From assembly GCA_017744365.1 (NCBI GenBank), contig JAGIBL010000004.1, positions 1 to 64,000 on the forward strand: 64,000 bases of DNA. Direction: 5' to 3'. The notes under the pieces are model-generated. The model made no database searches. It had not been told where the DNA came from and saw only the letters and a program-made list of their open reading frames with translations. The stretch's first letter is position 1. Each line of letters starts with the position of its first letter. Origin of the DNA: Nocardioidaceae bacterium. GTDB lineage: Bacteria > Actinomycetota > Actinomycetes > Propionibacteriales > Nocardioidaceae. Position numbers and translations under genes: made by a program. Below, piece after piece: positions 1 to 64,000 of the stretch.

Positions 1-1
1 A

Positions 2-550
2 GCCCTGGGCCATCTCGCCCGCGGCGAGCAGATCCTCGACGCCCCGACCCGAGACATCACCCTCTACGTCCACCTCACCCACGACGGACTCGACAACGGC
101 GGCGTCGCCCGGGTCGAGAACCCGAACACCCTGGTCACCACCGACCAGGTCGCCCGCTGGTGCGGCGCCCCCGAGTCTCGGATCACCGTGAAGCCGGTCA
201 TCGACCTGAACAAGCCGCTGAGCACCAGCGCCTACGAGGCGACCGATGCGATCCGCGAGCACGTCATCCTCCGCGACCGCACCTGCGTCCACCCCTACTG
301 CACCAAGAACGCCCGCTGGGCCGACCTCGACCACATCATCGAATGGAACCTCGGCGGCAGAACCGACACCTGGAACCTCGCCCCACTGTGCCGATCCCAC
401 CACCGCAACAAGACCTTCAGTGCCTGGACCTACACCATGATCGAACCCGGCACCTACCTCTGGCGCAACCCCCACGGCCATACCTACCTCCGCGACGGCA
501 CCGGCACCCGCGACCTCACCCCACGCCCCGTCGACCCGCCGGGCGGCTGA
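2..550 (+). CDS. DUF222/13E12-family HNH endonuclease, C-terminal part (5' truncated)
   Basis: The reading frame is open from the window edge to TGA 548-550, about 182 residues, so the start lies outside the window. The C-terminal half is an HNH nuclease domain: a Cys pair (CVHPYC), then LDHIIEWNLGG with the DH core, then the closing N-L-x-P-L-C-x2-H-H. This architecture (DUF222 followed by HNH) is the actinobacterial 13E12/REP13E12-type family, usually present in several copies per genome and of uncertain biological role. All nuclease metal ligands seem present, so it is probably active or recently active. The upstream DUF222 part is only partly visible. Family call is sure, function is inferred. 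Confidence 0.85.
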   Translation, partial: ALGHLARGEQILDAPTRDITLYVHLTHDGLDNGGVARVENPNTLVTTDQVARWCGAPESRITVKPVIDLNKPLSTSAYEATDAIREHVILRDRTCVHPYCTKNARWADLDHIIEWNLGGRTDTWNLAPLCRSHHRNKTFSAWTYTMIEPGTYLWRNPHGHTYLRDGTGTRDLTPRPVDPPGG

Positions 551-621
551 TACCCGGTCCGGTCACATCGCACGGACCCCCGGGGTCATCCCTCCGACAA
601 CACCGTGAGAAGGGAAACCCC

Positions 622-1077
622 ATGAACGCACGCATGACGATGTCCGACCAGGTGATGCCCGGCGCCACCGCCGGCATTCAGCAGATCTACAAGGCGATGT
701 ACCGCGGCGGCGCCGACCACAACGTGCTCGAGCTCGTGCACCTGCGCGTCAGCCAGATCAACGGCTGCAGCGCCTGCGTCTTCGCGGGGAACGAGAGCGC
801 CCAGAAGGCGGGCGTCCCGGTCGACAAGCTGCTGCAGCTCGGGGCCTGGCGGGAGAGCGACCTCTTCGACGAGGGCGAGCGTGCCGCGCTCAACCTGGCC
901 GAGGTCGCCACCCGCTTGGCCGACAAGGGCGAGGCCGTCAGCGACGAGGACTTCGACGCCGCGGCCGACGTGTTCGACGAGGGTGCTCTGTCCGCGATCA
1001 TCCTGATGATCGGCGTGACCAACATGTTCAACCGGCTCAACGGCATCATCCGGGAGCAGGCCGGCAAGACCTGGTGA
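622..1077 (+). CDS. Carboxymuconolactone decarboxylase / AhpD-like family protein
   Basis: 151 residues starting at ATG 622 behind an AGAAGGGAAA ribosome site; a longer in-frame extension upstream lacks such a site and overlaps the HNH gene. Residues around 45-60 carry the AhpD-type redox motif in the context INGCSACV (C-x-x-C), preceded by the typical helix (ELVHLRVSQ). The family includes AhpD alkylhydroperoxidase adaptors and gamma-carboxymuconolactone decarboxylases; small single-domain CxxC members usually act as peroxidase-like antioxidants. No aromatic-catabolic genes are nearby, so an antioxidant role is more likely than decarboxylation. The protein has no signal peptide and is probably cytoplasmic. 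Confidence 0.88.
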   Translation: MNARMTMSDQVMPGATAGIQQIYKAMYRGGADHNVLELVHLRVSQINGCSACVFAGNESAQKAGVPVDKLLQLGAWRESDLFDEGERAALNLAEVATRLADKGEAVSDEDFDAAADVFDEGALSAIILMIGVTNMFNRLNGIIREQAGKTW

Positions 1078-1126
1078 CCCCACGACGGCAGCGCTTGCGC
1101 GTCTCCCCGGTGGGTACGTCGGTCAG

Positions 1127-2350
1127 GTGACCACGCGCACCGAGGAGCTCGCGCCGGCGCTGCACGTCGATGCCGGCCTGGCCGCGATCGAGCGCAGCCT
1201 GGACGTGCTGCTCAACCTCACTCCCGTCAACGGCGCCGAGGCGTGGGCGGACTTCGAGCGCAGCGACTTCGCAACGGCTCCCACCCTGCGGCTCAGGCCG
1301 CTCGCGATCGACCCGGACCTGGTCCGCCGCGACCTCTACGACCTGGAGGTCGAGGCGGTGATCGACCCCGCGCTGCACACGCTGTTCCGGTCCAAGCGCG
1401 ACGAGATCGCCCGCCAGGTCACCGCCCTGGAGGACCGGGACACCGCGCGCTTCGTGTACGAGACGCTGCAGCTCTACGGCGGTATCGCCCCGTCCTTGCT
1501 GACCTCCGCGCAGGAGCTGCTCGAGCGCATCCCCGAGCGGACGCCCCAGGCCGGGAGCGTCACGGCGGGGACCTTCGCCGAGGCGGCCCGCGCCGAGCTC
1601 GATCGCTACCGCGCCGTGCAGCCCGGCTTCCCGTCGTACGTGGAGGTGCGCGACGACGTCTCCGAGCTGATGGTCTCCTTCGGCCGGCTGCTCGTCCCGG
1701 AGGCCGCCGGCTTCCGCGCCGAGCGCGTCGAGCCGCTGTTGCACCACGAGGTCGGCACCCACGTGGTGACCTACCAGAACGGCGCCCGGCAGCCGCTGTC
1801 GCTGCTGAAGGTCGGCCTGCCCGGCTACGAGGAGACCCAGGAGGGACTCGCCGTGCTGGCCGAGTACCTGACCGGCGGGCTCGACCCCCGCCGTCTCCGG
1901 GTGCTCGCGGCACGGGTCGTCGCGGTGGCACGGATGCTCGACGGTGCGGGGTTCCTGGAGATCTTCGAGTCGCTCCGGGCCGAGCACCGGTTCCCGCCAC
2001 GAACGGCCTGGTCCATCGCGATCCGTGTCGTCGTCGGCGGCGGCTCGGTCAAGGACGCCATCTACCTGCGCGGGATCACCCGCATCCTCGCGGCGCTCGC
2101 GGAGGGCGTCGACCTCGACGTCCTCTTCGTGGGCAAGCTCGCCCTGGACCACGTCCCGCTGGCCCAGGACCTTCTCGACCGCGGGGTGCTCGACCCGCCG
2201 TGGGTCCGTCCACGCTGGCTGGACGTGCCCGGTGCTCGTGACCGCCTGGACCGACTGCGTGAGGGCGCCTCGGTCCTGGATCTGCTCGAAGGGGAGGGAA
2301 CGGATGAGGATCGCCTTCGTGGTCAACGAGGTGGCCACCGAGATCGATGA
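1127..2350 (+). CDS. QEGLA-motif (DUF1704/TIGR02421, MATCAP-like) zinc metallopeptidase
   Basis: 407 residues, GTG start. Residues 206-212 read HHEVGTH, giving an HExxxH zinc motif (His207, Glu208, His212), and the family signature QEGLA is at 238-242, its Glu a probable third ligand. This is the 'flavohemoglobin expression-modulating QEGLA motif' family. Eukaryotic relatives (KIAA0895/MATCAP) are carboxypeptidases that remove the C-terminal tyrosine of tubulin, so a carboxypeptidase-type activity is a reasonable inference. The last 16 codons overlap the start of the following ATP-grasp gene, so the two are translated together. The pairing of a peptidase with an amide-bond-forming ligase suggests addition and removal of an amino acid on a small molecule or protein; the substrate is unknown. 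Confidence 0.85.
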   Translation: MTTRTEELAPALHVDAGLAAIERSLDVLLNLTPVNGAEAWADFERSDFATAPTLRLRPLAIDPDLVRRDLYDLEVEAVIDPALHTLFRSKRDEIARQVTALEDRDTARFVYETLQLYGGIAPSLLTSAQELLERIPERTPQAGSVTAGTFAEAARAELDRYRAVQPGFPSYVEVRDDVSELMVSFGRLLVPEAAGFRAERVEPLLHHEVGTHVVTYQNGARQPLSLLKVGLPGYEETQEGLAVLAEYLTGGLDPRRLRVLAARVVAVARMLDGAGFLEIFESLRAEHRFPPRTAWSIAIRVVVGGGSVKDAIYLRGITRILAALAEGVDLDVLFVGKLALDHVPLAQDLLDRGVLDPPWVRPRWLDVPGARDRLDRLREGASVLDLLEGEGTDEDRLRGQRGGHRDR

Positions 2351-3290
2351 GTACACGACGACGCGCCTGGTGAGGTCCGCGGTCGAGCTCGGCCACGAGG
2401 CCTGGTACCTCGGCGTCGGGGACGCCGAGCTGGCCGGCGACGGCAAGCTGGTGGGGCGGGCGCGCCGCGTGGAGGCCGGAGACGGCTCGCTCGCCGATCT
2501 CCTCAAGGGCGTCCAGGAGCGCGACGACGAACGAATCTCCCTGGACGACCTCGATGCCGTGTTCCTGCGCAACGAGTCGCTCGTCGACCTGCAGGAGCGG
2601 CCGTGGGCGGGATCGATGGGCATGGTGCTCGGCCAGGTGCTCGGGGCGCGGGGCGTCACCGTCGTCAACGACCCGGTGGCGCTGGTGCGCGCGTCGAGCA
2701 AGCTCTACCTGGAGGAGTTCCCCGAGCGGATCCGTCCTCGCTCGCTGGTCACCCGAAACCCGGAGGCGATCGCGACGTTCGTCGCCGAGGTCGGGCACTC
2801 CGTCGTCAAGCCCCTGTACGGCGCCAAGGGCCGCAACGTGTTCGTCGTCGAGGACGCCGGTGAGGCCAACCTGGCGCAGATCACCGAAGCCGTGCTGCGG
2901 GACGGCTACGCGCTCGTTCAGCAGTTCGTCGACGGCGGCGAGGACGGCGACGCCCGGATCTTCCTGCTGGACGGGGAGATCCTCGAGCGGGCCGGCGCGC
3001 AGGCCGCGTTCCGGCGGGTGCCCGAGGGCAACGACCCCCGCGCCAACATCAGCAAGGGCGGACACCCGGTCCCGCTCGAGATCGGCGAGGCCGAGCGCGG
3101 CATCGTCGAGGCGATGCGCCGCAAGCTCGTGGCCGACGGCATGTTCTTCGTCGGCATCGACGTGATCGGCGACAAGGTGGTCGAGATCAACGCGGAGAGC
3201 GCCGGCGGGATGCAGGCCGTCGAGGCCCTCTACGACACCGACGTGGGCCCCACCGTCATCGAGGCGCTGGAACGCCGGGTCAGGTCCTGA
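2304..3290 (+). CDS. Glutathione-synthase-like ATP-grasp ligase
   Basis: 328 residues from ATG 2304, chosen because GGGGAGGGA sits just upstream; it overlaps the preceding QEGLA gene by 47 bp. The N-terminal third is a pre-ATP-grasp domain (MRIAFVVNE...FLRNESL). The ATP-grasp fold follows: VKPLYGAKGRNV (nucleotide-binding Lys and Gly loop), QQFVDGGEDGDAR, and the Mg-binding C-terminal segment GIDVIGDKVVEINAES. It resembles glutathione synthetase (GshB) and RimK-type carboxylate-amine ligases. Actinobacteria use mycothiol rather than glutathione and no gamma-glutamylcysteine ligase is nearby, so glutathione is an unlikely product. The link with the peptidase upstream points to an unknown peptide or amino-acid conjugate. 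Confidence 0.82.
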   Translation: MRIAFVVNEVATEIDEYTTTRLVRSAVELGHEAWYLGVGDAELAGDGKLVGRARRVEAGDGSLADLLKGVQERDDERISLDDLDAVFLRNESLVDLQERPWAGSMGMVLGQVLGARGVTVVNDPVALVRASSKLYLEEFPERIRPRSLVTRNPEAIATFVAEVGHSVVKPLYGAKGRNVFVVEDAGEANLAQITEAVLRDGYALVQQFVDGGEDGDARIFLLDGEILERAGAQAAFRRVPEGNDPRANISKGGHPVPLEIGEAERGIVEAMRRKLVADGMFFVGIDVIGDKVVEINAESAGGMQAVEALYDTDVGPTVIEALERRVRS

Positions 3291-5745
3291 TCCGCTCCCC
3301 GTCCGGGTCGACCAGCGGTCGCAGCGAGACCCGGACGGGGTGCAGGTCGCCCCCCACGTTCACCTCGTACGACGACGCCCGCACCCACGCCGGGTCCGTG
3401 ACACCGCCGTCCGGATCCCAGAGCAGCGCCAGCCCGACCGCGGCGCCGACGGTCGCACCCCAGGCGGCCGAGGTGACCAGCCCGGCGGGCCGCCCGTCGC
3501 GCAGGACCAGCTCACCACCCCAGAGCATCGGGTCGGCGTCCTCGAGGGCGAACGAGACCAGTCGACGGCGGGCCCCGGACGCGCGCGCCTTCTCGACCGC
3601 GGCACGGCCGAGGAAGTCGATGTCGGTGCCGAGCTTGCAGGCGAACAGCAGCCCGGCCTCGACCGGGTTCAGGTCCGGGTTGATGTCGCGCGGGAAGGCC
3701 CGGTACCCCTTCTCTAGCCGCAGCGAGTCGATCGCGTAGTACCCGCCCTGCACGATGCCGAGGTCCGCCCCGGCAGCCAGCAGGTCGTCGTACACGCCCG
3801 CCGCGAACTCGGCCGGCACGTACAGCTCCCAGCCCAGCTCGCCGACGTAGGTGATCCGGGTCGCCCGCACGGTCGCGTAGCCCAGCGAGATCTCCCGGCT
3901 GGTGCCGAACCCGAAGTCGTCGAGGTCCGCGGATGTCAGCCGGGACAGCAGCTCGCGCGACCGCGGACCCATGACGCCGAAGACGCCGTACGCGGAGGTC
4001 ACGTCCACCACGGTGGACGACGTCCCGGACGGCGCGTGCCGCCGCAGCAGGTCCTGGTCGCGCTCGGTGGTGGCGGCGCTGCTGACCAGGAAGAACTCGT
4101 CGGCGGCGAGCCGGGTGACGGTCACGTCGGACTCGTAGGTGCCGCGGCTGTTGAGCATGCCGGTGTAGACGGTGCGCCCGGGCTCGACGCCCACGTCCGC
4201 CGTGCAGAGCCACTGCAGCACCCGCTCGGCGTCCGGTCCGGTGACCAGGTACTTGGAGAACGAGGTCTGGTCGAAGACGGTGACGTGCTCGCGGGTGTTG
4301 CGGTGCTCGGCGGCCACCCAGGGCACCCACGCCGGCCGGCTCCACGAGTACGACGGCTCGGACGACGTCCCGGGTGGAGCGAAGTAGTTGGGCCTCTCCC
4401 AGCCCATCTTGCTGCCGAAGGAGGCGTTCGCCGCCTCCACCCGCGCGTGCACCGGCGAGCGCCGGAACGGCCGCGCGGTGCGCATCTCCCGGTTCGGCCA
4501 CGGGATCTCGTAGTGCAGCCCGAGCACCTCGCCGACGCGGTCGCGCAGCCAGCGGGTGTTGCCGTTGAAGCGCGCGAACCGGCGGATGTCCACGCCGGTC
4601 AGGTCCATCGGCGACTCGCCCCCGACGATCCACTCCGCCAGTGCGCGACCGGCCCCACCCGCGGATGCGATGCCGACCGAGTTGAACCCGGCGCCGACCC
4701 AGAAGTTCCGCAGTGCCGGCGCCGGCCCGAGCAGGAACTGGTTGTCCGGGGTGAAGCTCTCCGGCCCGTTGTAGAACTTGCGCACCCCGGTCTCGGCCAG
4801 CGCCGGGATGCGGTGGATGGCCGAGTCCATCAGCACCGAGAAGTGCTCCCAGTCCTCCTCGAGCAGCTGGAACTCGAACGGGTACGGGATCGCGTCGGGG
4901 GAGACCCACGGCTTGGCCTCGGGCTCGAAGCCGCCGACGACCAGCGCGCCGACCTCCTCCTTGAAGTACGTGTAGCCGTCGGGGTCGCGCAGGATCGGCA
5001 GGTCCCCGGAAGAGAAGCTCGTGATCTGCTCCATCGGCTCGGTGACCACGTAGAAGTGCTCGGCCGAGTGCAGCGGCACGGTGACCCCGGCCATCGCGCC
5101 GACCTGCGCGGCCCACTGCCCGGCGCAGTTGACCAGCACCTCGCACGCGACGTCGCCCTGGTCGGTGCTCACCGCGGTGACACGACCGTCCGTGACCCGG
5201 ATGCCGGTCACCCGCACCTTCTCGACGATCGTCGCGCCGCCGTGGCGGGCACCGCGAGCCAGCGCCTGGGTCAGGTCCGTCGGGTTGGCGCGCCCGTCCC
5301 CGGGCAGCCAGATCGCGCCGACCAGGTCGTCGGTGCGGATCGCCGGGTACCGCTCGCCGGCCTGGTCCGGGGTGAGCAGCTCGCACTCCAACCCGAAGGC
5401 GTCCGCACTCGCGGCGGTCCGGCGCAGCTGCGTCATCCGGTCCGGGGTGCGCGCGACCGTCAGCCCGCCGCAGCGCCGGTACCCGATTCCGGTCTCCTGC
5501 TCCAGCTGCTCGTACAGCTCGCTGGAGTACTGCACCAGCCGGGTGCCGCTCTCAGAGGCGCGCAGCTGCCCGACCAGCCCGGCCGCGTGCCAGGTGGTGC
5601 CCGAGGAGAGCCGGCCCTGCTCCAGCAGCAGCACGTCGGTCCAGCCCAGCCTGGTCAGGTGGTAGGCGACGCTGGTGCCGATCACCCCGCCGCCGACGAT
5701 GACGACCTGGGCCCGAGCCGGGAGGCCCTGAGTCGACTCAGCCAC
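3280..5745 (-). CDS. FAD-dependent dimethylglycine/sarcosine dehydrogenase-like enzyme fused to GcvT
   Basis: 821 residues. An N-terminal DAO-type FAD domain (about 12-380) starts with VIVGGGVIGTS and has SGTTWHAAG, the segment whose His carries covalent flavin in dimethylglycine and sarcosine dehydrogenases. A linker (FAO_M) follows, then aminomethyltransferase-like GCV_T (about 440-710) and GCV_T C-terminal domains. The family oxidises N-methyl amines and passes the one-carbon unit to tetrahydrofolate. The start overlaps the end of the phosphotransferase upstream by 8 bp, so they are coupled; the 3' end runs convergently 11 bp into the ATP-grasp gene. In this locus it probably acts on a methylated amine, though the exact substrate cannot be read from sequence. 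Confidence 0.85.
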   Translation of the reverse strand: MAESTQGLPARAQVVIVGGGVIGTSVAYHLTRLGWTDVLLLEQGRLSSGTTWHAAGLVGQLRASESGTRLVQYSSELYEQLEQETGIGYRRCGGLTVARTPDRMTQLRRTAASADAFGLECELLTPDQAGERYPAIRTDDLVGAIWLPGDGRANPTDLTQALARGARHGGATIVEKVRVTGIRVTDGRVTAVSTDQGDVACEVLVNCAGQWAAQVGAMAGVTVPLHSAEHFYVVTEPMEQITSFSSGDLPILRDPDGYTYFKEEVGALVVGGFEPEAKPWVSPDAIPYPFEFQLLEEDWEHFSVLMDSAIHRIPALAETGVRKFYNGPESFTPDNQFLLGPAPALRNFWVGAGFNSVGIASAGGAGRALAEWIVGGESPMDLTGVDIRRFARFNGNTRWLRDRVGEVLGLHYEIPWPNREMRTARPFRRSPVHARVEAANASFGSKMGWERPNYFAPPGTSSEPSYSWSRPAWVPWVAAEHRNTREHVTVFDQTSFSKYLVTGPDAERVLQWLCTADVGVEPGRTVYTGMLNSRGTYESDVTVTRLAADEFFLVSSAATTERDQDLLRRHAPSGTSSTVVDVTSAYGVFGVMGPRSRELLSRLTSADLDDFGFGTSREISLGYATVRATRITYVGELGWELYVPAEFAAGVYDDLLAAGADLGIVQGGYYAIDSLRLEKGYRAFPRDINPDLNPVEAGLLFACKLGTDIDFLGRAAVEKARASGARRRLVSFALEDADPMLWGGELVLRDGRPAGLVTSAAWGATVGAAVGLALLWDPDGGVTDPAWVRASSYEVNVGGDLHPVRVSLRPLVDPDGERIRT

Positions 5746-6664
5746 CGGCCACCTCCTCCAGCAGACGGGGGAACGACGGGTCTGCGAACGTCTTCTCGGC
5801 CTTCTCGAAGCGCTCCAGCCCCCAGGCCCAGAAGTCGAAGTCGAGCGGGCTGGTCGCGGCCTGGATGAACCCCCACAGCGACCAGCCGTAGCAGCTGCAC
5901 AGCGCCTGGAGCCGTACTCGGGCCAGGTCGGCCCTCGTCGGCGACCCGAAGTAGGCGGCCGTCCAGGCCTCGGTCATCTCCGGGGTGAAGCCGCACTCGG
6001 TGGCGGTGTTGCCGAGCTCGAAGCACGGGTCGTTGTTGCCCGAGTACTCGTAGTCGATGAGCCAGACCCGGGTGCCGTCGTCGATGAAGTTGGCCGCCAG
6101 CAGGTCGTTGTTGCACGGCACCGTGGGGCGCGGGTCGGTCGCGAGCGCGGCCTGGACGGCGACCCAGGCACCGGCATGGGCGTCGTACGTCGGAGGGAGC
6201 CGGAACCCGCGCTCGTTGATCGTCGCGAGGTAGCCCGCCTGCCGGGCGAACATGTCGAAGTCGTTGACGAACCGCGGCCCGGCATGGAGTCGCCGTACGG
6301 CGTCCGTGGCCCTGCTCATGACACCGGGATCCGCGAAGTCCGCGTCGACCAGCGCCCTGCCGTCGAGGTAGCCGATCACCAGCAGGTGCTCTGCGGGCAG
6401 GTACTCGATCACCGGCGCCCCCACCCCGGCCTCGGCCGCGGCCCGGGTGTTCGCGTGCTCGGCCTCCCGGTCGATGTCGAGCAGCCCCGGATCGGCGTGC
6501 GAGTAGCGCACCACCAGGTCGAGCGCAGGGTCTCCGTCGTTGGTCCGGATGCGCAGGTTGAGATTGGTCAGGCCGCCGGACAGCTCGCTGGCAGACCACG
6601 ACCGCCCCGCGAGGACAGCGAGGCGGTCGAGGTGCGGTGTGGTGTCCGTGGTTGCTCCTGTCAG
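5738..6664 (-). CDS. Choline/ethanolamine kinase-family phosphotransferase, start codon unusual
   Basis: The kinase fold shows Brenner-type catalytic CNNDLLAANF (Asp and Asn) and the metal-binding LIDYEYSG, as in choline kinase and aminoglycoside phosphotransferases. The first ordinary start codon is GTG 6514, but it would remove the conserved nucleotide-binding strand ELSGGLTNLNLRI, which is encoded in frame just upstream. Between the in-frame stop at 6691-6689 and 6514 there is no ATG, GTG or TTG. The coordinates given assume CTG 6664, which overlaps the TGA of the preceding gene in a CTGA arrangement; ACG codons nearby are alternatives. The gene overlaps the FAD/GcvT gene by 8 bp. A role in phosphorylating choline, ethanolamine or a related amine is inferred from family and locus. 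Confidence 0.72.
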   Translation of the reverse strand: MTGATTDTTPHLDRLAVLAGRSWSASELSGGLTNLNLRIRTNDGDPALDLVVRYSHADPGLLDIDREAEHANTRAAAEAGVGAPVIEYLPAEHLLVIGYLDGRALVDADFADPGVMSRATDAVRRLHAGPRFVNDFDMFARQAGYLATINERGFRLPPTYDAHAGAWVAVQAALATDPRPTVPCNNDLLAANFIDDGTRVWLIDYEYSGNNDPCFELGNTATECGFTPEMTEAWTAAYFGSPTRADLARVRLQALCSCYGWSLWGFIQAATSPLDFDFWAWGLERFEKAEKTFADPSFPRLLEEVAGG

Positions 6665-7467
6665 CCGGTGGTGCCGATGGCGATCGACCTACTGGTGCTG
6701 CCCTCGCTGAACTTGATGCAGTGACCCTTGCCATCGCCCCGGGTGCACGAGTCCAGGGGCAGAACGACATTGATGCCGAAGGACGGCTTCTTGCCTGCCG
6801 CGACCTGGACCCACCGCTGCATGGTCAGGTGCCGGACATCGTCCAGGTGGGTTCCGCGGTAGACAGCGTCGCCTCCGGAGTAGGACCGAATCAGGTCGCC
6901 ATGATCGCCGCACAGCGACGCGTGCCCTACGGTCGCGCTGGCGCCCACGACCGGCCACGGAGTCGACATCGTCACTCCGACCGTGGTGCAGCCCGAGCTC
7001 TGCGAGTCGATCGAGCGCGAGTCGTTGCGGTCGAACACGGAAGGGCCGGCGGAATGGATCCGGAAGGCTGACGGGCCGCCATCGCCGGTGCCCGTTCGAG
7101 ATGACGTCGTCACATCCACATCCAGGAGGTAGAAGTCGTAGGCGCGAATCTTCTCCATGACCTTGAACGTCGTGACTCGTGTCGTCGCGGTCCCGCGCGA
7201 CACTCGCCAATATCCGAACACCGAGGTACAGCCGGTCCTCCCGCCACAGAACGTGTAGATCACCGGTGGTCCGTAGTTCGTCCAGGACTTGGCGTACCTG
7301 GTCACGCCCACTGCCTGCACGTTCTGCGTGAAGGTCACGTCGGCTTCCGCTGGAGGTGACTTGAAGGCGTCGGTGATCGCCACGACGCTGCCGGCGATCA
7401 GAATCGCAAGAACGCTGACGAGGACGACGTTGCGCCTGATGTGAAGTGTCTTCCGAAGGATGGCCAT
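6661..7467 (-). CDS. Secreted or membrane-anchored hypothetical protein
   Basis: 268 residues, not recognised. One hydrophobic segment (about residues 13-32) follows a basic N-terminus, so it is exported or anchored as a type II membrane protein; there is no lipobox. The exterior part holds several cysteines (FCGGRTGC, SGCTT, LCGDHG, DSCTRG, HCIKF), which suggests disulfides. The codons are less GC-biased than those of neighbours (for example AGG, AGT and TTG use), a sign of recent acquisition. It sits between the divergent permease gene and the kinase-like gene, whose expected start codon is missing where this gene ends. No function assigned. Confidence 0.65.
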   Translation of the reverse strand: MAILRKTLHIRRNVVLVSVLAILIAGSVVAITDAFKSPPAEADVTFTQNVQAVGVTRYAKSWTNYGPPVIYTFCGGRTGCTSVFGYWRVSRGTATTRVTTFKVMEKIRAYDFYLLDVDVTTSSRTGTGDGGPSAFRIHSAGPSVFDRNDSRSIDSQSSGCTTVGVTMSTPWPVVGASATVGHASLCGDHGDLIRSYSGGDAVYRGTHLDDVRHLTMQRWVQVAAGKKPSFGINVVLPLDSCTRGDGKGHCIKFSEGSTSRSIAIGTTG

Positions 7468-7628
7468 GATCGACGCTAGGTCGCTTTACGGTGCCGACGG
7501 GAAAATCGGGCGTCCCCACATCCACCTTTTTCCTCCGGTCGTAAAAGGTCTAAGGTCATGCCATTGACAGCATCATGTGACCCGCACCACACTGACCGCA
7601 AGTAGCCCCGTGCGGAAGAGGTACGTCC

Positions 7629-9224
7629 ATGACGGCGATCGACGAGCACAACGAGAACACCAATCTCGACGCGGATGCCAAGCGGCTGGCAGAGCTCGGC
7701 TACAAGCAGGATCTCGCCCGGAGCTGGTCCGGATTCTCGAACTTCGCGATCTCGTTCTCGATCATCTCGATCCTGGCCGGGTGTTTCACCAACTTCGGCG
7801 TGGCTTGGTACGCGGGCGGACCGATCTCGATCTCCTGGTCCTGGCCGATCGTGTCGGTCTTCATCCTTCTGATCGGGTTCACCATGTCCGAGCTGGTCTC
7901 GGCCTACCCGACCTCGGGCGGCATCTACTGGTGGGCGTCCAAGCTCGGAGGCGCGCGAGCCGGCTTCTACACCGGTTGGCTCAACCTGGTCGGCCTGATC
8001 GCTGTCACCGCGGGCGTCGCCTACGGGTGCGCGACCTTCATCGACCTGACGCTCAACACGTTCTCCGACAGCTGGGCCTCCCACTACTCCCTGGCCCGGG
8101 TGTTCTACATCTTCGTCGGCGTCCTGCTCGTCGCAGCGGTGCTCAACATCTTCAGCGGGCACCTGATGGCGATCATGAACAACATCTCGGTGTGGTGGCA
8201 CGTCGCTGGTGCGGCTGCAATCGTCCTGATCCTCATCGTCGTTCCGGACCACCACCAGAGCCTGAACTACGTGTTCACCGAACGGGTGAACGGCACCGGA
8301 TACTCGAGCGGGTCGACGAGCAGCCTGTTCTTCTTCCTCGCCGTCATCCCCATGGGATTCCTGCTGACGCAGTACACGATCACCGGCTTCGACGCATCGG
8401 CGCACCTCTCCGAGGAGACCCAGGCTGCGTCGAACGCAGCGGCGAAGGGCATCTGGCAGTCGATCTTCTACTCGGCCGTCGGCGGCTACATCCTGCTTCT
8501 CTGCGTTGTCTTCGCGGTTCCGAACGGCACGGACGGGAAGCCGAACAACGTGCTCGGATCGAGCGGTGTGCAACCCATCTTCAATGCGGCTCTAGGATCG
8601 AACTGGGCGTCCCTGGTCCTCTTCATCTCAGCCGCAGGCCAGCTGTTCTGCGCGGTCTCCTGCATGACCTCGGCCTCCCGGATGCTGTACGCCTTCAGCC
8701 GCGACCGTGCCGTGCCCGGCTCGAGCCACTGGTCGCGCTTGTCGGCCAACAAGGTCCCTGCCCGCGCTGTGATGCTCGTGGGTGTTGTCGCGGCCCTTCT
8801 CACGCTTCCCGCCCTCATCGAGGTCAACCAGGGAACCGCCGACGAGCCGCTGATCGTTCCGGTCGCGTTCTACGCGGTGACGTCGATCGCGGTCCTCGGT
8901 CTCTACCTGTCTTTCGCCATCCCCATCTGGTTGCGCTGGCGGCATGGTGACAAGTTCGAGGTCGGTGCGTGGAACAACGGCGCGAAGTACAAGTGGATGA
9001 ACCCCGTAGCGGTCATCGAGATCGTCGTGGTGTCGCTCTACCTGATGCTGCCGAACCTGAGCTCCGGCAATCCCTTCAGCGATTCCTTCTCCTGGAAGTT
9101 CGTGAACTACTCCCCGATCGTGCTGGTCGCCGTCCTGCTCGGCATCACGATCTGGTGGGAAGTCTCCGCGAAGAACTGGTTCAAGGGACCGATCCGGAAC
9201 GTCGACGCGACCGAATCGGTCTGA
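7629..9224 (+). CDS. APC-superfamily amino acid/amine permease
   Basis: 531 residues with about 12 membrane segments. The N-terminus (LAELGYKQDLARSWSGFSNF) and the first helix with GGPISISWSWP are typical of the APC branch that holds GABA, choline and polyamine permeases (UGA4/BAT1-like). It faces away from the kinase/dehydrogenase pair and leads the operon-like run of catabolic genes. Import of an amine or amino acid across the cytoplasmic membrane is the expected role. The ATG at 7629 is preceded by GGAAGAGG. The substrate is inferred from context: ethanolamine, putrescine, GABA or a methylated amine are all possible. Confidence 0.85.
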   Translation: MTAIDEHNENTNLDADAKRLAELGYKQDLARSWSGFSNFAISFSIISILAGCFTNFGVAWYAGGPISISWSWPIVSVFILLIGFTMSELVSAYPTSGGIYWWASKLGGARAGFYTGWLNLVGLIAVTAGVAYGCATFIDLTLNTFSDSWASHYSLARVFYIFVGVLLVAAVLNIFSGHLMAIMNNISVWWHVAGAAAIVLILIVVPDHHQSLNYVFTERVNGTGYSSGSTSSLFFFLAVIPMGFLLTQYTITGFDASAHLSEETQAASNAAAKGIWQSIFYSAVGGYILLLCVVFAVPNGTDGKPNNVLGSSGVQPIFNAALGSNWASLVLFISAAGQLFCAVSCMTSASRMLYAFSRDRAVPGSSHWSRLSANKVPARAVMLVGVVAALLTLPALIEVNQGTADEPLIVPVAFYAVTSIAVLGLYLSFAIPIWLRWRHGDKFEVGAWNNGAKYKWMNPVAVIEIVVVSLYLMLPNLSSGNPFSDSFSWKFVNYSPIVLVAVLLGITIWWEVSAKNWFKGPIRNVDATESV

Positions 9225-9234
9225 TACTCGGCCC

Positions 9235-9981
9235 ATGACTCCTTCCCCGGAGCCGGTCTCCCCGCCGGCCCACCCACTCGGTGACATCGTTCTTCGACCG
9301 GTTCGCGGGCATCACGCGTTCGAGAGCTGCGTCGAACAGCTGGCAACCGCGATCAGGCTCGGCGCGTTCTCCTTCGGGGCGGCTCTGCCTCCCGAACGAG
9401 AGCTCGCCGAGCGGATGGGGGTCTCTCGCGCAACCCTGCGCGAGGCGATCGCGGGTCTGCGGGCGGCCGGTATGGTCCGCACCACTCGGGGCCGCGGGGG
9501 CGGCACCGTGGTCTCGTACCGGCCGCCCGTGCCTGGGGGCTCGGCCTCGGCGATCGGCCATCGCCGCGACGAGCTGCTCGACTCGCTCGTCTTCCGTCGG
9601 GTGGTCGAGCCGGGGGCGTGCCACCTGGCCGCCAGCCGGGAGCTGAGCGCGCAGGAGCGGATGCTGCTCACCACCGCGCTCGCCGAGGTGGACGCGGCGG
9701 AGGATCCGGCCACGCACCGGCAGGCGGACTCACGCCTGCACCTGGCCATCGCCAGCGTCACCGGTTCGCCGATGACGATCGAGGCTGTCACCGACGTGCA
9801 GGCCTGCCTGCACGACATGCTCCAGGCCATCCCGGTCCTGGAGGTCAACATCGAGCACTCCAGTGCCCAGCACCGCGCGATCGTCACCGCGATCCTCAAG
9901 AGCGAGCCCACCAAGGCCCGCCGGGCGATGGAGCAGCACTGCGACGACACCGCCGCGCTGCTGCGGGGCCTGCTCGGCTGA
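9235..9981 (+). CDS. FadR-subfamily GntR transcriptional regulator
   Basis: 248 residues. Residues about 35-80 form the winged helix of GntR proteins, with LPPERELAERMGVSRATLREAI as the recognition element, followed by G-x-G-rich wing residues (TTRGRGGGT). The C-terminal all-helical FCD effector domain contains the usual metal-binding acidic and His residues (RQADSRLHLAI, QHRAI, MEQHCDD). It lies 10 bp after the permease stop and 23 bp before the glutamine synthetase-like gene, so it is probably a local regulator of the amine operon. Effector unknown. Confidence 0.88.
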   Translation: MTPSPEPVSPPAHPLGDIVLRPVRGHHAFESCVEQLATAIRLGAFSFGAALPPERELAERMGVSRATLREAIAGLRAAGMVRTTRGRGGGTVVSYRPPVPGGSASAIGHRRDELLDSLVFRRVVEPGACHLAASRELSAQERMLLTTALAEVDAAEDPATHRQADSRLHLAIASVTGSPMTIEAVTDVQACLHDMLQAIPVLEVNIEHSSAQHRAIVTAILKSEPTKARRAMEQHCDDTAALLRGLLG

Positions 9982-10004
9982 ACGCCGTACGACGGAAGGA
10001 CACC

Positions 10005-11360
10005 ATGCGCAACGATCGCTACCTGACCCTCGACCAGCTCACCGCTGCGGTCGACGACGGCCGCATCGACACCGTGGTGGTCGCGTTCACCGACATGCAG
10101 GGACGGCTGCAGGGCAAGCGGCTGCACGCGCGCTACTTCCTCGACATCGTGGTCGAGCACGGGACCGAGGGCTGCAACTACCTGCTCGGCGTCGACGTGG
10201 ACATGAACACCGTCGAGGGCTACGCGATCACCTCGTGGGAGCGCGGGTACGGCGACATGGAGTTCGTCCTCGACCTCGACACCATCCGGCTGCTCACCCA
10301 CCTGCCGGCCACCGCACTGGTGCAGTGCGACCTGGTCTGGCCCGACCACAGGTCTGTCGTGCAGTCGCCGCGCTCGATCCTCAAGGCGCAGCAGGTGCGC
10401 GCCGCCGAGCTCGGCTACGCCGCCTTGGCCGGGACCGAGCTGGAGTTCATCGTCTTCGACGACACCTACGAGGCCGCGCGCAACGCCGACTACCGCGACC
10501 TCACCCCGGCCAACCAGTACAACGTCGACTACTCGATCCTCGGCACCACCCGGGTCGAGCCGCTGCTGCGCGACATCCGCAACACCATGTACGACGCGGG
10601 CCTCAACGTCGAGGGCGCCAAGGGGGAGTGCAACTTCGGCCAGCACGAGATCGGCTTCCTGTACGACGACGTGCTGGTCACCGCGGACAACCACGTGGTC
10701 TTCAAGAACACCGCCAAGGAGATCGCCGCCCAGCACGGCAAGGCGATCACGTTCATGGCCAAGTACAACGAGCGCGAGGGTAACTCGTGCCACATCCACC
10801 TGTCCCTGCGCGGGACCGACGGCGAGATCGTCTTCTGGGAGGACGACCACCGGTCCGCGCTCTACGACCAGTTCGTCGCGGGCGTGCTCGCCACCCTGCC
10901 CGACTTCACCCTCCTCTACGCGCCGAACGTCAACTCCTACAAGCGTTTCGCGGCCGGCTCGTTCGCGCCGACGACGATCGCGTGGGGCGAGGACAACCGC
11001 ACCTGCGCGGTCCGGCTGGTCGGCCGCGGCGCCGGCGCCCGGATGGAGAACCGCGTCCCCGGCGGCGACGTGAACCCGTACCTGGCCCTGGCCGCGATGC
11101 TCGCCGGCGGCCTGCACGGCATCGAGAAGGGCCTGGAGCTGGAGCCGCCGCTGGAAGGCAATGCCTACACGTCGGGCCGCCCGACGGTGCCGCGTACGCT
11201 ACGCGAGGCCCGCGACGTCTTCGCGAGCTCGTCGATCGCCCGGGCCGCCCTCGGCGACGAGGTCGTCGACCACTACACGAACATGGCCGACGTCGAGCTC
11301 GCCGCCTTCGACGCCGCCGTCACCGACTGGGAGCTGCGTCGCGGCTTCGAGCGGATGTGA
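10005..11360 (+). CDS. Glutamine synthetase-like gamma-glutamyl-amine ligase
   Basis: 451 residues from ATG 10005 (GGAAGGACACC upstream). It has the GS beta-grasp N-domain (VAFTDMQGRLQGKR) and catalytic domain with EGAKGECNFGQHEI, the His loop GNSCHIHLS, and the RLVGRGAGARMENR nucleotide/Arg segment. Length and motifs place it with GlnA-like enzymes such as gamma-glutamylpolyamine or gamma-glutamylethanolamide synthetases rather than housekeeping GlnA, which usually has the form GSGMHxHxS. Together with the ALDH and the gamma-glutamyl hydrolase it would make a gamma-glutamyl intermediate that protects the amine during oxidation. Cytoplasmic. Which amine is glutamylated is not decided by the sequence. 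Confidence 0.85.
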   Translation: MRNDRYLTLDQLTAAVDDGRIDTVVVAFTDMQGRLQGKRLHARYFLDIVVEHGTEGCNYLLGVDVDMNTVEGYAITSWERGYGDMEFVLDLDTIRLLTHLPATALVQCDLVWPDHRSVVQSPRSILKAQQVRAAELGYAALAGTELEFIVFDDTYEAARNADYRDLTPANQYNVDYSILGTTRVEPLLRDIRNTMYDAGLNVEGAKGECNFGQHEIGFLYDDVLVTADNHVVFKNTAKEIAAQHGKAITFMAKYNEREGNSCHIHLSLRGTDGEIVFWEDDHRSALYDQFVAGVLATLPDFTLLYAPNVNSYKRFAAGSFAPTTIAWGEDNRTCAVRLVGRGAGARMENRVPGGDVNPYLALAAMLAGGLHGIEKGLELEPPLEGNAYTSGRPTVPRTLREARDVFASSSIARAALGDEVVDHYTNMADVELAAFDAAVTDWELRRGFERM

Positions 11361-11370
11361 GAAAGGGATC

Positions 11371-12729
11371 ATGAGCAGCTTCACCGTCATCAACCCGGCC
11401 ACCGCGCAGCCCGTGACCGAGGTGCCGCTGGCGACCCTGGAGGAGGCAGACGCGGCGATCGCCCGGGCCCAGGACGCCTTCCCTGCTTGGCGATCCGTCG
11501 CTCCGGGCGAACGGGCCCGGCTGCTGCGCGCCTTCGCCGCGGTCGTCGACGCGCACCTCGAGGAGCTCGCCCAGCTGGAGGTCCGCAACGCCGGCCACAC
11601 GATCGGCAACGCCCGCTGGGAGGCGGGCAACGTGCGCGACTGCCTCAACTACTACGCAGCGGCCCCCGAACGGCTCTTCGGGCGGCAGATCCCGGTGGCG
11701 GGCGGCATCGACGTGACCTTCCACGAGCCGCTCGGCGTGGTCGGCGTGATCGTGCCCTGGAACTTCCCGATGCCCATCGCCGGCTGGGGATTCGCTCCCG
11801 CCCTGGCGGCCGGCAACTGCGTCGTGCTCAAGCCCGCCGAGCTGACTCCGCTGACCGCGATCCGGCTCGGTGAGCTGGCGATCGAGGCCGGCATCCCCGA
11901 GGGCGTCTTCACGGTCATCCCGGGCAAGGGCTCGGTCGTCGGCGAGCGGTTCGTCACGAACCCGCTGGTCCGCAAGGTCTGCTTCACCGGGTCCACCGAG
12001 GTGGGCAAGCGGATCATGGCCGGCTGCGCGGACCAGGTGAAGCGGGTGACCCTCGAGCTCGGCGGCAAGAGCGCCAACATCGTCTTCGCGGACGCCGACG
12101 TCGCCAAGGCAGCCGCCACGGCGCCGTACGCGGTCTTCGACAACGCCGGGCAGGACTGCTGCGCCCGCTCCCGGATCCTCGTCGAGCGCAGCGTGTACGA
12201 CGAGTTCCTCGGCGGCCTGGAGAAGGCGGTGACGGCGCTGCGGGTGATCGACCCGGCCGACGACGCCAGCGAGATGGGGCCGCTGATCTCGGCGAAGCAG
12301 AAGGAGACCGTGCTCGGCTACCTCGACGGCGTCGAGGCCGCGTTCACCGGCAGCGCGCCCCAGGCTGAGGGGTTCTGGGTGCCGCCGACCGTCGTGCTGA
12401 CCGAGGACACCACCGCGCCGGTCTGGCGCGAGGAGGTCTTCGGCCCGGTGGTCGCGGTGATGCCGTTCGACGACGAGGAGCACGCGGTCGCGCTGGCCAA
12501 CGACACCGAGTACGGGCTCTCCGGTTCGATCTACACCCGCGACCTGGGCCGGGCGCTGCGGGTGGCCCGCGGCGTCGAGTCCGGCAACCTCAGCGTGAAC
12601 TCGCACTCGTCGGTGCGGTACTGGACGCCGTTCGGCGGTTACAAGCAGTCCGGCCTCGGCCGGGAGCTCGGACCGGACGCGCCGAACGCGTTCACCGAGG
12701 AGAAGAACGTCTTCATCGCTCAGGACTGA
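11371..12729 (+). CDS. NAD(P)-dependent aldehyde dehydrogenase
   Basis: 452 residues from ATG 11371, with GAAAGGG upstream, ten bases after the ligase gene. Rossmann segment PWNFPMPI, GSTEVGK nucleotide loop, general base in LELGGKSANI, and catalytic Cys in GQDCCARS. It ends with the typical ALDH PFGGYKQSGLGRE dimer segment. Slightly shorter than the usual 475-500. In gamma-glutamylation pathways (Puu-type) this enzyme oxidises the gamma-glutamyl-aminoaldehyde to the acid; that role is inferred from neighbours. Confidence 0.88.
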   Translation: MSSFTVINPATAQPVTEVPLATLEEADAAIARAQDAFPAWRSVAPGERARLLRAFAAVVDAHLEELAQLEVRNAGHTIGNARWEAGNVRDCLNYYAAAPERLFGRQIPVAGGIDVTFHEPLGVVGVIVPWNFPMPIAGWGFAPALAAGNCVVLKPAELTPLTAIRLGELAIEAGIPEGVFTVIPGKGSVVGERFVTNPLVRKVCFTGSTEVGKRIMAGCADQVKRVTLELGGKSANIVFADADVAKAAATAPYAVFDNAGQDCCARSRILVERSVYDEFLGGLEKAVTALRVIDPADDASEMGPLISAKQKETVLGYLDGVEAAFTGSAPQAEGFWVPPTVVLTEDTTAPVWREEVFGPVVAVMPFDDEEHAVALANDTEYGLSGSIYTRDLGRALRVARGVESGNLSVNSHSSVRYWTPFGGYKQSGLGRELGPDAPNAFTEEKNVFIAQD

Positions 12730-12753
12730 GCTCACCACCAGAGAGGAACAACG

Positions 12754-13521
12754 TTGTCTGGACGCCTGGAGGGCAAGACCGCCGTCGTCACCGGGGGATG
12801 CTCGGGGATCGGCCTGGCCACCGTGCGCAGGTTCGTGGAGGAAGGGGCGAAGGTCGTCGTCGGAGACCTCGACGACGCCCGTGGCAAGGAGATCGCGGAG
12901 GAGCTGGACGTCTCCTACGTCCACGTCGACGTGACCGACAAGGACCAGGTCGACGCGCTCTTCAAGACCGCCAAGGACACCTACGGCTCGGTCGACATCG
13001 CCTTCAACAACGCCGGGATCTCGCCACCCGAGGACGACTCCATCCTGGACACCGACCTGGACGCCTGGCGCAAGGTCCAGGAGGTGAATCTCACGAGCGT
13101 GTACCTGTGCTGCAAGGCCGCGCTGCCCTACATGCTCGAGCAGAAGAAGGGCTCGATCATCAACACCGCCTCGTTCGTCGCGGTGATGGGCGCGGCCACC
13201 TCGCAGATCTCCTACTCCGCCTCCAAGGGCGGCGTGCTCTCGATGAGCCGCGAGCTCGGCGTTCAGTTCGCCCGCGAGGGTGTCCGGGTCAACGCGCTGT
13301 GCCCGGGGCCGGTGAACACCCCGCTGCTGCAGGAGCTGTTCGCCAAGGACGAGGAGCGGGCCGCGCGCCGGCTGGTGCACGTGCCGATGGGCCGCTTCGG
13401 CGAGCCCGAGGAGATGGCCAACGCGGTGCTGTTCCTGGCCTCCGACGAGTCCTCGTTCATCACCGCCTCGACCTTCCTGGTCGACGGCGGCATCTCCGGG
13501 GCCTACGTCACGCCGTTGTGA
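12754..13521 (+). CDS. Short-chain dehydrogenase/reductase
   Basis: 255 residues with a TTG start at 12754, chosen for the GAGAGGAA ribosome site and because the SDR fold begins at once. It carries the cofactor loop TGGCSGIG, FNNAGIS, and the catalytic Ser/Tyr/Lys with SYSASKG. The acidic residue after strand 2 (VVGDLDD) favours NAD over NADP. It lies in the amine operon, with its stop overlapping the next start (GTGA). It may oxidise an alcohol intermediate; the substrate is unknown. Confidence 0.87.
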   Translation: MSGRLEGKTAVVTGGCSGIGLATVRRFVEEGAKVVVGDLDDARGKEIAEELDVSYVHVDVTDKDQVDALFKTAKDTYGSVDIAFNNAGISPPEDDSILDTDLDAWRKVQEVNLTSVYLCCKAALPYMLEQKKGSIINTASFVAVMGAATSQISYSASKGGVLSMSRELGVQFAREGVRVNALCPGPVNTPLLQELFAKDEERAARRLVHVPMGRFGEPEEMANAVLFLASDESSFITASTFLVDGGISGAYVTPL

Positions 13522-14225
13522 GACCGCTGATCGGCCTCTCGACGTACCGGGAGCAGGCGCGCTGGGGTGTCTGGGACACCCCGGCCGACCTGCTGCCCAG
13601 CGCCTACGCCCGCGCGGTCGAGGCGGCCGGCGGGGTGCCGGTGCTGCTGCCGCCCTGCCTTCCGTACGACGACAGTGCGACCGCCGCGGTGGCCCGGCTC
13701 GACGGCCTGGTCATCAGCGGCGGCGCCGACGTCGACCCCGGCCGGTACGACGCCGCGCCGCACCCGCGCACCAGCGGCTGGCGACCCGACCGGGACGCCT
13801 GGGAGCTGGCCCTGCTCGACGCCGCCGACGCGCGCGGGCTGCCGACCCTCGGCATCTGCCGGGGCATGCAGGTGATGGCCGTGCACGCCGGCGGTGACCT
13901 CGACCAGCACGTCCCGGACCTGGTCGAGACCGAGACCCACAGCCCCGGCGGCGACGTCTACGGCGAGGTGGCGATCTCGGTCGCCCCGGGCAGCCGGCTG
14001 GCGGGCGTGCTGGACGGCCGGACGCCGACGGTCCGCTGCCACCACCACCAGGCGGTGCGCAGCCACCCCGGCTTCGAGGCGGTCGCCTGGGCCGGAGACG
14101 GGCTCCTGGAGGCGATCGAGGCGCCCGCGGACCGGTTCCTGCTCGCGGTGCAGTGGCATCCCGAGGAGACCTCGGGCGACCTGGCGCTGTTCGAGGCGCT
14201 GGTGAGAGCGGCCACACCCGCGTGA
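13518..14225 (+). CDS. Gamma-glutamyl-amine hydrolase (PuuD-like, peptidase C26)
   Basis: 235 residues from GTG 13518, which overlaps the SDR stop by 4 bp. It is a class I glutamine amidotransferase-like hydrolase: nucleophile elbow LGICRGMQ (Cys), and catalytic His/Glu in VQWHPEE. PuuD enzymes release glutamate and GABA from gamma-glutamyl-GABA; this gene therefore closes the gamma-glutamylation pathway started by the ligase 3.5 kb upstream. Last gene of the run. The exact substrate follows that of the ligase. Confidence 0.86.
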   Translation: MRPLIGLSTYREQARWGVWDTPADLLPSAYARAVEAAGGVPVLLPPCLPYDDSATAAVARLDGLVISGGADVDPGRYDAAPHPRTSGWRPDRDAWELALLDAADARGLPTLGICRGMQVMAVHAGGDLDQHVPDLVETETHSPGGDVYGEVAISVAPGSRLAGVLDGRTPTVRCHHHQAVRSHPGFEAVAWAGDGLLEAIEAPADRFLLAVQWHPEETSGDLALFEALVRAATPA

Positions 14226-14272
14226 CGAAACCGCCGTTCCGGTGTCTGCCCTGGTGACGAAGGAGGTCACGG

Positions 14273-14560
14273 ATGCACCGGGACGACGACGGCTGGCGTG
14301 AGGCCCTGTACGGCGAGGTCGTGCGCGGGTTCGTCAGCGACGCGGTCGGCGCCGCGGCGCGCGAGGAGATGGACCTGCCGCACCTGGTGATCTGCCGAGA
14401 CACCGAGACCGGGATCCGCAGCCACGCCGGCCCGTTCCCCGACGGGCTGAGCGCGCTCGTCTTCGCCGAGCGGGAGCACGCCTCGGAGCGGGCCGCGGGC
14501 AACCACACCATGTCCTTCGAGGTGGCGGCGCTGTTCCCGGTCGATCCACCGGCCCGCTGA
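14273..14560 (+). CDS. Hypothetical protein, 95 aa
   Basis: Not recognised. ATG 14273 follows a strong GAAGGAGGTCAC ribosome site, which supports it as a real gene despite its size. The protein is acidic, has no membrane segment and no Cys cluster; it begins MHRDDDGWRE and has mixed alpha/beta character. It stands 47 bp after the PuuD-like gene and may be read with it. Confidence 0.55.
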   Translation: MHRDDDGWREALYGEVVRGFVSDAVGAAAREEMDLPHLVICRDTETGIRSHAGPFPDGLSALVFAEREHASERAAGNHTMSFEVAALFPVDPPAR

Positions 14561-14613
14561 CCCGGAATCCGGCGAAATCCGTCAGTTGGCGTAAGCCCGG
14601 GCCCCGAATTCGC

Positions 14614-14642
14614 GTCCTTCGTGCAGAACCGCACGGAAGGAC
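14614..14642 (+). promoter_or_regulatory. Hairpin sequestering a ribosome-binding site
   Basis: GTCCTTCGTGC at 14614-14624 pairs, with one bulge, with GCACGGAAGGAC at 14631-14642. The right arm contains the GGAAGGA ribosome site of the small ORF at 14647, so initiation there would be blocked when the stem forms. Regulation by this fold is inferred. Confidence 0.4.
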
Positions 14643-14646
14643 CCGC

Positions 14647-14724
14647 ATGAGCGATCGACCAGAGCCGACTCCGGTGCCCCGCATCCCGCAGCCACGCCGC
14701 CCCGAGGACGGTGCCCGTGGTTAG
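14647..14724 (+). CDS. 25-codon leader ORF upstream of the intein-like gene
   Basis: ATG 14647 follows GGAAGG at good spacing and encodes a proline/arginine-rich 25-residue peptide (begins MSDRPEPTPVP) ending at TAG 14722. It overlaps the start of the intein-like gene by 14 bp in the frame one base behind. It could be a leader peptide that couples translation, or the true N-terminus of the next protein lost or reached by a +1 shift at the GGT-TAG codons. I cannot separate these from one sequence. Confidence 0.35.
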   Translation: MSDRPEPTPVPRIPQPRRPEDGARG

Positions 14725-15799
14725 GCGGACCCCCGACCCGGTGGTGCCGGGCCGCTACGTCGGGGCCCTCGACCTGACCACCGAGGTGCCCACCCCGGAG
14801 GGCACCATCGCGGTCGCGCACCTCCAGGTCGGCCACACCGTCTTCTCCGGCGACGGACAGGTCTCCTCGGTCTCGGAGATCTCCGAGCCGCTGACCGGCC
14901 ACACCTGCTTCGAGGTCGAGTTCGCCACCGGCGACCGGATCGTCGCCGACGACGAGCAGCGCTGGTTCACCGAGCGACGGGACGTGCCGCGCACGGTCGC
15001 CGCTCCGCGCCGGCGGGCCACCCTCGAGCTGGCCGGCTCGGTCGCCGAGCACGGCCCGGCCGCCTTCGCGGTCCGGGTGGCCCCGGCGGTGCAGCTGCCG
15101 ACCCGCAAGCTGCTCGTCGAGCCCTACCTGCTCGGTGCCTGGCTCGGCACCGGCGCGGACACCCTGCCCGCGCTGGTCGGCGCCTCGGACGCCCTGGTCC
15201 GCAACCTCGACGAGCAGGGTGTCCGGGTGTTCACCTCCGGACTGCCCCGGCAGCACTGGATCGCGACCCCCGGCGCCGCCCGGCGCGGCGCCAACCTGGC
15301 CAGCCGGCTGACCGCGCTGCACGTGCTCGGCGACAAGCACGTGCCGACTCTCTACCTGCGCGCCTCCGAGGAGCAGCGCCGCGAGCTGCTGGCCGGGCTG
15401 CTCGACGCCTCCGGCGCGGTCACGCACGGGGGCGAGGTGCTGTTCCGGGCTCCCACGCAGGCGCTGGCCGTCGGGGTGCACGAGCTGATCGCCTCGCTGG
15501 GCTACCGCCCCTGGCGGCGGCCCGGGCCGGTCCGCGGCGTGGACGTCGGCTTCGTCACCGCGGACCAGGTGTTCGGGATCGAGCCGCTGCGGGTGCTGCA
15601 CCAGAGCCGGCGCCGGCTCGCCGCCCGGCTGCGCCCCCGCCGCCTGGTGGTTGCCGTCCGGCCCGTGGAGACCCGCCCGGTCCGCCGGATCAAGCTCGCC
15701 AGCGACGACGGGATGCTGCTCGTGGGCCGCTCCTTCATCCCGGTCCCCGGCGCCACCCTGGAGCCGTACGCCGAGGAGGACTCCGCCGACACCGCGTGA
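14711..15799 (+). CDS. Free-standing DnaB-type intein relative (Hint + LAGLIDADG) with lost catalytic residues
   Basis: 362 residues, GTG start after GAGGAC. The whole protein aligns with actinobacterial DnaB inteins: N-terminal Hint segment (VPTPEG ... LQVGHTVF ... CFEVEFATGDRIVADDEQRW), a two-motif homing endonuclease (PYLLGAWLGTGAD and QRRELLAGLLDASGAV, between them KHVPTLYLRASE), and the C-terminal block (VRPVETRPVRRI ... LLVGRSFIP). There is no extein on either side. The splicing Cys1 is absent (context VGALDLTT), the block-B His is Gln (DDEQRW for DAEHQW), the C-terminal His-Asn is VPG, and both LAGLIDADG acidic residues are Thr and Ser. The frame is nonetheless intact with normal codon use. 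Probably a domesticated non-catalytic protein; function unknown. Confidence 0.75.
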   Translation: MPVVRRTPDPVVPGRYVGALDLTTEVPTPEGTIAVAHLQVGHTVFSGDGQVSSVSEISEPLTGHTCFEVEFATGDRIVADDEQRWFTERRDVPRTVAAPRRRATLELAGSVAEHGPAAFAVRVAPAVQLPTRKLLVEPYLLGAWLGTGADTLPALVGASDALVRNLDEQGVRVFTSGLPRQHWIATPGAARRGANLASRLTALHVLGDKHVPTLYLRASEEQRRELLAGLLDASGAVTHGGEVLFRAPTQALAVGVHELIASLGYRPWRRPGPVRGVDVGFVTADQVFGIEPLRVLHQSRRRLAARLRPRRLVVAVRPVETRPVRRIKLASDDGMLLVGRSFIPVPGATLEPYAEEDSADTA

Positions 15800-16107
15800 C
15801 CACCTGGACGTACGTCGACGAAACGAAGGCCAAGACCTACCTGCTCGCCGCAGTCACTGGTCACGGCTCGGACATGTAGGTGGCCCGCAAGGAGCTGGTC
15901 GGCTTGGTCCTTGCGGGCCAGCGTGGGCTGCACATGAAGGCCAAGGCAGACTCGCGCCGAGCGACGGACCGGGTCACCTACGAGCACCGGAGTCGACACG
16001 GCGAAGTCCTGCCGGCCGTCCCGGACGCGATTGCCTGGTGCCGGGCGCGAGGCGGCGAGTGGCGCGCCAGGGTGCGACCAGTCGTCGAGCGGATCCGAGT
16101 CGTGTAG
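15796..16107 (+). pseudogene. Remnant of a 'YVDE'-type (DUF3800-like) protein gene
   Basis: GTG 15796 overlaps the stop of the intein-like gene (GTGA). The frame reads TWTYVDETKAKTYLLAA, then hits TAG at 15877, and continues in the same frame to 16107 with GLVLAGQRGLHMKAKADSRR and VPDAIAWCRARGGEW. Intact actinobacterial relatives are, from memory, about 200 residues with these N- and C-terminal segments at the ends and about 100 residues between, so this copy has both a nonsense codon and an internal deletion. The later part could be restarted from GTG 15880 (75 residues) but would lack the acidic YVDE motif. Confidence 0.6.
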
Positions 16108-16252
16108 TCCCTCAGATGCGCGAAGCCCGAGCGCCACGGTCGTCCGGCCGGGTCTCGGGCTCACTTCCTGGGGCTCAGCGCCCCAGGCTCGATCAGTATG
16201 GCCGCCGCCGGGAGACCAGATCAACCGGACATCGGCGCGACCGCTTCACTTT

Positions 16253-16270
16253 CCGTGATCGCGGTCACGG
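16253..16270. promoter_or_regulatory. CRP-like palindrome upstream of the SDR gene
   Basis: CCGTGA-TCGCGG-TCACGG is a perfect inverted repeat with the GTGA-N6-TCAC spacing of CRP/FNR-family sites, 40 bp before the SDR start at 16310. One base in each half differs from the TGTGA consensus. Confidence 0.35.
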
Positions 16271-16309
16271 GTTCTTGCGCGGTCCCGGGGGAGCGCCCAC
16301 TGTGTCCCC

Positions 16310-17215
16310 ATGGAGCTGACGCCACGCGGGGTGACCCGGTCCGTCGTACGACGGATGAACGCGCTCGGTGCGACCCCGGTGAGCTCGCGTGGCCTGCTCG
16401 CCCGGGCGGTGCCGCGGGTCGGGGACAACCGGGACGGCCTGGAGGCGCTGCGCCGTGCCGTGGCCGGCAAGGTCGTGCTGGTCACCGGGGCTTCCTCGGG
16501 CATCGGCCGGGCCAGCGCGCAGCGGTTCGCGGCCGCGGGCGCGACCGTGCTGCTGGTCGCGCGCAGCGAGGAGCAGCTCACCGAGGTGGCAGTGGAGATC
16601 GCCGACGCCGGCGGAGAGGCCGTGGTGTACCGCTGCGACCTGGTCGACTTCGACCAGATCGACGCGCTGGTCACCAAGGTGCTCGACCGGCACGGGCACG
16701 TCGACGTCCTGGTCAACAACGCCGGCATGTCGATCCGGCGCAAGGTGCGGCACTCGACCGACCGCTTCCACGACTTCGAGCGCCCGATGCACCTGAACTA
16801 CTTCGCCGCGGTCCGGCTCACCATGGGCCTGCTGCCCACGATGGTCGAGCGCGAGAGCGGCCAGGTCATCAACATCTCCAGCTGGGCGGCCCTGCTGCGC
16901 CCCGCCCGGTTCTCCGGCTACGCCGCCTCGAAGGCGGCGCTGGAGGCGTGGTCGGACTCGGTGCAGGGCGAGGTGCTCGACGACGGCGTGGTGTTCACCA
17001 ACGTGCACATGCCGCTGGTGCGCACCCCGATGATCTCTCCGACCAAGCTCTACAGCCGGATGCCCGCGCTCACCGTCGACCAGGCGGCCGCGGTCGTCAC
17101 CGACGCCGCGGTCACCCGGTCCCGGCGGGTCACGCCGCTCGTCGCCAGCATGGTCACCTGGGCCGAGTCGGTCAGCCCCGGCCTGGGCGACGTGCTCCGC
17201 AAGTACGCGATCTGA
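16310..17215 (+). CDS. Short-chain dehydrogenase/reductase (acyl-CoA-reductase-like SDR)
   Basis: 301 residues. About 45 residues precede the Rossmann fold, which starts LVTGASSGIGRAS; NNAGMS and the active site SSWAALL...GYAASKAAL follow. The Arg after strand 2 (LLVARSEEQL) favours NADP. The C-terminal 60 residues, rich in hydrophobic and basic residues, resemble the SDR domain of fatty-acyl-CoA reductases and mycobacterial SDRs of lipid metabolism. Monocistronic, 66 bp before ppc. Confidence 0.85.
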   Translation: MELTPRGVTRSVVRRMNALGATPVSSRGLLARAVPRVGDNRDGLEALRRAVAGKVVLVTGASSGIGRASAQRFAAAGATVLLVARSEEQLTEVAVEIADAGGEAVVYRCDLVDFDQIDALVTKVLDRHGHVDVLVNNAGMSIRRKVRHSTDRFHDFERPMHLNYFAAVRLTMGLLPTMVERESGQVINISSWAALLRPARFSGYAASKAALEAWSDSVQGEVLDDGVVFTNVHMPLVRTPMISPTKLYSRMPALTVDQAAAVVTDAAVTRSRRVTPLVASMVTWAESVSPGLGDVLRKYAI

Positions 17216-17281
17216 CCCGGTTACCGTCCAGTCGCTGGCGGCGTCCTCGAAGTCTCGGCGCGGGCCGTCGAGAATGCCGGT

Positions 17282-19978
<2,697 letters not shown>

Positions 19979-19997
19979 CGACTCAGGACACCGTGGC

Positions 19998-21074
<1,077 letters not shown>

Positions 21075-21100
21075 GACTTCTCTCTTTCGGATCGGTCTCG

Positions 21101-21961
21101 TCAGCCCTTGACCGCGCCGGCGGTCAGGCCACGGACGAAGTAGCGCTGGAGGGTGAAGAAGACGATCATCGGGATCGCCATCGAGATGAACGCGCCCGCG
21201 GTGAGCAGCTCCTGGCCCTGGCCCTGCGAGCCGAGCAGTCCCTGGAGCTTGACGATCACCGTGGAGTTGTCGGCGCTCAGGAACAGCTTCGCGATCAGCA
21301 GGTCGTTCCACACCCAGAGGAACTGCAGGATCGCGAACGCCGCCAGCGCCGGCACCGACATCGGCACGATCAGCCGCCAGAACGTCTGGAAGTGGCTGGC
21401 GCCGTCGATCTTCGCCGACTCGATCACCGTGCGCGGCAACGTGGTCATGTAGTTGCGCAGCGTGTAGATCGCCAGGGGCATGCCGAAGCCGGTGTGCAGG
21501 ATCCAGACCGCGATGTACTGGCCGGAGACGCCCAGCCCGCGCGGGCCGAGCATGTCGAGCATCGGCTGGAACGCCACCTGGATCGGTACCACCATCACGG
21601 CCACGATCACCACGAAGATCACGTCCTTCCCGGGGAAGTCCATGAACGTGAACGCGTAGGCCGCGAAGGCCGCGAACATGATCGGGATGACCGTCGCCGG
21701 CACCGCGACCACCAGGCTGTTGAGGAACGAGCCGCCCATGCCGTTGCCGTTGAAGACCTTGTCGTAGTTGTCGAAGGTCCAGCCGCCGCTGAAGATCTCC
21801 CACCAGCCGTGCGCGCGCGCTGCGTCCCGGGTCCGGAACGAGGTGAGCAGCAGGCCGAGGGTGGGAATCGTCCAGAGCAGGCACAGCACCACCGTCGTCA
21901 CGATCGCGAACCGGCTGCGGGGCCGGCCGTCGGCCATCAGGACCGCACTGCGCGCGCTCAT
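21101..21961 (-). CDS. Carbohydrate ABC transporter permease (MalG/AglG type)
   Basis: 286 residues from ATG 21961, which overlaps the stop of the MalF-type gene by 4 bp. Six membrane segments and the EAA loop ESAKIDGASHFQTFWRLIVPMSVPA that docks to the ATPase. A sizeable periplasmic loop follows the first helix, as in MalG. It forms the transmembrane pore with the next gene product. Confidence 0.92.
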   Translation of the reverse strand: MSARSAVLMADGRPRSRFAIVTTVVLCLLWTIPTLGLLLTSFRTRDAARAHGWWEIFSGGWTFDNYDKVFNGNGMGGSFLNSLVVAVPATVIPIMFAAFAAYAFTFMDFPGKDVIFVVIVAVMVVPIQVAFQPMLDMLGPRGLGVSGQYIAVWILHTGFGMPLAIYTLRNYMTTLPRTVIESAKIDGASHFQTFWRLIVPMSVPALAAFAILQFLWVWNDLLIAKLFLSADNSTVIVKLQGLLGSQGQGQELLTAGAFISMAIPMIVFFTLQRYFVRGLTAGAVKG

Positions 21962-23109
21962 CGCTCCGCCTCCTCGGCCCGGAAGTGCCGTACCTGGTAC
22001 CAGAGCACCGGGGTGACCGCGAGCAGCAGGATCACCACGATGGCCGAGGCCTTGCCGGCCTGGTCCTTGGCGAACAGCTCCTGGAAGAACAGGTTCGCGA
22101 TGACGTTGGTCTTGTCGAGCCCGTTCTTGAGCACGTAGACGATGTCGAAGACCTTCAGCACCAGGATCAGCACGGTGATGAAGACGGTGATGATGGTCCC
22201 CTTGATCTGCGGGATCACCACCCGCCAGAAGATCTGCCACTCGCTGGCGCCGTCGATCCGGGCCGCCTCCAGGGTCTCCTCGGGGACGCCCTTGATCGCC
22301 GAGGAGAGCAGGATCATCGCGAACCCGACCTGCAGCCAGATCAGGATCACCATCATCAGGAACGAGTTGAACCGCAGGTCGCTCAGCGAGAGCCAGGCCT
22401 GGGCCTTGCCGCCGAGGCTCGTCCAGATCCAGTTCAGCAGGCCGGTCTGCTTGTCGCCGATGTCGTAGTGGTAGACCAGCCCCCAGATGGTGGACGCACC
22501 CACGAAGCTGATCGCCATCGGCAGGAACACCAGGCTCTTGGCCACCTTCTCGCCCTGGGTGGAGAGCTTGTCGGCGAGCACCGCGACCACCACGCCGATG
22601 GCCACGGTCGCCGCCGGCACCACCAGCAGCCACAGGACGTTGTTGACGATCGAGACCCAGAACTCGCTGTCGCCGAAGATGTCCTTGTAGTTGTCCAGCC
22701 CGACGTACGCGGTGCTGTCCGAGTTCGCGAACGAGTAGTTGATCGTCTGCAGCACCGGGTAGAGCAGCATCAGCCCGATCAGCCCGAGCCCGGGCAGGAT
22801 GTAGGCGTACGGCATCACGATCGCCGAGGCCCGTTCGGGCAGGCCCTCGACGAACATGTTGATGAAGTAGAACAGCAGGGCCGCGCCGAGCACGCCGCCG
22901 ACGACGGCGAGGATGGCGATGACGACCTTGGAGCCGAACTTCTCCGGGTAGTAGCCGAAGGCCAGGAACAGGTTGCCCAGGCCCCAGACCACCAGCCAGG
23001 CCCCGACCACGCCGCCGGCGAGCTTGACCCAGCTCAGGCCGCCGACGTTGCCGGGGCCGCGCACGGGCGCGGTCTCGCCGCCCTCCACGATGACCGGTGC
23101 GGTGCTCAT
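21958..23109 (-). CDS. Carbohydrate ABC transporter permease (MalF/AglF type)
   Basis: 383 residues from ATG 23109, overlapping the stop of the binding-protein gene (ATGA). The C-terminal 290 residues are a standard binding-protein-dependent permease with EAA loop LEAARIDGASEWQIFWRVVIPQ. The N-terminal part adds two extra hydrophobic segments (about 28-50 and 63-85), giving eight in all, as in MalF and AglF rather than the six of most actinobacterial sugar permeases. This supports an alpha-glucoside/maltose-type importer. Confidence 0.9.
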   Translation of the reverse strand: MSTAPVIVEGGETAPVRGPGNVGGLSWVKLAGGVVGAWLVVWGLGNLFLAFGYYPEKFGSKVVIAILAVVGGVLGAALLFYFINMFVEGLPERASAIVMPYAYILPGLGLIGLMLLYPVLQTINYSFANSDSTAYVGLDNYKDIFGDSEFWVSIVNNVLWLLVVPAATVAIGVVVAVLADKLSTQGEKVAKSLVFLPMAISFVGASTIWGLVYHYDIGDKQTGLLNWIWTSLGGKAQAWLSLSDLRFNSFLMMVILIWLQVGFAMILLSSAIKGVPEETLEAARIDGASEWQIFWRVVIPQIKGTIITVFITVLILVLKVFDIVYVLKNGLDKTNVIANLFFQELFAKDQAGKASAIVVILLLAVTPVLWYQVRHFRAEEAER

Positions 23110-24485
23110 GAGCTCGACTTCGCCGCGGGCCAGGAGTTCTCGATCTCGGTGGTCACCTGCTGCGAGGACTTGCCCTGCAGCCACTCCACCATCCCGGTCC
23201 AGAACGTGCCCGAGCCGACCTCCTTGGGCATCAGGTCGGAGCCGTCGAAGCGGAGCACGTCCGCGGTCGACGCGACCTGCGCGATGCGCTTGGTGGTCTC
23301 GTTCGGGTAGTTGCTCTGGTCGAAGTCGCGGTGCGGGGAGAGCCAGCCGCCCGCCTGCGCCCACTCCTTGCCCCACTCCTTGGAGGCGAGGAACTTCATC
23401 ACCTTGATCGCGTCCGGGTCGTTGCCGTTGAACAGTGCCGCGTTGTCACCGCCACCGACGATGGCCTGGCCGGCGAAGCCGCCCGGGAACTGCGGGAAGA
23501 CGAACAGCCCGACCTGGTTGTCGAGGTCGGCCTGCACCGGCTTGGGCAGGAACGTCGCGGCGAAGTCGGCCTGGTGCATGAGCATGCACTTGGGCCCGCC
23601 GGCCGCGAAGGCCGGGTTCATCGCGTCCGCGAACGGGGTGTTGAGCACGCCCTTGGCGTCGCCGTACACCTCGCCCCGGCCCTTGGCGATCTTGCCGAAC
23701 TCGTCGAACGCCTTGACGATCTTGGGGTCGTTGAACTTGATCCGGTGCGCGACCCAGTCGTCGTAGGTGTCCGGGCCGTACATCCGCAGGACGTAGTCCT
23801 CGATCCAGTCGGTGCCGACCCAGCCGGTGGCCTGGTCCGAACCCCAGGACATGCACCACGGGCTGACCTTGGAGCCCTTGATCTTGTCGGTGGTCGCGGT
23901 CAGGTCGGTCAGGGTCTTGGGGTCGGTGGAGTAGCCGGCCTTGGTGTAGGCGGCCTTCGGGTACCAGACCAGGCCCTTGACCGCCATCTTCACCGGCACG
24001 CCGTAGACGCGGCCGTTGCGCCGGACCGCCTCCAGGAAGCCGGGGATCAGGCTGCGGTCGAGCTCGTCGAAGTCGAGGTAGGTGTCGATCGGCTGGATGA
24101 CGCCCTTGCCGGCCATCTCCAGCAGGCTGCCGGGGGCCGGGAACAGGCCGATGTCGGGGGTGTCGCCGGCGCTGACCCGGGTCTTGATCGTGGTCTCGAA
24201 GTCGCGGTCGGAGGTGTACTTGACCTTGATCCCGGTCTCGTCCTCGAACGTCTTCAGCGAGGCGAGCAGGCCCTTGGCCTCGTCGCCGCCCGGGACGCCG
24301 AGGATCGTGACCTCCTTGTCCTTGTCGGCGGTGCCGCCGTCGGCGAAGCCGCTGCCACCGGGTCCGCCGCTGCCACCGCCGCCCGCGTTGGGGTCCTGCA
24401 GGAAGCATCCCGACGTGGTCAGCACGAGTGCGACCGTCGTACAGGCCAGCGCGCCGCGGCGCAGCCTCCGCCACCGGATCTCCAT
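23106..24485 (-). CDS. ABC transporter substrate-binding lipoprotein (AglE-like)
   Basis: 459 residues. A signal peptide with lipobox LTTSGC places the mature protein, acylated at Cys27, on the outer face of the membrane. A glycine-rich linker follows, then an extracellular solute-binding domain of family 1 (DKEVTILGVPGGDE...). First gene of the four-gene sugar importer; the perfect CRP-type palindrome lies 72-87 bp upstream of the start. Closest known type is the alpha-glucoside binding protein, but ligand residues cannot be assigned here. Confidence 0.88.
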   Translation of the reverse strand: MEIRWRRLRRGALACTTVALVLTTSGCFLQDPNAGGGGSGGPGGSGFADGGTADKDKEVTILGVPGGDEAKGLLASLKTFEDETGIKVKYTSDRDFETTIKTRVSAGDTPDIGLFPAPGSLLEMAGKGVIQPIDTYLDFDELDRSLIPGFLEAVRRNGRVYGVPVKMAVKGLVWYPKAAYTKAGYSTDPKTLTDLTATTDKIKGSKVSPWCMSWGSDQATGWVGTDWIEDYVLRMYGPDTYDDWVAHRIKFNDPKIVKAFDEFGKIAKGRGEVYGDAKGVLNTPFADAMNPAFAAGGPKCMLMHQADFAATFLPKPVQADLDNQVGLFVFPQFPGGFAGQAIVGGGDNAALFNGNDPDAIKVMKFLASKEWGKEWAQAGGWLSPHRDFDQSNYPNETTKRIAQVASTADVLRFDGSDLMPKEVGSGTFWTGMVEWLQGKSSQQVTTEIENSWPAAKSSS

Positions 24486-24556
24486 CCCTCCACCTCTCCT
24501 TCGCCTACCTCGTCCGCGGTACCCCGGGGCCGGGTGTCTCAGGCCCGAGATCGTGA

Positions 24557-24572
24557 TGTGACGGGGGTCACA
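24557..24572. promoter_or_regulatory. CRP-family operator upstream of the sugar ABC operon
   Basis: TGTGACGGGGGTCACA matches TGTGA-N6-TCACA exactly, the consensus of CRP proteins including mycobacterial Crp. It sits 72-87 bp before the binding-protein start, a position fit for activation of a sugar importer. A CRP gene is not in the window. Confidence 0.6.
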
Positions 24573-24647
24573 GCAGCCGCGTCCGTTTCTGTCTATACCC
24601 GGGTCGCGAGGGCTGTCGAGGCCAAAGCGGGGCGGAGGGTGCTTTTC

Positions 24648-25895
24648 TCATGACTCGAACGAGTCGGGCGAGCCCAGTCCCATCAGGTCGGGATCGAGCA
24701 GGGCCTGCTCGTCGGAGCGGAACCGCAGGACGTTGTCGATGTAGGAGCGGGTGGCGGCCTCCAGGGAGACCGGCCGGCCGGCGGCCTCGGAGAGGAACCA
24801 GCGGTGCTCGAGGACCTCGTGGTAGATCTCGGCCGGCTCCAGCTTGGCGGACAGCTCGGGCGGGACGGCCTCGATGACGGGCTCGAAGACGTCGGTCATC
24901 CAGTGCCGGGCGACGGTGACCTCGTCGACGTCGTTGCCGGGCATCACCGCCTGGGCGCGGAAGGTGTCCAGGTCGTTGAGGATGCGCCGGGCCTGGTTCT
25001 CCTGCACGTCGAGACCGGTGAGCTGCTGGAGGCGACGGCGGTGGTGACCGGCCTCGACCACCTGGGTCTGCAGGAACACCCGGGGCCGGCCCTCGACCTC
25101 GTCGACCTCGATCTGGGCGACGTCGTAGCCGAGATCGTTGAGCCGGCGCAGCCGCTGCTCGATCCGCTCCCACTCGTCGGCGCTGACCTCCTGCGGCGCG
25201 GTCAGCTCGGCCCAGAGGCGGTTGTAGCGGTCGGCCACCGACTCCGCGGTCTCGATCGGGTCGACGGTCTCGGGGAGCAGGCCGGCCTGCTCGAGGTCGA
25301 GCAGCTCGCCGGCGACGTTGGTCCGGGCCAGGTCGATGTCGTAGTCGCGCTGGCCCTCGGACAGGCGCGGGTGCCGCTGCCCGGTCTCGGCGTCGACCAG
25401 GTACGCCGCGAGCGCGCCGGCGTCGCGGCGGAACAACGTGTTCGACAGCGAGCAGTCGCCCCAGGCGAACCCGGCCAGGTGCAGCCGGACCAGCAGCTCG
25501 GCCAGCGCGTCGAGCAGCTTGCCCTCGAGGTCGGCGTCGATGCGCCGGGAGAACAGGGCGCGGTAGGGCAGCGAGAAGCGCAGGTGCTTGGTGACCAGGG
25601 CCGAGTCCAGCGCGACGCCCTCGGGCGTGGCCCGGTCGGCGACCACGCCGATCGCCTGCACCACCGGGAGCCCGTCGCGAGCCAGGTCGCGCAGCATCGC
25701 GTACTCGCGCTCGGCGACGGCCTGGGCGATCTCCTTGACCGCGTAGACGACCCCGCCGACGCTCACGAACCGGACCACGTGCCGGCTGATCCCGCGGGGG
25801 AGCGAGACCAGGTACTCGTGCGGCCACTGCTCCAGCGGCGTCGACCACGGAAGCCCGAGCAGGTCCGCCGGGTCGGGCCCGGTGGCCATGTTCAT
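24648..25895 (-). CDS. DUF4032 protein with lipopolysaccharide-kinase-like fold
   Basis: 415 residues from ATG 25895; GTG 25901 is a possible alternative. The N-terminal 240 residues have protein-kinase-like features: a Lys in VVYAVKEI, the catalytic-loop equivalent AWGDCSLSNTLF (Asp, Asn) and the metal Asp in YLVDAETG. The C-terminal DUF4032 domain follows (ELTAPQEVSADEWERI onward). The family is widespread in actinobacteria with no firm function. It is transcribed away from the SOS-box mutasome operon, and the SOS box lies only 44 bp upstream of its start, so LexA may control it too. Confidence 0.82.
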   Translation of the reverse strand: MNMATGPDPADLLGLPWSTPLEQWPHEYLVSLPRGISRHVVRFVSVGGVVYAVKEIAQAVAEREYAMLRDLARDGLPVVQAIGVVADRATPEGVALDSALVTKHLRFSLPYRALFSRRIDADLEGKLLDALAELLVRLHLAGFAWGDCSLSNTLFRRDAGALAAYLVDAETGQRHPRLSEGQRDYDIDLARTNVAGELLDLEQAGLLPETVDPIETAESVADRYNRLWAELTAPQEVSADEWERIEQRLRRLNDLGYDVAQIEVDEVEGRPRVFLQTQVVEAGHHRRRLQQLTGLDVQENQARRILNDLDTFRAQAVMPGNDVDEVTVARHWMTDVFEPVIEAVPPELSAKLEPAEIYHEVLEHRWFLSEAAGRPVSLEAATRSYIDNVLRFRSDEQALLDPDLMGLGSPDSFES

Positions 25896-25938
25896 GCGCA
25901 CGGGGCCAGGGTGGCACAGCGACTGCCCTTTGACTGAT

Positions 25939-25954
25939 TCGAACATGTGTTCGA
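25939..25954. promoter_or_regulatory. LexA-binding SOS box
   Basis: TCGAACATGTGTTCGA fits the actinobacterial/mycobacterial LexA consensus TCGAAC-N4-GTTCGA perfectly. It lies 11 bp upstream of the imuA' start (25965) and 44 bp upstream of the divergent DUF4032 gene, so DNA damage should induce the mutasome and perhaps both directions. Confidence 0.9.
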
Positions 25955-25964
25955 TCATGGATGG

Positions 25965-26651
25965 ATGGCCGCGACCCTGACCCTCACCCCTTCCCGACGG
26001 CCGCCGGGGGCCGGGCGGGAGCACACCCTGCGGCAGCTGCAGGACCGGATCCGGGGGATGCAGGACGGGGTGCCGCGGCTCCCGGTGGCGACCCACCCCG
26101 CGTTCGACGGGCTGCTCGACCTGCGCACCGGTGGCGCCTACGAGGTCGACAGCGCCGGGCTCGCGCTGGCGCTGCTCGCGCAGCCGTCCCGCGAGGGCGC
26201 CTGGGTGGCCGTCGTGGGGGTCCGCGACTTCGGGGTCGAGGCGGCCGCCGAGCTCGGGGTCGACCTGAGCCGGACCGTCCTGGTCCCCGACCCGGGCGAG
26301 CACTGGCTGGAGGCGACCGCGGCGCTGGTCGACGTGGTCACCATGGTGGTGCTGCGCCCGCCGCCCGACGTCACCGCGAAGACGGCGAGCCGGATCGCGG
26401 CGCGGCTGCGCAAGCGCTCCTCGGTGCTGGTCAGCTGGGGGCGCTGGCCGGGCAGCGAGGCGCGGCTGAGCGTGGAGTCGTCGGCCTGGACCGGTCTCGA
26501 CCGCGGCCACGGCCGGCTGGCTCGGCGCCGGATGGTGGTCGCGGTGGCCCGGGGCTCGGCGCCGCCGCAGCAGGTGGAGCTGGAGCTCGACCCGGCCTTC
26601 GGGCTGTCCCGGGTCTCGCCCGAGCCGGTCGCCATCAGCGAGGTGGGTTGA
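25965..26651 (+). CDS. imuA': ImuA' (RecA-like mutasome accessory protein)
   Basis: 228 residues from ATG 25965; the upstream in-frame GTG 25947 is inside the SOS box and is less likely. The protein resembles a RecA-core relative with no clear Walker A: TLRQLQDRIRGMQ near the N-terminus, VVGVRDFGVEAA in place of a P-loop strand, and VTMVVLRPP in the strand that would carry Walker B. Its place directly before imuB and dnaE2 and behind an SOS box gives the assignment. It is the accessory protein of damage-induced translesion synthesis in mycobacteria, where it helps ImuB and DnaE2 act at the replisome. Confidence 0.8.
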   Translation: MAATLTLTPSRRPPGAGREHTLRQLQDRIRGMQDGVPRLPVATHPAFDGLLDLRTGGAYEVDSAGLALALLAQPSREGAWVAVVGVRDFGVEAAAELGVDLSRTVLVPDPGEHWLEATAALVDVVTMVVLRPPPDVTAKTASRIAARLRKRSSVLVSWGRWPGSEARLSVESSAWTGLDRGHGRLARRRMVVAVARGSAPPQQVELELDPAFGLSRVSPEPVAISEVG

Positions 26652-26652
26652 G

Positions 26653-28215
26653 GTGCGCGTGCTCGTGGTCTGGTGCCCGGACTGGTCGGTGGTCGCCGCG
26701 CTGGCCGAGAGCGACGGTGGCGACGGCGGCGACGGCCCCGGCGGGCCTGCGCGGGTCCCGGTCGCGGTGCTGACCCGCAGCGCGGTGGTGGCCTGCAACG
26801 AGGAGGCCCGCCAGTACGGCGTACGACGGGGGATGCGCCGGCGCGACGCCCAGGCGCGCTGCCCCGAGCTGGTGCTGCTGCCCGACAACCCGGACCGGGA
26901 CGCACGCGCCTTCGAGCCGGTCCTCGCCGCCGTCGAGGCGCTCCGTCCCGGGGTGGCGCCGCTGCGACCGGGGCTGCTCGCGATCCGCGCACCCGCCCGG
27001 TTCTACGGCGGTGAGGAGCATGCCGCCGCGGTCGTCGCCGAGTGCCTGGTCGGTGTCGGCGTCTGGGACGTGCGCATCGGCATCGCCGACGACCTGTTCA
27101 CCGCCGAGCAGGCCGCCCGGCAGGCGGGGGTGCAGGGCTGGCGGGTGGTGCCCGAGGGCGGGTCGGCCGCGTTCCTGCGGGACCTGCCGGTGAGCGTGGT
27201 CGACGATGCCGACCTGGTCGGGCTGCTGCAGCGGCTCGGCCTCGGCACCCTCGGTGCGTTCGCGGCGCTGCCGGCCGGCGACGTGCTCACCCGCTTCGGC
27301 GCGTACGGCGCCAAGGTGCACCGGCTCGCCCGCGGCGTCGACCCGGTCGAGCCGGCCGGCCGGACCCCGCCCCCCGATCTGGTCGCCGAGATCGGATTCG
27401 AGCCCGCGTTGGCCTCGGTCGAGGCGGTCTGCTTCAGCGTCCGTCGTACGGCGGAGAGGCTGGTGGCGAACCTCGGCGACCGCGGGCTGGTCGGCACCGC
27501 GGTCCGGATCGAGGCGGAGGCCGACGACACCGACCGGACCCTGCTCAGCGAGCGAACCTGGGTGCACTCGCGCTGGTTCACCGCCGCCGACCTGGTCGAC
27601 CGGGTGCACTGGCAGCTGCAGGCGCAGCCCGACGGCCGGCTGGTCGGCGCGCCGGTCGGGGTGGTCCGGTTCGTCCCCGAGACCGTCGAGCAGGCGGCCG
27701 CGCACGCCGACGGGCTCTGGGGCGGCGGCACCGACGAGCGGGTCGACCGCGGGGTGGCCCGGGTGCAGGCGATGCTCGGCTACGAGGCGGTGAAGACCCC
27801 GGTGCGCCAGGGCGGCCGGACTCCGGCGGACCGGCAGCTGCTGGTGCCCTGGGGCGAGCGGCCCACCGGGCTGCGACCGCCGGACCAGCCGTGGCCGGGG
27901 CAGATCCCGCCACCGGCGCCGAGCCGCGTCTTCGCCGAGCCCTGGGCCACCGCGGTCGTCGACCAGAACGGCCGCCCGGTCGCGGTGACGGCGCGCGGTG
28001 CGGTCACGGGCGAGCCGTCCAGGTTCCACACGGGCGCCTCACCGGGCTGGCAGCCGGTGCTCTCCTGGGCAGGGCCGTGGCCGGTGGACGAGCAGTGGTG
28101 GGCTTCGGAGGGGGCCGGCCTGCGGGCGCGCTTCCAGATCGTCGGCGTGGACGGGCGGGCCTGGCTGATGCGCTGCGCCGGCGGGCAGTGGTGGACGGAG
28201 GCGGCCTATGAGTGA
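26653..28215 (+). CDS. imuB: ImuB, Y-family polymerase-like mutasome scaffold
   Basis: 520 residues, GTG start 1 bp after the imuA' stop. The N-terminus (VLVVWCPDWSVVAAL) is a Y-family fold, and residues 48-60 retain ACNEEARQYGVRRGMRRRDA. The SxDE catalytic motif of DinB-type enzymes is replaced by LAIRAPARFYGGEE, so polymerase activity is probably lost, as in mycobacterial ImuB, which acts as an adaptor binding the beta clamp, ImuA' and DnaE2. The long C-terminal part (from about 350) holds the interaction region, including a possible degenerate clamp motif near QAAAHADGLWGG. Confidence 0.9.
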   Translation: MRVLVVWCPDWSVVAALAESDGGDGGDGPGGPARVPVAVLTRSAVVACNEEARQYGVRRGMRRRDAQARCPELVLLPDNPDRDARAFEPVLAAVEALRPGVAPLRPGLLAIRAPARFYGGEEHAAAVVAECLVGVGVWDVRIGIADDLFTAEQAARQAGVQGWRVVPEGGSAAFLRDLPVSVVDDADLVGLLQRLGLGTLGAFAALPAGDVLTRFGAYGAKVHRLARGVDPVEPAGRTPPPDLVAEIGFEPALASVEAVCFSVRRTAERLVANLGDRGLVGTAVRIEAEADDTDRTLLSERTWVHSRWFTAADLVDRVHWQLQAQPDGRLVGAPVGVVRFVPETVEQAAAHADGLWGGGTDERVDRGVARVQAMLGYEAVKTPVRQGGRTPADRQLLVPWGERPTGLRPPDQPWPGQIPPPAPSRVFAEPWATAVVDQNGRPVAVTARGAVTGEPSRFHTGASPGWQPVLSWAGPWPVDEQWWASEGAGLRARFQIVGVDGRAWLMRCAGGQWWTEAAYE

Positions 28216-28227
28216 GCCGGCCACGTA

Positions 28228-31200
28228 ATGGGGTGGTCGAACCCGCCGATCCCTTGGGGCGAGCTGGAGCGACGGCTCTCGGCAGCGCCCCGCTACGGAC
28301 CGCCCGACGAGGGTCCGGGGTCGCGCAAGAAGAAGCCGTACCGGGTCAAGGACGAGGTCCGCCGCCCGGACGGTCCGCTCACGCCGTACGCGGAGCTGCA
28401 CTGCCACAGCGGCTTCTCCTTCCTCGACGGTGCCAGCGGGCCGGACCGGCTCGTCGAGCAGGCGATCCGGCTCGGCCTGGACGGGATTGCGCTGACCGAC
28501 CACGACGGGTTCGCGGGCGCGCCGCTGTTCGCCGAGATCGCCCAGAAATATGGGGGCATCCGGACCGTGTACGGCGCCGAGCTGTCGCTGGGGCTGAGCA
28601 AGCCGCAGGCCGGTGCCGCCGATCCCGAGGGCAGCCACCTGCTCGTGCTGGCCGAGGGCGTCGAGGGCTACCACCGGCTGGCCGCCGCGATCACCGACGC
28701 CCAGCTGCGCGGGGACGAGAAGGGCCGGCCGGTCTACGACCTGGGCGAGCTGGCCGAACGCGGCCGCGGGCACTGGCTGGTGCTCACCGGCTGCCGCAAG
28801 GGCCGGGTCCGCCAGGGGCTCGCCCGCGGCACGGCGCCCGAGGAGCTCGACACCCTGACGATGCTCTTCGGGCACGACCGGGTCGTCGTCGAGCTGACCG
28901 ACCACGGGATGCCCGGCGACGCCGAGGCCAACGACCTGCTCGCGGCGCTGGCAGCCGATCACGGCCTGCCGATCGTCGCCACCAACAACGTGCACTACGC
29001 GCTTCCCGAGGACCACCGGCTGGCCGGCGCGATGGCCGCGATCCGGGCCCGGCGCAGCCTCGCCGAGATGGACGGCTGGCTGCCGCCGTGGGGAGCGGCC
29101 TGCCTGCGCAGCGGGGAGGAGATGGCGCACCGGTTCGCGCGCTACCCGGGCGCGGTGGCGCGGTCGGTCGAGATCGCCGACGCGCTCGCCTTCGACCTGC
29201 AGAAGGCGACCCCGCGGCTGCCCAAGCTCGGCATCCCCGACGGGCACACCCCGGCGAGCTGGCTGCGGGTGCTGGTCGAGCGCGGCTTCGCGACGTCGTA
29301 CGCCGGCACCCCGCACGAGCAGGAGGCCCGGGAGCGGATCGAGCACGAGCTGCGGGTCATCGAGGAGAAGGACTTCGCCGGCTACTTCACCATCGTGCAC
29401 GACATCGTCGCCTTCGCCCGGAGTCAGGGAATCCTCTGCCAGGGCAGGGGATCGGCGGCCTCCTCGGCGGTCTGCTACGCCCTCGGCATCACCGCGATCG
29501 ACTCGGTCTTCTACCGGCTGCCGTTCGAGAGGTTCATCTCCCAGCACCGCGACGAGGAGCCGGACATCGACGTCGACTTCGACTCCGACCGGCGCGAGGA
29601 GGTGATCCAGTGGGTCTACGACCGCTACGGCCGGCACAACGCCGCGCAGGTCGCCAACGTCATCAGCTACCGGCCGAAGATGGCGGTCCGCGACGCCGCC
29701 AAGGCGCTGGGCTACTCGACCGGCCAGCAGGACGCCTGGTCGAAGACGATCGACTCCTGGACCGCGATCGTCTCCTCGCCCGAGGAGTCCGAGCTGCCCG
29801 ACGCGGTCGTGAGCCTGGCGAACCAGCTGCTCAAGGCGCCGCGGCACCTGGGCATCCACTCCGGCGGGATGATCCTCACCGAGCGGCCGATCGGCGAGGT
29901 GTGCCCGATCGAGCGGGCCCGGATGGACAAGCGCACCGTGCTGCAGTGGGACAAGGACGCGTGCGAGTGGATGGGCCTGGTCAAGTTCGACCTGCTCGGG
30001 CTCGGGATGCTCGGCGCGCTGAACCACATGATGGTGATGGCGGCCGAGGATCTCGGTGAGCACTGGACGCTGCAGTCGCTGCCGAAGGAGGAGCCGGGTG
30101 TCTACGACATGCTCTGCCGGGCCGACTCGGTCGGGGTGTTCCAGGTGGAGAGCCGCGCGCAGATCGGGACCCTGCCGCGGCTGCGCCCGCGGTGCTTCTA
30201 CGACCTGGCCATCGAGATCGCGCTGATCCGGCCGGGCCCGATCCAGGGCGGCGCGGTGCACCCGTACATCCGCCGCGCGACCGGGCGCGAGGAGGTCGGC
30301 TACGCCCACCCCGACCTGGAGCCGGTGCTGCAGCGGACGCTCGGGGTGCCGCTGTTCCAGGAGCAGCTGATGGAGATGGCGGTCGCGATCGGGGACTGCA
30401 CCCGCGACGACGCCGACCTGCTGCGCCGGGCGATGGGCTCCAAGCGCGGTATCGAGCGGATCGAGTCGATCAAGGAGAAGCTGTTCGCGGGGATGGAGAG
30501 CCGCGGCCTGGTCGGCGCGCAGGCCGAGCAGATCTACCAGCAGATCCTCTCGTTCGCGAACTTCGGGTTCGCCGAGAGCCACGCGCTCAGCTTCGCGCTG
30601 CTCGTCTACGCCAGCTCGTGGTTCAAGCTGCACTACCCGGCGGCGTTCCTGGCCGGGCTGCTGCGCGCGCAGCCGATGGGGTTCTACTCGCCGCAGTCGC
30701 TGACCCAGGACGCCCGCCGGCACGGCGTCGAGGTCCGGCGCCCGTGCATCCTGCGCTCGGGCGCGCAGGCTTCCCTGGAACGGGTGTCGGAGGAGGCGGC
30801 GGCGCCCACGGGGCTCGACGCGTGCCTGGAGCACCACCAGCCGACGCCCTATGACCCGGACGCCCCCGACCCGACGCCGACCCATCGCCGCGACGGCGCC
30901 TTCGCGGTCCGGCTCGGCCTCGACGAGGTCCGCGGGATCGGCACCGACGTGGCCGAGCGGATCGTCGCGGCCCGGGACGAGCGACCGTTCGCGGACATGG
31001 TCGACCTGTCCCGCCGGGCGCGGCTGGACTCGGGCCAGCTGGAGGCGCTGGCCACCGCGGGCGCCTTCGAGGCCTGGGGGCTCGGACGCCGGGAGGCCTT
31101 GTGGGGCGCGGGCTTCACCGAGCGCGAGGAGCACCTGGCGGGGTCGAGCGCGGTGGTGGCCGCGCCGGCGCTGCCCGCGATGGACGAGGTCGGCACCACC

Positions 31201-31620
31201 CTGGCCGACCTGTGGGCGACGAGGATCTCCCCGCACAGCCACCCGGTGGGCCTGCTGCGCCCGGTGCTGGAGCAGGCCGGCATCCGCTCGGTGGCCGCGC
31301 TGATGAAGTCCGAGGCCGGCCGCCGGGTGCACGTGGCCGGGCTGGTCACCCACCGGCAGCGGCCGAGCACCGCCGGCGGCGTCACCTTCCTCAACCTGGA
31401 GGACGAGACCGGGATGCTCAACGTGATCTGCACCCAGGGCGTGTGGAACCGCTACCGCAAGGTGGCCCGGACCGCGGCGGGCATGGTGATCCGCGGGATG
31501 CTCGAGCGCAACGACGGGGTCACCAACCTGCACGCCGACAAGATCGTCTCGCTCGCGGAGGTCAGTCCCGAGGCCGAGCAGGCGCTGCAGGCCCGGCACA
31601 CGCCGCGCAACTTCCAGTGA
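28228..31620 (+). CDS. dnaE2: Error-prone DNA polymerase DnaE2
   Basis: 1130 residues from ATG 28228, 12 bp after imuB; the length is right for DnaE2. The N-terminal PHP domain has ELHCHSGFSFLDGAS and ALTDHDGF. The polymerase palm has the catalytic Asp residues in PDIDVDFDSDRRE. The C-terminal OB domain (HVAGLVTHRQRPSTAGG) is present; the tau-binding tail of DnaE1 is absent. It carries out mutagenic translesion synthesis with ImuA' and ImuB under LexA control. Its 3' end converges with the MFS gene, 22 bp away. Confidence 0.96.
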   Translation: MGWSNPPIPWGELERRLSAAPRYGPPDEGPGSRKKKPYRVKDEVRRPDGPLTPYAELHCHSGFSFLDGASGPDRLVEQAIRLGLDGIALTDHDGFAGAPLFAEIAQKYGGIRTVYGAELSLGLSKPQAGAADPEGSHLLVLAEGVEGYHRLAAAITDAQLRGDEKGRPVYDLGELAERGRGHWLVLTGCRKGRVRQGLARGTAPEELDTLTMLFGHDRVVVELTDHGMPGDAEANDLLAALAADHGLPIVATNNVHYALPEDHRLAGAMAAIRARRSLAEMDGWLPPWGAACLRSGEEMAHRFARYPGAVARSVEIADALAFDLQKATPRLPKLGIPDGHTPASWLRVLVERGFATSYAGTPHEQEARERIEHELRVIEEKDFAGYFTIVHDIVAFARSQGILCQGRGSAASSAVCYALGITAIDSVFYRLPFERFISQHRDEEPDIDVDFDSDRREEVIQWVYDRYGRHNAAQVANVISYRPKMAVRDAAKALGYSTGQQDAWSKTIDSWTAIVSSPEESELPDAVVSLANQLLKAPRHLGIHSGGMILTERPIGEVCPIERARMDKRTVLQWDKDACEWMGLVKFDLLGLGMLGALNHMMVMAAEDLGEHWTLQSLPKEEPGVYDMLCRADSVGVFQVESRAQIGTLPRLRPRCFYDLAIEIALIRPGPIQGGAVHPYIRRATGREEVGYAHPDLEPVLQRTLGVPLFQEQLMEMAVAIGDCTRDDADLLRRAMGSKRGIERIESIKEKLFAGMESRGLVGAQAEQIYQQILSFANFGFAESHALSFALLVYASSWFKLHYPAAFLAGLLRAQPMGFYSPQSLTQDARRHGVEVRRPCILRSGAQASLERVSEEAAAPTGLDACLEHHQPTPYDPDAPDPTPTHRRDGAFAVRLGLDEVRGIGTDVAERIVAARDERPFADMVDLSRRARLDSGQLEALATAGAFEAWGLGRREALWGAGFTEREEHLAGSSAVVAAPALPAMDEVGTTLADLWATRISPHSHPVGLLRPVLEQAGIRSVAALMKSEAGRRVHVAGLVTHRQRPSTAGGVTFLNLEDETGMLNVICTQGVWNRYRKVARTAAGMVIRGMLERNDGVTNLHADKIVSLAEVSPEAEQALQARHTPRNFQ

Positions 31621-31642
31621 GGCCTGCCGGCGCCGCTCGCGC

Positions 31643-33088
31643 TCAGGCGGTCTCCGCCGCCGCCTCCTCGGCGAGCACGTTGCGCGGGGTGGCGACGACG
31701 TGCTCGAGGAGCGCGTAGATCAGCACCGCCCCGACCAGGCACAGCACCGCGCCCACTCGCCAGGACAGCACGTAGCCGTCGACGAACGCCTGCGGCGGCG
31801 CCACGCCCGCGGCGATCTGGTCCTTCGCGTGCCGCAGCGCGAGTGTGGCCAGCGTGGCCAGGCCCAGCGCGCCGCCGATCTGCTGGACCGCGTTCTGCAC
31901 CCCGGCGGCCAGCGAGGAGTCCTGTCCGGTCACCTCGTGCAGCGAGGCGTTGCCGAAGGCGGGGAAGCAGGCGCCGGAGAAGAAGCCGAGCACGATCATG
32001 CCGGGCATGATGTGGCCGACGTAGGTGGTGTCCGGCGAGATCGTGCTGGTCAGGTAGAGGCCGACCGCGCAGCCCACGAAGCCCAGCGACATCAGCGGCT
32101 TGACGCCGATCTTCGGCATCAGCGCCGTCGCGATGCCGATGCCCGCGCCGATGCTGAGGCCGAAGGGCAGGTAGGAGAGCCCGCCCTTGAGCGGGGACCA
32201 GCCCAGCACCTGCTGCTCGAAGAGGGTGAGCAGGAAGAAGTAGGCGAAGAACGCCGAGCTGAAGAACAGCGTGGTGAAGTTCGTGACCACGCGAGTGCGG
32301 TTGGTGAAGAACGAGAGCGGGATCAGCGGCGCCTCCGAGACCGCCTCGACCCAGACCATCAGCCCGATCAGCGCGAACCCGCCGAGCAGCGGCAGCAGCA
32401 CGTGGACCGAGCCCCAGGAGTGGTCGGCCGCCTCGATGAGCCCGTCGACGATGGCGATCAGCCCGGCGGTGCCGAGGATGGCGCCCCAGTAGTCCGGCCG
32501 GTGCTTGTCGCGGAGCATCTTGCTCTCGGAGACCAGGCGCGGCACCACGAGCAGGGCGAACGCGGCGACCGGCAGGTTGATGAAGAAGATCCAGCGCCAC
32601 GAGGCCAGGTCGGTGATGAAGCCGGAGATGACCGTGCCGGTGGTGCCGCCCAGACCGGCGATGCCGCCCCAGATGCCGAGCGCCTTCATCCGCTCGTGCG
32701 GGTCGGTGAACAGCAGCGCGATCATGCCCAGCGAGGCGGGAGCCGCGAGCGCCTCACCGGTGCCCTGGAGGAACCGCGAGACGACCAGCATCTCCGGGTT
32801 CGCGGCCGCGCCGCAGGTGGCCGAGGCGATGGCGAACACGGCGACGCCGATGAGGAAGACCTGCCGCCGGCCCAGGATGTCCGCGAGCCGGCCGCCGAGC
32901 AGCAGCAGCCCGCCGGCCATCAGCACGTAGCCGTTGACCACCCACGCCAGCCCGGACTCGCTGAAGCCGAGGTCCTCCTGGATCTTCGGCAGCGCGACGT
33001 TCACCACGGTGACGTCGAGGATCAGCATGAACTGGATCAGCGCGAGGACGGCGAGGGCCCTCCAGCGGCGCGGGTCGGCTTCGGTCAT
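31643..33088 (-). CDS. MFS drug exporter, DHA2 (EmrB/QacA) family
   Basis: 481 residues from ATG 33088, with about 14 membrane segments. Motif A appears as GGRLADILGRRQVF, the DHA2 motif DVTVVNVALP is in helix 1, and motif C is LGGTTGTVISGF. Proton-driven export of drugs or metabolites is expected. A HxlR-type regulator is encoded 58 bp upstream in the same direction and may be read before it. Confidence 0.92.
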   Translation of the reverse strand: MTEADPRRWRALAVLALIQFMLILDVTVVNVALPKIQEDLGFSESGLAWVVNGYVLMAGGLLLLGGRLADILGRRQVFLIGVAVFAIASATCGAAANPEMLVVSRFLQGTGEALAAPASLGMIALLFTDPHERMKALGIWGGIAGLGGTTGTVISGFITDLASWRWIFFINLPVAAFALLVVPRLVSESKMLRDKHRPDYWGAILGTAGLIAIVDGLIEAADHSWGSVHVLLPLLGGFALIGLMVWVEAVSEAPLIPLSFFTNRTRVVTNFTTLFFSSAFFAYFFLLTLFEQQVLGWSPLKGGLSYLPFGLSIGAGIGIATALMPKIGVKPLMSLGFVGCAVGLYLTSTISPDTTYVGHIMPGMIVLGFFSGACFPAFGNASLHEVTGQDSSLAAGVQNAVQQIGGALGLATLATLALRHAKDQIAAGVAPPQAFVDGYVLSWRVGAVLCLVGAVLIYALLEHVVATPRNVLAEEAAAETA

Positions 33089-33146
33089 CGGGGCTCCTAG
33101 GTCGGGGTGGTCACAGTCCACCAGCCGGCGCCGACAATTCGCGCGG

Positions 33147-33671
33147 CTATTTCGCCGGCAGGCCGTCGTACAGGTCCGCGAACCGGTCGATCGCCGCGCC
33201 CAGCTCGGGGGAGCGGCGCTCGTCGAACCCCGGACCGCGCAGCGGCACCGCGTCGCCGGGCCGGACCTGCTCGCCGCAGTGCTCGCAGGCCAGCACCGCA
33301 CCGCTGATCTCGCCGCAGCCCAGGTGCCGCCAGCGCAGCGGCGACTCCTCCGGCCCGAACATCCACCGGTCACCGAAGGACTGGATCGCGACCAGCACCA
33401 TCGCCAGGTCCAGGCCCTTCTCGGTCAGCGTGTAGTCGTAGCGGACCGGGTTGTCCTGGTACGGCGTCCGGGTGACGACCTCGTGGTCGAGCAGGTGCTG
33501 CAGCCGCTGGGTGAGCACCTTGCGGGACAGGCCGAGGTCGCGCTGGATGGCGTCGAAGCGGGTCACGCCCAGTGCCACGTCGCGCAGCACGAGCGGTGTC
33601 CACCGGTCCCCGATGATGTCGACCGTGCGCGCGATCGCGCACGGCTCCTCCCCGAACGACTCCCGTTGCAT
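33147..33671 (-). CDS. HxlR-family transcriptional regulator with Cys-rich tail
   Basis: 174 residues from ATG 33671, which is the position expected from the family (short N-terminus then CAIARTVDIIGDRWT). The winged helix covers about 10-100: LVLRDVALGVTRFDAIQRDLG, LSRKVLTQRL, wing YTLTEKG. After it, a Cys cluster (LGCGE...CEHCGE) may bind zinc. It is divergent from an MMPL transporter, and GTTCCC-AAA-GGGAAC in the 58-bp gap is the probable operator; downstream lies the MFS exporter. It thus probably controls one or both transporters. Confidence 0.88.
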   Translation of the reverse strand: MQRESFGEEPCAIARTVDIIGDRWTPLVLRDVALGVTRFDAIQRDLGLSRKVLTQRLQHLLDHEVVTRTPYQDNPVRYDYTLTEKGLDLAMVLVAIQSFGDRWMFGPEESPLRWRHLGCGEISGAVLACEHCGEQVRPGDAVPLRGPGFDERRSPELGAAIDRFADLYDGLPAK

Positions 33672-33693
33672 GCCGGTGAGTCTAGGCCAGTGG

Positions 33694-33708
33694 GTTCCCA
33701 AAGGGAAC
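33694..33708. promoter_or_regulatory. Perfect palindrome, probable HxlR operator
   Basis: GTTCCCAAAGGGAAC lies 23 bp upstream of the regulator start and 21 bp upstream of the MMPL start, covering both promoters. HxlR proteins bind short perfect palindromes of this kind. Confidence 0.55.
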
Positions 33709-33729
33709 TAACGCTGTTAACGTCGGCCC

Positions 33730-35874
33730 ATGCTCGATCGGATCTCCGGCCTGACCTGGAGGCACCCGCGCAAGATCCTCGCGGCCGCGCTGCTCTTCGT
33801 CGCCGTCGCCGGGTTCTTCGGCCACGACGTCGAGCACCACCTCGAGGCAGCCGGGTTCACCGACCCGTCCTCGGAGAGCGAGCAGGCCGGTGACCTGCTC
33901 GCCGGCGCCCTCGGCCACTCCGCGCAGCCCGGCCTCGCGGTCCTGGTGCGCGCGAAGGGCGGCGGCCCGCTCGACGCCGCGGATCCCGTCGTACGGCGTG
34001 AGGTGAACCGGCTCGCGGAACGGCTGGCCGGCTCGGCGTACGTCGGCCACGTCTCGAGCCTGACCGCCCCCGACGGCCGCTCGGTGGTGCTGACCGCGCA
34101 GCTGAGCACCAACGACCTGGAGGACAAGGGCGGCCTGGCCGACGAGTCGGTGCGCGAGCGGGTCACCTCGAAGACCCTCGACGTCCGCTACGGCGGCTAC
34201 GCACCCAGCTTCAACGAGGTCAACGACCAGACCCGTCGCGACCTCAACCACGCCGAGCTGATCGCCTTCCCGATCCTGGCGATCCTGCTGCTGCTCGTCT
34301 TCCGCAGCGCGGTCGCCGCGATGGTGCCGCTGCTGATCGGGGTGCTCTCCATCGTCGGCTCGATGTTCGCGCTGCGGATCATGTCCGGGATCGTCGGCAC
34401 CTCGGTGTTCGCGCTCAACATCACCACCGCGCTCAGCCTCGGCCTCGCCGTCGACTACGCGCTGCTGCTGGTCTCCCGGTACCGCGAGGAGACCCAGGCG
34501 CACGGCTTCACGTTCGACGCGCACCGGCGGACCGTCGCCACCGCGGGCCGGGCGGCGCTGTTCTCCGGGCTGACCGTGGCCGGCGCGATGGCCGCGCTGA
34601 CGGTGATGCCGCAGCGGTTCCTGTACTCGGTCGGCTTCGCCGGCGCGATGGTCGGTGTGCTCTCGGCACTGATGGCGATCTTCGTGGTGCCCGCGCTGCT
34701 GGCCGTGCTCGGCCCGCGCATCGACGCGCTCTCCCTGCGCCGTGGTCCGAGCGTCGCGGACACCTCGACCCGCTGGCTGCGGCTGGCCCGCGCGGTGATG
34801 CGCCGCCCGGTCGTGGTCGCACTCGGCACGACGGTGTTCCTGCTGGCGCTGGCGGCGCCCCTGGTTGGCACCCACCTGACCGGGCCGAGCGCCCAGGCGG
34901 TGCCGCCCGGACAGCAGTCGTACGACACCAACCGCTACCTGCTCGAGCACTACGGCCGCCAGGTCACCGAGGGTGTCTCGCTGACCGTGCACGGGGACGT
35001 CTCCGACGAAGCGCTGGCCACGCTGCGGGAGACGATCGCCGGAGTCGGCCACGTGGACCTGGTGGCGCCGTTCGTGCGCGCCTCCGACGACGTCGCCTAC
35101 AGCACCGCGGCGCTCGACGGCCCGGCGCTCTCGGACCCGAGCCAGCAGGCGGTCCGGGACATCCGGGCGCTCTCACCGCCGGAGGGGAGCCGGCTGCTGG
35201 TGGCGGGCAACACCGCCGGCTTCCTCGACGAGAAGGCTTCGCTGGTCGACAACGCGCCGCTGGCGATCGGGCTGATCGTGCTGCTCACGGTGGTGCTGCT
35301 GTTCCTGCTCACCGGGTCGGTGCTGCTGCCGCTCAAGACGCTGCTGATGAACACGATGACCCTGGCCGCCTCGCTGGGCATCCTGGTCACCGTCTTCGAG
35401 CACAAGGTCGGCACCGGCCTGCTCGACTACCCGGGCCCGTACTCGGTCGAGGTCACCAGCCTGGTCTTCCTGTTCGCGGTCGCCTTCGCCCTGGCCACGG
35501 ACTATGCGGTCCTGGTGATGGCGCGGGTCAAGGAGCTGCGCGACGGCGGCATGTCCAACGAGGACGCGGTCGCCCACGGCGTCGCCCGCACCGGCCGGAT
35601 CATCAGTGCCGCCGCGGTGATGATCGCGGTCGTGTTCGCGGCCTTCGCGGTCAGCCCGGTGTTCTTCATGAAGCAGATCGCCGTCGGGATGGCGCTGGGC
35701 GTGATCATCGACGCCACCATCGTCCGTGCCCTGCTCGTCCCCTCCCTGATGCGCCTCCTCGGCGAGGCCAACTGGTGGGCTCCGGCTCCCCTGCGCCGCC
35801 TCCACGACCGCTTCGGGATCCGCGAGGGCGGCGAGCCCCAAGTCCCCGCCGAATCAGGCCTTCTGGTCCCCTGA
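33730..35874 (+). CDS. MMPL/RND-family transporter
   Basis: 714 residues, about 12 membrane segments in two MMPL halves. Each half has a large extracytoplasmic loop after the first helix. The proton-relay segments are GLAVDYALLLVSRYREE (about 238) and FALATDYAVLVMARVKE (about 590). Such proteins export lipids or hydrophobic compounds. Divergent from the HxlR gene. Its last codons (AESGLLVP) are encoded by the first unit of the 22-bp repeat block, so the C-terminal end may vary between strains. Confidence 0.9.
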   Translation: MLDRISGLTWRHPRKILAAALLFVAVAGFFGHDVEHHLEAAGFTDPSSESEQAGDLLAGALGHSAQPGLAVLVRAKGGGPLDAADPVVRREVNRLAERLAGSAYVGHVSSLTAPDGRSVVLTAQLSTNDLEDKGGLADESVRERVTSKTLDVRYGGYAPSFNEVNDQTRRDLNHAELIAFPILAILLLLVFRSAVAAMVPLLIGVLSIVGSMFALRIMSGIVGTSVFALNITTALSLGLAVDYALLLVSRYREETQAHGFTFDAHRRTVATAGRAALFSGLTVAGAMAALTVMPQRFLYSVGFAGAMVGVLSALMAIFVVPALLAVLGPRIDALSLRRGPSVADTSTRWLRLARAVMRRPVVVALGTTVFLLALAAPLVGTHLTGPSAQAVPPGQQSYDTNRYLLEHYGRQVTEGVSLTVHGDVSDEALATLRETIAGVGHVDLVAPFVRASDDVAYSTAALDGPALSDPSQQAVRDIRALSPPEGSRLLVAGNTAGFLDEKASLVDNAPLAIGLIVLLTVVLLFLLTGSVLLPLKTLLMNTMTLAASLGILVTVFEHKVGTGLLDYPGPYSVEVTSLVFLFAVAFALATDYAVLVMARVKELRDGGMSNEDAVAHGVARTGRIISAAAVMIAVVFAAFAVSPVFFMKQIAVGMALGVIIDATIVRALLVPSLMRLLGEANWWAPAPLRRLHDRFGIREGGEPQVPAESGLLVP

Positions 35875-36036
35875 GTCCGGCCTTCTGGCCCGCCGAGTCC
35901 GGCCTTCTGGTCCGCCGAGACGTATGTTCTGGCGGACGCCAACCAGAACACACGTTTCGTGGGGCCACAACCCTGGACTCGGCGAGCCAAACCACCGGAT
36001 TCGCGGGGCCAGAAGGCCGGATTCGCGGGGTTCAGG
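35848..36036. repeat. 22-bp tandem repeats with inverted copies and central hairpin
   Basis: Units starting at 35851, 35873 and 35895 share GAGTCCGGCCTTCTGG with a strict 22-bp period; a degenerate fourth starts at 35917. ACGTATGTTCTGG (35920) and CCAGAACACACGT (35943) form a hairpin in the middle. Inverted copies (GGGGCCAGAAGGCCGGATTC, with GGATTCGCGGGG twice) fill 35996-36030. The block includes the last codons of both convergent genes and may work as a two-way terminator or a mobile repeat. Confidence 0.7.
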
Positions 36037-36580
36037 AGACGAGGGGGGCGAGGTAGGTGCGGGCGTAGGCGCGGACCTGGCCGGGGTCGGTCATGTCGAC
36101 GGTGCCGTGCGGGTTGAGCATGTAGGTGTAGGCGATCCGGAGCATCAGCTCGGAGACGACGTGCAGCTCGTGGTCGGGCATCGTGGCGCCGCTGCGCCGC
36201 AGAGTCTGCGCGACCCGGTCCGCGGAGCCGAGGATCACGCTGGTGTTGGAGGATCCGCCGATGCCCGTGATGATCTCCGGCTCGGTCTCCACCAGCCGGG
36301 CCAGCAGCGGGATCTCCCGGGTCAGCGCCATGCCCGCGGTGAAGCACTCCACGATCGCCTCGCGCGGCGGGAGCCCGGAGGCGAGCGCGTCCAGCTGGTC
36401 GAAGAACTCGTCGATCTCGCGGTCGAGCACCGCCTGGAGCAGGGCCTCCTTGGTCGGGTAGGCCCGGTACAGCGTGCTCCTGCTGATGCCGGCCGCCTTC
36501 GCCACGTCCTCGACGTTCGCCCGGCGTGCACCGTACTGCTCGAAGACCCGCTGCGCGGCATCCAGGATCTCCACGGTCAC
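36032..36580 (-). CDS. TetR-family transcriptional regulator
   Basis: 182 residues from GTG 36580, overlapping the P450 stop by 4 bp. The N-terminal helix-turn-helix is complete: VFEQYGARRANVEDVAKAAGISRSTLYRAYPTKEALL. The C-terminal ligand domain (about 60-182) is family-specific. It is the second gene of the P450 operon and probably controls the divergent promoter pair at 37.9 kb, where a TGAAAC-N6-GTTTCA palindrome lies. Confidence 0.9.
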   Translation of the reverse strand: MTVEILDAAQRVFEQYGARRANVEDVAKAAGISRSTLYRAYPTKEALLQAVLDREIDEFFDQLDALASGLPPREAIVECFTAGMALTREIPLLARLVETEPEIITGIGGSSNTSVILGSADRVAQTLRRSGATMPDHELHVVSELMLRIAYTYMLNPHGTVDMTDPGQVRAYARTYLAPLVS

Positions 36581-37899
36581 AGTCGCTCCAAGGTCACCGG
36601 GAGACGATCCCGCGGGAACGGCAGCGCCACCAAATCGAGCGGCCAGGTGTACCCGGCCGGGACCGACCAGGAGTAGGTGCGCAGCAGCTCGTGGAAGATC
36701 GCCCGCACCTGCACGCCGGCGAAGTACATCCCGATGCACTTGTGCACGCCGCCGCCGAACGCGTGGAACGCCATCCGGTGGCCGTGGTCCTCGCGCCGCG
36801 GCTCGGCGAACCGGTCCGGGTCGAAGTGCGTCGGGTCCGGCCAGTACTGCGGGTCGTGGTGGTTGTAGAAGGGCGAGACCGCGACGAACGAGCCCTCCTT
36901 GATCAGGTACCCGTTGACCGCGGTGTCCCGGACCGCCACCCGCGGCATCGACGGGACCGGGCTGCACAGCCGCAGCGACTCCTTCATGATCCGCTCGAGC
37001 AGCTCGTTGCCGACCACGGAGTCGTAGTCGTCGCCCGTCTCCATCGACGCCGCGCGGGCCTTCTCCTGCCACTCCGGGTAGCGCGCCAGGTGGTAGGCCA
37101 TCGAGCTCATCGTGATCGTCGAGGTGTCGTGGGCGGCCATCAGCAGGAAGATCATGTGGTTGACGACGTCCTCGTCGCTGAACACGTCGCCGTCCTCGCT
37201 GGTGGCGATGCACAGCTGCGCGAACAAGTCGTCGCCGCCGTCGCGCCGCTTGGCGGGCAGGTGCTCGTAGAAGAAGGCCTCCAGCTCCTTGCGCGCGGTC
37301 AACCCGCGAGCCCACGGGGTTCCCGGCACGTTGCGCCGCACGATCGAGGTGCCCGCTCGGACGGCGGCGATGAAGGCCTTGTTGACCCGGTCCTGCTCGG
37401 CGCGCGGCAGGTCCACGCCCACGAACGTCTCGAGGGCCAGGTCGAGGGTGAGCGCCTTGAACAGCTCGTGCATCCGCGGGTTGGGGACCGAAGCCCACTG
37501 CTCGAGCCCGCTGCGGATGTGCGGCACCATCACCGCGTGGTAGCGGCGCATCGCGTCGTTGGTGAAGGCCATCTGCAGGATCCGCCGGTGGTGCAGGTGC
37601 TCGTCGAAGTCGAGCAGCATCAGGCCCCGGTGGAAGAACGGCCCGATGAAGTGCGACCACGCCGGGCCGTTGGCGAAGTCGCGGTTGCGGTTGATGAGGA
37701 TCTGCTCGGCCGCGTCGAGGCCGTAGCAGGCGTGCAGCGTGGTGCCGAAGACGTTGAGCTTGATGACCTCCCCGTACGACGCCCGCAGGAAGTCGTTGTG
37801 GCTGATCGGCTGCCGCCGCAGCCGGAGCAGGTGAGGCAGCCCGAACAGCGGCCCTCGCGGCGTACGAAGCTCCTCGGTGGTCTGCACGGTCGCGGTCAC
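36577..37899 (-). CDS. Cytochrome P450
   Basis: 440 residues from GTG 37899 (GGGGAG ribosome site); an upstream in-frame start would run through the operator. I-helix oxygen motif AAHDTST, K-helix ESLRL, and heme loop FGGGVHKCIG with ligand Cys388. The bacterial class I type needs a separate ferredoxin, not seen here. It is divergent from an MpaB-like oxygenase / aldehyde dehydrogenase / SDR operon, which suggests joint oxidation of a lipid, terpenoid or similar hydrophobic substrate. Confidence 0.93.
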   Translation of the reverse strand: MTATVQTTEELRTPRGPLFGLPHLLRLRRQPISHNDFLRASYGEVIKLNVFGTTLHACYGLDAAEQILINRNRDFANGPAWSHFIGPFFHRGLMLLDFDEHLHHRRILQMAFTNDAMRRYHAVMVPHIRSGLEQWASVPNPRMHELFKALTLDLALETFVGVDLPRAEQDRVNKAFIAAVRAGTSIVRRNVPGTPWARGLTARKELEAFFYEHLPAKRRDGGDDLFAQLCIATSEDGDVFSDEDVVNHMIFLLMAAHDTSTITMSSMAYHLARYPEWQEKARAASMETGDDYDSVVGNELLERIMKESLRLCSPVPSMPRVAVRDTAVNGYLIKEGSFVAVSPFYNHHDPQYWPDPTHFDPDRFAEPRREDHGHRMAFHAFGGGVHKCIGMYFAGVQVRAIFHELLRTYSWSVPAGYTWPLDLVALPFPRDRLPVTLERL

Positions 37900-37943
37900 G
37901 GCGGCTCCCCGGTGAGATCGAGAAAATCGACGAGATGGGATGG

Positions 37944-37961
37944 TGAAACAAATCCGTTTCA
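37944..37961. promoter_or_regulatory. TetR-type operator between divergent operons
   Basis: TGAAAC-AAATCC-GTTTCA is a perfect inverted repeat, further bracketed by GATGG and CCATC, placed 45 bp before the P450 start and 16 bp before the oxygenase start. Lower GC than the surroundings supports a promoter/operator. Confidence 0.6.
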
Positions 37962-37976
37962 ACGTACCATCGGGCC

Positions 37977-38843
37977 ATGGCACTTGCCCAGAGCACGCCC
38001 GACGATCTCGTGGACACCGGTCTTCCCCTCGGACCCGACTCCCTGACCTGGCAGCTCTTCGCCGACCACAGGATGGCCCTGCTCGGCCCGCGCGCCGCGG
38101 TGCTGCAGAACATGCTCCCCTCGCTGGGCCAGGGCGTCGAGGACCACTCGGTCTGGTTCGCCGAGACGCTGGCCCGGCTCGAGCGCAGCATCCCGCCGAT
38201 CTTCCGGACCGTGTACGGCGCCGACGGCGAGGCCGCGGGACACCAGGTGCGCGACTTCCACCGGGACATCAAGGGCAAGCTCCCCGACGGGTCGCCGTAC
38301 AGCGCACTCAACCCGGACACCTACTACTGGGCGCACGCCACCTTCGTCGAGCACGTCATCGTCGCCACCGACACCTTCATCCGCCGGCTCAGCGAGGCCG
38401 AGAAGGAGCAGCTGTTCCGCGAGTCGATCACCTGGTTCGCCCGGTACGGCGTCTCCGCGCGCAGCACGCCGCGGAGCTACGCCGAGTTCGAGGAGTACTG
38501 GCAGCACGCCCTCGACGAGCGGCTGGTCGCCCACCGGACCGCGAAGTACGGCGTCGGCTACGCCACCAAGGGCTGGCCGCGACCGGCGAAGATCCCGGCG
38601 CCGCTGTGGTTCGTGATCCGCCGACCGGTCGACGCGCTCAGTGCGTTCGTCACCATCGGCGGGATGCCACCTCGCGGTCGCGAGCTGCTCGACCTGCCGT
38701 GGTCGGCGGCCCAAGAACGCCGTTACCAGCGCATCGCCGCGCTCTGCCGGGCGCTGGATCCCCTCTACCGCAGGCTTCCCGCGCGGATGCGGCTGCACCC
38801 GATCGCGGTGCGGGCCTTCGAGCGCGAGGGGCGCAAGGCGTGA
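37977..38843 (+). CDS. MpaB/DUF2236-family oxygenase-like protein
   Basis: 288 residues. The fold is the DUF2236 family that includes the rubber oxygenase Lcp and fungal MpaB: HQVRDFHRDIKG, NPDTYYWAHATFVEHVI with the conserved His (a heme or metal ligand in studied members), and SITWFARYGVSA. No signal peptide, so unlike Lcp it is cytoplasmic or membrane-associated. First gene of a three-gene operon with ALDH and SDR, coupled to the ALDH by a GTGA overlap. Activity on a lipid or isoprenoid is inferred. Confidence 0.85.
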   Translation: MALAQSTPDDLVDTGLPLGPDSLTWQLFADHRMALLGPRAAVLQNMLPSLGQGVEDHSVWFAETLARLERSIPPIFRTVYGADGEAAGHQVRDFHRDIKGKLPDGSPYSALNPDTYYWAHATFVEHVIVATDTFIRRLSEAEKEQLFRESITWFARYGVSARSTPRSYAEFEEYWQHALDERLVAHRTAKYGVGYATKGWPRPAKIPAPLWFVIRRPVDALSAFVTIGGMPPRGRELLDLPWSAAQERRYQRIAALCRALDPLYRRLPARMRLHPIAVRAFEREGRKA

Positions 38844-40417
38844 CCGCGCCGCTCCCGCCGCACCTGTCCGAGGCCGACATCCGCCGGTACGTCGCCCAGG
38901 TGGCCGCCTCGGGTGACGAGACGGCACGGTCCGTCTCGCCGTTCACCGGCGAGCCGTTGCCCGCCGTGCCGCAGTCGTCGGCGGCCGACGTCGCCGCGGC
39001 CGCGGTCCGAGCCCGGGCCGCGCAGCAGGAGTGGGCCGCCCGGCCGGCCGCCGAGCGCGCGCGGATCGTGGTGCGCTTCGGCGAGCTCCTCCTGGCCGAC
39101 CGCGAACGGCTGGTCGACGTCGTGCAGTGGGAGACCGGCAAGTCCCGCGTGCACGCGGGCATCGAGGCGGTCGGAGTCGCCAGTGTCGCCAGCCACTACG
39201 GCGCCGAGGGCCCGCGGTACCTCGCGCCCACCACCGTCCGCTCCGGTGTGCCGGGGGTCGTCAAGGCGCGGGTGGCCCGGCAGCCCAAGGGCCTGGTCGG
39301 CGTGATCGCGCCCTGGAACTATCCGCTCTTCCTCGCGGTCGGCGACGTGATCCCGGCGCTGGTCGCCGGCAACGCGGTGCTCAGCAAGGCCGACTCGCAG
39401 GCGCCACTGACCCTGCTGGCCGCGCACGACCTGGCCCTGCAGGCCGGCGTTCCGGCGGACCTGTGGCCGGTCGTCGCGGGGCCGGGATCCCTTCTGGGGC
39501 AGGCGATCATCGACCAGGTCGACCACCTCGCCTTCACCGGCTCGACCGGGACCGGGCGCAAGCTGGCCGCGGCCGCGGGGGAGCGGCTGATCTCGACCTC
39601 GATGGAGCTCGGCGGCAAGAACCCGATGATCGTGCGCGCCGACGCCGACCTGGACGCGGCCGCCACCGGCGCCGTGCAGGCGTGCTTCTCGAACGCCGGC
39701 CAGGTCTGCATCGGCATCGAGCGGATCTACGTGCACGAGTCGGTGCACGACGACTTCCTGGCCCGGCTCGTGGCCGCGGTCGAGAAGGTCAAGGTCGGGG
39801 CGTCGTACGGGCACGACGTCGAGATGGGCTCGCTCACCTCCGCCGAGCAGCTCAAGGCCACCCAGGCGCACGTCGAGGACGCGGTGCTGCAGGGCGCGCG
39901 GATCGAGACCGGCGGCAACGCCCGGCCGGACCTGGGTCCGTTCTTCTTCGAGCCGACGGTGCTGACCGGCGTGACCTCTCAGATGCGCGTCTTCGCCGAG
40001 GAGACCTTCGGGCCGGTCGTCTCGGTCTACCCGGTGGTCGACGACGAGGACGCGATCACCCGGGCCAACGACACCGAGTACGGCCTGTCCGCGAGCGTCT
40101 GGAGCCGCGACCTCGCCCGGGCCGGCGAGCTGGCCGACCGGATCCGGGCGGGATCGGTGAACGTCAACGACGGCTACATCTCGGCGATCTCCTCCCTGGC
40201 CGCGCCCATGGGCGGGATGAAGGCCAGCGGCGTCGGGCGCCGGCACGCGAGCGAGGGGATCCTGCGCTTCACCGAGGCGCAGACCGTCACGAGTCAGCGG
40301 ATCCCCACGCCGTACCCCTCCCGTAGCAAGCCGTACCTGGCGGCGACGCGGCTCGCGGTCCTCGCCCAGCTCAAGGCAGCAAGGTTCAAGACCCGTCCAC
40401 GCAAGGAGTCCCGATGA
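38840..40417 (+). CDS. NAD(P)-dependent aldehyde/succinic semialdehyde dehydrogenase family protein
   Basis: 525 residues, GTG start overlapping the oxygenase stop. PWNYPLFLAV, FTGSTGTGRK, LELGGKNP-type base (SMELGGKNPMI) and catalytic Cys in GQVCIGIERI are present. About 35 extra residues at the C-terminus (basic, ending TRPRKESR) follow the usual ALDH end and may anchor it to the membrane. Annotated relatives are often called succinate-semialdehyde dehydrogenase, but the context (oxygenase, SDR, P450) favours a hydrophobic aldehyde. Overlaps the next gene by 4 bp. Confidence 0.88.
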   Translation: MTAPLPPHLSEADIRRYVAQVAASGDETARSVSPFTGEPLPAVPQSSAADVAAAAVRARAAQQEWAARPAAERARIVVRFGELLLADRERLVDVVQWETGKSRVHAGIEAVGVASVASHYGAEGPRYLAPTTVRSGVPGVVKARVARQPKGLVGVIAPWNYPLFLAVGDVIPALVAGNAVLSKADSQAPLTLLAAHDLALQAGVPADLWPVVAGPGSLLGQAIIDQVDHLAFTGSTGTGRKLAAAAGERLISTSMELGGKNPMIVRADADLDAAATGAVQACFSNAGQVCIGIERIYVHESVHDDFLARLVAAVEKVKVGASYGHDVEMGSLTSAEQLKATQAHVEDAVLQGARIETGGNARPDLGPFFFEPTVLTGVTSQMRVFAEETFGPVVSVYPVVDDEDAITRANDTEYGLSASVWSRDLARAGELADRIRAGSVNVNDGYISAISSLAAPMGGMKASGVGRRHASEGILRFTEAQTVTSQRIPTPYPSRSKPYLAATRLAVLAQLKAARFKTRPRKESR

Positions 40418-41232
40418 GCACCATCACCGGAAAGGTCGTCGTCATCACCGGCGGCGCCCGCGGCATCGGCGAGGCCACCGCTCGCGCGGCCGCCCGAGCC
40501 GGCGCGAAGGTCGCGGTCGGCGACCTGGACGCAGAGCTCGCGGCGCGCAGCGCAGCGTCGTACGGCGGGCTCGGACTGCCCCTGGACGTGACCAGCGACG
40601 AGTCGTTCACGGGCTTCCTGGACAAGGTCGAGGCCGAGCACGGCCGGATCGATGCCCTCGTCAACAACGCCGGCATCATGGTGATCGGCCGGCACCTGGA
40701 GACCGGCCTCGACGCCCAGCTCAAGCAGCTCGACATCAACCTGCGCGGGGTGATCCTCGGCTGCCACGCGGTCGCCCCGCGGATGATCGCGAACGGCGGC
40801 GGCAGCATCGTCAACATCGCCTCGCTCGTCGCCCGCATCCCCACCCCCGGGGCTGCCGTCTACAGCGGCACCAAGGCCGCCGTGCTCGCGTTCACCGAGG
40901 CCCTCGACGCCGAGCTGTCCGGCCAGGGCGTCCGGGTCTCCGCGGTGCTCCCGTCCTTCACCAGCACCGGCCTCATCGACGGCACCACCGTGCCGCGGCT
41001 GAGCCCCGCGGTGCAGCCGGCCCAGGTGGCCGAGGCCGTGGTCGACCTGCTCGGCCGGCACCGCCCGGTGGCCACGGTGCCGCGCTCGCTGGCGTTCTCC
41101 TCGAAGCAGTGGGCGCTAATGCCGGCGGGGATGAAGCACTGGCTGTCCCGCAAGACCGGGATGGACACGATGTTCACCGACTTCGACCACGCCGCGCGGG
41201 CGTCGTACGAGGAGCGCACCACCGGCGACTGA
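40414..41232 (+). CDS. Short-chain dehydrogenase/reductase
   Basis: 272 residues, ATGA overlap with the ALDH gene. TGGARGIGEA cofactor loop, NNAGIM, catalytic Ser/Tyr/Lys with VYSGTKAAV. The C-terminal 45 residues (KQWALMPAGMKHWLSRKTGMD) are beyond the SDR core and resemble lipid-linked SDRs. Last gene of the oxygenase operon; probably interconverts an alcohol and ketone or aldehyde in the same path. Confidence 0.88.
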   Translation: MSTITGKVVVITGGARGIGEATARAAARAGAKVAVGDLDAELAARSAASYGGLGLPLDVTSDESFTGFLDKVEAEHGRIDALVNNAGIMVIGRHLETGLDAQLKQLDINLRGVILGCHAVAPRMIANGGGSIVNIASLVARIPTPGAAVYSGTKAAVLAFTEALDAELSGQGVRVSAVLPSFTSTGLIDGTTVPRLSPAVQPAQVAEAVVDLLGRHRPVATVPRSLAFSSKQWALMPAGMKHWLSRKTGMDTMFTDFDHAARASYEERTTGD

Positions 41233-41239
41233 CAGCATC

Positions 41240-41271
41240 TGCCCGCAGGTAGCCCTGTTTGGCTATGGGCA
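41240..41271. promoter_or_regulatory. Dyad symmetry upstream of the caspase gene
   Basis: TAGCC-CTGTTT-GGCTA is flanked by TGCCC and GGGCA, giving a nested inverted repeat 31 bp before the caspase start and 8 bp after the SDR stop. It may be an operator for the pair or a terminator for the upstream operon. Confidence 0.35.
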
Positions 41272-41301
41272 GGGCCACCTCGGCGCGCGTATGACAAGAA
41301 C

Positions 41302-43074
41302 ATGCAGCGTGCGGGGGTCTTCATCGGCGTGAACCAGACCGGGCAGCTCGCCCGGCTCAACGACGCCGCGGCGAACGCCGGCCGGATGCACCGGTGGGCG
41401 CTGGCGCAGGGCATGGTCGACGGCACCTCGGCGATCCTCATCACCGACGAGACCGAGCCGGTGACGCCGGACCGGATCGCCGACGCGGTGGAGAAGGTCA
41501 TCACCGAGTACGAGCCGGAGCAGCTGATCGTCTACTACGCCGGCCACGGGGTGCTCGCGCGCTCGGCCGAGCAGTGGCTGCTGACCAAGGCGCCGGTGCG
41601 GTCCTCGGCCGCGGTGGACGTGACCCAGACGATCACCGACGCCAAGCGCGGCACGGTGCCGCACGTGGTGGTCATCTCGGACGCCTGCCGGACCGCACCG
41701 GAGGGCATCCAGGCCCAGAACGTGCTGGGCGGCTCGATCTTCCCGAACGTGCTCAGTGGTCAGCAGTGCAAGGTGGACGTCTACTACGCCACCGCGGTGG
41801 GCCGTCCGTCCGCGGAGATCCAGACCGAGGAGGAGTCGGTCAAGAGCTACCGCGGCGTGTTCACCGAGGTGCTGCTCGAAGCGCTCGGCGGCCGGTACCG
41901 GACCGCCTTCCTGCGCCGGAAGAACGGGCAGAAGGACTACTACGTGGGCGTCCGCAAGCTCGAGGACGTGCTCGGCGACGAGGTGCCGCGCAAGATCAAG
42001 GCGAAGCGGCTCAAGGCGCGGTACGCGCAGACGCCGTGGGCCGAGGTGGTCTCCGACGACGACGTCTGGATCTCCCGGCTGGACAAGCTGCCTCCGGGCG
42101 AGAAGAAGAAGGCCACCGCCACGAAGGGCACGGGCAAGAAGGCCGCGCCGCCTCCTCCTCCGGGACACCCGGGCGACGGCGTCGGGATGGCCCCGGCCGA
42201 CCTGCCCGCCGACCTGCCCGCCGAGCTCGCGACCGAGGCCCGGCCGGCACGGACCCGGCCGCGCACCCGGGTCCGCCGCGAGGTGAACTCCGCGGCGCGG
42301 GCGCTCAGTGCCGAGTTCGGCCCGCAGGCCTTCGAGACCGAGTGCGGCGTCAAGGTGCGCGGCGCCCGGATCAGCGCGCACCTGGCCACCGGGATGCACG
42401 TCGAGGAGCTGGACCCCGGCGCGGTGCTCCGGATGTACCCGGACGGGGCGGCCGCGACCGTGGTGCTCGGCTTCGACAACGAGCGGGTGACCGCGCTGCC
42501 GATGATCCCCGGCTTCATCGCCGCCGTGACCTTCGAGGACGACGAGCTGGTCGCCGTGTCCTACGAGCCGTCGGCCAACTCCGGGCGCGCGCGGATGCTG
42601 CGCGACCAGGCGAAGGGCATCCGGGTGCTGCGCGCCCGGGCGGCCGCCGCCAGCGCCCGCGGGGTCTTCGAGCTGCCGGGCCAGGACGACGACCTGGCGC
42701 GTCAGATGCAGCAGGTCAAGAGCATCGACCCGGCGTTCGCGGTGTACGCCGCCTACGGGTACTACGCCCGCGGCGAGGTGGAGCGGATCGAGAGGATGTC
42801 GCACTACCTGCGGATGGACGTGGGCACCACGCTGTTCGACCTGGAGCTGCTCAGCGGCGCGCTCATCGACAAGGGCGTCCGGCCCCGGGACGACACCCTG
42901 CCTTGTACGCCGCTGCTCACCCAGGGCTGGTCGATCCTGCGCGCGCACCGGACCGTGCTGCCGGCCGCGCTGGCCGAGCTCGAGCTGTACGCCACCAACT
43001 CGCTCTGGTCGGCCTACCGGCCCGAGGCGTTCGACCTGTTCGCGGAAGGCCTGAGGAAAGGACAGCTCCGATGA
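41302..43074 (+). CDS. Caspase-like (peptidase C14) protein with C-terminal domain of unknown function
   Basis: 590 residues. The N-terminal 240 residues are a caspase-hemoglobinase fold with both catalytic residues: His82 in VYYAGHG and Cys129 in ISDACRT, plus the first strand GVFIGVN. A Lys-, then Pro/Ala-rich linker (about 268-330) joins it to a C-terminal part (about 331-590) that starts with a beta-rich piece and ends in helices with an AAYGYYARGE segment; I do not recognise it. Such proteases in bacteria are frequent in regulated-death and antiphage systems. The stop overlaps the start of an alpha/beta hydrolase gene (ATGA), so both are made together. Confidence 0.85.
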   Translation: MQRAGVFIGVNQTGQLARLNDAAANAGRMHRWALAQGMVDGTSAILITDETEPVTPDRIADAVEKVITEYEPEQLIVYYAGHGVLARSAEQWLLTKAPVRSSAAVDVTQTITDAKRGTVPHVVVISDACRTAPEGIQAQNVLGGSIFPNVLSGQQCKVDVYYATAVGRPSAEIQTEEESVKSYRGVFTEVLLEALGGRYRTAFLRRKNGQKDYYVGVRKLEDVLGDEVPRKIKAKRLKARYAQTPWAEVVSDDDVWISRLDKLPPGEKKKATATKGTGKKAAPPPPPGHPGDGVGMAPADLPADLPAELATEARPARTRPRTRVRREVNSAARALSAEFGPQAFETECGVKVRGARISAHLATGMHVEELDPGAVLRMYPDGAAATVVLGFDNERVTALPMIPGFIAAVTFEDDELVAVSYEPSANSGRARMLRDQAKGIRVLRARAAAASARGVFELPGQDDDLARQMQQVKSIDPAFAVYAAYGYYARGEVERIERMSHYLRMDVGTTLFDLELLSGALIDKGVRPRDDTLPCTPLLTQGWSILRAHRTVLPAALAELELYATNSLWSAYRPEAFDLFAEGLRKGQLR

Positions 43075-43958
43075 AACGACAGCTCGTGCTCGTGCACGGT
43101 CGCTCCCAGCAGGGCAAGGACCCGGCGGCGCTGAAGAAGCAGTGGGTCGACGTGCTGAAGCAGGGACTGGGCGACCGCACGCTGCCGATCGACGTGGACG
43201 ACGTCCGGTTCCCGTTCTACGGCGACGCGCTCATCGACCTGATGGACGGACGGACTCCCGACCAGATCGTGGTGATGGGGGACGGGGTCGATGCCGAGCA
43301 GCGTGTCTTCATGCAGGAGGTGATGACCGAGGTCAAGGAGCGCGCCAAGCTGACCGATGCCGAGGTGCGCGCCGCGGCGGCCGAGAGCGGCGCGACCCCC
43401 GAGGTGATCGAGCAGGGCCCGCAGAACTGGGGCTGGGTCAACGCCGTCGCGCGCGCCCTCGACCACAAGGGCTTCAGCGGCCAGACGGTCGCGCTGGCCA
43501 CCCACGACGTCTACTGCTACCTGATCGACCAGGGCATCAAGGACACCATCGACGAAGGCGTCGCCCAGGCGTTCACGCCCGGCGTCGAGACCGTCGTGGT
43601 CGGGCACAGCCTCGGCTCGGTGGTCGCGCACGCGGTGCTGAAGGACCGTGGTCAGGACGAGGGCTGGGTGGTGCCGCTGTACGTCACCGTCGGCTCACCG
43701 CTGGCGATCGGCCGGATCAAGCAGTCGATCCTGGTGCCGCGCTGGCCCAAGTGCCTCGACCGCTGGTACAACGCCCGCGACAAGAACGACATCGTCGCGC
43801 TGTACCCGCTGGACGCGGAGCACTTCGGCGTCGGCGACGAGCACGAGATCGAGAACACCGAGGTCGTGAACCAGACGCCCAACCAGCACGGGATCGCCGG
43901 CTACCTCGACAAGCGGGCGGTGGCGAACGTGATCTACGAGGCGCTCGGCGGCGTGTGA
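43071..43958 (+). CDS. Alpha/beta hydrolase (lipase-like) coupled to the caspase gene
   Basis: 295 residues. It opens with the strand LVLVHGRSQQG (oxyanion region), has nucleophile elbow VVGHSLGS (Ser180), a probable acid in RDKNDIVALYP (Asp240) and His273 in NQHGIAGYLD, so a full catalytic triad. The fold resembles serine esterases/lipases of the PGAP1/lipase class. There is no signal peptide, so it acts inside the cell. It might be an effector cleaved or released by the caspase, or the reverse partner; the link is inferred from the 4-bp overlap and shared transcription. Confidence 0.85.
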   Translation: MKRQLVLVHGRSQQGKDPAALKKQWVDVLKQGLGDRTLPIDVDDVRFPFYGDALIDLMDGRTPDQIVVMGDGVDAEQRVFMQEVMTEVKERAKLTDAEVRAAAAESGATPEVIEQGPQNWGWVNAVARALDHKGFSGQTVALATHDVYCYLIDQGIKDTIDEGVAQAFTPGVETVVVGHSLGSVVAHAVLKDRGQDEGWVVPLYVTVGSPLAIGRIKQSILVPRWPKCLDRWYNARDKNDIVALYPLDAEHFGVGDEHEIENTEVVNQTPNQHGIAGYLDKRAVANVIYEALGGV

Positions 43959-43975
43959 GGGAACGCACCACCGCC

Positions 43976-44000
43976 GAGGCGCGGCAGTTGAACGCGCCTC
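43976..44000. terminator. Hairpin between convergent hydrolase and methyltransferase genes
   Basis: GAGGCGCG and CGCGCCTC form a perfect 8-bp stem with a 9-nt loop, 17 bp after the hydrolase stop. There is no T-tract, so termination strength is uncertain. Confidence 0.4.
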
Positions 44001-44045
44001 AGTGCGCTGTGCCTGTTCATCCGGCGCGTCTCGGCGCTGGTCTCG

Positions 44046-44813
44046 CTAGGGGAGCCGTCCGATCACCACCGTCGTCCCGTCCTCGTCCTCGGCGTACGAC
44101 GCCGACAGCCCTGCGTCCTCGTACGCCTCCAGCGCGGCCTCGCGCTGGGACGCGCCGACCTCGATGAGCAGCGCGCCCCCGGGACGCATCCAGGACGGTG
44201 CCTGCTCCGCGATCCGGCGCAGCAGGGTCAGCCCGTCCGGGCCGCCGTCGAGGGTGTGCCGGGGCTCGTGGTCGCGGAAGTCCGCAGGCAGGTTCGCGAC
44301 CTCCGCGCTCGGCACGTAGGGCGTGTTCGCGACGAGTACGTCGACCCGGCCACGCACGGAGGACGGCAGCGGATCGAGGAGGTCGCCGCAGAGCACCGTC
44401 GCCGTGGGCAGGTTCTCCCGGGCGCACGCGACGGCGACCGGGTCGATGTCGGTCGCGTACACCTCGGCGAACGGGACCTCGGCCACGATCGCGGCCGCGA
44501 TGGCGCCGCTGCCGCAGCACAGGTCGACTGCCACCGACGCCGGTCCCAGGCGCGCGATCGCCGCGGCCGCGAGCAGCTCGGTGCGCCGGCGGGGCACGAA
44601 GACGCCCGGTCGCACGCTCACCCGCAGCGGTCCGAACTCGGCCCAGCCGAGCACCCACTCCAACGGCTCGCCCGCCGCTCGTCGGGCCACCAGGTCGTCG
44701 ACGTCGCCGCCGGCCTCGAGGATCAGTGCGGCCTCCTCCTCGGCGAAGACGCACCCGGACGCGCGCAGCCGCAGCACCACGTCGTCGAACGAGGAGGAAG
44801 GTGAGGACGTCAC
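44046..44813 (-). CDS. HemK/PrmC-like N5-glutamine methyltransferase family protein
   Basis: About 255 residues from GTG 44813; GTG 44834 or ATG 44894 are alternatives and no start has a clear ribosome site. A short helical N-domain is followed by a class I methyltransferase: SAM loop VDLCCGSGAI, ATDIDPVAV acidic residue. The (D/N)PPY motif that binds the substrate glutamine is NTPY here. The true PrmC that modifies release factors is normally in an operon with prfA, which is not the case. So this is a divergent paralogue with an unknown target. Confidence 0.8.
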   Translation of the reverse strand: MTSSPSSSFDDVVLRLRASGCVFAEEEAALILEAGGDVDDLVARRAAGEPLEWVLGWAEFGPLRVSVRPGVFVPRRRTELLAAAAIARLGPASVAVDLCCGSGAIAAAIVAEVPFAEVYATDIDPVAVACARENLPTATVLCGDLLDPLPSSVRGRVDVLVANTPYVPSAEVANLPADFRDHEPRHTLDGGPDGLTLLRRIAEQAPSWMRPGGALLIEVGASQREAALEAYEDAGLSASYAEDEDGTTVVIGRLP

Positions 44814-45029
44814 CGGAGGAGAGTCGCAGGTCACCTCCGCCACGGCCACCAGGATTCTTCGGAACGGGGTCCGGCCCGGTAGGCTCGGCCGCACAAGGAT
44901 CGTCCAGTCTTACCTCGATCCTGATGGCGTGTCGCAGCCCGCAACGGCTCCGCGCCGGCGAACGACCCACGCGAGCCCCACCTGGGAGCCGCGGCCGTGG
45001 TGAGACACCACATGAGATAGCGATACCCC

Positions 45030-46466
45030 TTGTCTGCACAGAACTTCCGCGATCTGGGCGTGCCCGGATCCCTCGCCGACGTCCTCGACGGTCGCGGCAT
45101 CACCACCCCCACTCCCATCCAGGCGGCCACGCTGCCCGACTCGCTCGCGGGCCGGGACGTGCTCGGCCGCGGCCGGACCGGGTCCGGCAAGACCTACGCC
45201 TTCCTGCTCCCGGTCGTCGCGCGGCTGGTCGCGTCCGGCCGTCGTCGTACGCCGAAGCGCCCGCGCGCGCTGATCCTGGCGCCCACCCGCGAGCTGGTCA
45301 CCCAGATCGAGGAGTCCCTGGCTCCGCTGGCCAGGGCGACCGGCCTCAAGACCCGGACCGTCTTCGGCGGCGTCGGCCAGAACCCGCAGGTCCAGGCGCT
45401 CGCGCACGGCGTCGACATCGTGATCGCCTGCCCGGGCCGGCTCGAGGACCTGATCGGCCAGGGCGCCTGCTCGCTGGACGACATCGAGGTCACCGTCCTG
45501 GACGAGGCCGACCACATGGCCGACCTCGGCTTCCTCCCCGCCGTACGACGACTCCTGGACCGCACCCCGCGGGGCAGCCAGCGTCTGCTCTTCTCCGCGA
45601 CCCTGGACGCCGGCGTGAACGTGCTGGTCAAGCGCTTCCTGGTCGACCCGGTCACCCACGAGGCCGACTCCGCCCAGTCCCCGGTGGCCGCGATGGATCA
45701 CCACGTGCTGCACGTCGCCCACCAGCACAAGGTGCCGGTGCTCGTCGACCTGGCCAGCGCCCCGGGCCGGACCGTGGTCTTCACCCGCACCAAGCGCGGC
45801 GCGAAGGTGCTGGCCCGGCAGCTCAACAGCAACGGCGTGCCCGCGGTCGAGCTGCACGGCAACCTCGGCCAGAACGCGCGCACACGGAACATGGAGGCGT
45901 TCCACTCCGGCAAGGCGACCACCCTGGTGGCCACCGACATCGCGGCCCGCGGCATCCACGTCGACGACGTCGCGCTGGTCGTGCACGCGGACCCGCCGGC
46001 CGAGCACAAGGCCTACTTGCACCGCTCCGGACGGACGGCCCGCGCGGGCGCGGCCGGCACCGTCATCACCCTGATGACCGACCAGCAGGTCCGCGACGTG
46101 CGCGACCTGACCCGGGCGGCCGGGATCAAGCCGACCACCACGAAGATCGGCGGACCCGAGCACGAGATCCTGCGCGTGCTCGCGCCCGGCGAGCGGGTCC
46201 TGGCCGGCGGGCTCGCCCCGGTGGCCGACGAGGCCGCCCCGGCGAGCAGCGGCGGGCGACCCCGGAACCGGAACCGCCGCCGCGGTGGCAACGGAGGCCA
46301 GGGCGCCGGCCAGAACGGCGCCCAGAAGGGCACCCAGAAGGGCACCCAGAACGGCACCCCGAAGCAGGGCTCGGGGAACCGTTCCCGGCGACGTCCCGCG
46401 ACCGCCGGCTCGACCCGCTCGGCGAGCCACAGCGCCGCCTCGTTCAGCAGCCGCCGGGGCCGCTGA
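45030..46466 (+). CDS. DEAD/DEAH-box RNA helicase
   Basis: 478 residues, TTG start. Motifs in order: Q-motif PTPIQAATLP, Walker A GRTGSGKT, PTRELV, DEAD box (VLDEADHM), SAT, and the C-terminal helicase half with ATDIAARGIHV and HRSGRTARAG. The tail (about 405-478) is Arg/Gly/Gln-rich and basic, with a short GTQ repeat, and likely binds RNA. It is of the RhlE-like cold/ribosome-assembly class. Divergent from the methyltransferase gene; the 216-bp gap between them shows no other gene. Confidence 0.93.
   Translation: MSAQNFRDLGVPGSLADVLDGRGITTPTPIQAATLPDSLAGRDVLGRGRTGSGKTYAFLLPVVARLVASGRRRTPKRPRALILAPTRELVTQIEESLAPLARATGLKTRTVFGGVGQNPQVQALAHGVDIVIACPGRLEDLIGQGACSLDDIEVTVLDEADHMADLGFLPAVRRLLDRTPRGSQRLLFSATLDAGVNVLVKRFLVDPVTHEADSAQSPVAAMDHHVLHVAHQHKVPVLVDLASAPGRTVVFTRTKRGAKVLARQLNSNGVPAVELHGNLGQNARTRNMEAFHSGKATTLVATDIAARGIHVDDVALVVHADPPAEHKAYLHRSGRTARAGAAGTVITLMTDQQVRDVRDLTRAAGIKPTTTKIGGPEHEILRVLAPGERVLAGGLAPVADEAAPASSGGRPRNRNRRRGGNGGQGAGQNGAQKGTQKGTQNGTPKQGSGNRSRRRPATAGSTRSASHSAASFSSRRGR
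46305..46365 (+). repeat. 12-bp imperfect tandem repeat inside the helicase tail
   Basis: Units of the form GGCACCCAGAAG repeat about four times with a 12-bp period, giving the peptide pattern KGTQ-KGTQ-NGT. In-frame slippage here would change tail length without loss of frame. Confidence 0.6.
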
Positions 46467-46498
46467 CCGCCGATCCCGCCCCGTGGCACGCTTGTCGC

Positions 46499-47401
46499 AT
46501 GGAGATCCTGACCCCGCGCGACGTGCCCCTCGGCGGGATCCGCGCGATGAACGTCCGGCGCACGCTGCCGCAGCGGCAGCGCACCCTGATCGGCGCGTGG
46601 TGCTTCGTGGACCACTACGGCCCGGACCCGGTCGACCCCAGCTCGGGCATGGTGGTGCCGCCGCACCCGCACACCGGCCTGCAGACGGTCTCCTGGCTGT
46701 TCACCGGCGAGATCGAGCACCGTGACTCGGCCGGGCACCACGCGATGGTGCGTCCCGGCGAGGTCAACCTGATGACCGCCGGGCGCGGGATCAGCCACTC
46801 GGAGTACTCCACGCCCGGGACGACGACCCTGCACGGGGCCCAGCTCTGGCTGGCGCTGCCCGACGGCAGCCGCCAGGTGGACCCGGCGTTCGAGCACTAC
46901 GCGCCGTCGCCGATCGGGGGCGGTGGCTGGGAGGCGCGGGTCTTCCTGGGCTCGCTGCTCGGCGACACCTCGCCGGTGACCACCTACTCGCCGCTCCTCG
47001 GGGCCGAGCTGCGGCTGCGCGCCGGGACGACGCTCACCGTCGAGCTGGACCCGACCTACGAGCACGGCATCCTGCTGGACTCCGGGGTGCTGCGCGTCGA
47101 CGGGAAGCCGCTGGAGCGCAACGGCCTGGGCTACCTGGAGCCCGGCGCGAGCCAGGTGGTGCTGACCGCCGACGAGGACGCGCTGCTGCTGGCCCTCGGC
47201 GGCACCCCGTTCGGCGAGCAGATCGTGATGTGGTGGAACTTCATCGGCCGTGAGCACGAGGAGGTCGCCGAGTACCGCGCCCAGTGGCAGCACCTGCTGG
47301 AGACCGGTGCCGACGAGCGCTTCTCGCTGCCGCAGGACGACCCGCTGCCCGCGTTGCCCGCACCGGAGCTGCCCCACGCCCGCATGGTCAAGCGAGGATG
47401 A
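46499..47401 (+). CDS. Pirin family protein
   Basis: 300 residues. Bicupin fold with the N-terminal metal site: PPHPHTGLQTVSWLF and EIEHRDSAGH, then NLMTAGRGISHSE, the usual His-His-His-Glu set of pirins. Roles known in the family include quercetin dioxygenase activity and interaction with pyruvate dehydrogenase or citrate synthase, so a precise function is not given. Its stop overlaps the tag start (ATGA). Confidence 0.9.
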   Translation: MEILTPRDVPLGGIRAMNVRRTLPQRQRTLIGAWCFVDHYGPDPVDPSSGMVVPPHPHTGLQTVSWLFTGEIEHRDSAGHHAMVRPGEVNLMTAGRGISHSEYSTPGTTTLHGAQLWLALPDGSRQVDPAFEHYAPSPIGGGGWEARVFLGSLLGDTSPVTTYSPLLGAELRLRAGTTLTVELDPTYEHGILLDSGVLRVDGKPLERNGLGYLEPGASQVVLTADEDALLLALGGTPFGEQIVMWWNFIGREHEEVAEYRAQWQHLLETGADERFSLPQDDPLPALPAPELPHARMVKRG

Positions 47402-47988
47402 CGGGCCCCGTCATCGGGGACGACGGCATCGCCCGCTGTCCCTGGGGAAGCTTGCCGGTGCTGCGCGAGTACCACGACGACGAGTGGGGACGTCCGGTCG
47501 CCGGCGAGAGCGCCCTGTTCGAGCGGCTCTGCCTGGAGGGCGCCCAGTCCGGGCTCTCCTGGCTGACCATCCTCAACAAGCGCGAGGGCTACCGCCGGGT
47601 CTTCCACGGCTTCGACGTCGACCGGGTCGCGGCGATGACCGACGCCGACCTGGAGGCCGCGCTGCTGGACGCCGGGATCGTCCGCAACCGCGCCAAGGTC
47701 CTCTCGGTGCGCACCAACGCGCGCGCCACCCAGCGGCTGCGCGAGGACGGCGGCCTGGAGGCGTTCGTGGAGAGCCACGCGCCTCGCGAGACGCCGCGTC
47801 CCGTCACCACCGACGACCTGGTCGGCTCCTCGACGGAGTCGCTGGCGCTCTCGAAAGCCCTCAAGAAAAGGGGGTTCGCGTTCGTCGGGCCGACCACGAT
47901 GTTCGCGCTGATGGAGGCGACCGGGATCGTGGACACCCATCTCGCCGCCTGCTTCCGGCGCGGCATCGGCGGTCGATGGCCGCGATGA
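47398..47988 (+). CDS. tag: DNA-3-methyladenine glycosylase I
   Basis: 196 residues from ATG 47398, overlapping the pirin stop. Tag signatures: ARCPWG with the N-terminal zinc Cys, YHDDEWGRP, LEGAQSGLSWLTIL, and the C-terminal GFAFVGPTTMFALMEATG and DTHLAACF with the zinc His and Cys. It removes 3-methyladenine from alkylated DNA. Overlaps the lrgA-like gene. Confidence 0.93.
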   Translation: MTGPVIGDDGIARCPWGSLPVLREYHDDEWGRPVAGESALFERLCLEGAQSGLSWLTILNKREGYRRVFHGFDVDRVAAMTDADLEAALLDAGIVRNRAKVLSVRTNARATQRLREDGGLEAFVESHAPRETPRPVTTDDLVGSSTESLALSKALKKRGFAFVGPTTMFALMEATGIVDTHLAACFRRGIGGRWPR

Positions 47989-48350
47989 ACCCGCCGCTGC
48001 TCAAGGGGCTCCTCGTCCTGCTCGGCTGCCAGCTCGCCGGCGAGGTGGCCGTCCGGATCACCGGGGTCCGGCTGCCCGGCCCGGTGGCCGGGATGCTGCT
48101 GTTCCTGCTGGTCCTCCGGCTGCGCCGCCCCGCCGAGAGCAGCGGCCTGGTCGAGGCGCCGGGCCTGCTGCTGCGGCACCTGCAGCTCCTCTTCGTGCCC
48201 GCCGGCGTCGGCCTCGTGGTCTACCTCGACACCCTGCGCGACGACGCGCTGGCGCTGGCGCTGGGCCTGGTGCTCTCCTGGGTGGCCGGCTTCGTCGTCA
48301 CCGCGTACGTCGTCAGCGGGCTGCTCGCGCTCACCCGGAGGAGCCGGTGA
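47985..48350 (+). CDS. lrgA: CidA/LrgA-family holin-like protein
   Basis: 121 residues from ATG 47985 (ATGA overlap with tag; ATG 47976 is also possible). Four membrane segments, with RLPGPVAGMLLFLLVL the family signature. LrgA/CidA proteins are holin-like and act with LrgB/CidB in murein hydrolase control or in transport of pyruvate-type metabolites. The stop overlaps the lrgB start (GTGA). Confidence 0.88.
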   Translation: MNPPLLKGLLVLLGCQLAGEVAVRITGVRLPGPVAGMLLFLLVLRLRRPAESSGLVEAPGLLLRHLQLLFVPAGVGLVVYLDTLRDDALALALGLVLSWVAGFVVTAYVVSGLLALTRRSR

Positions 48351-49075
48351 CCCCGCTCGAGCTCGGCTGGCACCCGCACGAGACCTGGGACTGGCTGGTC
48401 TCCTCGCCGCTGTTCGGGATCACGATCACGCTGGCGGCGTACGCGCTCGGGCGCTGGGCGCACCGCCGTACGGGAAGCCCGCTGCTGCAGCCGGTCGTGG
48501 TCGCCATCGCAGTGATCGTCGCGGTGCTGCTCGTCGCCGACATCGACTACGACCAGTACCTGGCCGGCGGCAGCTACATCGGCTTCTGGCTCGGCCCGGC
48601 GACGGTCGCGCTCGCGCTGCCGCTGCACCACGAGTGGCACCTGGTCCGGCGCGCGGCGCTGCCGATCCTCACCGGCGTGAGCGCGGGCGCCCTGGTCTCG
48701 GTCCTCGTGGCTGTCGGCGCGACGAAGGTCGGCGGCGGCAGCCGAGTACTGCAGCTGACGATGGCCCCGAAGGCCGCCACCACGCCGGTCTCGATCGCGC
48801 TGTCCGCCCAGATCGGCGGCATCCCGGCGCTGACCGCGGTGCTCACCATCCTGGCCGGGATCCTCGGCGCGGTCGCCGGGCCGTGGCTGCTGGACCGCCT
48901 CGGGATCACCGACCTGCGCGCCCGCGGGATCGCGCTCGGGACCGTCTCGCACGGCATCGGCACCTCGCGGGCGCTGCACGAGAGCCGGACCGAGGGAGCG
49001 TTCAGCGCGCTCGCGATGGCGCTGAGCGCGCTGGCCACCAGCGTCCTGGTCCCGCTGCTGACGGCAGTGGTCTAG
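48347..49075 (+). CDS. lrgB: LrgB/CidB-family membrane protein
   Basis: 242 residues, about seven membrane segments. Family signature regions: SPLFGITITLAAYALG, YIGFWLGPATVALALPL, and PKAATTPVSIALS, with RARGIALGTVSHGIGTSRA near the end. Partner of the LrgA-like protein. Full length. Confidence 0.9.
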   Translation: MTPLELGWHPHETWDWLVSSPLFGITITLAAYALGRWAHRRTGSPLLQPVVVAIAVIVAVLLVADIDYDQYLAGGSYIGFWLGPATVALALPLHHEWHLVRRAALPILTGVSAGALVSVLVAVGATKVGGGSRVLQLTMAPKAATTPVSIALSAQIGGIPALTAVLTILAGILGAVAGPWLLDRLGITDLRARGIALGTVSHGIGTSRALHESRTEGAFSALAMALSALATSVLVPLLTAVV

Positions 49076-49130
49076 CAATCCGACCGTAGGAGGATTGCAG
49101 CGGCGCGAACCGAGGCTAGGTTCAGCGACC

Positions 49131-50576
49131 ATGACCACCGCGGAGCAGGAGCGCAAGACCCGGGTGCACGCCTTCGGCGACGACGCCCTCGCCGACCACG
49201 ACGCCGTCGGCCTCGCCGAGGAGATCCGCGCCCGGCGGATCTCGCCGGCCGAGGCGGTCGAGGCCGCGATCGCCCGGATCGAGACGGTGAACCCGGACCT
49301 CAACGGGCTCGCCTGCCCCGACTTCGACCGCGCCCGGGCCCGGGCGAACGGCCCGCTGGCCGGCTTCTTCGCCGGCGTCCCGACCCTGGTCAAGGACAAC
49401 TCCGACGTCGCCGGCCTGCCCACCCAGCAGGGCTGCTCGGCGTACGTCGGGAGGCCGGCCGCCCAGGACGGCGACTTCGCGCGCGCGTTCTTCGGCCAGG
49501 GCGTGGTCAGCCTCGGCAAGTCCCAGCTCTCGGAGTTCGGGTTCAGCGCCAGCGCGGAGTTCGCCAGCCCGAAGGGCGGCAGCGCCGACCCGGTGCGCAA
49601 CCCCTGGAACACCGGCTACTCCTCGGGCGCCTCCTCGGCCGGTGCCGGTGTCTTCGTGGCCAGCGGCGCGGTTCCGCTGGCGCACGCCAACGACGGCGGC
49701 GGCTCGATCCGGATCCCGGCCGGCGTCAACGGGCTGGTCGGCCTCAAGCCCACCCGCGGCCGGGTCCCGCAGGACAAGATGCTGCGCGAGATGCCGGTCC
49801 GGATCGTGGCCGACGGCGTGGTCACCCGCACCGTGCGCGACACCGCGGCGTTCCTGCGCGAGTCGGAGAAGCAGTACCGCAACCTCAAGCTGCCGCCCAT
49901 CGGCGACGTCCGCGGCCCCGGCACGAAGCGGCTGAAGATCGCGATGGTCATCGACTCGATCGGGGACGTGAGGACCGACCCCGAGGTGGCCGCCGCGGTG
50001 CGCGAGACCGCCGCGCTGCTGGAGTCGCTCGGCCACCACGTCGAGGAGATCCCGGCGCCGGTGCCGGACTTCTTCATCGATGACTTCCTGGCCTACTGGA
50101 GCACGCTGGCCACCTTCATCCTGGCCACCGGGAAGCGCACCTTCGGGCCGAGCTTCGACAAGGCGCTCACCGACAACCTGTCCCGCGGACTGGCCCGGCA
50201 CGGCCGCCGGCAGGCGTGGCGGCTCCCGGTCACCATCGCCCGGCTGCACGCCTCGCAGCACGTCTCCCGGCGGTTCTTCACGACCTACGACGCCGCGCTG
50301 ACCCCGGTGCTGGTCACCCCGACCCCGGAGCTCGGCTGGCTGAACCCGGCCCAGCCCTACGAGGTGGTCATCGACCGGCTGGTGCGGATGGCCAGGTTCA
50401 CCCCGCTGCAGAACGCCACCGGCGACCCGGCGGTCTCGCTGCCGATGGCGACAGGCTCGAACGGGCTGCCGATCGGGGTCCAGCTGGCCGCCGGACGGGG
50501 TCACGAGTCCCGGCTGCTTGAGCTCGCGTTCGAGCTGGAGGAGGCCCGCCCGTTCGCCCGGATCACCGACGGCTGA
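49131..50576 (+). CDS. Amidase-signature family protein
   Basis: 481 residues from ATG 49131. Ser-cisSer-Lys triad: Lys in GVPTLVKDNSD, cis-Ser in DGGGSIRIPAG, and nucleophile region GYSSGASSAGAG. The last normally reads GGSSGGSA; here the glycines are partly Ala, with the Ser kept. It may hydrolyse small amides or act on aminoacylated substrates; no gatB or gatC nearby, so it is not GatA. Monocistronic. Confidence 0.88.
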   Translation: MTTAEQERKTRVHAFGDDALADHDAVGLAEEIRARRISPAEAVEAAIARIETVNPDLNGLACPDFDRARARANGPLAGFFAGVPTLVKDNSDVAGLPTQQGCSAYVGRPAAQDGDFARAFFGQGVVSLGKSQLSEFGFSASAEFASPKGGSADPVRNPWNTGYSSGASSAGAGVFVASGAVPLAHANDGGGSIRIPAGVNGLVGLKPTRGRVPQDKMLREMPVRIVADGVVTRTVRDTAAFLRESEKQYRNLKLPPIGDVRGPGTKRLKIAMVIDSIGDVRTDPEVAAAVRETAALLESLGHHVEEIPAPVPDFFIDDFLAYWSTLATFILATGKRTFGPSFDKALTDNLSRGLARHGRRQAWRLPVTIARLHASQHVSRRFFTTYDAALTPVLVTPTPELGWLNPAQPYEVVIDRLVRMARFTPLQNATGDPAVSLPMATGSNGLPIGVQLAAGRGHESRLLELAFELEEARPFARITDG

Positions 50577-50657
50577 GACCCGGCCTCCCTCGATTTCACA
50601 CTGCGCCCGGCCTCTGTGTATCCTTCACGTCGGCCTTGAAGCGCTGCTTCGAGGCAG

Positions 50658-50730
50658 GCCCCTTTAGCTCAGTCGGCAGAGCGTCTCCATGGTAAGGAGA
50701 AGGTCTACGGTTCGATTCCGTAAAGGGGCT
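50658..50730 (+). tRNA. tRNA-Thr (anticodon GGT)
   Basis: Cloverleaf: acceptor GCCCCTT/AAGGGGC, D-arm GCTC...GAGC, anticodon stem TCTCC/GGAGA around AT-GGT-AA, T-arm with GTTCGATTC. CCA is not encoded. Confidence 0.97.
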
Positions 50731-50766
50731 CTGGGATCGTCCGTGGCAGTGCGGGCGAGCTCCCGA

Positions 50767-50840
50767 GGCGGGGTAGCTCAGCTGGTTAGAGCGCACGACT
50801 CATAATCGTGAGGTCGCGGGATCGAGCCCCGCCCCCGCTA
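50767..50840 (+). tRNA. tRNA-Met (anticodon CAT)
   Basis: Acceptor GGCGGGG/CCCCGCT, anticodon stem CACGA/TCGTG around CT-CAT-AA, T-arm GCGGG/CCCGC. CCA follows at 50841-50843. The first acceptor pair is G-U, so it is elongator-like rather than the mismatched C-A initiator type. Confidence 0.95.
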
Positions 50841-50894
50841 CCAGCACCGCCGCCAGCAGCACCGAAGCTTCATCAGCAGGAAGAAGGCACAGTC

Positions 50895-51065
50895 GTGGCC
50901 AGCAAGAGTTCTGACGTTCGCCCCAAGATCACCTTGGCGTGCGTGGAGTGCAAGGAACGCAACTACATCACCAAGAAGAACCGCCGCAACGACCCTGACC
51001 GGATGGAGCTGAAGAAGTTCTGCCCGCGTTGCCGCACGCACACCGACCACCGCGAGACCCGCTGA
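50895..51065 (+). CDS. rpmG: 50S ribosomal protein L33
   Basis: 56 residues from GTG 50895 (GAAGAAGG upstream). CVEC and CPRC are the zinc-binding pairs, so this is the zinc (C+) form. The tRNA-Met to rpmG order is conserved among actinobacteria. The frame extends upstream into the tRNA, which is not coding. Confidence 0.96.
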
Positions 51066-51090
51066 GTCGGTCCACCAGACGCACGCAGGA

Positions 51091-51120
51091 GCGGCCTCCC
51101 CTCGGGGAGGTCGCTTCTTC
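51091..51120 (+). terminator. Rho-independent-type terminator after rpmG
   Basis: GCGGCCTCCCC and GGGGAGGTCGC pair over 11 bp with a tiny loop, followed by a T/C-rich run (TTCTTCGCTTT). 26 bp after the L33 stop. Confidence 0.6.
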
Positions 51121-51141
51121 GCTTTCCGGTAGTTTCGACCC

Positions 51142-51552
51142 GTGCCCCTGGACCCATCCCTGGTCGGCCGCAGCTTCGGCCCGACCTCCCCGTACGACGT
51201 CACCGAGGACTCCGTCCGCGCCTTCGCGGCCGCGACCGGGACCCCCTACCGGACCGGTGACCCGGCCCCGGTGACCTTCCCCATCGTCGTCGCCTTCCCG
51301 GCGATGACCGCGCTGATGGACGACCCCGACGCGGGCATCCAGCTGCACAACGTGGTCCACGGCGAGCAGCGGTTCGGCTACACCCGACCGGTGCGGGTGG
51401 GGGACCGGATCGCGGCCACCCTGACCGTCGAGAACATCCGCAGCATCGCCGGCGCGGACATCATCAGCACCAGCAGCGTGGTCACCGACGCCGACGGCGC
51501 GGTCGTCTGCACGGCCAAGGCCACGCTGGTGCACCGAGGAGAATCGTCGTGA
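51142..51552 (+). CDS. MaoC-like dehydratase subunit (HadA-like, N-terminal hot-dog)
   Basis: 136 residues, GTG start. Single hot-dog fold of the FAS1_DH_region type (LVGRSFGPTSPYDVTEDSVRAFAAATG...); the hydratase catalytic motif is absent. In mycobacteria the subunit at this place (HadA) forms a (3R)-hydroxyacyl-ACP dehydratase with HadB, the latter supplying the active site. Overlaps the next gene (GTGA). Mycolate-lacking actinobacteria keep the pair, so the physiological role here is uncertain. Confidence 0.87.
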   Translation: MPLDPSLVGRSFGPTSPYDVTEDSVRAFAAATGTPYRTGDPAPVTFPIVVAFPAMTALMDDPDAGIQLHNVVHGEQRFGYTRPVRVGDRIAATLTVENIRSIAGADIISTSSVVTDADGAVVCTAKATLVHRGESS

Positions 51553-51953
51553 CCAGGTCCGAGGGCGAGCAGCTTCCCGAGCACACCTACCGGGTCACCC
51601 GCGACGACCTGGTTCGCTACGCCGCGGCCAGCGGCGACCAGAACCCGATCCACCAGGACGAGGCGGTCGCCACCGCGGTCGGCCTGCCCGGGGTGATCGC
51701 GCACGGCATGTACACCCTCGCGCTCGCGGCCCGCTCCGCCGACGCCTGGGCCGGCGGCCCCGGCCGGGTCCGTGACCTGGGCGCCAAGTTCACCAAGCCC
51801 GTCGTCGTCCCCGCCGGCGACGAGGGTGCCCTGGTCACCGTGGCCGGGACCGTGCGCGCGGTCGCCGAGGACGGCGCCGTCACCGTGGCCCTCGAGGTCA
51901 CCTGTGCGGGGGAGAAGGTGCTCGGCGGCGCCACGGCGGTGCTCGATGGCTGA
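51549..51953 (+). CDS. MaoC-family (R)-hydratase/dehydratase (HadB-like)
   Basis: 134 residues, GTGA overlap with the upstream subunit. The hydratase-2 motif YAAASGDQNPIHQDE (catalytic Asp and His) and GVIAHGMYT are intact. It makes the active half of the heterodimer and dehydrates (3R)-hydroxyacyl thioesters in fatty acid synthesis. Overlaps murB by 8 bp. Confidence 0.9.
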   Translation: MTRSEGEQLPEHTYRVTRDDLVRYAAASGDQNPIHQDEAVATAVGLPGVIAHGMYTLALAARSADAWAGGPGRVRDLGAKFTKPVVVPAGDEGALVTVAGTVRAVAEDGAVTVALEVTCAGEKVLGGATAVLDG

Positions 51954-52950
51954 CCTCGCCTCCCTGACCACCCTGCGGGTCGGCGGCCCGGCCGCGGAGC
52001 TGGTCGTCGCCGAGACCGAGGAGGCGCTCGTCGCGGCGGTCCGCGACGCTCCCGGGGAGGTCCTGGTGCTCGGCGGCGGCAGCAACCTGCTCGTCGCCGA
52101 CGAGGGCGTCGAGGGCCGCGTGGTCGCGGTCCGCACCCGCGGCGTGCAGGCCGACGCGGACGCCTGCGGCGGCGCCGTGGTCCGCGTCGCAGCCGGGGAG
52201 TCCTGGGACGAGCTGGCCGCGCGCGCGGTCGCCGAGGGCTGGGTCGGCGCCGAGGCGCTGGCCGGCATCCCCGGCCTCGTCGGTGCCACCCCGATCCAGA
52301 ACGTCGGCGCCTACGGCCAGGAGGTCGCGGAGACCGTCGCCTCGGTGCGCTGCTGGGACCGTCGTACGCGTCAGGTCCGGACCTTGTTCCACCGCGACTG
52401 CCGCTTCGGCTACCGCACCAGCCTGTTCAAGCAGGACCCGGGCCGCTACGTCGTGCTCGAGGTCGTCTTCCAGTTCCGGCTCGGCGACCTGGGAGCCCCG
52501 GTCCGGTACGCCGAGCTGGCCGGCCGCCTCGGCGTCGAGCTCGGCGAGCGCGCCCCCGCGGCCGACGTACGGGAGGCGGTGCTGGACCTGCGCCGCGGCA
52601 AGGGCATGGTGCTCGACGCCGCCGACCACGACACCTGGAGCGCCGGCTCGTTCTTCACCAACCCGGTGGTGCCCGCCGACCAGGTGCCCGACGGGGCGCC
52701 CTCCTGGCCGGCCGCGGACGGGCTGGCCAAGACCAGCGCGGCCTGGCTGATCGAGCACGCCGGCTTCGGCAAGGGCTACGGCAACGACCGGGCGGCGCTC
52801 TCCGGCAAGCACACGCTCGCGCTGACCAACCGCGGAGGTGCCACCGCGGCGGACCTGGTGGCGCTGGCGCGCGAGGTGCGCGACGGCGTGGCCGCGAGGT
52901 TCGGGGTCACCCTGGTCAACGAGCCGGTCCTGGTCGGCCTGACCCTCTGA
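51946..52950 (+). CDS. murB: UDP-N-acetylenolpyruvoylglucosamine reductase
   Basis: 334 residues from ATG 51946. FAD-binding VLGGGSNLLVADEG, LAGIPGLVGATPIQNVGAYGQE, catalytic Ser in AGSFFTNPVV, C-terminal ending in NEPVLVGLTL with the Glu. Reduces UDP-GlcNAc-enolpyruvate to UDP-MurNAc in peptidoglycan synthesis. It is translationally coupled to the MaoC pair. Converges with the DUF4190 gene, 10 bp away. Confidence 0.96.
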   Translation: MADLASLTTLRVGGPAAELVVAETEEALVAAVRDAPGEVLVLGGGSNLLVADEGVEGRVVAVRTRGVQADADACGGAVVRVAAGESWDELAARAVAEGWVGAEALAGIPGLVGATPIQNVGAYGQEVAETVASVRCWDRRTRQVRTLFHRDCRFGYRTSLFKQDPGRYVVLEVVFQFRLGDLGAPVRYAELAGRLGVELGERAPAADVREAVLDLRRGKGMVLDAADHDTWSAGSFFTNPVVPADQVPDGAPSWPAADGLAKTSAAWLIEHAGFGKGYGNDRAALSGKHTLALTNRGGATAADLVALAREVRDGVAARFGVTLVNEPVLVGLTL

Positions 52951-52960
52951 GCGCGCGGCC

Positions 52961-53500
52961 TCAGGCGGTCTCGAAGCCGGTCTCGAACCCGGTGGTGGGC
53001 TCGGAGTTCACGGCGATGACGACGACCACGACGATCAGGACGAGCGCCAGCACGAGCAGCACCGTGCCGATGATGCCCATCACCATGCCCGCGGTGGCCT
53101 TGCTCTCCCCGCCGTAGCGCTGCGGCTCCCGGCGGATCTCCTTGCGCGCCTTGTGGCCGAGGATCCAGGCGACCGGCGAGGCCAGGATCGGCAGCCCGCA
53201 GGAGACCCCGCCGACCAGGCTGACGATGCCCCAGACCATGGCCGCGGTCGCCTGCGGGTGGTCGGGCACCGCGTAGCCGGCGTAGGAGTACGGCATCGCC
53301 GGGTAGCCCTGCGGGTAGGCCTGGGTGGGGTCGTAGGGCTGCTGCCCGTACGCCGGCGGCTGCTGGTACGACGGGGGCTGCTGGTACGGCGGCGGGGGAG
53401 GAGCCGGCTGGCCGTACGGGTTCGACGGCGCCGGGAAGCCCGTCTGCGGGTTCCACTGGACGCCGTCGCCGGACTCGGGTCGACCCTGTTCCTCGCTCAT
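52961..53500 (-). CDS. DUF4190-type membrane protein with Pro/Tyr/Gln-rich N-terminus
   Basis: 179 residues from ATG 53500 (GAGGAG upstream). The N-terminal 75 residues are disordered, with repeated PPYQQPPSY-like elements. Two hydrophobic segments follow (about 95-115 and 140-170), the DUF4190 core, with a basic loop KARKEIRREP between them. Function unknown. Confidence 0.8.
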   Translation of the reverse strand: MSEEQGRPESGDGVQWNPQTGFPAPSNPYGQPAPPPPPYQQPPSYQQPPAYGQQPYDPTQAYPQGYPAMPYSYAGYAVPDHPQATAAMVWGIVSLVGGVSCGLPILASPVAWILGHKARKEIRREPQRYGGESKATAGMVMGIIGTVLLVLALVLIVVVVVIAVNSEPTTGFETGFETA

Positions 53501-53510
53501 GGCTCCTCGC

Positions 53511-54551
53511 TCATGCCGGCATTGTCGCAAGCCAGCCGTCGATGTCGGCCAGCATCGCCTTCTTGGTGGCCTCCTCGGCGCGTGAGGCCAGCACCGAGGA
53601 CCGGGCGAGCCCGGCCAGGGCCTCGTCGTCCAGCTCGTGCGCCGCCCGCATGGTGGCGTACTGGGCGGCCAGCCGGGAGCCGAACAGCAGGGGGTCGTCG
53701 GCGCCCAGGGCGATCCGGGCGCCGGCCGCCATCAGCTCGGGCAGCGGCACCGAGGTCAGGTCCGAGTACACCCCGAGGGCCACGTTGGAGACCGGGCAGA
53801 TCTCCAGGGCGACCTCGTTCTCCACGACGCTCTCGAGCAGCCGCGGGTCCTCGGCGGTGCGCACCCCGTGGCCGAGCCGGTCGGCGTGCAGCTCGTCGAG
53901 GCAGGTGCGCACCGACTCCGGCCCGAGCAGCTCGCCGCCGTGCGGGACCAGCAGCAGCCCGGCACGCTCGGCGATCCGGAAGGCCGGCGCGAACTCGGCG
54001 GTGCGGCCGCGGCGCTCGTCGTTGGACAGGCCGAACCCGACCACGCCGCGGCCGGCGTACTGGGCGGCCAGCCGGGCCAGCGTGCGCGCGTCCATCGGGT
54101 GCCGGGTCCGGTTGGCCGCGATCACCACCGCGATCCCGATGCCGGTCGCGGCACTGGCCTCGGCGGCGGCGTCGAGGACCAGGTCGGTGAAGGCGGTGAT
54201 GCCGCCGAAGCGGGCGCCGTACCCGCTCGGGTCGACCTGGATCTCCAGCCAGCGGCCGCCGTCGGCCTGGTCGTCCTCGGCGGCCTCGCGCAGCAGCCGT
54301 CGTACGTCACCCTCGGTGCGCAGCACCGACCGGGCCACGTCGTAGAGTCGCTGGAAGCGGAACCAGCCCTTCTCGTCGGCCGCGGACAGCTGCGGCGGCC
54401 AGTCCTCGACGAGCGCGTCCGGCAGCGGGATGCCGTCGCGCTCGGCCAGCTCGAGCAGCGTCGCGTGCCGCATCGAGCCGGTGAAGTGCAGGTGCAGGTG
54501 GGCCTTGGGCAGCGCGCGGAGATCCCGGTGGGCCGGGCGCTCCTGGCTCAC
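53511..54551 (-). CDS. add: Adenosine deaminase
   Basis: 346 residues. Metal site HLHLHFTGS, PHGGE with catalytic Glu, DRLGHGVR, and ALGADDPLLF with the metal Asp pair. Deaminates adenosine to inosine in purine salvage; slightly shorter than many actinobacterial Add proteins. Lies 32 bp after the aspartate aminotransferase gene, in the same direction. Confidence 0.92.
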   Translation of the reverse strand: MSQERPAHRDLRALPKAHLHLHFTGSMRHATLLELAERDGIPLPDALVEDWPPQLSAADEKGWFRFQRLYDVARSVLRTEGDVRRLLREAAEDDQADGGRWLEIQVDPSGYGARFGGITAFTDLVLDAAAEASAATGIGIAVVIAANRTRHPMDARTLARLAAQYAGRGVVGFGLSNDERRGRTAEFAPAFRIAERAGLLLVPHGGELLGPESVRTCLDELHADRLGHGVRTAEDPRLLESVVENEVALEICPVSNVALGVYSDLTSVPLPELMAAGARIALGADDPLLFGSRLAAQYATMRAAHELDDEALAGLARSSVLASRAEEATKKAMLADIDGWLATMPA

Positions 54552-54583
54552 GCTGCGCTCCCCGCGGGGGTCGGTCCCGGTGC

Positions 54584-55792
54584 TCAGGCGAACAGCTTCT
54601 GGACCCGGGTGATGCCCTCGACCAGGTCGTCGTCGCCGAGCGCGTAGGAGAACCGCAGGTAGCCGGGCGAGCCGAACGCCTCACCCGGGACCGCGGCCAC
54701 CTCGGCCTTGTCGAGGATGTACTCGGCGAGCTCGGCGGAGGTCTCGATCACCGTGCCGTCGTACTCCTTGCCGAGCAGCCCCTTGACCGACGGGTACACG
54801 TAGAACGCGCCCTTCGGCTCCGGGCAGACCACGCCGTCGATCTCGTTGAGCATCGCGACGATGGTGCGCCGGCGCCGGTCGAAGGCGGTGCGCATCTCGT
54901 CGACCGCGGACAGGTCGCCGGAGACCGCGGCCAGGGCGGCGCGCTGGGAGACGTTGGCGACGTTCGAGGTCGCGTGCGACTGCAGGTTGGTGGCCGCCTT
55001 GATGACGTCCGAGGGGCCGATCATCCAGCCGACCCGCCAGCCGGTCATCGCGTAGGTCTTGGCGACCCCGTTGAGCACGATGCAGTTGTCGGCCAGCTCG
55101 GGGACCGCCACCGGCATCGAAACGGCCTCGGCACCGTCGTAGGTGAGGTGCTCGTAGATCTCGTCGCAGACCACCCACAGGCCGTGCTCCTCGACCCACT
55201 TGCCGATCGCGGTGACCTGCTCGCGGGAGTACACCGCGCCGGTCGGGTTGGACGGCGAGCAGAACAGCAGCACCTTGGTCTTCTCGGTGCGTGCCGCCTC
55301 GAGCTGCTCGAGGGTGACCAGGTAGTCCTGGGTCTCGTCGGCGAGGACCTCGACCGGGACGCCGCCGGCCAGCCGGATCGCCTCGGGGTAGGTGGTCCAG
55401 TAGGGCGCCGGGAGGATGACCTCGTCGCCCGGGTTCAGCAGGGTCGCGAAGGCCTCGTAGACCGCCTGCTTGCCGCCGTTGGTGACCAGCACCTGGGAGG
55501 CGTCGACCTCCCAGCCGCTGTCGCGCCGGGTCTTGTCGGCGATGGCCGCCTTGAGCGCGGGCAGGCCGCCGGCGGGGGTGTAGCGGTGGTTCTGGGGGTC
55601 CCGGCAGGCCGCCGCGGCGGCGTCGACGATGTAGTCCGGGGTCGCGAAGTCGGGCTCGCCGGCACCGAAGCCGATCACCGGACGGCCCTCGGCCTTGAGC
55701 GCCTTCGCCTTCGCATCCACCTTCAGCGTGGCCGACTCGGCGATGCCGCCGACACGTGCGGAGATACGGGGGGACGATCCGGGTTCGCTCAT
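54584..55792 (-). CDS. aspC: Pyridoxal phosphate-dependent aspartate aminotransferase
   Basis: 402 residues from ATG 55792; ATG 55801 is an alternative. Fold-type I class I aminotransferase: [37 protein letters not shown], and the PLP Lys in [16 protein letters not shown]. Interconverts aspartate and 2-oxoglutarate with oxaloacetate and glutamate. Its divergent position to tRNA-Trp/secE is conserved in actinobacteria. Confidence 0.94.
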
Positions 55793-55940
55793 GCGGCTCA
55801 TCGTAGTAGCCGCCGCATCCGGTTTGACCGGGGCCGTTCGCGGGCCGAAACCGGCTCGGTTCGACTTTGCCACCGAGGGGCCCGTAGACTCTCCCACTGG
55901 TGTCTTCGGGCAATGCTTCAGCCTGCCCGGAGGTCATCGG

Positions 55941-56013
55941 AGGGCACTAGCTCAACTGGCAGAGCATCGGTCTCCAAAACCGAAGGTTGGGGGTTCAAGT
56001 CCCTCGTGCCCTG
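55941..56013 (+). tRNA. tRNA-Trp (anticodon CCA)
   Basis: Acceptor AGGGCAC/GTGCCCT with discriminator G, anticodon stem TCGGT/ACCGA around CT-CCA-AA, T-arm GTTCAAGTC. Just upstream of secE, as in other actinobacteria. Confidence 0.97.
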
Positions 56014-56055
56014 CGAGAGGAATCGCGAGAGATCGCCGAGAGGAAGAAGGAAGTC

Positions 56056-56304
56056 GTGTCGGAGAACACCTCGGCGCGATCGGCCAAGTCCGAGCGCACG
56101 AGCCCGATCACGTTCTACCGCCAGGTCGTCGCCGAGCTGCGCAAGGTCGTGTGGCCGACGCAGCAGCAGCTGGTGACCTACTTCATCGTGGTGATGGTGT
56201 TCGTGCTGTTCATGATCGCGATCGTGTCGGTCCTGGACCTGGCCTTCGGCAAGGCGGTCTTCCAGGTGTTCGGCAGCGACACGAGCAAGAGCACGGGCAA
56301 GTAG
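56056..56304 (+). CDS. secE: Preprotein translocase subunit SecE
   Basis: 82 residues from GTG 56056 (GGAAGAAGGAAG upstream). A short cytoplasmic N-domain precedes the conserved amphipathic helix [16 protein letters not shown] and one membrane span ([19 protein letters not shown]). Essential part of the SecYEG channel. Followed 68 bp later by nusG. Confidence 0.96.
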
Positions 56305-56372
56305 CCCGAGCCCCGGCCGGCGCGGACGCCGGCGACGAGCACGAACCAGGCAACGAGCAGTACGGAGAGAAC

Positions 56373-57356
56373 GTGTCGGACCAGTACGACGAGACCCAGG
56401 ACGCTCCCGAGGAGACCTCGGCCGAGTCCTTCGAGGCCGCCCTCGAGGCCGCGGTCGCCGAGGACGAGGGCGCGGCCACCGAGCAGGTCGACGCCGAGCT
56501 CGCGGGTGACGCCACCGAGGACGTTCTCGAGGACGCTCCCGCGGACGCCCTCGCCGAGGACGCGGACGCCGACGTCGACGAGGCCGACGAGACCGTCGAG
56601 GCGGCCGCGGAGGTCGCCGAGGACGCCGAGGAGATCGCCGACGAGGCGGCTGTCGAGCCCGCCTCCGACGAGGAGGCCGCGTCCGACGAGGCCGCGTCCG
56701 ACGAGGCTGCTGCCGACGAGCCCGCCGCGGACCCGCTCGAGGAGTTCCGCGCCGCGCTGCGCGAGAAGATCGGCGACTGGTTCGTGGTGCACACCTACTC
56801 CGGCATGGAGAACCGGGTGAAGGCCAACCTCGAGAACCGGATCACCTCGCTCAACATGGAGGACTACATCCACGAGGTCGTGGTCCCCACCGAGGAGGTC
56901 GCGGAGATCAAGAACGGCCAGCGCAAGCTGGTCAAGCGCACCGTCCTCCCCGGCTACGTGCTGGTCCGGATGGACCTCACCGACGAGTCCTGGTCCGCCG
57001 TCCGGCACACGCCGTCGGTGACCGGCTTCGTCGGCCACAGCCACCAGCCGGTGCCGCTGAGCCTGGAGGAGGTCGAGAACATGCTCGCCCCCGCCGTCCA
57101 GGCCGAGGTCGAGGCCGCCGCGGCGACCGAGGCCGCTGCCGCCGGCGTCCCGGCCCGCCCGACCGCCAAGACCCCGATCACCGTCGCCGACTTCGGCGTC
57201 TCCGACTCGGTGATGGTCGTCGACGGTCCGTTCGCCACGCTGCACGCGACGATCACCGAGATCAACGCGGAGGCGCAGAGGGTCAAGGCCCTCGTCGAGA
57301 TCTTCGGCCGGGAGACCCCGGTCGAGCTGAGCTTCAACCAGATCCAGAAGGTCTGA
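56373..57356 (+). CDS. nusG: Transcription termination/antitermination protein NusG with long acidic N-terminus
   Basis: 327 residues from GTG 56373 (GGAGAGAA upstream). The first about 125 residues are almost all Glu, Asp and Ala (repeats such as DEAASDEAA), disordered and absent from E. coli NusG (181 residues). The NGN domain (about 130-245) starts [16 protein letters not shown], contains [11 protein letters not shown]; an Ala-rich insert (about 245-265) leads to the KOW domain ([15 protein letters not shown]). It binds RNA polymerase and the ribosome or Rho. Confidence 0.96.
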
Positions 57357-57445
57357 GGACCGGGTCCGGCAGAAGCAGGTAGCACCAGGTGGCAGAGGCG
57401 TCGTACGGCGTCTCGTCATGACCACGAGAAGAAAGTAGAGAGAGC

Positions 57446-57874
57446 ATGCCCCCGAAGAAGAAGATCGCCGCACTGGTCAAGGTGCAGCTGCAGGCCGGTG
57501 CGGCCACCCCGGCGCCGCCGGTCGGTACCGCCCTGGGTCCGCACGGCGTCAACATCATGGACTTCTGCAAGGCGTACAACGCGCAGACCGAGTCCATGCG
57601 CGGCAACGTGATCCCGGTCGAGATCACCATCTACGAGGACCGGTCCTTCACCTTCATCACGAAGACCCCGCCCGCCGCGGAGCTCATCAAGAAGGCCGCC
57701 GGCATCGCCAAGGGCTCGGGCGTCCCGCAGAAGGACAAGGTCGGCAAGCTGACCAAGGACCAGGTCCGCGAGATCGCCGAGACCAAGCTGCCCGACCTCA
57801 ACGCCAACGACATCGAGGCCGCGATGAAGATCGTGGAGGGCACTGCCCGCTCGATGGGCGTCACGACCGACTGA
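57446..57874 (+). CDS. rplK: 50S ribosomal protein L11
   Basis: 142 residues. [30 protein letters not shown] and the C-terminal rRNA-binding domain (GTARSMGV). It forms the GTPase-associated stalk base with L10 and L7/L12. 61 bp before rplA. Confidence 0.98.
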
Positions 57875-57935
57875 ACCTCTGTGGAAGGACCGCGCTGGTC
57901 CGCTGACCACATCTTCCGAAAGTAGGAAACAACTC

Positions 57936-58649
57936 ATGCAGCGCAGCAAGACCTACCGCGCGGCGGCCGAGCAGTTCGACAAGGACGAGCTCTACGCCCC
58001 GCTCGCGGCCATCAAGATCGCCAAGACCACCTCGAAGAAGAAGTTCGACGAGACCGTCGACGTCGTCATGCGGCTGGGCGTGGACCCGCGCAAGGCCGAC
58101 CAGATGGTCCGCGGCACCGTGAACCTGCCGCACGGCACCGGCAAGACCGCCCGCGTGCTCGTGTTCGCGAACGCGGACAAGGCCGAGGCCGCCCGTGAGG
58201 CCGGCGCCGACATCGTCGGTGGCGACGAGCTCATCGAGAAGGTCAACGGCGGCTGGACGGACTTCGACGCCGTCGTCGCCACCCCGGACATGATGGGCAA
58301 GGTCGGCCGCCTCGGCCGCGTGCTCGGTCCGCGTGGCCTGATGCCGAACCCGAAGACCGGCACCGTGACGCCGGACGTGGCCAAGGCCGTGTCCGACATC
58401 AAGGGCGGCAAGATCGAGTTCCGGGTCGACCGGCACGCGAACCTGCACTTCATCATCGGCAAGGCGTCCTTCGACGAGGTGAAGCTCGCGGAGAACTACG
58501 CCGCCGCGCTCGAGGAGGTGCTGCGGCTCAAGCCGTCCAGCTCCAAGGGCCGCTACATCAAGAAGGTCACCGTCTCCACGACCATGGGCCCCGGCATCCA
58601 GGTCGACCCCAACCGCACCCGCAACGTGGCGGTCGAGGACGAGGCCTGA
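57936..58649 (+). CDS. rplA: 50S ribosomal protein L1
   Basis: 237 residues, full-length. [20 protein letters not shown] and [28 protein letters not shown]. It binds 23S rRNA at the E-site stalk and in many bacteria represses its own operon. In the 61-bp gap before it a short stem GGACC/GGTCC (about 57886-57900) could be the L1 target; that is inferred. Confidence 0.98.
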
Positions 58650-58682
58650 CCGCTGAGTCGGCTCATCTGAAAGCCTGAAACG

Positions 58683-58735
58683 CGCTGAGGCGGCGCAGAT
58701 GAAAGTCACTGACTTTCATCTGCGCCGCCTCGGCG
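58683..58735. repeat. Long near-perfect palindrome between rplA and rplJ
   Basis: A 21-bp perfect inverted repeat (58687-58707 and 58711-58731) with a 3-nt ACT loop extends to about 25 bp with one G-U pair. It starts GAGGCGGCGCAG and ends in the same sequence inverted, in this 357-bp gene-free gap. No T-tract follows. It could terminate the rplKA transcript or be a mobile palindromic repeat. Confidence 0.75.
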
Positions 58736-58794
58736 TTCCCGGGGTTTTCATCCGCGACGCCTCGCCGATTTGGCCGATCCCCGAGGGCACCCGT

Positions 58795-58946
58795 AGACTC
58801 CTGCGCTGGAACCGAAGACCGCCGGTGGATCCCGCGAGGGAGACGAAGGTTCGCGAGAGCGGACGGCCTGCGCAGGTGACACCGAGCATGACGGCGTACG
58901 CGCCGTTCCACGCCCTGTGCCCTGCGGCCAGGGCGTTCAGTTTTCT
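58795..58946 (+). ncRNA. Ribosomal protein L10 leader-like RNA
   Basis: This stretch has the features of the autoregulatory L10 leader: ACCGAAGACCGCCGG near 58808, GGACGGCCTGCGCAGGTGACAC near 58861, then an attenuator-like stem GCCCTG/CAGGGC (58912-58934) followed by TTTTCT. It precedes rplJ by 60 bp. A further 9-bp perfect hairpin (58964-58985, CGTCGTACG arms) comes between it and the ribosome site. Confidence 0.6.
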
Positions 58947-59006
58947 CCGGTCGACGTTCTCGTCGTCGTACGAACCCGTACGACGCCACACGTTGGAAGG
59001 AGTCCC

Positions 59007-59708
59007 ATGGCGCGGCCAGACAAGGCAGCAGCCGTCGCGGAGATCGTCGAGCAGTTCAACGAGTCCGCTGGCGCTGTGCTGACCGAGTACCGCGGGCTCA
59101 CCGTGAAGCAGCTGCAGGAGCTGCGGCGCTCGCTCGGTGACAACGCGAACTACGCCGTGGTCAAGAACACGCTGACCCAGCTGGCGGCCAAGGAGGCCGG
59201 CGTCGAGGGTTTCGACGACCTGCTCTCCGGCCCGACCGCGATCGCCTTCATCAACGGCGACCTCGTCGAGGCGGCCAAGGGTCTGCGTGACTTCGCCAAG
59301 GCAAACCCCGCCCTCGTCATCAAGGGCGGTTTCGTCGACGGCAGCCCGATGGACGCCAAGGAGATCGCCAAGCTGGCGGACCTGGAGTCCCGCGAGGTCC
59401 TGCTGGGCAAGCTGGCGGGCGCGATGCTCGCCTCGCTCTCCCAGGCCGTCTACCTGCTCAACGCCCCGCTCTCGCAGGCTGCCCGGCTCGCCGGCGCCCT
59501 GCAGGCGAAGGCAGAGCAGGACCCCTCGATCCTCGCAGGTGGTGCCGGCGCCGACGCGCCGGTCGCCGCCGAGGAGGCCCCGGTTGCCGACGAGGCGCCC
59601 GAGGCCCCCGCTGACGAGGCTCCGGCCGAGGAGGCTCCCGCCGCGGACGACGCTGCGGAGACCACCGAGGCCGCTGCCTCCGACGAGGGCGACACCGCCG
59701 AGGCCTGA
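59007..59708 (+). CDS. rplJ: 50S ribosomal protein L10, with acidic Ala/Glu-rich C-terminal extension
   Basis: 233 residues from ATG 59007 (TGGAAGGAG upstream). The N-domain ([39 protein letters not shown]) binds rRNA; helix about 150-175 binds L7/L12. Another about 55 residues follow, a disordered run of Ala, Pro, Asp and Glu ([13 protein letters not shown]). Usual bacterial L10 ends near 165-175, so this tail is extra. First gene of the rplJL operon; autoregulated through the leader. Confidence 0.97.
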
Positions 59709-59777
59709 GGCCCGGCAACCACCACCTGAAACCCGGCTGGCGCGGGTGCGCCGGCCAACGAGAAAGGAAACGCCATC

Positions 59778-60173
59778 ATGGCGAAGCTCAGCACCGACGA
59801 GCTGCTCGACGCTTTCAAGGAGATGACCCTCCTGGAGCTCAGCGAGTTCGTGAAGCAGTTCGAGGACACCTTCGGCGTGACCGCCGCCGCCCCGGTCGCC
59901 GCTGTCGCGGCTGCCCCGGCCGCCGGTGGCGCCGCCGGCGCCGGTGACGACGCTGCCGAGCAGGACGAGTTCGACGTCGTCCTCGAGGCCGCTGGTGACA
60001 AGAAGATCAACGTCATCAAGGAGGTCCGTGGCCTGACCTCGCTCGGCCTGAAGGAGGCCAAGGAGCTGGTCGAGGCCGCTCCGAAGGCGATCCTGGAGAA
60101 GGTCAACAAGGAGACCGCGGAGAAGGCCAAGGAGGCCCTCGAGGGCGCCGGCGCCACCGTCACGCTCAAGTGA
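59778..60173 (+). CDS. rplL: 50S ribosomal protein L7/L12
   Basis: 131 residues. N-terminal dimer domain ([25 protein letters not shown]), Ala/Gly-rich hinge, C-terminal GTPase-factor-binding domain ([33 protein letters not shown]). 69 bp after rplJ. Followed by a strong terminator. Confidence 0.98.
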
Positions 60174-60210
60174 TCTCCGCTCGCGCGAGCGAGCTGTAGC
60201 AACACCGCAA

Positions 60211-60253
60211 CGGGCGGTCGTTCCCCTCGGGAACGGCCGCCCGTTTCGCGTTT
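60211..60253 (+). terminator. Rho-independent terminator after rplL
   Basis: 15-bp stem CGGGCGGTCGTTCCC / GGGAACGGCCGCCCG with CTC loop, then TTTCGCGTTT. 37 bp past the L7/L12 stop; ends the ribosomal protein transcript. Confidence 0.85.
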
Positions 60254-60339
60254 CCGGAACCACGACGTTTACAGATCCATGACACGTGTCGAGAATCTGA
60301 GACGTTCGCGTCGCATGGTGACGTGGGCGTCGTGTTTGC

Positions 60340-60370
60340 GTAACTTAGCCCCGGGTTACTCGTTGGTTAC
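60340..60370. promoter_or_regulatory. Repeated GTTAC elements upstream of the mce operon
   Basis: GTAAC (60340) and GTTAC (60355) form an inverted pair with 10 bp between; a second GTTAC at 60366 repeats the first after 11 bp, one helix turn. Lies 63-93 bp before mceG. A regulator site is inferred; no regulator gene is adjacent. Confidence 0.35.
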
Positions 60371-60432
60371 CCAGGCGAAGAGTGTCGGGAGTCACACTCG
60401 GCGCTGCTTGTCGTACTGAGAGGGAGTTGTCC

Positions 60433-61386
60433 ATGGGCGTCGAGATCAAGATCGAGCACCTGACGAAGTCGTTCGGCAAGCAGCTGATCTGGAAGGACGT
60501 CACGCTCACCGTTCCCGCCGGCGAGATCTGCGTGATGCTCGGCCCGTCCGGTACCGGCAAGTCCGTCCTCCTCAAGACCCTGATCGGGCTCATCAAGCCC
60601 GAGGAGGGCTCGGTCGTCATCGAGGGCGTCGACATCGCGAGCTGCCCGGAGAAGGAGCTCTACGAGATCCGCAAGCTGTTCGGCGTGCTGTTCCAGGACG
60701 GCGCGATGTTCGGCTCGATGAACCTGTACGACAACGTCGCCTTCCCGCTGCGCGAGCACACCAAGAAGTCCGAGTCCGAGATCCGCAACATCGTCATGGA
60801 GAAGATGGACCTGGTCGGTCTCCTCGGCGCCGAGGACAAGCTGCCCGGCGAGATCTCCGGCGGCATGCGCAAGCGCGCCGGCCTGGCCCGCGCGCTGGTG
60901 CTCGACCCCGAGATCGTCCTCTTCGACGAGCCGGACTCCGGTCTGGACCCGGTCCGCACCGCGTTCCTCAACCAGCTGATCGTCGACCTGAACGCGCAGA
61001 TCGACGCGACCTTCCTCATCGTCACCCACGACATCAACACCGCCCGGACGGTGCCGGACAACATCGGCCTGCTCTACCACAAGCACCTGGCCATGTTCGG
61101 CCCGCGGGAGATGCTGCTGTCCAGCGAGGAGCCGGTCGTGCGCCAGTTCCTCAACGCTCAGCGCGTCGGCCCCATCGGCATGTCGGAGGAGAAGGACGCC
61201 GACGAGCTCGAGGCCGAGAAGGACCAGGAGCTGCCCCCGCTGCCCCCGATCCCGCTGCAGCTCGAGCCGTCCAACGGCATCCCGCGCCGCTCGCAGCGCG
61301 AACCCGGCGCCTGGTGCAGCGAGAACGGCGTCACCCCGCCCCCGGGCTCCTTCGCCCAGGGCATGTCCATGGCGATCGGGGACTGA
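60433..61386 (+). CDS. mceG: Mce-transporter ATPase MceG/Mkl
   Basis: 317 residues from ATG 60433 (GAGAGGGAG upstream). Walker A GPSGTGKS, Q-loop LFQDGAMFGSM, signature SGGMRKRAGLARAL, Walker B IVLFDEPDSGLDPV. The tail of about 60 residues after the ABC domain, ending EPGAWCSENGVTPP..., is the Mce-specific extension. It energises the lipid/steroid importer with the YrbE permeases. The place next to rplL matches mkl of mycobacteria. Confidence 0.93.
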   Translation: MGVEIKIEHLTKSFGKQLIWKDVTLTVPAGEICVMLGPSGTGKSVLLKTLIGLIKPEEGSVVIEGVDIASCPEKELYEIRKLFGVLFQDGAMFGSMNLYDNVAFPLREHTKKSESEIRNIVMEKMDLVGLLGAEDKLPGEISGGMRKRAGLARALVLDPEIVLFDEPDSGLDPVRTAFLNQLIVDLNAQIDATFLIVTHDINTARTVPDNIGLLYHKHLAMFGPREMLLSSEEPVVRQFLNAQRVGPIGMSEEKDADELEAEKDQELPPLPPIPLQLEPSNGIPRRSQREPGAWCSENGVTPPPGSFAQGMSMAIGD

Positions 61387-61393
61387 GCGGGAC

Positions 61394-62179
61394 ATGTCCT
61401 CGCTCACCGCGGACCGGGTTCTGGCACCGATCGGAACGGCCGGCAAGCTCTTCGCCTTCGGGCTCGACGTCGGGAGGTCGCTCTTCAAGCGCCCTTTCCA
61501 GACGCGTGAGTTCCTCCAGCAGGCCTGGTTCATCGCCTCGGTGACCATCGTGCCGACCGCGCTGGTCGCCATCCCCTTCGGCGCGGTCATCGCGCTCCAG
61601 GTCGGCGGCCTCATCAAGCAGTTCGGCGCGCAGTCGTTCACCGGCTCCGCCTCGGTGCTCGCGGTCGTCCGGGAGGCCGGGCCGATCGCCACCTCGCTGC
61701 TGATCGCCGGCGCCGGCGGCTCCGCGATCGCCGCGGACCTGGGCGCGCGGAAGATCCGCGAGGAGCTCGACGCGATGATGGTGCTCGGCATCGACCCGAT
61801 CCAGCGCCTCGTCGTCCCGCGCGTGCTCGCCTGCATGCTGGTCGCGGTCTTCCTCAACGGCCTGGTCAGCGTCGTCGGCGTGATCGGCGGCTACTTCTTC
61901 AACGTCGTCCTCCAGGACGGCACCCCCGGTGCCTACCTGGCCAGCTTCACCGCGCTCGCGCAGCTGCCCGACCTGTGGCAAGGCATGGCCAAGGCCCTCG
62001 TCTTCGGCCTGATCGCCGCCATCGTCGCGGCGTACAAGGGCATGAACGCGGCCGGCGGCCCGAAGGGCGTCGGGGACGCGGTGAACGAGTCCGTGGTCGT
62101 CACCTTCATGCTCCTGTTCGTCGTCAACTTCGTGATGAGCGCGATCTACTTCCAGCTCGTCCCGCCGAAGACCGGATAG
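61394..62179 (+). CDS. YrbE/MlaE-family permease A of the Mce system
   Basis: 261 residues, five to six membrane segments, with the MlaE domain: ALVAIPFGAVIALQVG, VVREAGPIATSLLIAGAGGSAIAADLGARKIREELDAM and ALFVFGL-like helix VFGLIAAIVAAYKG. The EExDAM region is the coupling loop to MceG. 7 bp after mceG. It forms a heterodimer with the next permease. Confidence 0.93.
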   Translation: MSSLTADRVLAPIGTAGKLFAFGLDVGRSLFKRPFQTREFLQQAWFIASVTIVPTALVAIPFGAVIALQVGGLIKQFGAQSFTGSASVLAVVREAGPIATSLLIAGAGGSAIAADLGARKIREELDAMMVLGIDPIQRLVVPRVLACMLVAVFLNGLVSVVGVIGGYFFNVVLQDGTPGAYLASFTALAQLPDLWQGMAKALVFGLIAAIVAAYKGMNAAGGPKGVGDAVNESVVVTFMLLFVVNFVMSAIYFQLVPPKTG

Positions 62180-62188
62180 GCGGCGACC

Positions 62189-63016
62189 ATGGCTGACATC
62201 AAGCAGGTCTACGAGCGTCCGCTCGCCTTCCTCGACAAGCTCGGCGAGGAGCTGGCGTTCTACATCCGCGCCCTGATCGCGACCCCGCGCTCGGTCACCC
62301 GCTACCCCAAGGAGATCCTCCGGCTGCTCGCCGAGGTCACCCTGGGAAGCGGCGCCCTCGCGGTCATCGGCGGCACCGTCGGCGTCATCACCGCGATGGC
62401 GTTCTTCACCGGCACCGAGGTCGGCCTGCAGGGCTACGCGTCGCTGAACCAGATCGGCACCGCGGCCTTCTCCGGCTTCGTCTCGGCGTACTTCAACACC
62501 CGCGAGATCTCCCCGCTGATCGCCGGCATCGCGCTGGCCGCCACCGTCGGCTGCGGCTTCACCGCGCAGCTCGGCGCGATGCGGATCTCCGAGGAGGTCG
62601 ACGCGCTCGAGGTGATGGCGATCCCGTCGATGCCGTTCCTGGTCACCACCCGGATCGTCGCCGGCCTGGTCGCGATCATCCCCCTGTACGTCGTGGGCCT
62701 GCTGTCGTCGTACTTCTCCACCCGGCTCGTGGTCACGAAGTTCTTCGGGCAGAGCTCGGGCACCTACGACCACTACTTCAACCAGTTCCTGCCACCCGGT
62801 GACGTGCTCTGGTCCTTCGGCAAGGTCCTCGTCTTCGCGGTGGTGGTCATCCTGATCCACTGCTACCACGGCTACACCGCCAGCGGCGGCCCGGCGGGCG
62901 TGGGCGTCGCGGTGGGTCGCGCGGTCCGGACGTCGATCGTGGCGATCAACGTGATCGACCTGTTCCTGTCGATGGCGATCTGGGGCTCCACGACCACGGT
63001 CAGGTTGGCGGGCTAG
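62189..63016 (+). CDS. YrbE/MlaE-family permease B of the Mce system
   Basis: 275 residues, MlaE domain with GTVGVITAMAFFTGTEVGLQG, AATVGCGFTAQLGAMRISEEVDALEVM coupling loop and VLVFAVVVILIHCYHGY. Starts with a 25-residue cytoplasmic piece. 9 bp after permease A; its stop (TAG) shares a base with the next GTG start. Confidence 0.93.
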   Translation: MADIKQVYERPLAFLDKLGEELAFYIRALIATPRSVTRYPKEILRLLAEVTLGSGALAVIGGTVGVITAMAFFTGTEVGLQGYASLNQIGTAAFSGFVSAYFNTREISPLIAGIALAATVGCGFTAQLGAMRISEEVDALEVMAIPSMPFLVTTRIVAGLVAIIPLYVVGLLSSYFSTRLVVTKFFGQSSGTYDHYFNQFLPPGDVLWSFGKVLVFAVVVILIHCYHGYTASGGPAGVGVAVGRAVRTSIVAINVIDLFLSMAIWGSTTTVRLAG

Positions 63017-64000
63017 TGACCAAGATCCTTCTCAACCACAAGCTTCTCGGCGTCGTGTTCGTCGGGTTGCTGTTCCTCGGCGTCTGGACGGTGAACGCCG
63101 TCTTCACCCAGAAGTTCACCTCGTTCGACAAGGTGCGCCTGGACACCGACACCATCGGCCTGCAGCTGCCGGCGCGCGCGGACGTGAAGATCCGCGGCGT
63201 CATCATCGGCCAGGTCACCAAGGCGGAGTCGGGCCCGAACGGCGCCGAGCTCACCCTGGGCATCTACCCCAGCAAGATCAAGATCGTGCCGAGCAACGTG
63301 ACCGCCTCGATCGTGCCGAAGACGCTCTTCGGCGAGAAGTACGTCTCGCTGGATGTACCGGCCGGCACCCCGAGCGACGCGCCCAAGCTGAAGAAGGGCG
63401 ACCGGATCACCCAGACCAAGCTGCCGATCGAGGTCGAGCGCGTCCTCAACGACATCTACCCGCTGCTGCGCGCGGTCCAGCCGGCCGAGCTGAACTACAC
63501 GCTCAACGCGATGGCGACCGCGCTGGAGGGCCGCGGCGAGAAGATCGGCGAGAACATCGAGACGCTGGACAGCTACCTCAAGCGGATCAACCCGCAGCTG
63601 CCGGCGTTCATGGAGGACCTGCGGCTGCTCTCCAAGGTGTCCGGCACGTACGCCGACGTGGCACCGCAGATCGCGGCGACGCTGCGCAACACGGTGAAGA
63701 CCGGTGGCACCCTGGTCTCCCGGGAGCAGAAGCTGCACGCGTTCCTCAAGGACGTCTCCGCGTTCTCCAACACCAGCAAGGCGTTCCTGGACGCGAACGG
63801 CGACAACATCGTCCGGCTCGGCCAGCTCAGCGAGCCGCAGCTGCGGCTGCTGGAGCGCTACGCCCCGGAGTTCCCCTGCCTGCTGGAGGGCCTGGTCAAG
63901 CAGGCGCCCCGGCTGGCCAGCACGTTCCGTGGCTTCATCTTCCACATCGACCTCATCACGCTGCCGCGCCAGCCCCGCGGCTACGGCCCGCAGGACAAGC
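63016..64000 (+). CDS. Mce-family protein (MceA type), 3' end beyond the window
   Basis: GTG 63016, 328 codons seen, open at the window edge. One N-terminal membrane anchor (LLGVVFVGLLFLGVWTV), then the MlaD/Mce domain (FDKVRLDTDTIGLQLPARADVKIRGVIIGQV, about 35-120) and the helical MceA-type domain (from about 125). It is the first of the usual six Mce subunits forming a tunnel outside the membrane to carry lipids to the YrbE permeases. Substrate class (sterol, fatty acid or other) is not shown by the sequence. Confidence 0.92.
   Translation, partial: MTKILLNHKLLGVVFVGLLFLGVWTVNAVFTQKFTSFDKVRLDTDTIGLQLPARADVKIRGVIIGQVTKAESGPNGAELTLGIYPSKIKIVPSNVTASIVPKTLFGEKYVSLDVPAGTPSDAPKLKKGDRITQTKLPIEVERVLNDIYPLLRAVQPAELNYTLNAMATALEGRGEKIGENIETLDSYLKRINPQLPAFMEDLRLLSKVSGTYADVAPQIAATLRNTVKTGGTLVSREQKLHAFLKDVSAFSNTSKAFLDANGDNIVRLGQLSEPQLRLLERYAPEFPCLLEGLVKQAPRLASTFRGFIFHIDLITLPRQPRGYGPQDK

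Follow-up and report, generated by a model that had tools for sequence, protein, structure and literature searches.

A caspase-family protease and an alpha/beta hydrolase are encoded side by side in the window, the whole 64,000-nucleotide stretch of Nocardioidaceae DNA that was analysed. Comparison with relatives indicates that the two genes are inherited together and form an accessory, mobile unit. The reading preferred here, tentatively and at somewhat less than an even chance, is that the pair is a mobile two-gene effector switched by a protease, in which a caspase cutting after basic residues would activate a lipase-type hydrolase as a cell-killing defence. This reading is based on gene arrangement, sequence comparison and predicted structure.

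Gene pair and chromosomal site

The caspase-family (C14) protease gene (41302..43074, forward strand, 590 aa) was recognised by its open frame, profile matches and alignment. The alpha/beta hydrolase gene (43071..43958, forward strand, 295 aa) was recognised by its open frame, catalytic triad and a lipase/phospholipase-like predicted fold. Both frames are open at the positions given in the first-pass annotation and share the 4 bp ATGA overlap (43071..43074, forward strand) that it had reported. On the 5' side lies a short-chain dehydrogenase (SDR) gene (Pfam adh_short), and genes of methyltransferase families and then a DEAD helicase gene follow on the 3' side (Pfam). The neighbourhood in the window consists of SDR, aldehyde dehydrogenase, methyltransferase and DEAD helicase genes and is not a defence island.

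The annotation had also described the pair as a self-contained unit bounded by a dyad-symmetric element and a hairpin. The gene pair stands as a unit but the two bounding structures do not stand as regulatory elements, as judged by folding against shuffled sequences and by site searches. The dyad (41239..41280), which is imperfect and lies between the stop codon of the SDR gene and the start of the caspase gene, was matched or bettered in folding by 16 of 200 shuffles (z -1.5), which is no better than chance, and was dropped as a regulatory element. For the hairpin (43967..44041), a GC-rich structure where the hydrolase and methyltransferase genes converge, 5 of 200 shuffles folded equally well or better (z -2.2). 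No terminator-like or sigma-70-like sites were found around the pair.

Comparison with congeners showed that the interval from the SDR gene to the methyltransferase gene (41233..44045) is a variable site. The flanking genes are kept in eight of the 20 congener regions compared, none of which holds the pair, and the interval in congeners is short or occupied by other genes. In one congener this chromosomal site carries a HicB-family gene, adjoined by a gene that reads as HicA by eye and has no Pfam match. The pair was found in one of 24 genomes of the genus, a presence/absence variation opposed to the universal conservation that the annotation would have counted against a defence role. It was not found in the 97 other relatives searched, with up to 13 caspase candidates scored per genome, so that weakly matching relatives could have been overlooked. 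Because the pair was not found in these 97 relatives and eight congeners keep the flanks without it, it is considered accessory.

Structure of the two proteins

The caspase comprises a catalytic domain (approximately residues 1-250), a variable linker rich in Pro, Ala and Lys (260-330), judged by eye to be disordered, and a conserved C-terminal domain (335-590). Residues 7-248 match PF00656 with 24.9 bits against a cut-off of 21.4 (E 2e-5). The catalytic dyad, His82 and Cys129, is intact, was numbered correctly in the annotation and is invariant in 18 of 18 aligned two-gene loci, as are Asp49, Asp127 and Asp159. By profile, the nearest solved relatives are metacaspase-4/-9 (residues 1-82) and the MALT1 paracaspase (residues 2-205). 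Asp127 stands two residues ahead of Cys129, the arrangement of MALT1. The C-terminal part had been called unrecognised, and it did indeed match no Pfam family even at E 10, Peptidase_C14 being the only match in the whole protein. In the loci scanned, an HMM of this domain picked out the two-gene caspases plus two caspases at contig edges in a single genome (G449), and did not match proteins of any other type. These matches indicate that the domain is conserved across two-gene caspases.

The hydrolase triad is likewise intact and correctly numbered (Ser180, Asp240, His273), with the GxSxG nucleophile elbow present as GHSLG, and all three residues are invariant in the 18 aligned loci. The predicted structure resembles phospholipase A2, LCAT and DDHD lipases, with a thioesterase among the tied rows. 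The model thus places the protein in the alpha/beta hydrolase fold and agrees at fold level with the lipase-like character proposed earlier, although a shared fold does not reveal the substrate. A search of PDB sequences with the hydrolase profile gave no match at E 0.01. A helical cap at approximately residues 51-165 is predicted to be mostly ordered helix and is least certain near residues 61-70. The suggestion that this region holds a conserved basic cleavage site was not borne out, as residues 84-122 contain no basic residue common to all 18 loci. A basic residue before an 'AGITD' motif and an Arg/Gln/Lys-Gly motif at 115-116 (Gln at 115 in the window) both recur in the cap. Neither is universal among the 18 loci, and a conserved basic cleavage site is not claimed. 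Both window proteins are without a signal leader by motif and hydropathy, as first annotated for the hydrolase.

Distribution, co-inheritance and defence context

Two-gene relatives were found in the phylum of the window, in Alphaproteobacteria and Bacteroidota, where they lie on plasmids, and on three viral contigs. The further presence/absence searches of genomes scored up to three or up to six candidates per genome, so that weak relatives could have escaped them. In each of the 14 plasmid records that match the caspase, some of them near-copies, a hydrolase match follows directly downstream, and in one plasmid pair (L154) the hydrolase frame ends early. A hydrolase partner also accompanies all three full-length caspases with a complete 3' side in phylum genomes G200, G221 and G279, G449 being the exception, and all three viral contigs found by caspase alignment. 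One caspase that is cut by the contig start and matches the C-terminal domain weakly (L086) has no hydrolase on its 3' side. A deeper viral scan with a narrower alignment gave one marginal locus (L144), single-protein viral scans returned only the query loci, and degenerate peptide patterns run against genome contigs revealed no close relative of either protein. Matches labelled 'Acinetobacter phage MD-2021a' were rejected as phage carriage, judged on one of the two records (L028), since ftsI, gltX and tRNA genes mark it as a bacterial chromosome, and L011 was rejected as a relative because it reads as a LysR-like ORF.

Pairwise distances among caspases agree with those among hydrolases (Mantel r 0.93, 18 loci), also when near-duplicates are removed (r 0.82, 15 loci); none of 5000 permutations reached r in either case. 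Tat-like leaders occur on both partners in four of 20 two-gene loci (L016, L017, L153 and L154) and on neither partner in 15, while L020 could not be judged. This pattern is probably the result of one event, because such leaders are confined to one rhizobial clade. The co-occurrence that the annotation had proposed as a check was therefore found, in the 14 plasmid records, the correlated distances and the matched leaders.

Individual two-gene loci adjoin defence genes; these are examples and carry no claim of frequency. Type I restriction and modification genes adjoin L141, a caspase-HamB helicase lies near L018, and beside L020 are a subtilase and an MBL protein that match LmuA/Avs1a models. 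PADLOC was run on seven neighbour proteins, three of which (two of L017 and one of L120) matched nothing.

Hydrolase relatives with other partners

Homologous hydrolases also occur next to CHAT, trypsin, VMAP or caspase-bearing proteins, or in one chain with them. At one Agrobacterium plasmid site, one strain carries caspase and hydrolase (L021) and another carries hydrolase and a separate trypsin (L035). Trypsin is fused to the hydrolase in L029 and L071-L073, and a hydrolase is paired with CHAT in L023. The HMM of the window family also finds hydrolases beside VMAP-M genes in L031, L032, L077 and L087, where VMAP-M lies in the partner protein; in VMAP/STAND loci the hydrolase gene comes first and the partner second. 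These loci indicate that the same hydrolase family is paired elsewhere with different protease classes. Eight of 18 hydrolase loci read in the phylum have no recognised protease or VMAP adjoining or fused (Pfam was applied to the neighbours of two of the eight), and no protease gene is annotated beside the Acinetobacter relative.

Relation to known systems

Bacterial gasdermin operons place a protease (caspase, trypsin-like or CHAT) beside an effector that attacks membranes. The window pair likewise joins protease and effector, but its effector is a lipase-fold enzyme and not a pore former. Gasdermin is named in the paper on canu (Science 2025, PMC12799240). That paper reports that the canu caspase activates its downstream partner, an MBL-fold pro-nuclease, and that members of this nuclease family occur with trypsin and further proteases as well, and it forecasts additional classes of protease-activated enzymes. 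In canu, as described there, and in the window, a caspase gene is followed by an enzyme gene. The window partner, however, is an alpha/beta hydrolase, there are two genes and not three, and the predicted hydrolase structure is without the disordered active-site insertion of the gated nucleases. Activation of the partner is reported in canu, whereas for the window pair it is proposed. An Ig-like fold after the caspase is a canu feature; the C-terminal part in the window, which had no Pfam match by sequence search, may or may not share it.

According to Kaur 2020 (eLife, PMC7159879), an adjoining alpha/beta-hydrolase gene invariably accompanies the caspase domains of VMAP systems, with presumed joint action, and stand-alone peptidase genes occasionally adjoin VMAP genes. 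The MoxR-vWA VMAP ternary systems described there resemble the window pair in having a peptidase with an adjoining hydrolase of the same family. They differ in that a search for VMAP-M in the window caspase gave no match (Peptidase_C14 only, E up to 10) and that the pair is flanked by SDR and methyltransferase genes and not by MoxR and vWA genes. In addition, the window caspase has a conserved C-terminal domain of its own, and its gene precedes that of the hydrolase. The window caspase is related in sequence to the EACC1-caspase systems (Kaur 2020; NCBIfam NF047832), with 41.9 bits, under the 140-bit cut-off, but its partner gene encodes a hydrolase, and the gene on its 5' side is the short-chain dehydrogenase kept in eight congener regions and not EACC1.

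The word 'undescribed' in the annotation was therefore too strong, given the caspase-hydrolase pairing and the caspase activation of a pro-nuclease in these sources. What is new is the stand-alone pair with a conserved C-terminal domain of its own in the caspase; caspase-hydrolase pairing in VMAP systems is known. No stand-alone pair with this domain was recognised in the literature searched, mainly the main text of open-access papers.

Proposed mechanism and alternatives

In the preferred reading, the caspase would be kept inactive until a trigger is perceived by its C-terminal domain, acting by itself or together with a factor from the host or a phage. The activated caspase would cut after Arg or Lys. 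Its main substrate would be the hydrolase encoded beside it, in which a cut within or close to the helical cap would expose the active site. The freed hydrolase, as a phospholipase or acyl hydrolase, would attack membrane lipids, killing or arresting the cell and stopping the phage or invader. In the rhizobial clade the entire reaction would occur in the periplasm, because both partners bear Tat-like leaders. Basic cleavage is suggested by metacaspases and MALT1, which are basic-P1 relatives, and by the invariant Asp127. Pairing, co-inheritance, protease exchange, shared compartment, lipase fold, mobility, defence neighbours and the canu precedent favour this reading; the absence of a universal cap site, the ordered cap, the hydrolases with no recognised protease or VMAP partner, L086, L154, the restriction of the Tat pattern to one clade, the three neighbour proteins unmatched by PADLOC and the non-defence neighbours in the window count against it.

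The two proteins might instead act jointly with no cleavage of the hydrolase, the caspase cutting cellular proteins while the hydrolase works in parallel, or a product or binding of the hydrolase switching on the caspase. We regard this as unlikely, though a serious competitor. Co-inheritance and a shared compartment show a joint task and leave its direction free, and the mostly ordered cap without a universally conserved basic site, together with the hydrolase-first order of VMAP/STAND loci, is consistent with such action. However, unrelated protease classes are swapped against one hydrolase family, for which the hydrolase as common substrate is the simplest account, and canu provides a precedent for activation. 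There is a low probability that the caspase degrades a hydrolase toxin until it is blocked or lost, as in a toxin-antitoxin-like maintenance module of plasmids or prophages. Such a module would suit the frequent plasmid and viral-contig locations and the HicB-family gene in the congener, but not a large caspase with a conserved extra domain of 250 residues, unlike a simple antidote, or a trypsin-hydrolase fusion in one chain, which suits activation or regulation over continual degradation.

A role in competition or export, such as an envelope-acting stress or lysis programme for which the rhizobial Tat versions represent the typical site of action, is given only a small probability. The paired Tat-like leaders, two hydrophobic segments within the linker of the L142 caspase and glycine-rich hydrophobic tails on the hydrolase relatives of L082 and L083 point in this direction, but most two-gene loci are leaderless on both proteins and several adjoin known defence genes. 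It is very unlikely that these are ordinary metabolic or regulatory genes of the genus with no part in conflict, as the SDR, aldehyde dehydrogenase and methyltransferase neighbours might suggest, because of the pattern of presence and absence: the SDR and methyltransferase flanks persist in congeners without the pair, which was found in one of 24 genomes of the genus and which, in other phyla, is carried by plasmids and viral contigs.

The preferred reading may extend to a wider one, which we hold as possible but doubtful. One hydrolase family would serve as executioner for several unrelated protease switches, namely caspase, CHAT, trypsin (in trans or in cis) and VMAP or STAND proteins that bear caspase domains, with the caspase pair as its mobile minimal form. 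One rhizobial lineage would have moved the switch to the periplasm by paired Tat leaders, and the caspase C-terminal domain would be a new sensor. If this is true, protease-gated lipase effectors would be the lipid-directed counterpart of gasdermin operons and gated nucleases. Membrane-lipid hydrolysis would then join pores and nucleases as an executioner under bacterial proteolytic immune switching, and the Tat-bearing clade would represent an immune or death switch that acts outside the cytoplasm.

Caspase and hydrolase as a conserved unit

The window is part of contig 10 in a 4.76 Mb genome of 15 contigs, whose G+C content and genes point to the phylum Actinomycetota. The caspase-family gene (41302..43074) encodes a protein of 590 residues and shares four bases with the downstream alpha/beta hydrolase gene (43071..43958), which encodes 295 residues. 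The catalytic residues named in the first-pass annotation (His82 and Cys129 of the caspase; Ser180, Asp240 and His273 of the hydrolase) were correctly placed and are invariant across 18 aligned two-gene loci. No Pfam family matched the last 250 residues of the caspase. An HMM of this C-terminal domain, whose conserved motifs include DPxxGxYAAYxY and QGWxxLR, matched, among the loci scanned, the caspases of the two-gene loci and a further two at contig edges in one genome (G449), and no other kind of protein there. The hydrolase cap (residues about 51–165) showed no universal basic site in the aligned two-gene loci. A second PF00656 gene of this genome lies about 120 kb away on the same contig (C10:160879-161694, L147), in an open frame of 1075 residues.

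A hydrolase match stood directly downstream of the caspase in all 14 plasmid records that matched the caspase, several of which are near-copies of one another. On Sinorhizobium medicae ml18 pSymA (L154:7539-8357), the hydrolase frame of the pair stops about 310 bases earlier than in its close relative L153. Caspase matches were found in seven of the 396 genomes sampled from the phylum, one being the window itself (G000). The full pair is present in G200, G221 and G279. In G449, one caspase copy runs off a contig end, another match is a small fragment, and a third copy (L086), truncated at its start, has no hydrolase 3' of it. The match in G477 was false; the seventh genome is G105, whose match was not among the loci read. 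Three viral contigs from the caspase-alignment search (L141–L143) also carry the pair, followed in L141 by type I restriction and HsdM genes and in L142 by a tail-tube gene, with a gene on the other side that reads by eye as a tape-measure gene. Distances between caspase domains were correlated with distances between hydrolases (r 0.93 for 18 loci; 0.82 for 15 loci, with three near-duplicates dropped), and neither value was reached in any of 5000 permutations. On these sequence comparisons, the caspase and hydrolase are a conserved unit.

Genes related to defence systems were seen near some pairs. A Hymenobacter plasmid carries, close to the pair and in divergent orientation, a gene (L018:6778-9834) combining an N-terminal caspase domain with a HamB-like (Hachiman) helicase, and two Sinorhizobium plasmids carry an S8 subtilase with an MBL-fold gene (L020:7958-11403; L153:1677-5008, the latter by annotation). 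The L020 MBL protein matches LmuA, Avs1a and DRT MBL models; this gene set is possibly another protease-nuclease pair.

Chromosomal site in the genus

Searches of 97 other relatives, including 23 congeners, listed neither the caspase nor the hydrolase among their matches, except for two short and weak hits per protein. The neighbourhood of the top methyltransferase hit was examined in 20 of the 23 congeners. Flanking gene order was kept in eight regions, and the pair was absent from all eight; the other 12 contain a methyltransferase relative but lack the synteny and are uninformative on the site. The kept left flank comprises TetR, P450, oxygenase-like, aldehyde dehydrogenase and SDR genes (within the stretch, SDR and aldehyde dehydrogenase alone in L119), and the right flank methyltransferase, DEAD helicase, pirin, glycosylase, LrgB and amidase genes (no amidase in L118). 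Pfam confirms four of these assignments (SDR, methyltransferase, helicase, aldehyde dehydrogenase); the remainder were given by eye. The pair is an insertion at this site in the window genome.

SDR and methyltransferase are separated by 0 to about 660 bp in six of these regions, and by about 2.7 kb (L120) and 7.0 kb (L119) in the other two. In L123 the interval holds a HicB-family gene whose neighbour reads as HicA, yet has no Pfam match. These differences in size and content show that the genes taken up at the site vary from species to species. At the equivalent site, L120 encodes a 553-residue protein (L120:11120-12781) without a PADLOC match.

Association of the hydrolase with other partners

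The protease that accompanies this hydrolase family differs among loci. An HMM of the hydrolase alignment found the family in 25 of the 396 phylum genomes, including that of the window. Eighteen loci were read from 17 of the other 24 genomes, seven weak-match genomes being left out. They comprised three two-gene caspase pairs, three trypsin-hydrolase fusions, four loci with caspase or VMAP-M partners and eight with no recognised protease or VMAP. The partner is a caspase by weak caspase-HMM match in L074 and L084, and has a VMAP-M2 domain in L077 and VMAP-M18 with Peptidase_C14 in L087. In the eight remaining loci no protease or VMAP domain was recognised, Pfam having been run on the neighbours in L075 and L076, which are AAA/STAND proteins. 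Single polypeptides joining a trypsin-like protease to a hydrolase of this family were observed at L071:5242-7533, L072:1794-3860, L073:7014-9158 and, on a plasmid, L029:6795-8864.

Plasmid partners were also varied: a CHAT protein (L023), a separate trypsin (L035), a giant protein (L033) that combines Peptidase_C14 with an HTH/PIN-type region, and VMAP-M2 proteins without a caspase domain by Pfam, next to an AAA ATPase gene (L031, L032). In L030, which adjoins type I-E CRISPR genes, and in L037, the hydrolase lies beside AAA proteins that give a weak caspase-HMM match at their N-terminus. On Agrobacterium plasmids of two strains, caspase then hydrolase (L021:11983-14615) and hydrolase then trypsin (L035:7605-10127) each lie between a ParB-like gene and a large DEAD/DEAH helicase gene, and by this gene order look like occupants of the same plasmid site. 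The Acinetobacter relative had no protease gene annotated adjacent to it; the gene content of L028 (CAKLQH020000003.1), a record named 'Acinetobacter phage MD-2021a', reads as that of a bacterial chromosome over this stretch (ftsI, mraW, gltX, tRNAs).

Leaders and compartment

Judged by motif and eye, twin-arginine-like leaders were present on both proteins in L016, L017, L153 and L154 (Bradyrhizobium and Sinorhizobium plasmids), with RRREVL, TRRDLL or DRREML motifs, a hydrophobic stretch and small residues ahead of the mature start. By the same criteria, leaders were absent from both proteins in 15 of the remaining 16 of 20 two-gene loci; in the other, L020, the N-terminus is missing from the hydrolase ORF, so that no call is possible. 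Annotated starts take in both leaders in L017 and L153, while that of the L016 hydrolase lies past the leader, within the homologous region. L016, L017 and L153 form one clade in both the caspase and hydrolase trees, which do not include L154, so the pattern probably goes back to one event, one that involved both genes. The shared leaders imply that caspase and hydrolase occupy the same compartment, and leader-bearing pairs would represent a periplasmic form of the proposed protease switch. The caspase linker of L142 contains two hydrophobic segments. Two hydrolase relatives (L082:686-2734 and L083:6634-8514) have, by eye, a glycine-rich hydrophobic C-terminal tail, which would put the enzyme at the membrane.

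Comparison with published systems

In VMAP ternary systems, caspases are described as always neighbouring an alpha/beta-hydrolase gene, with which they seem to work together (Kaur 2020). The window hydrolase is related by HMM to hydrolases beside VMAP genes, but the window caspase has no VMAP-M domain and the flanking genes are neither MoxR nor vWA. Alpha/beta-hydrolases are named among predicted membrane-lipid effectors in the follow-up paper (PMC8195603). In canu, as described in a 2025 Science paper (PMC12799240), the partner pro-nuclease is activated by the caspase; the same paper reports this nuclease family alongside proteases of several classes and predicts that more enzymes activated by proteases exist. 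The window pair conforms to this pattern, its partner enzyme having a lipase fold.
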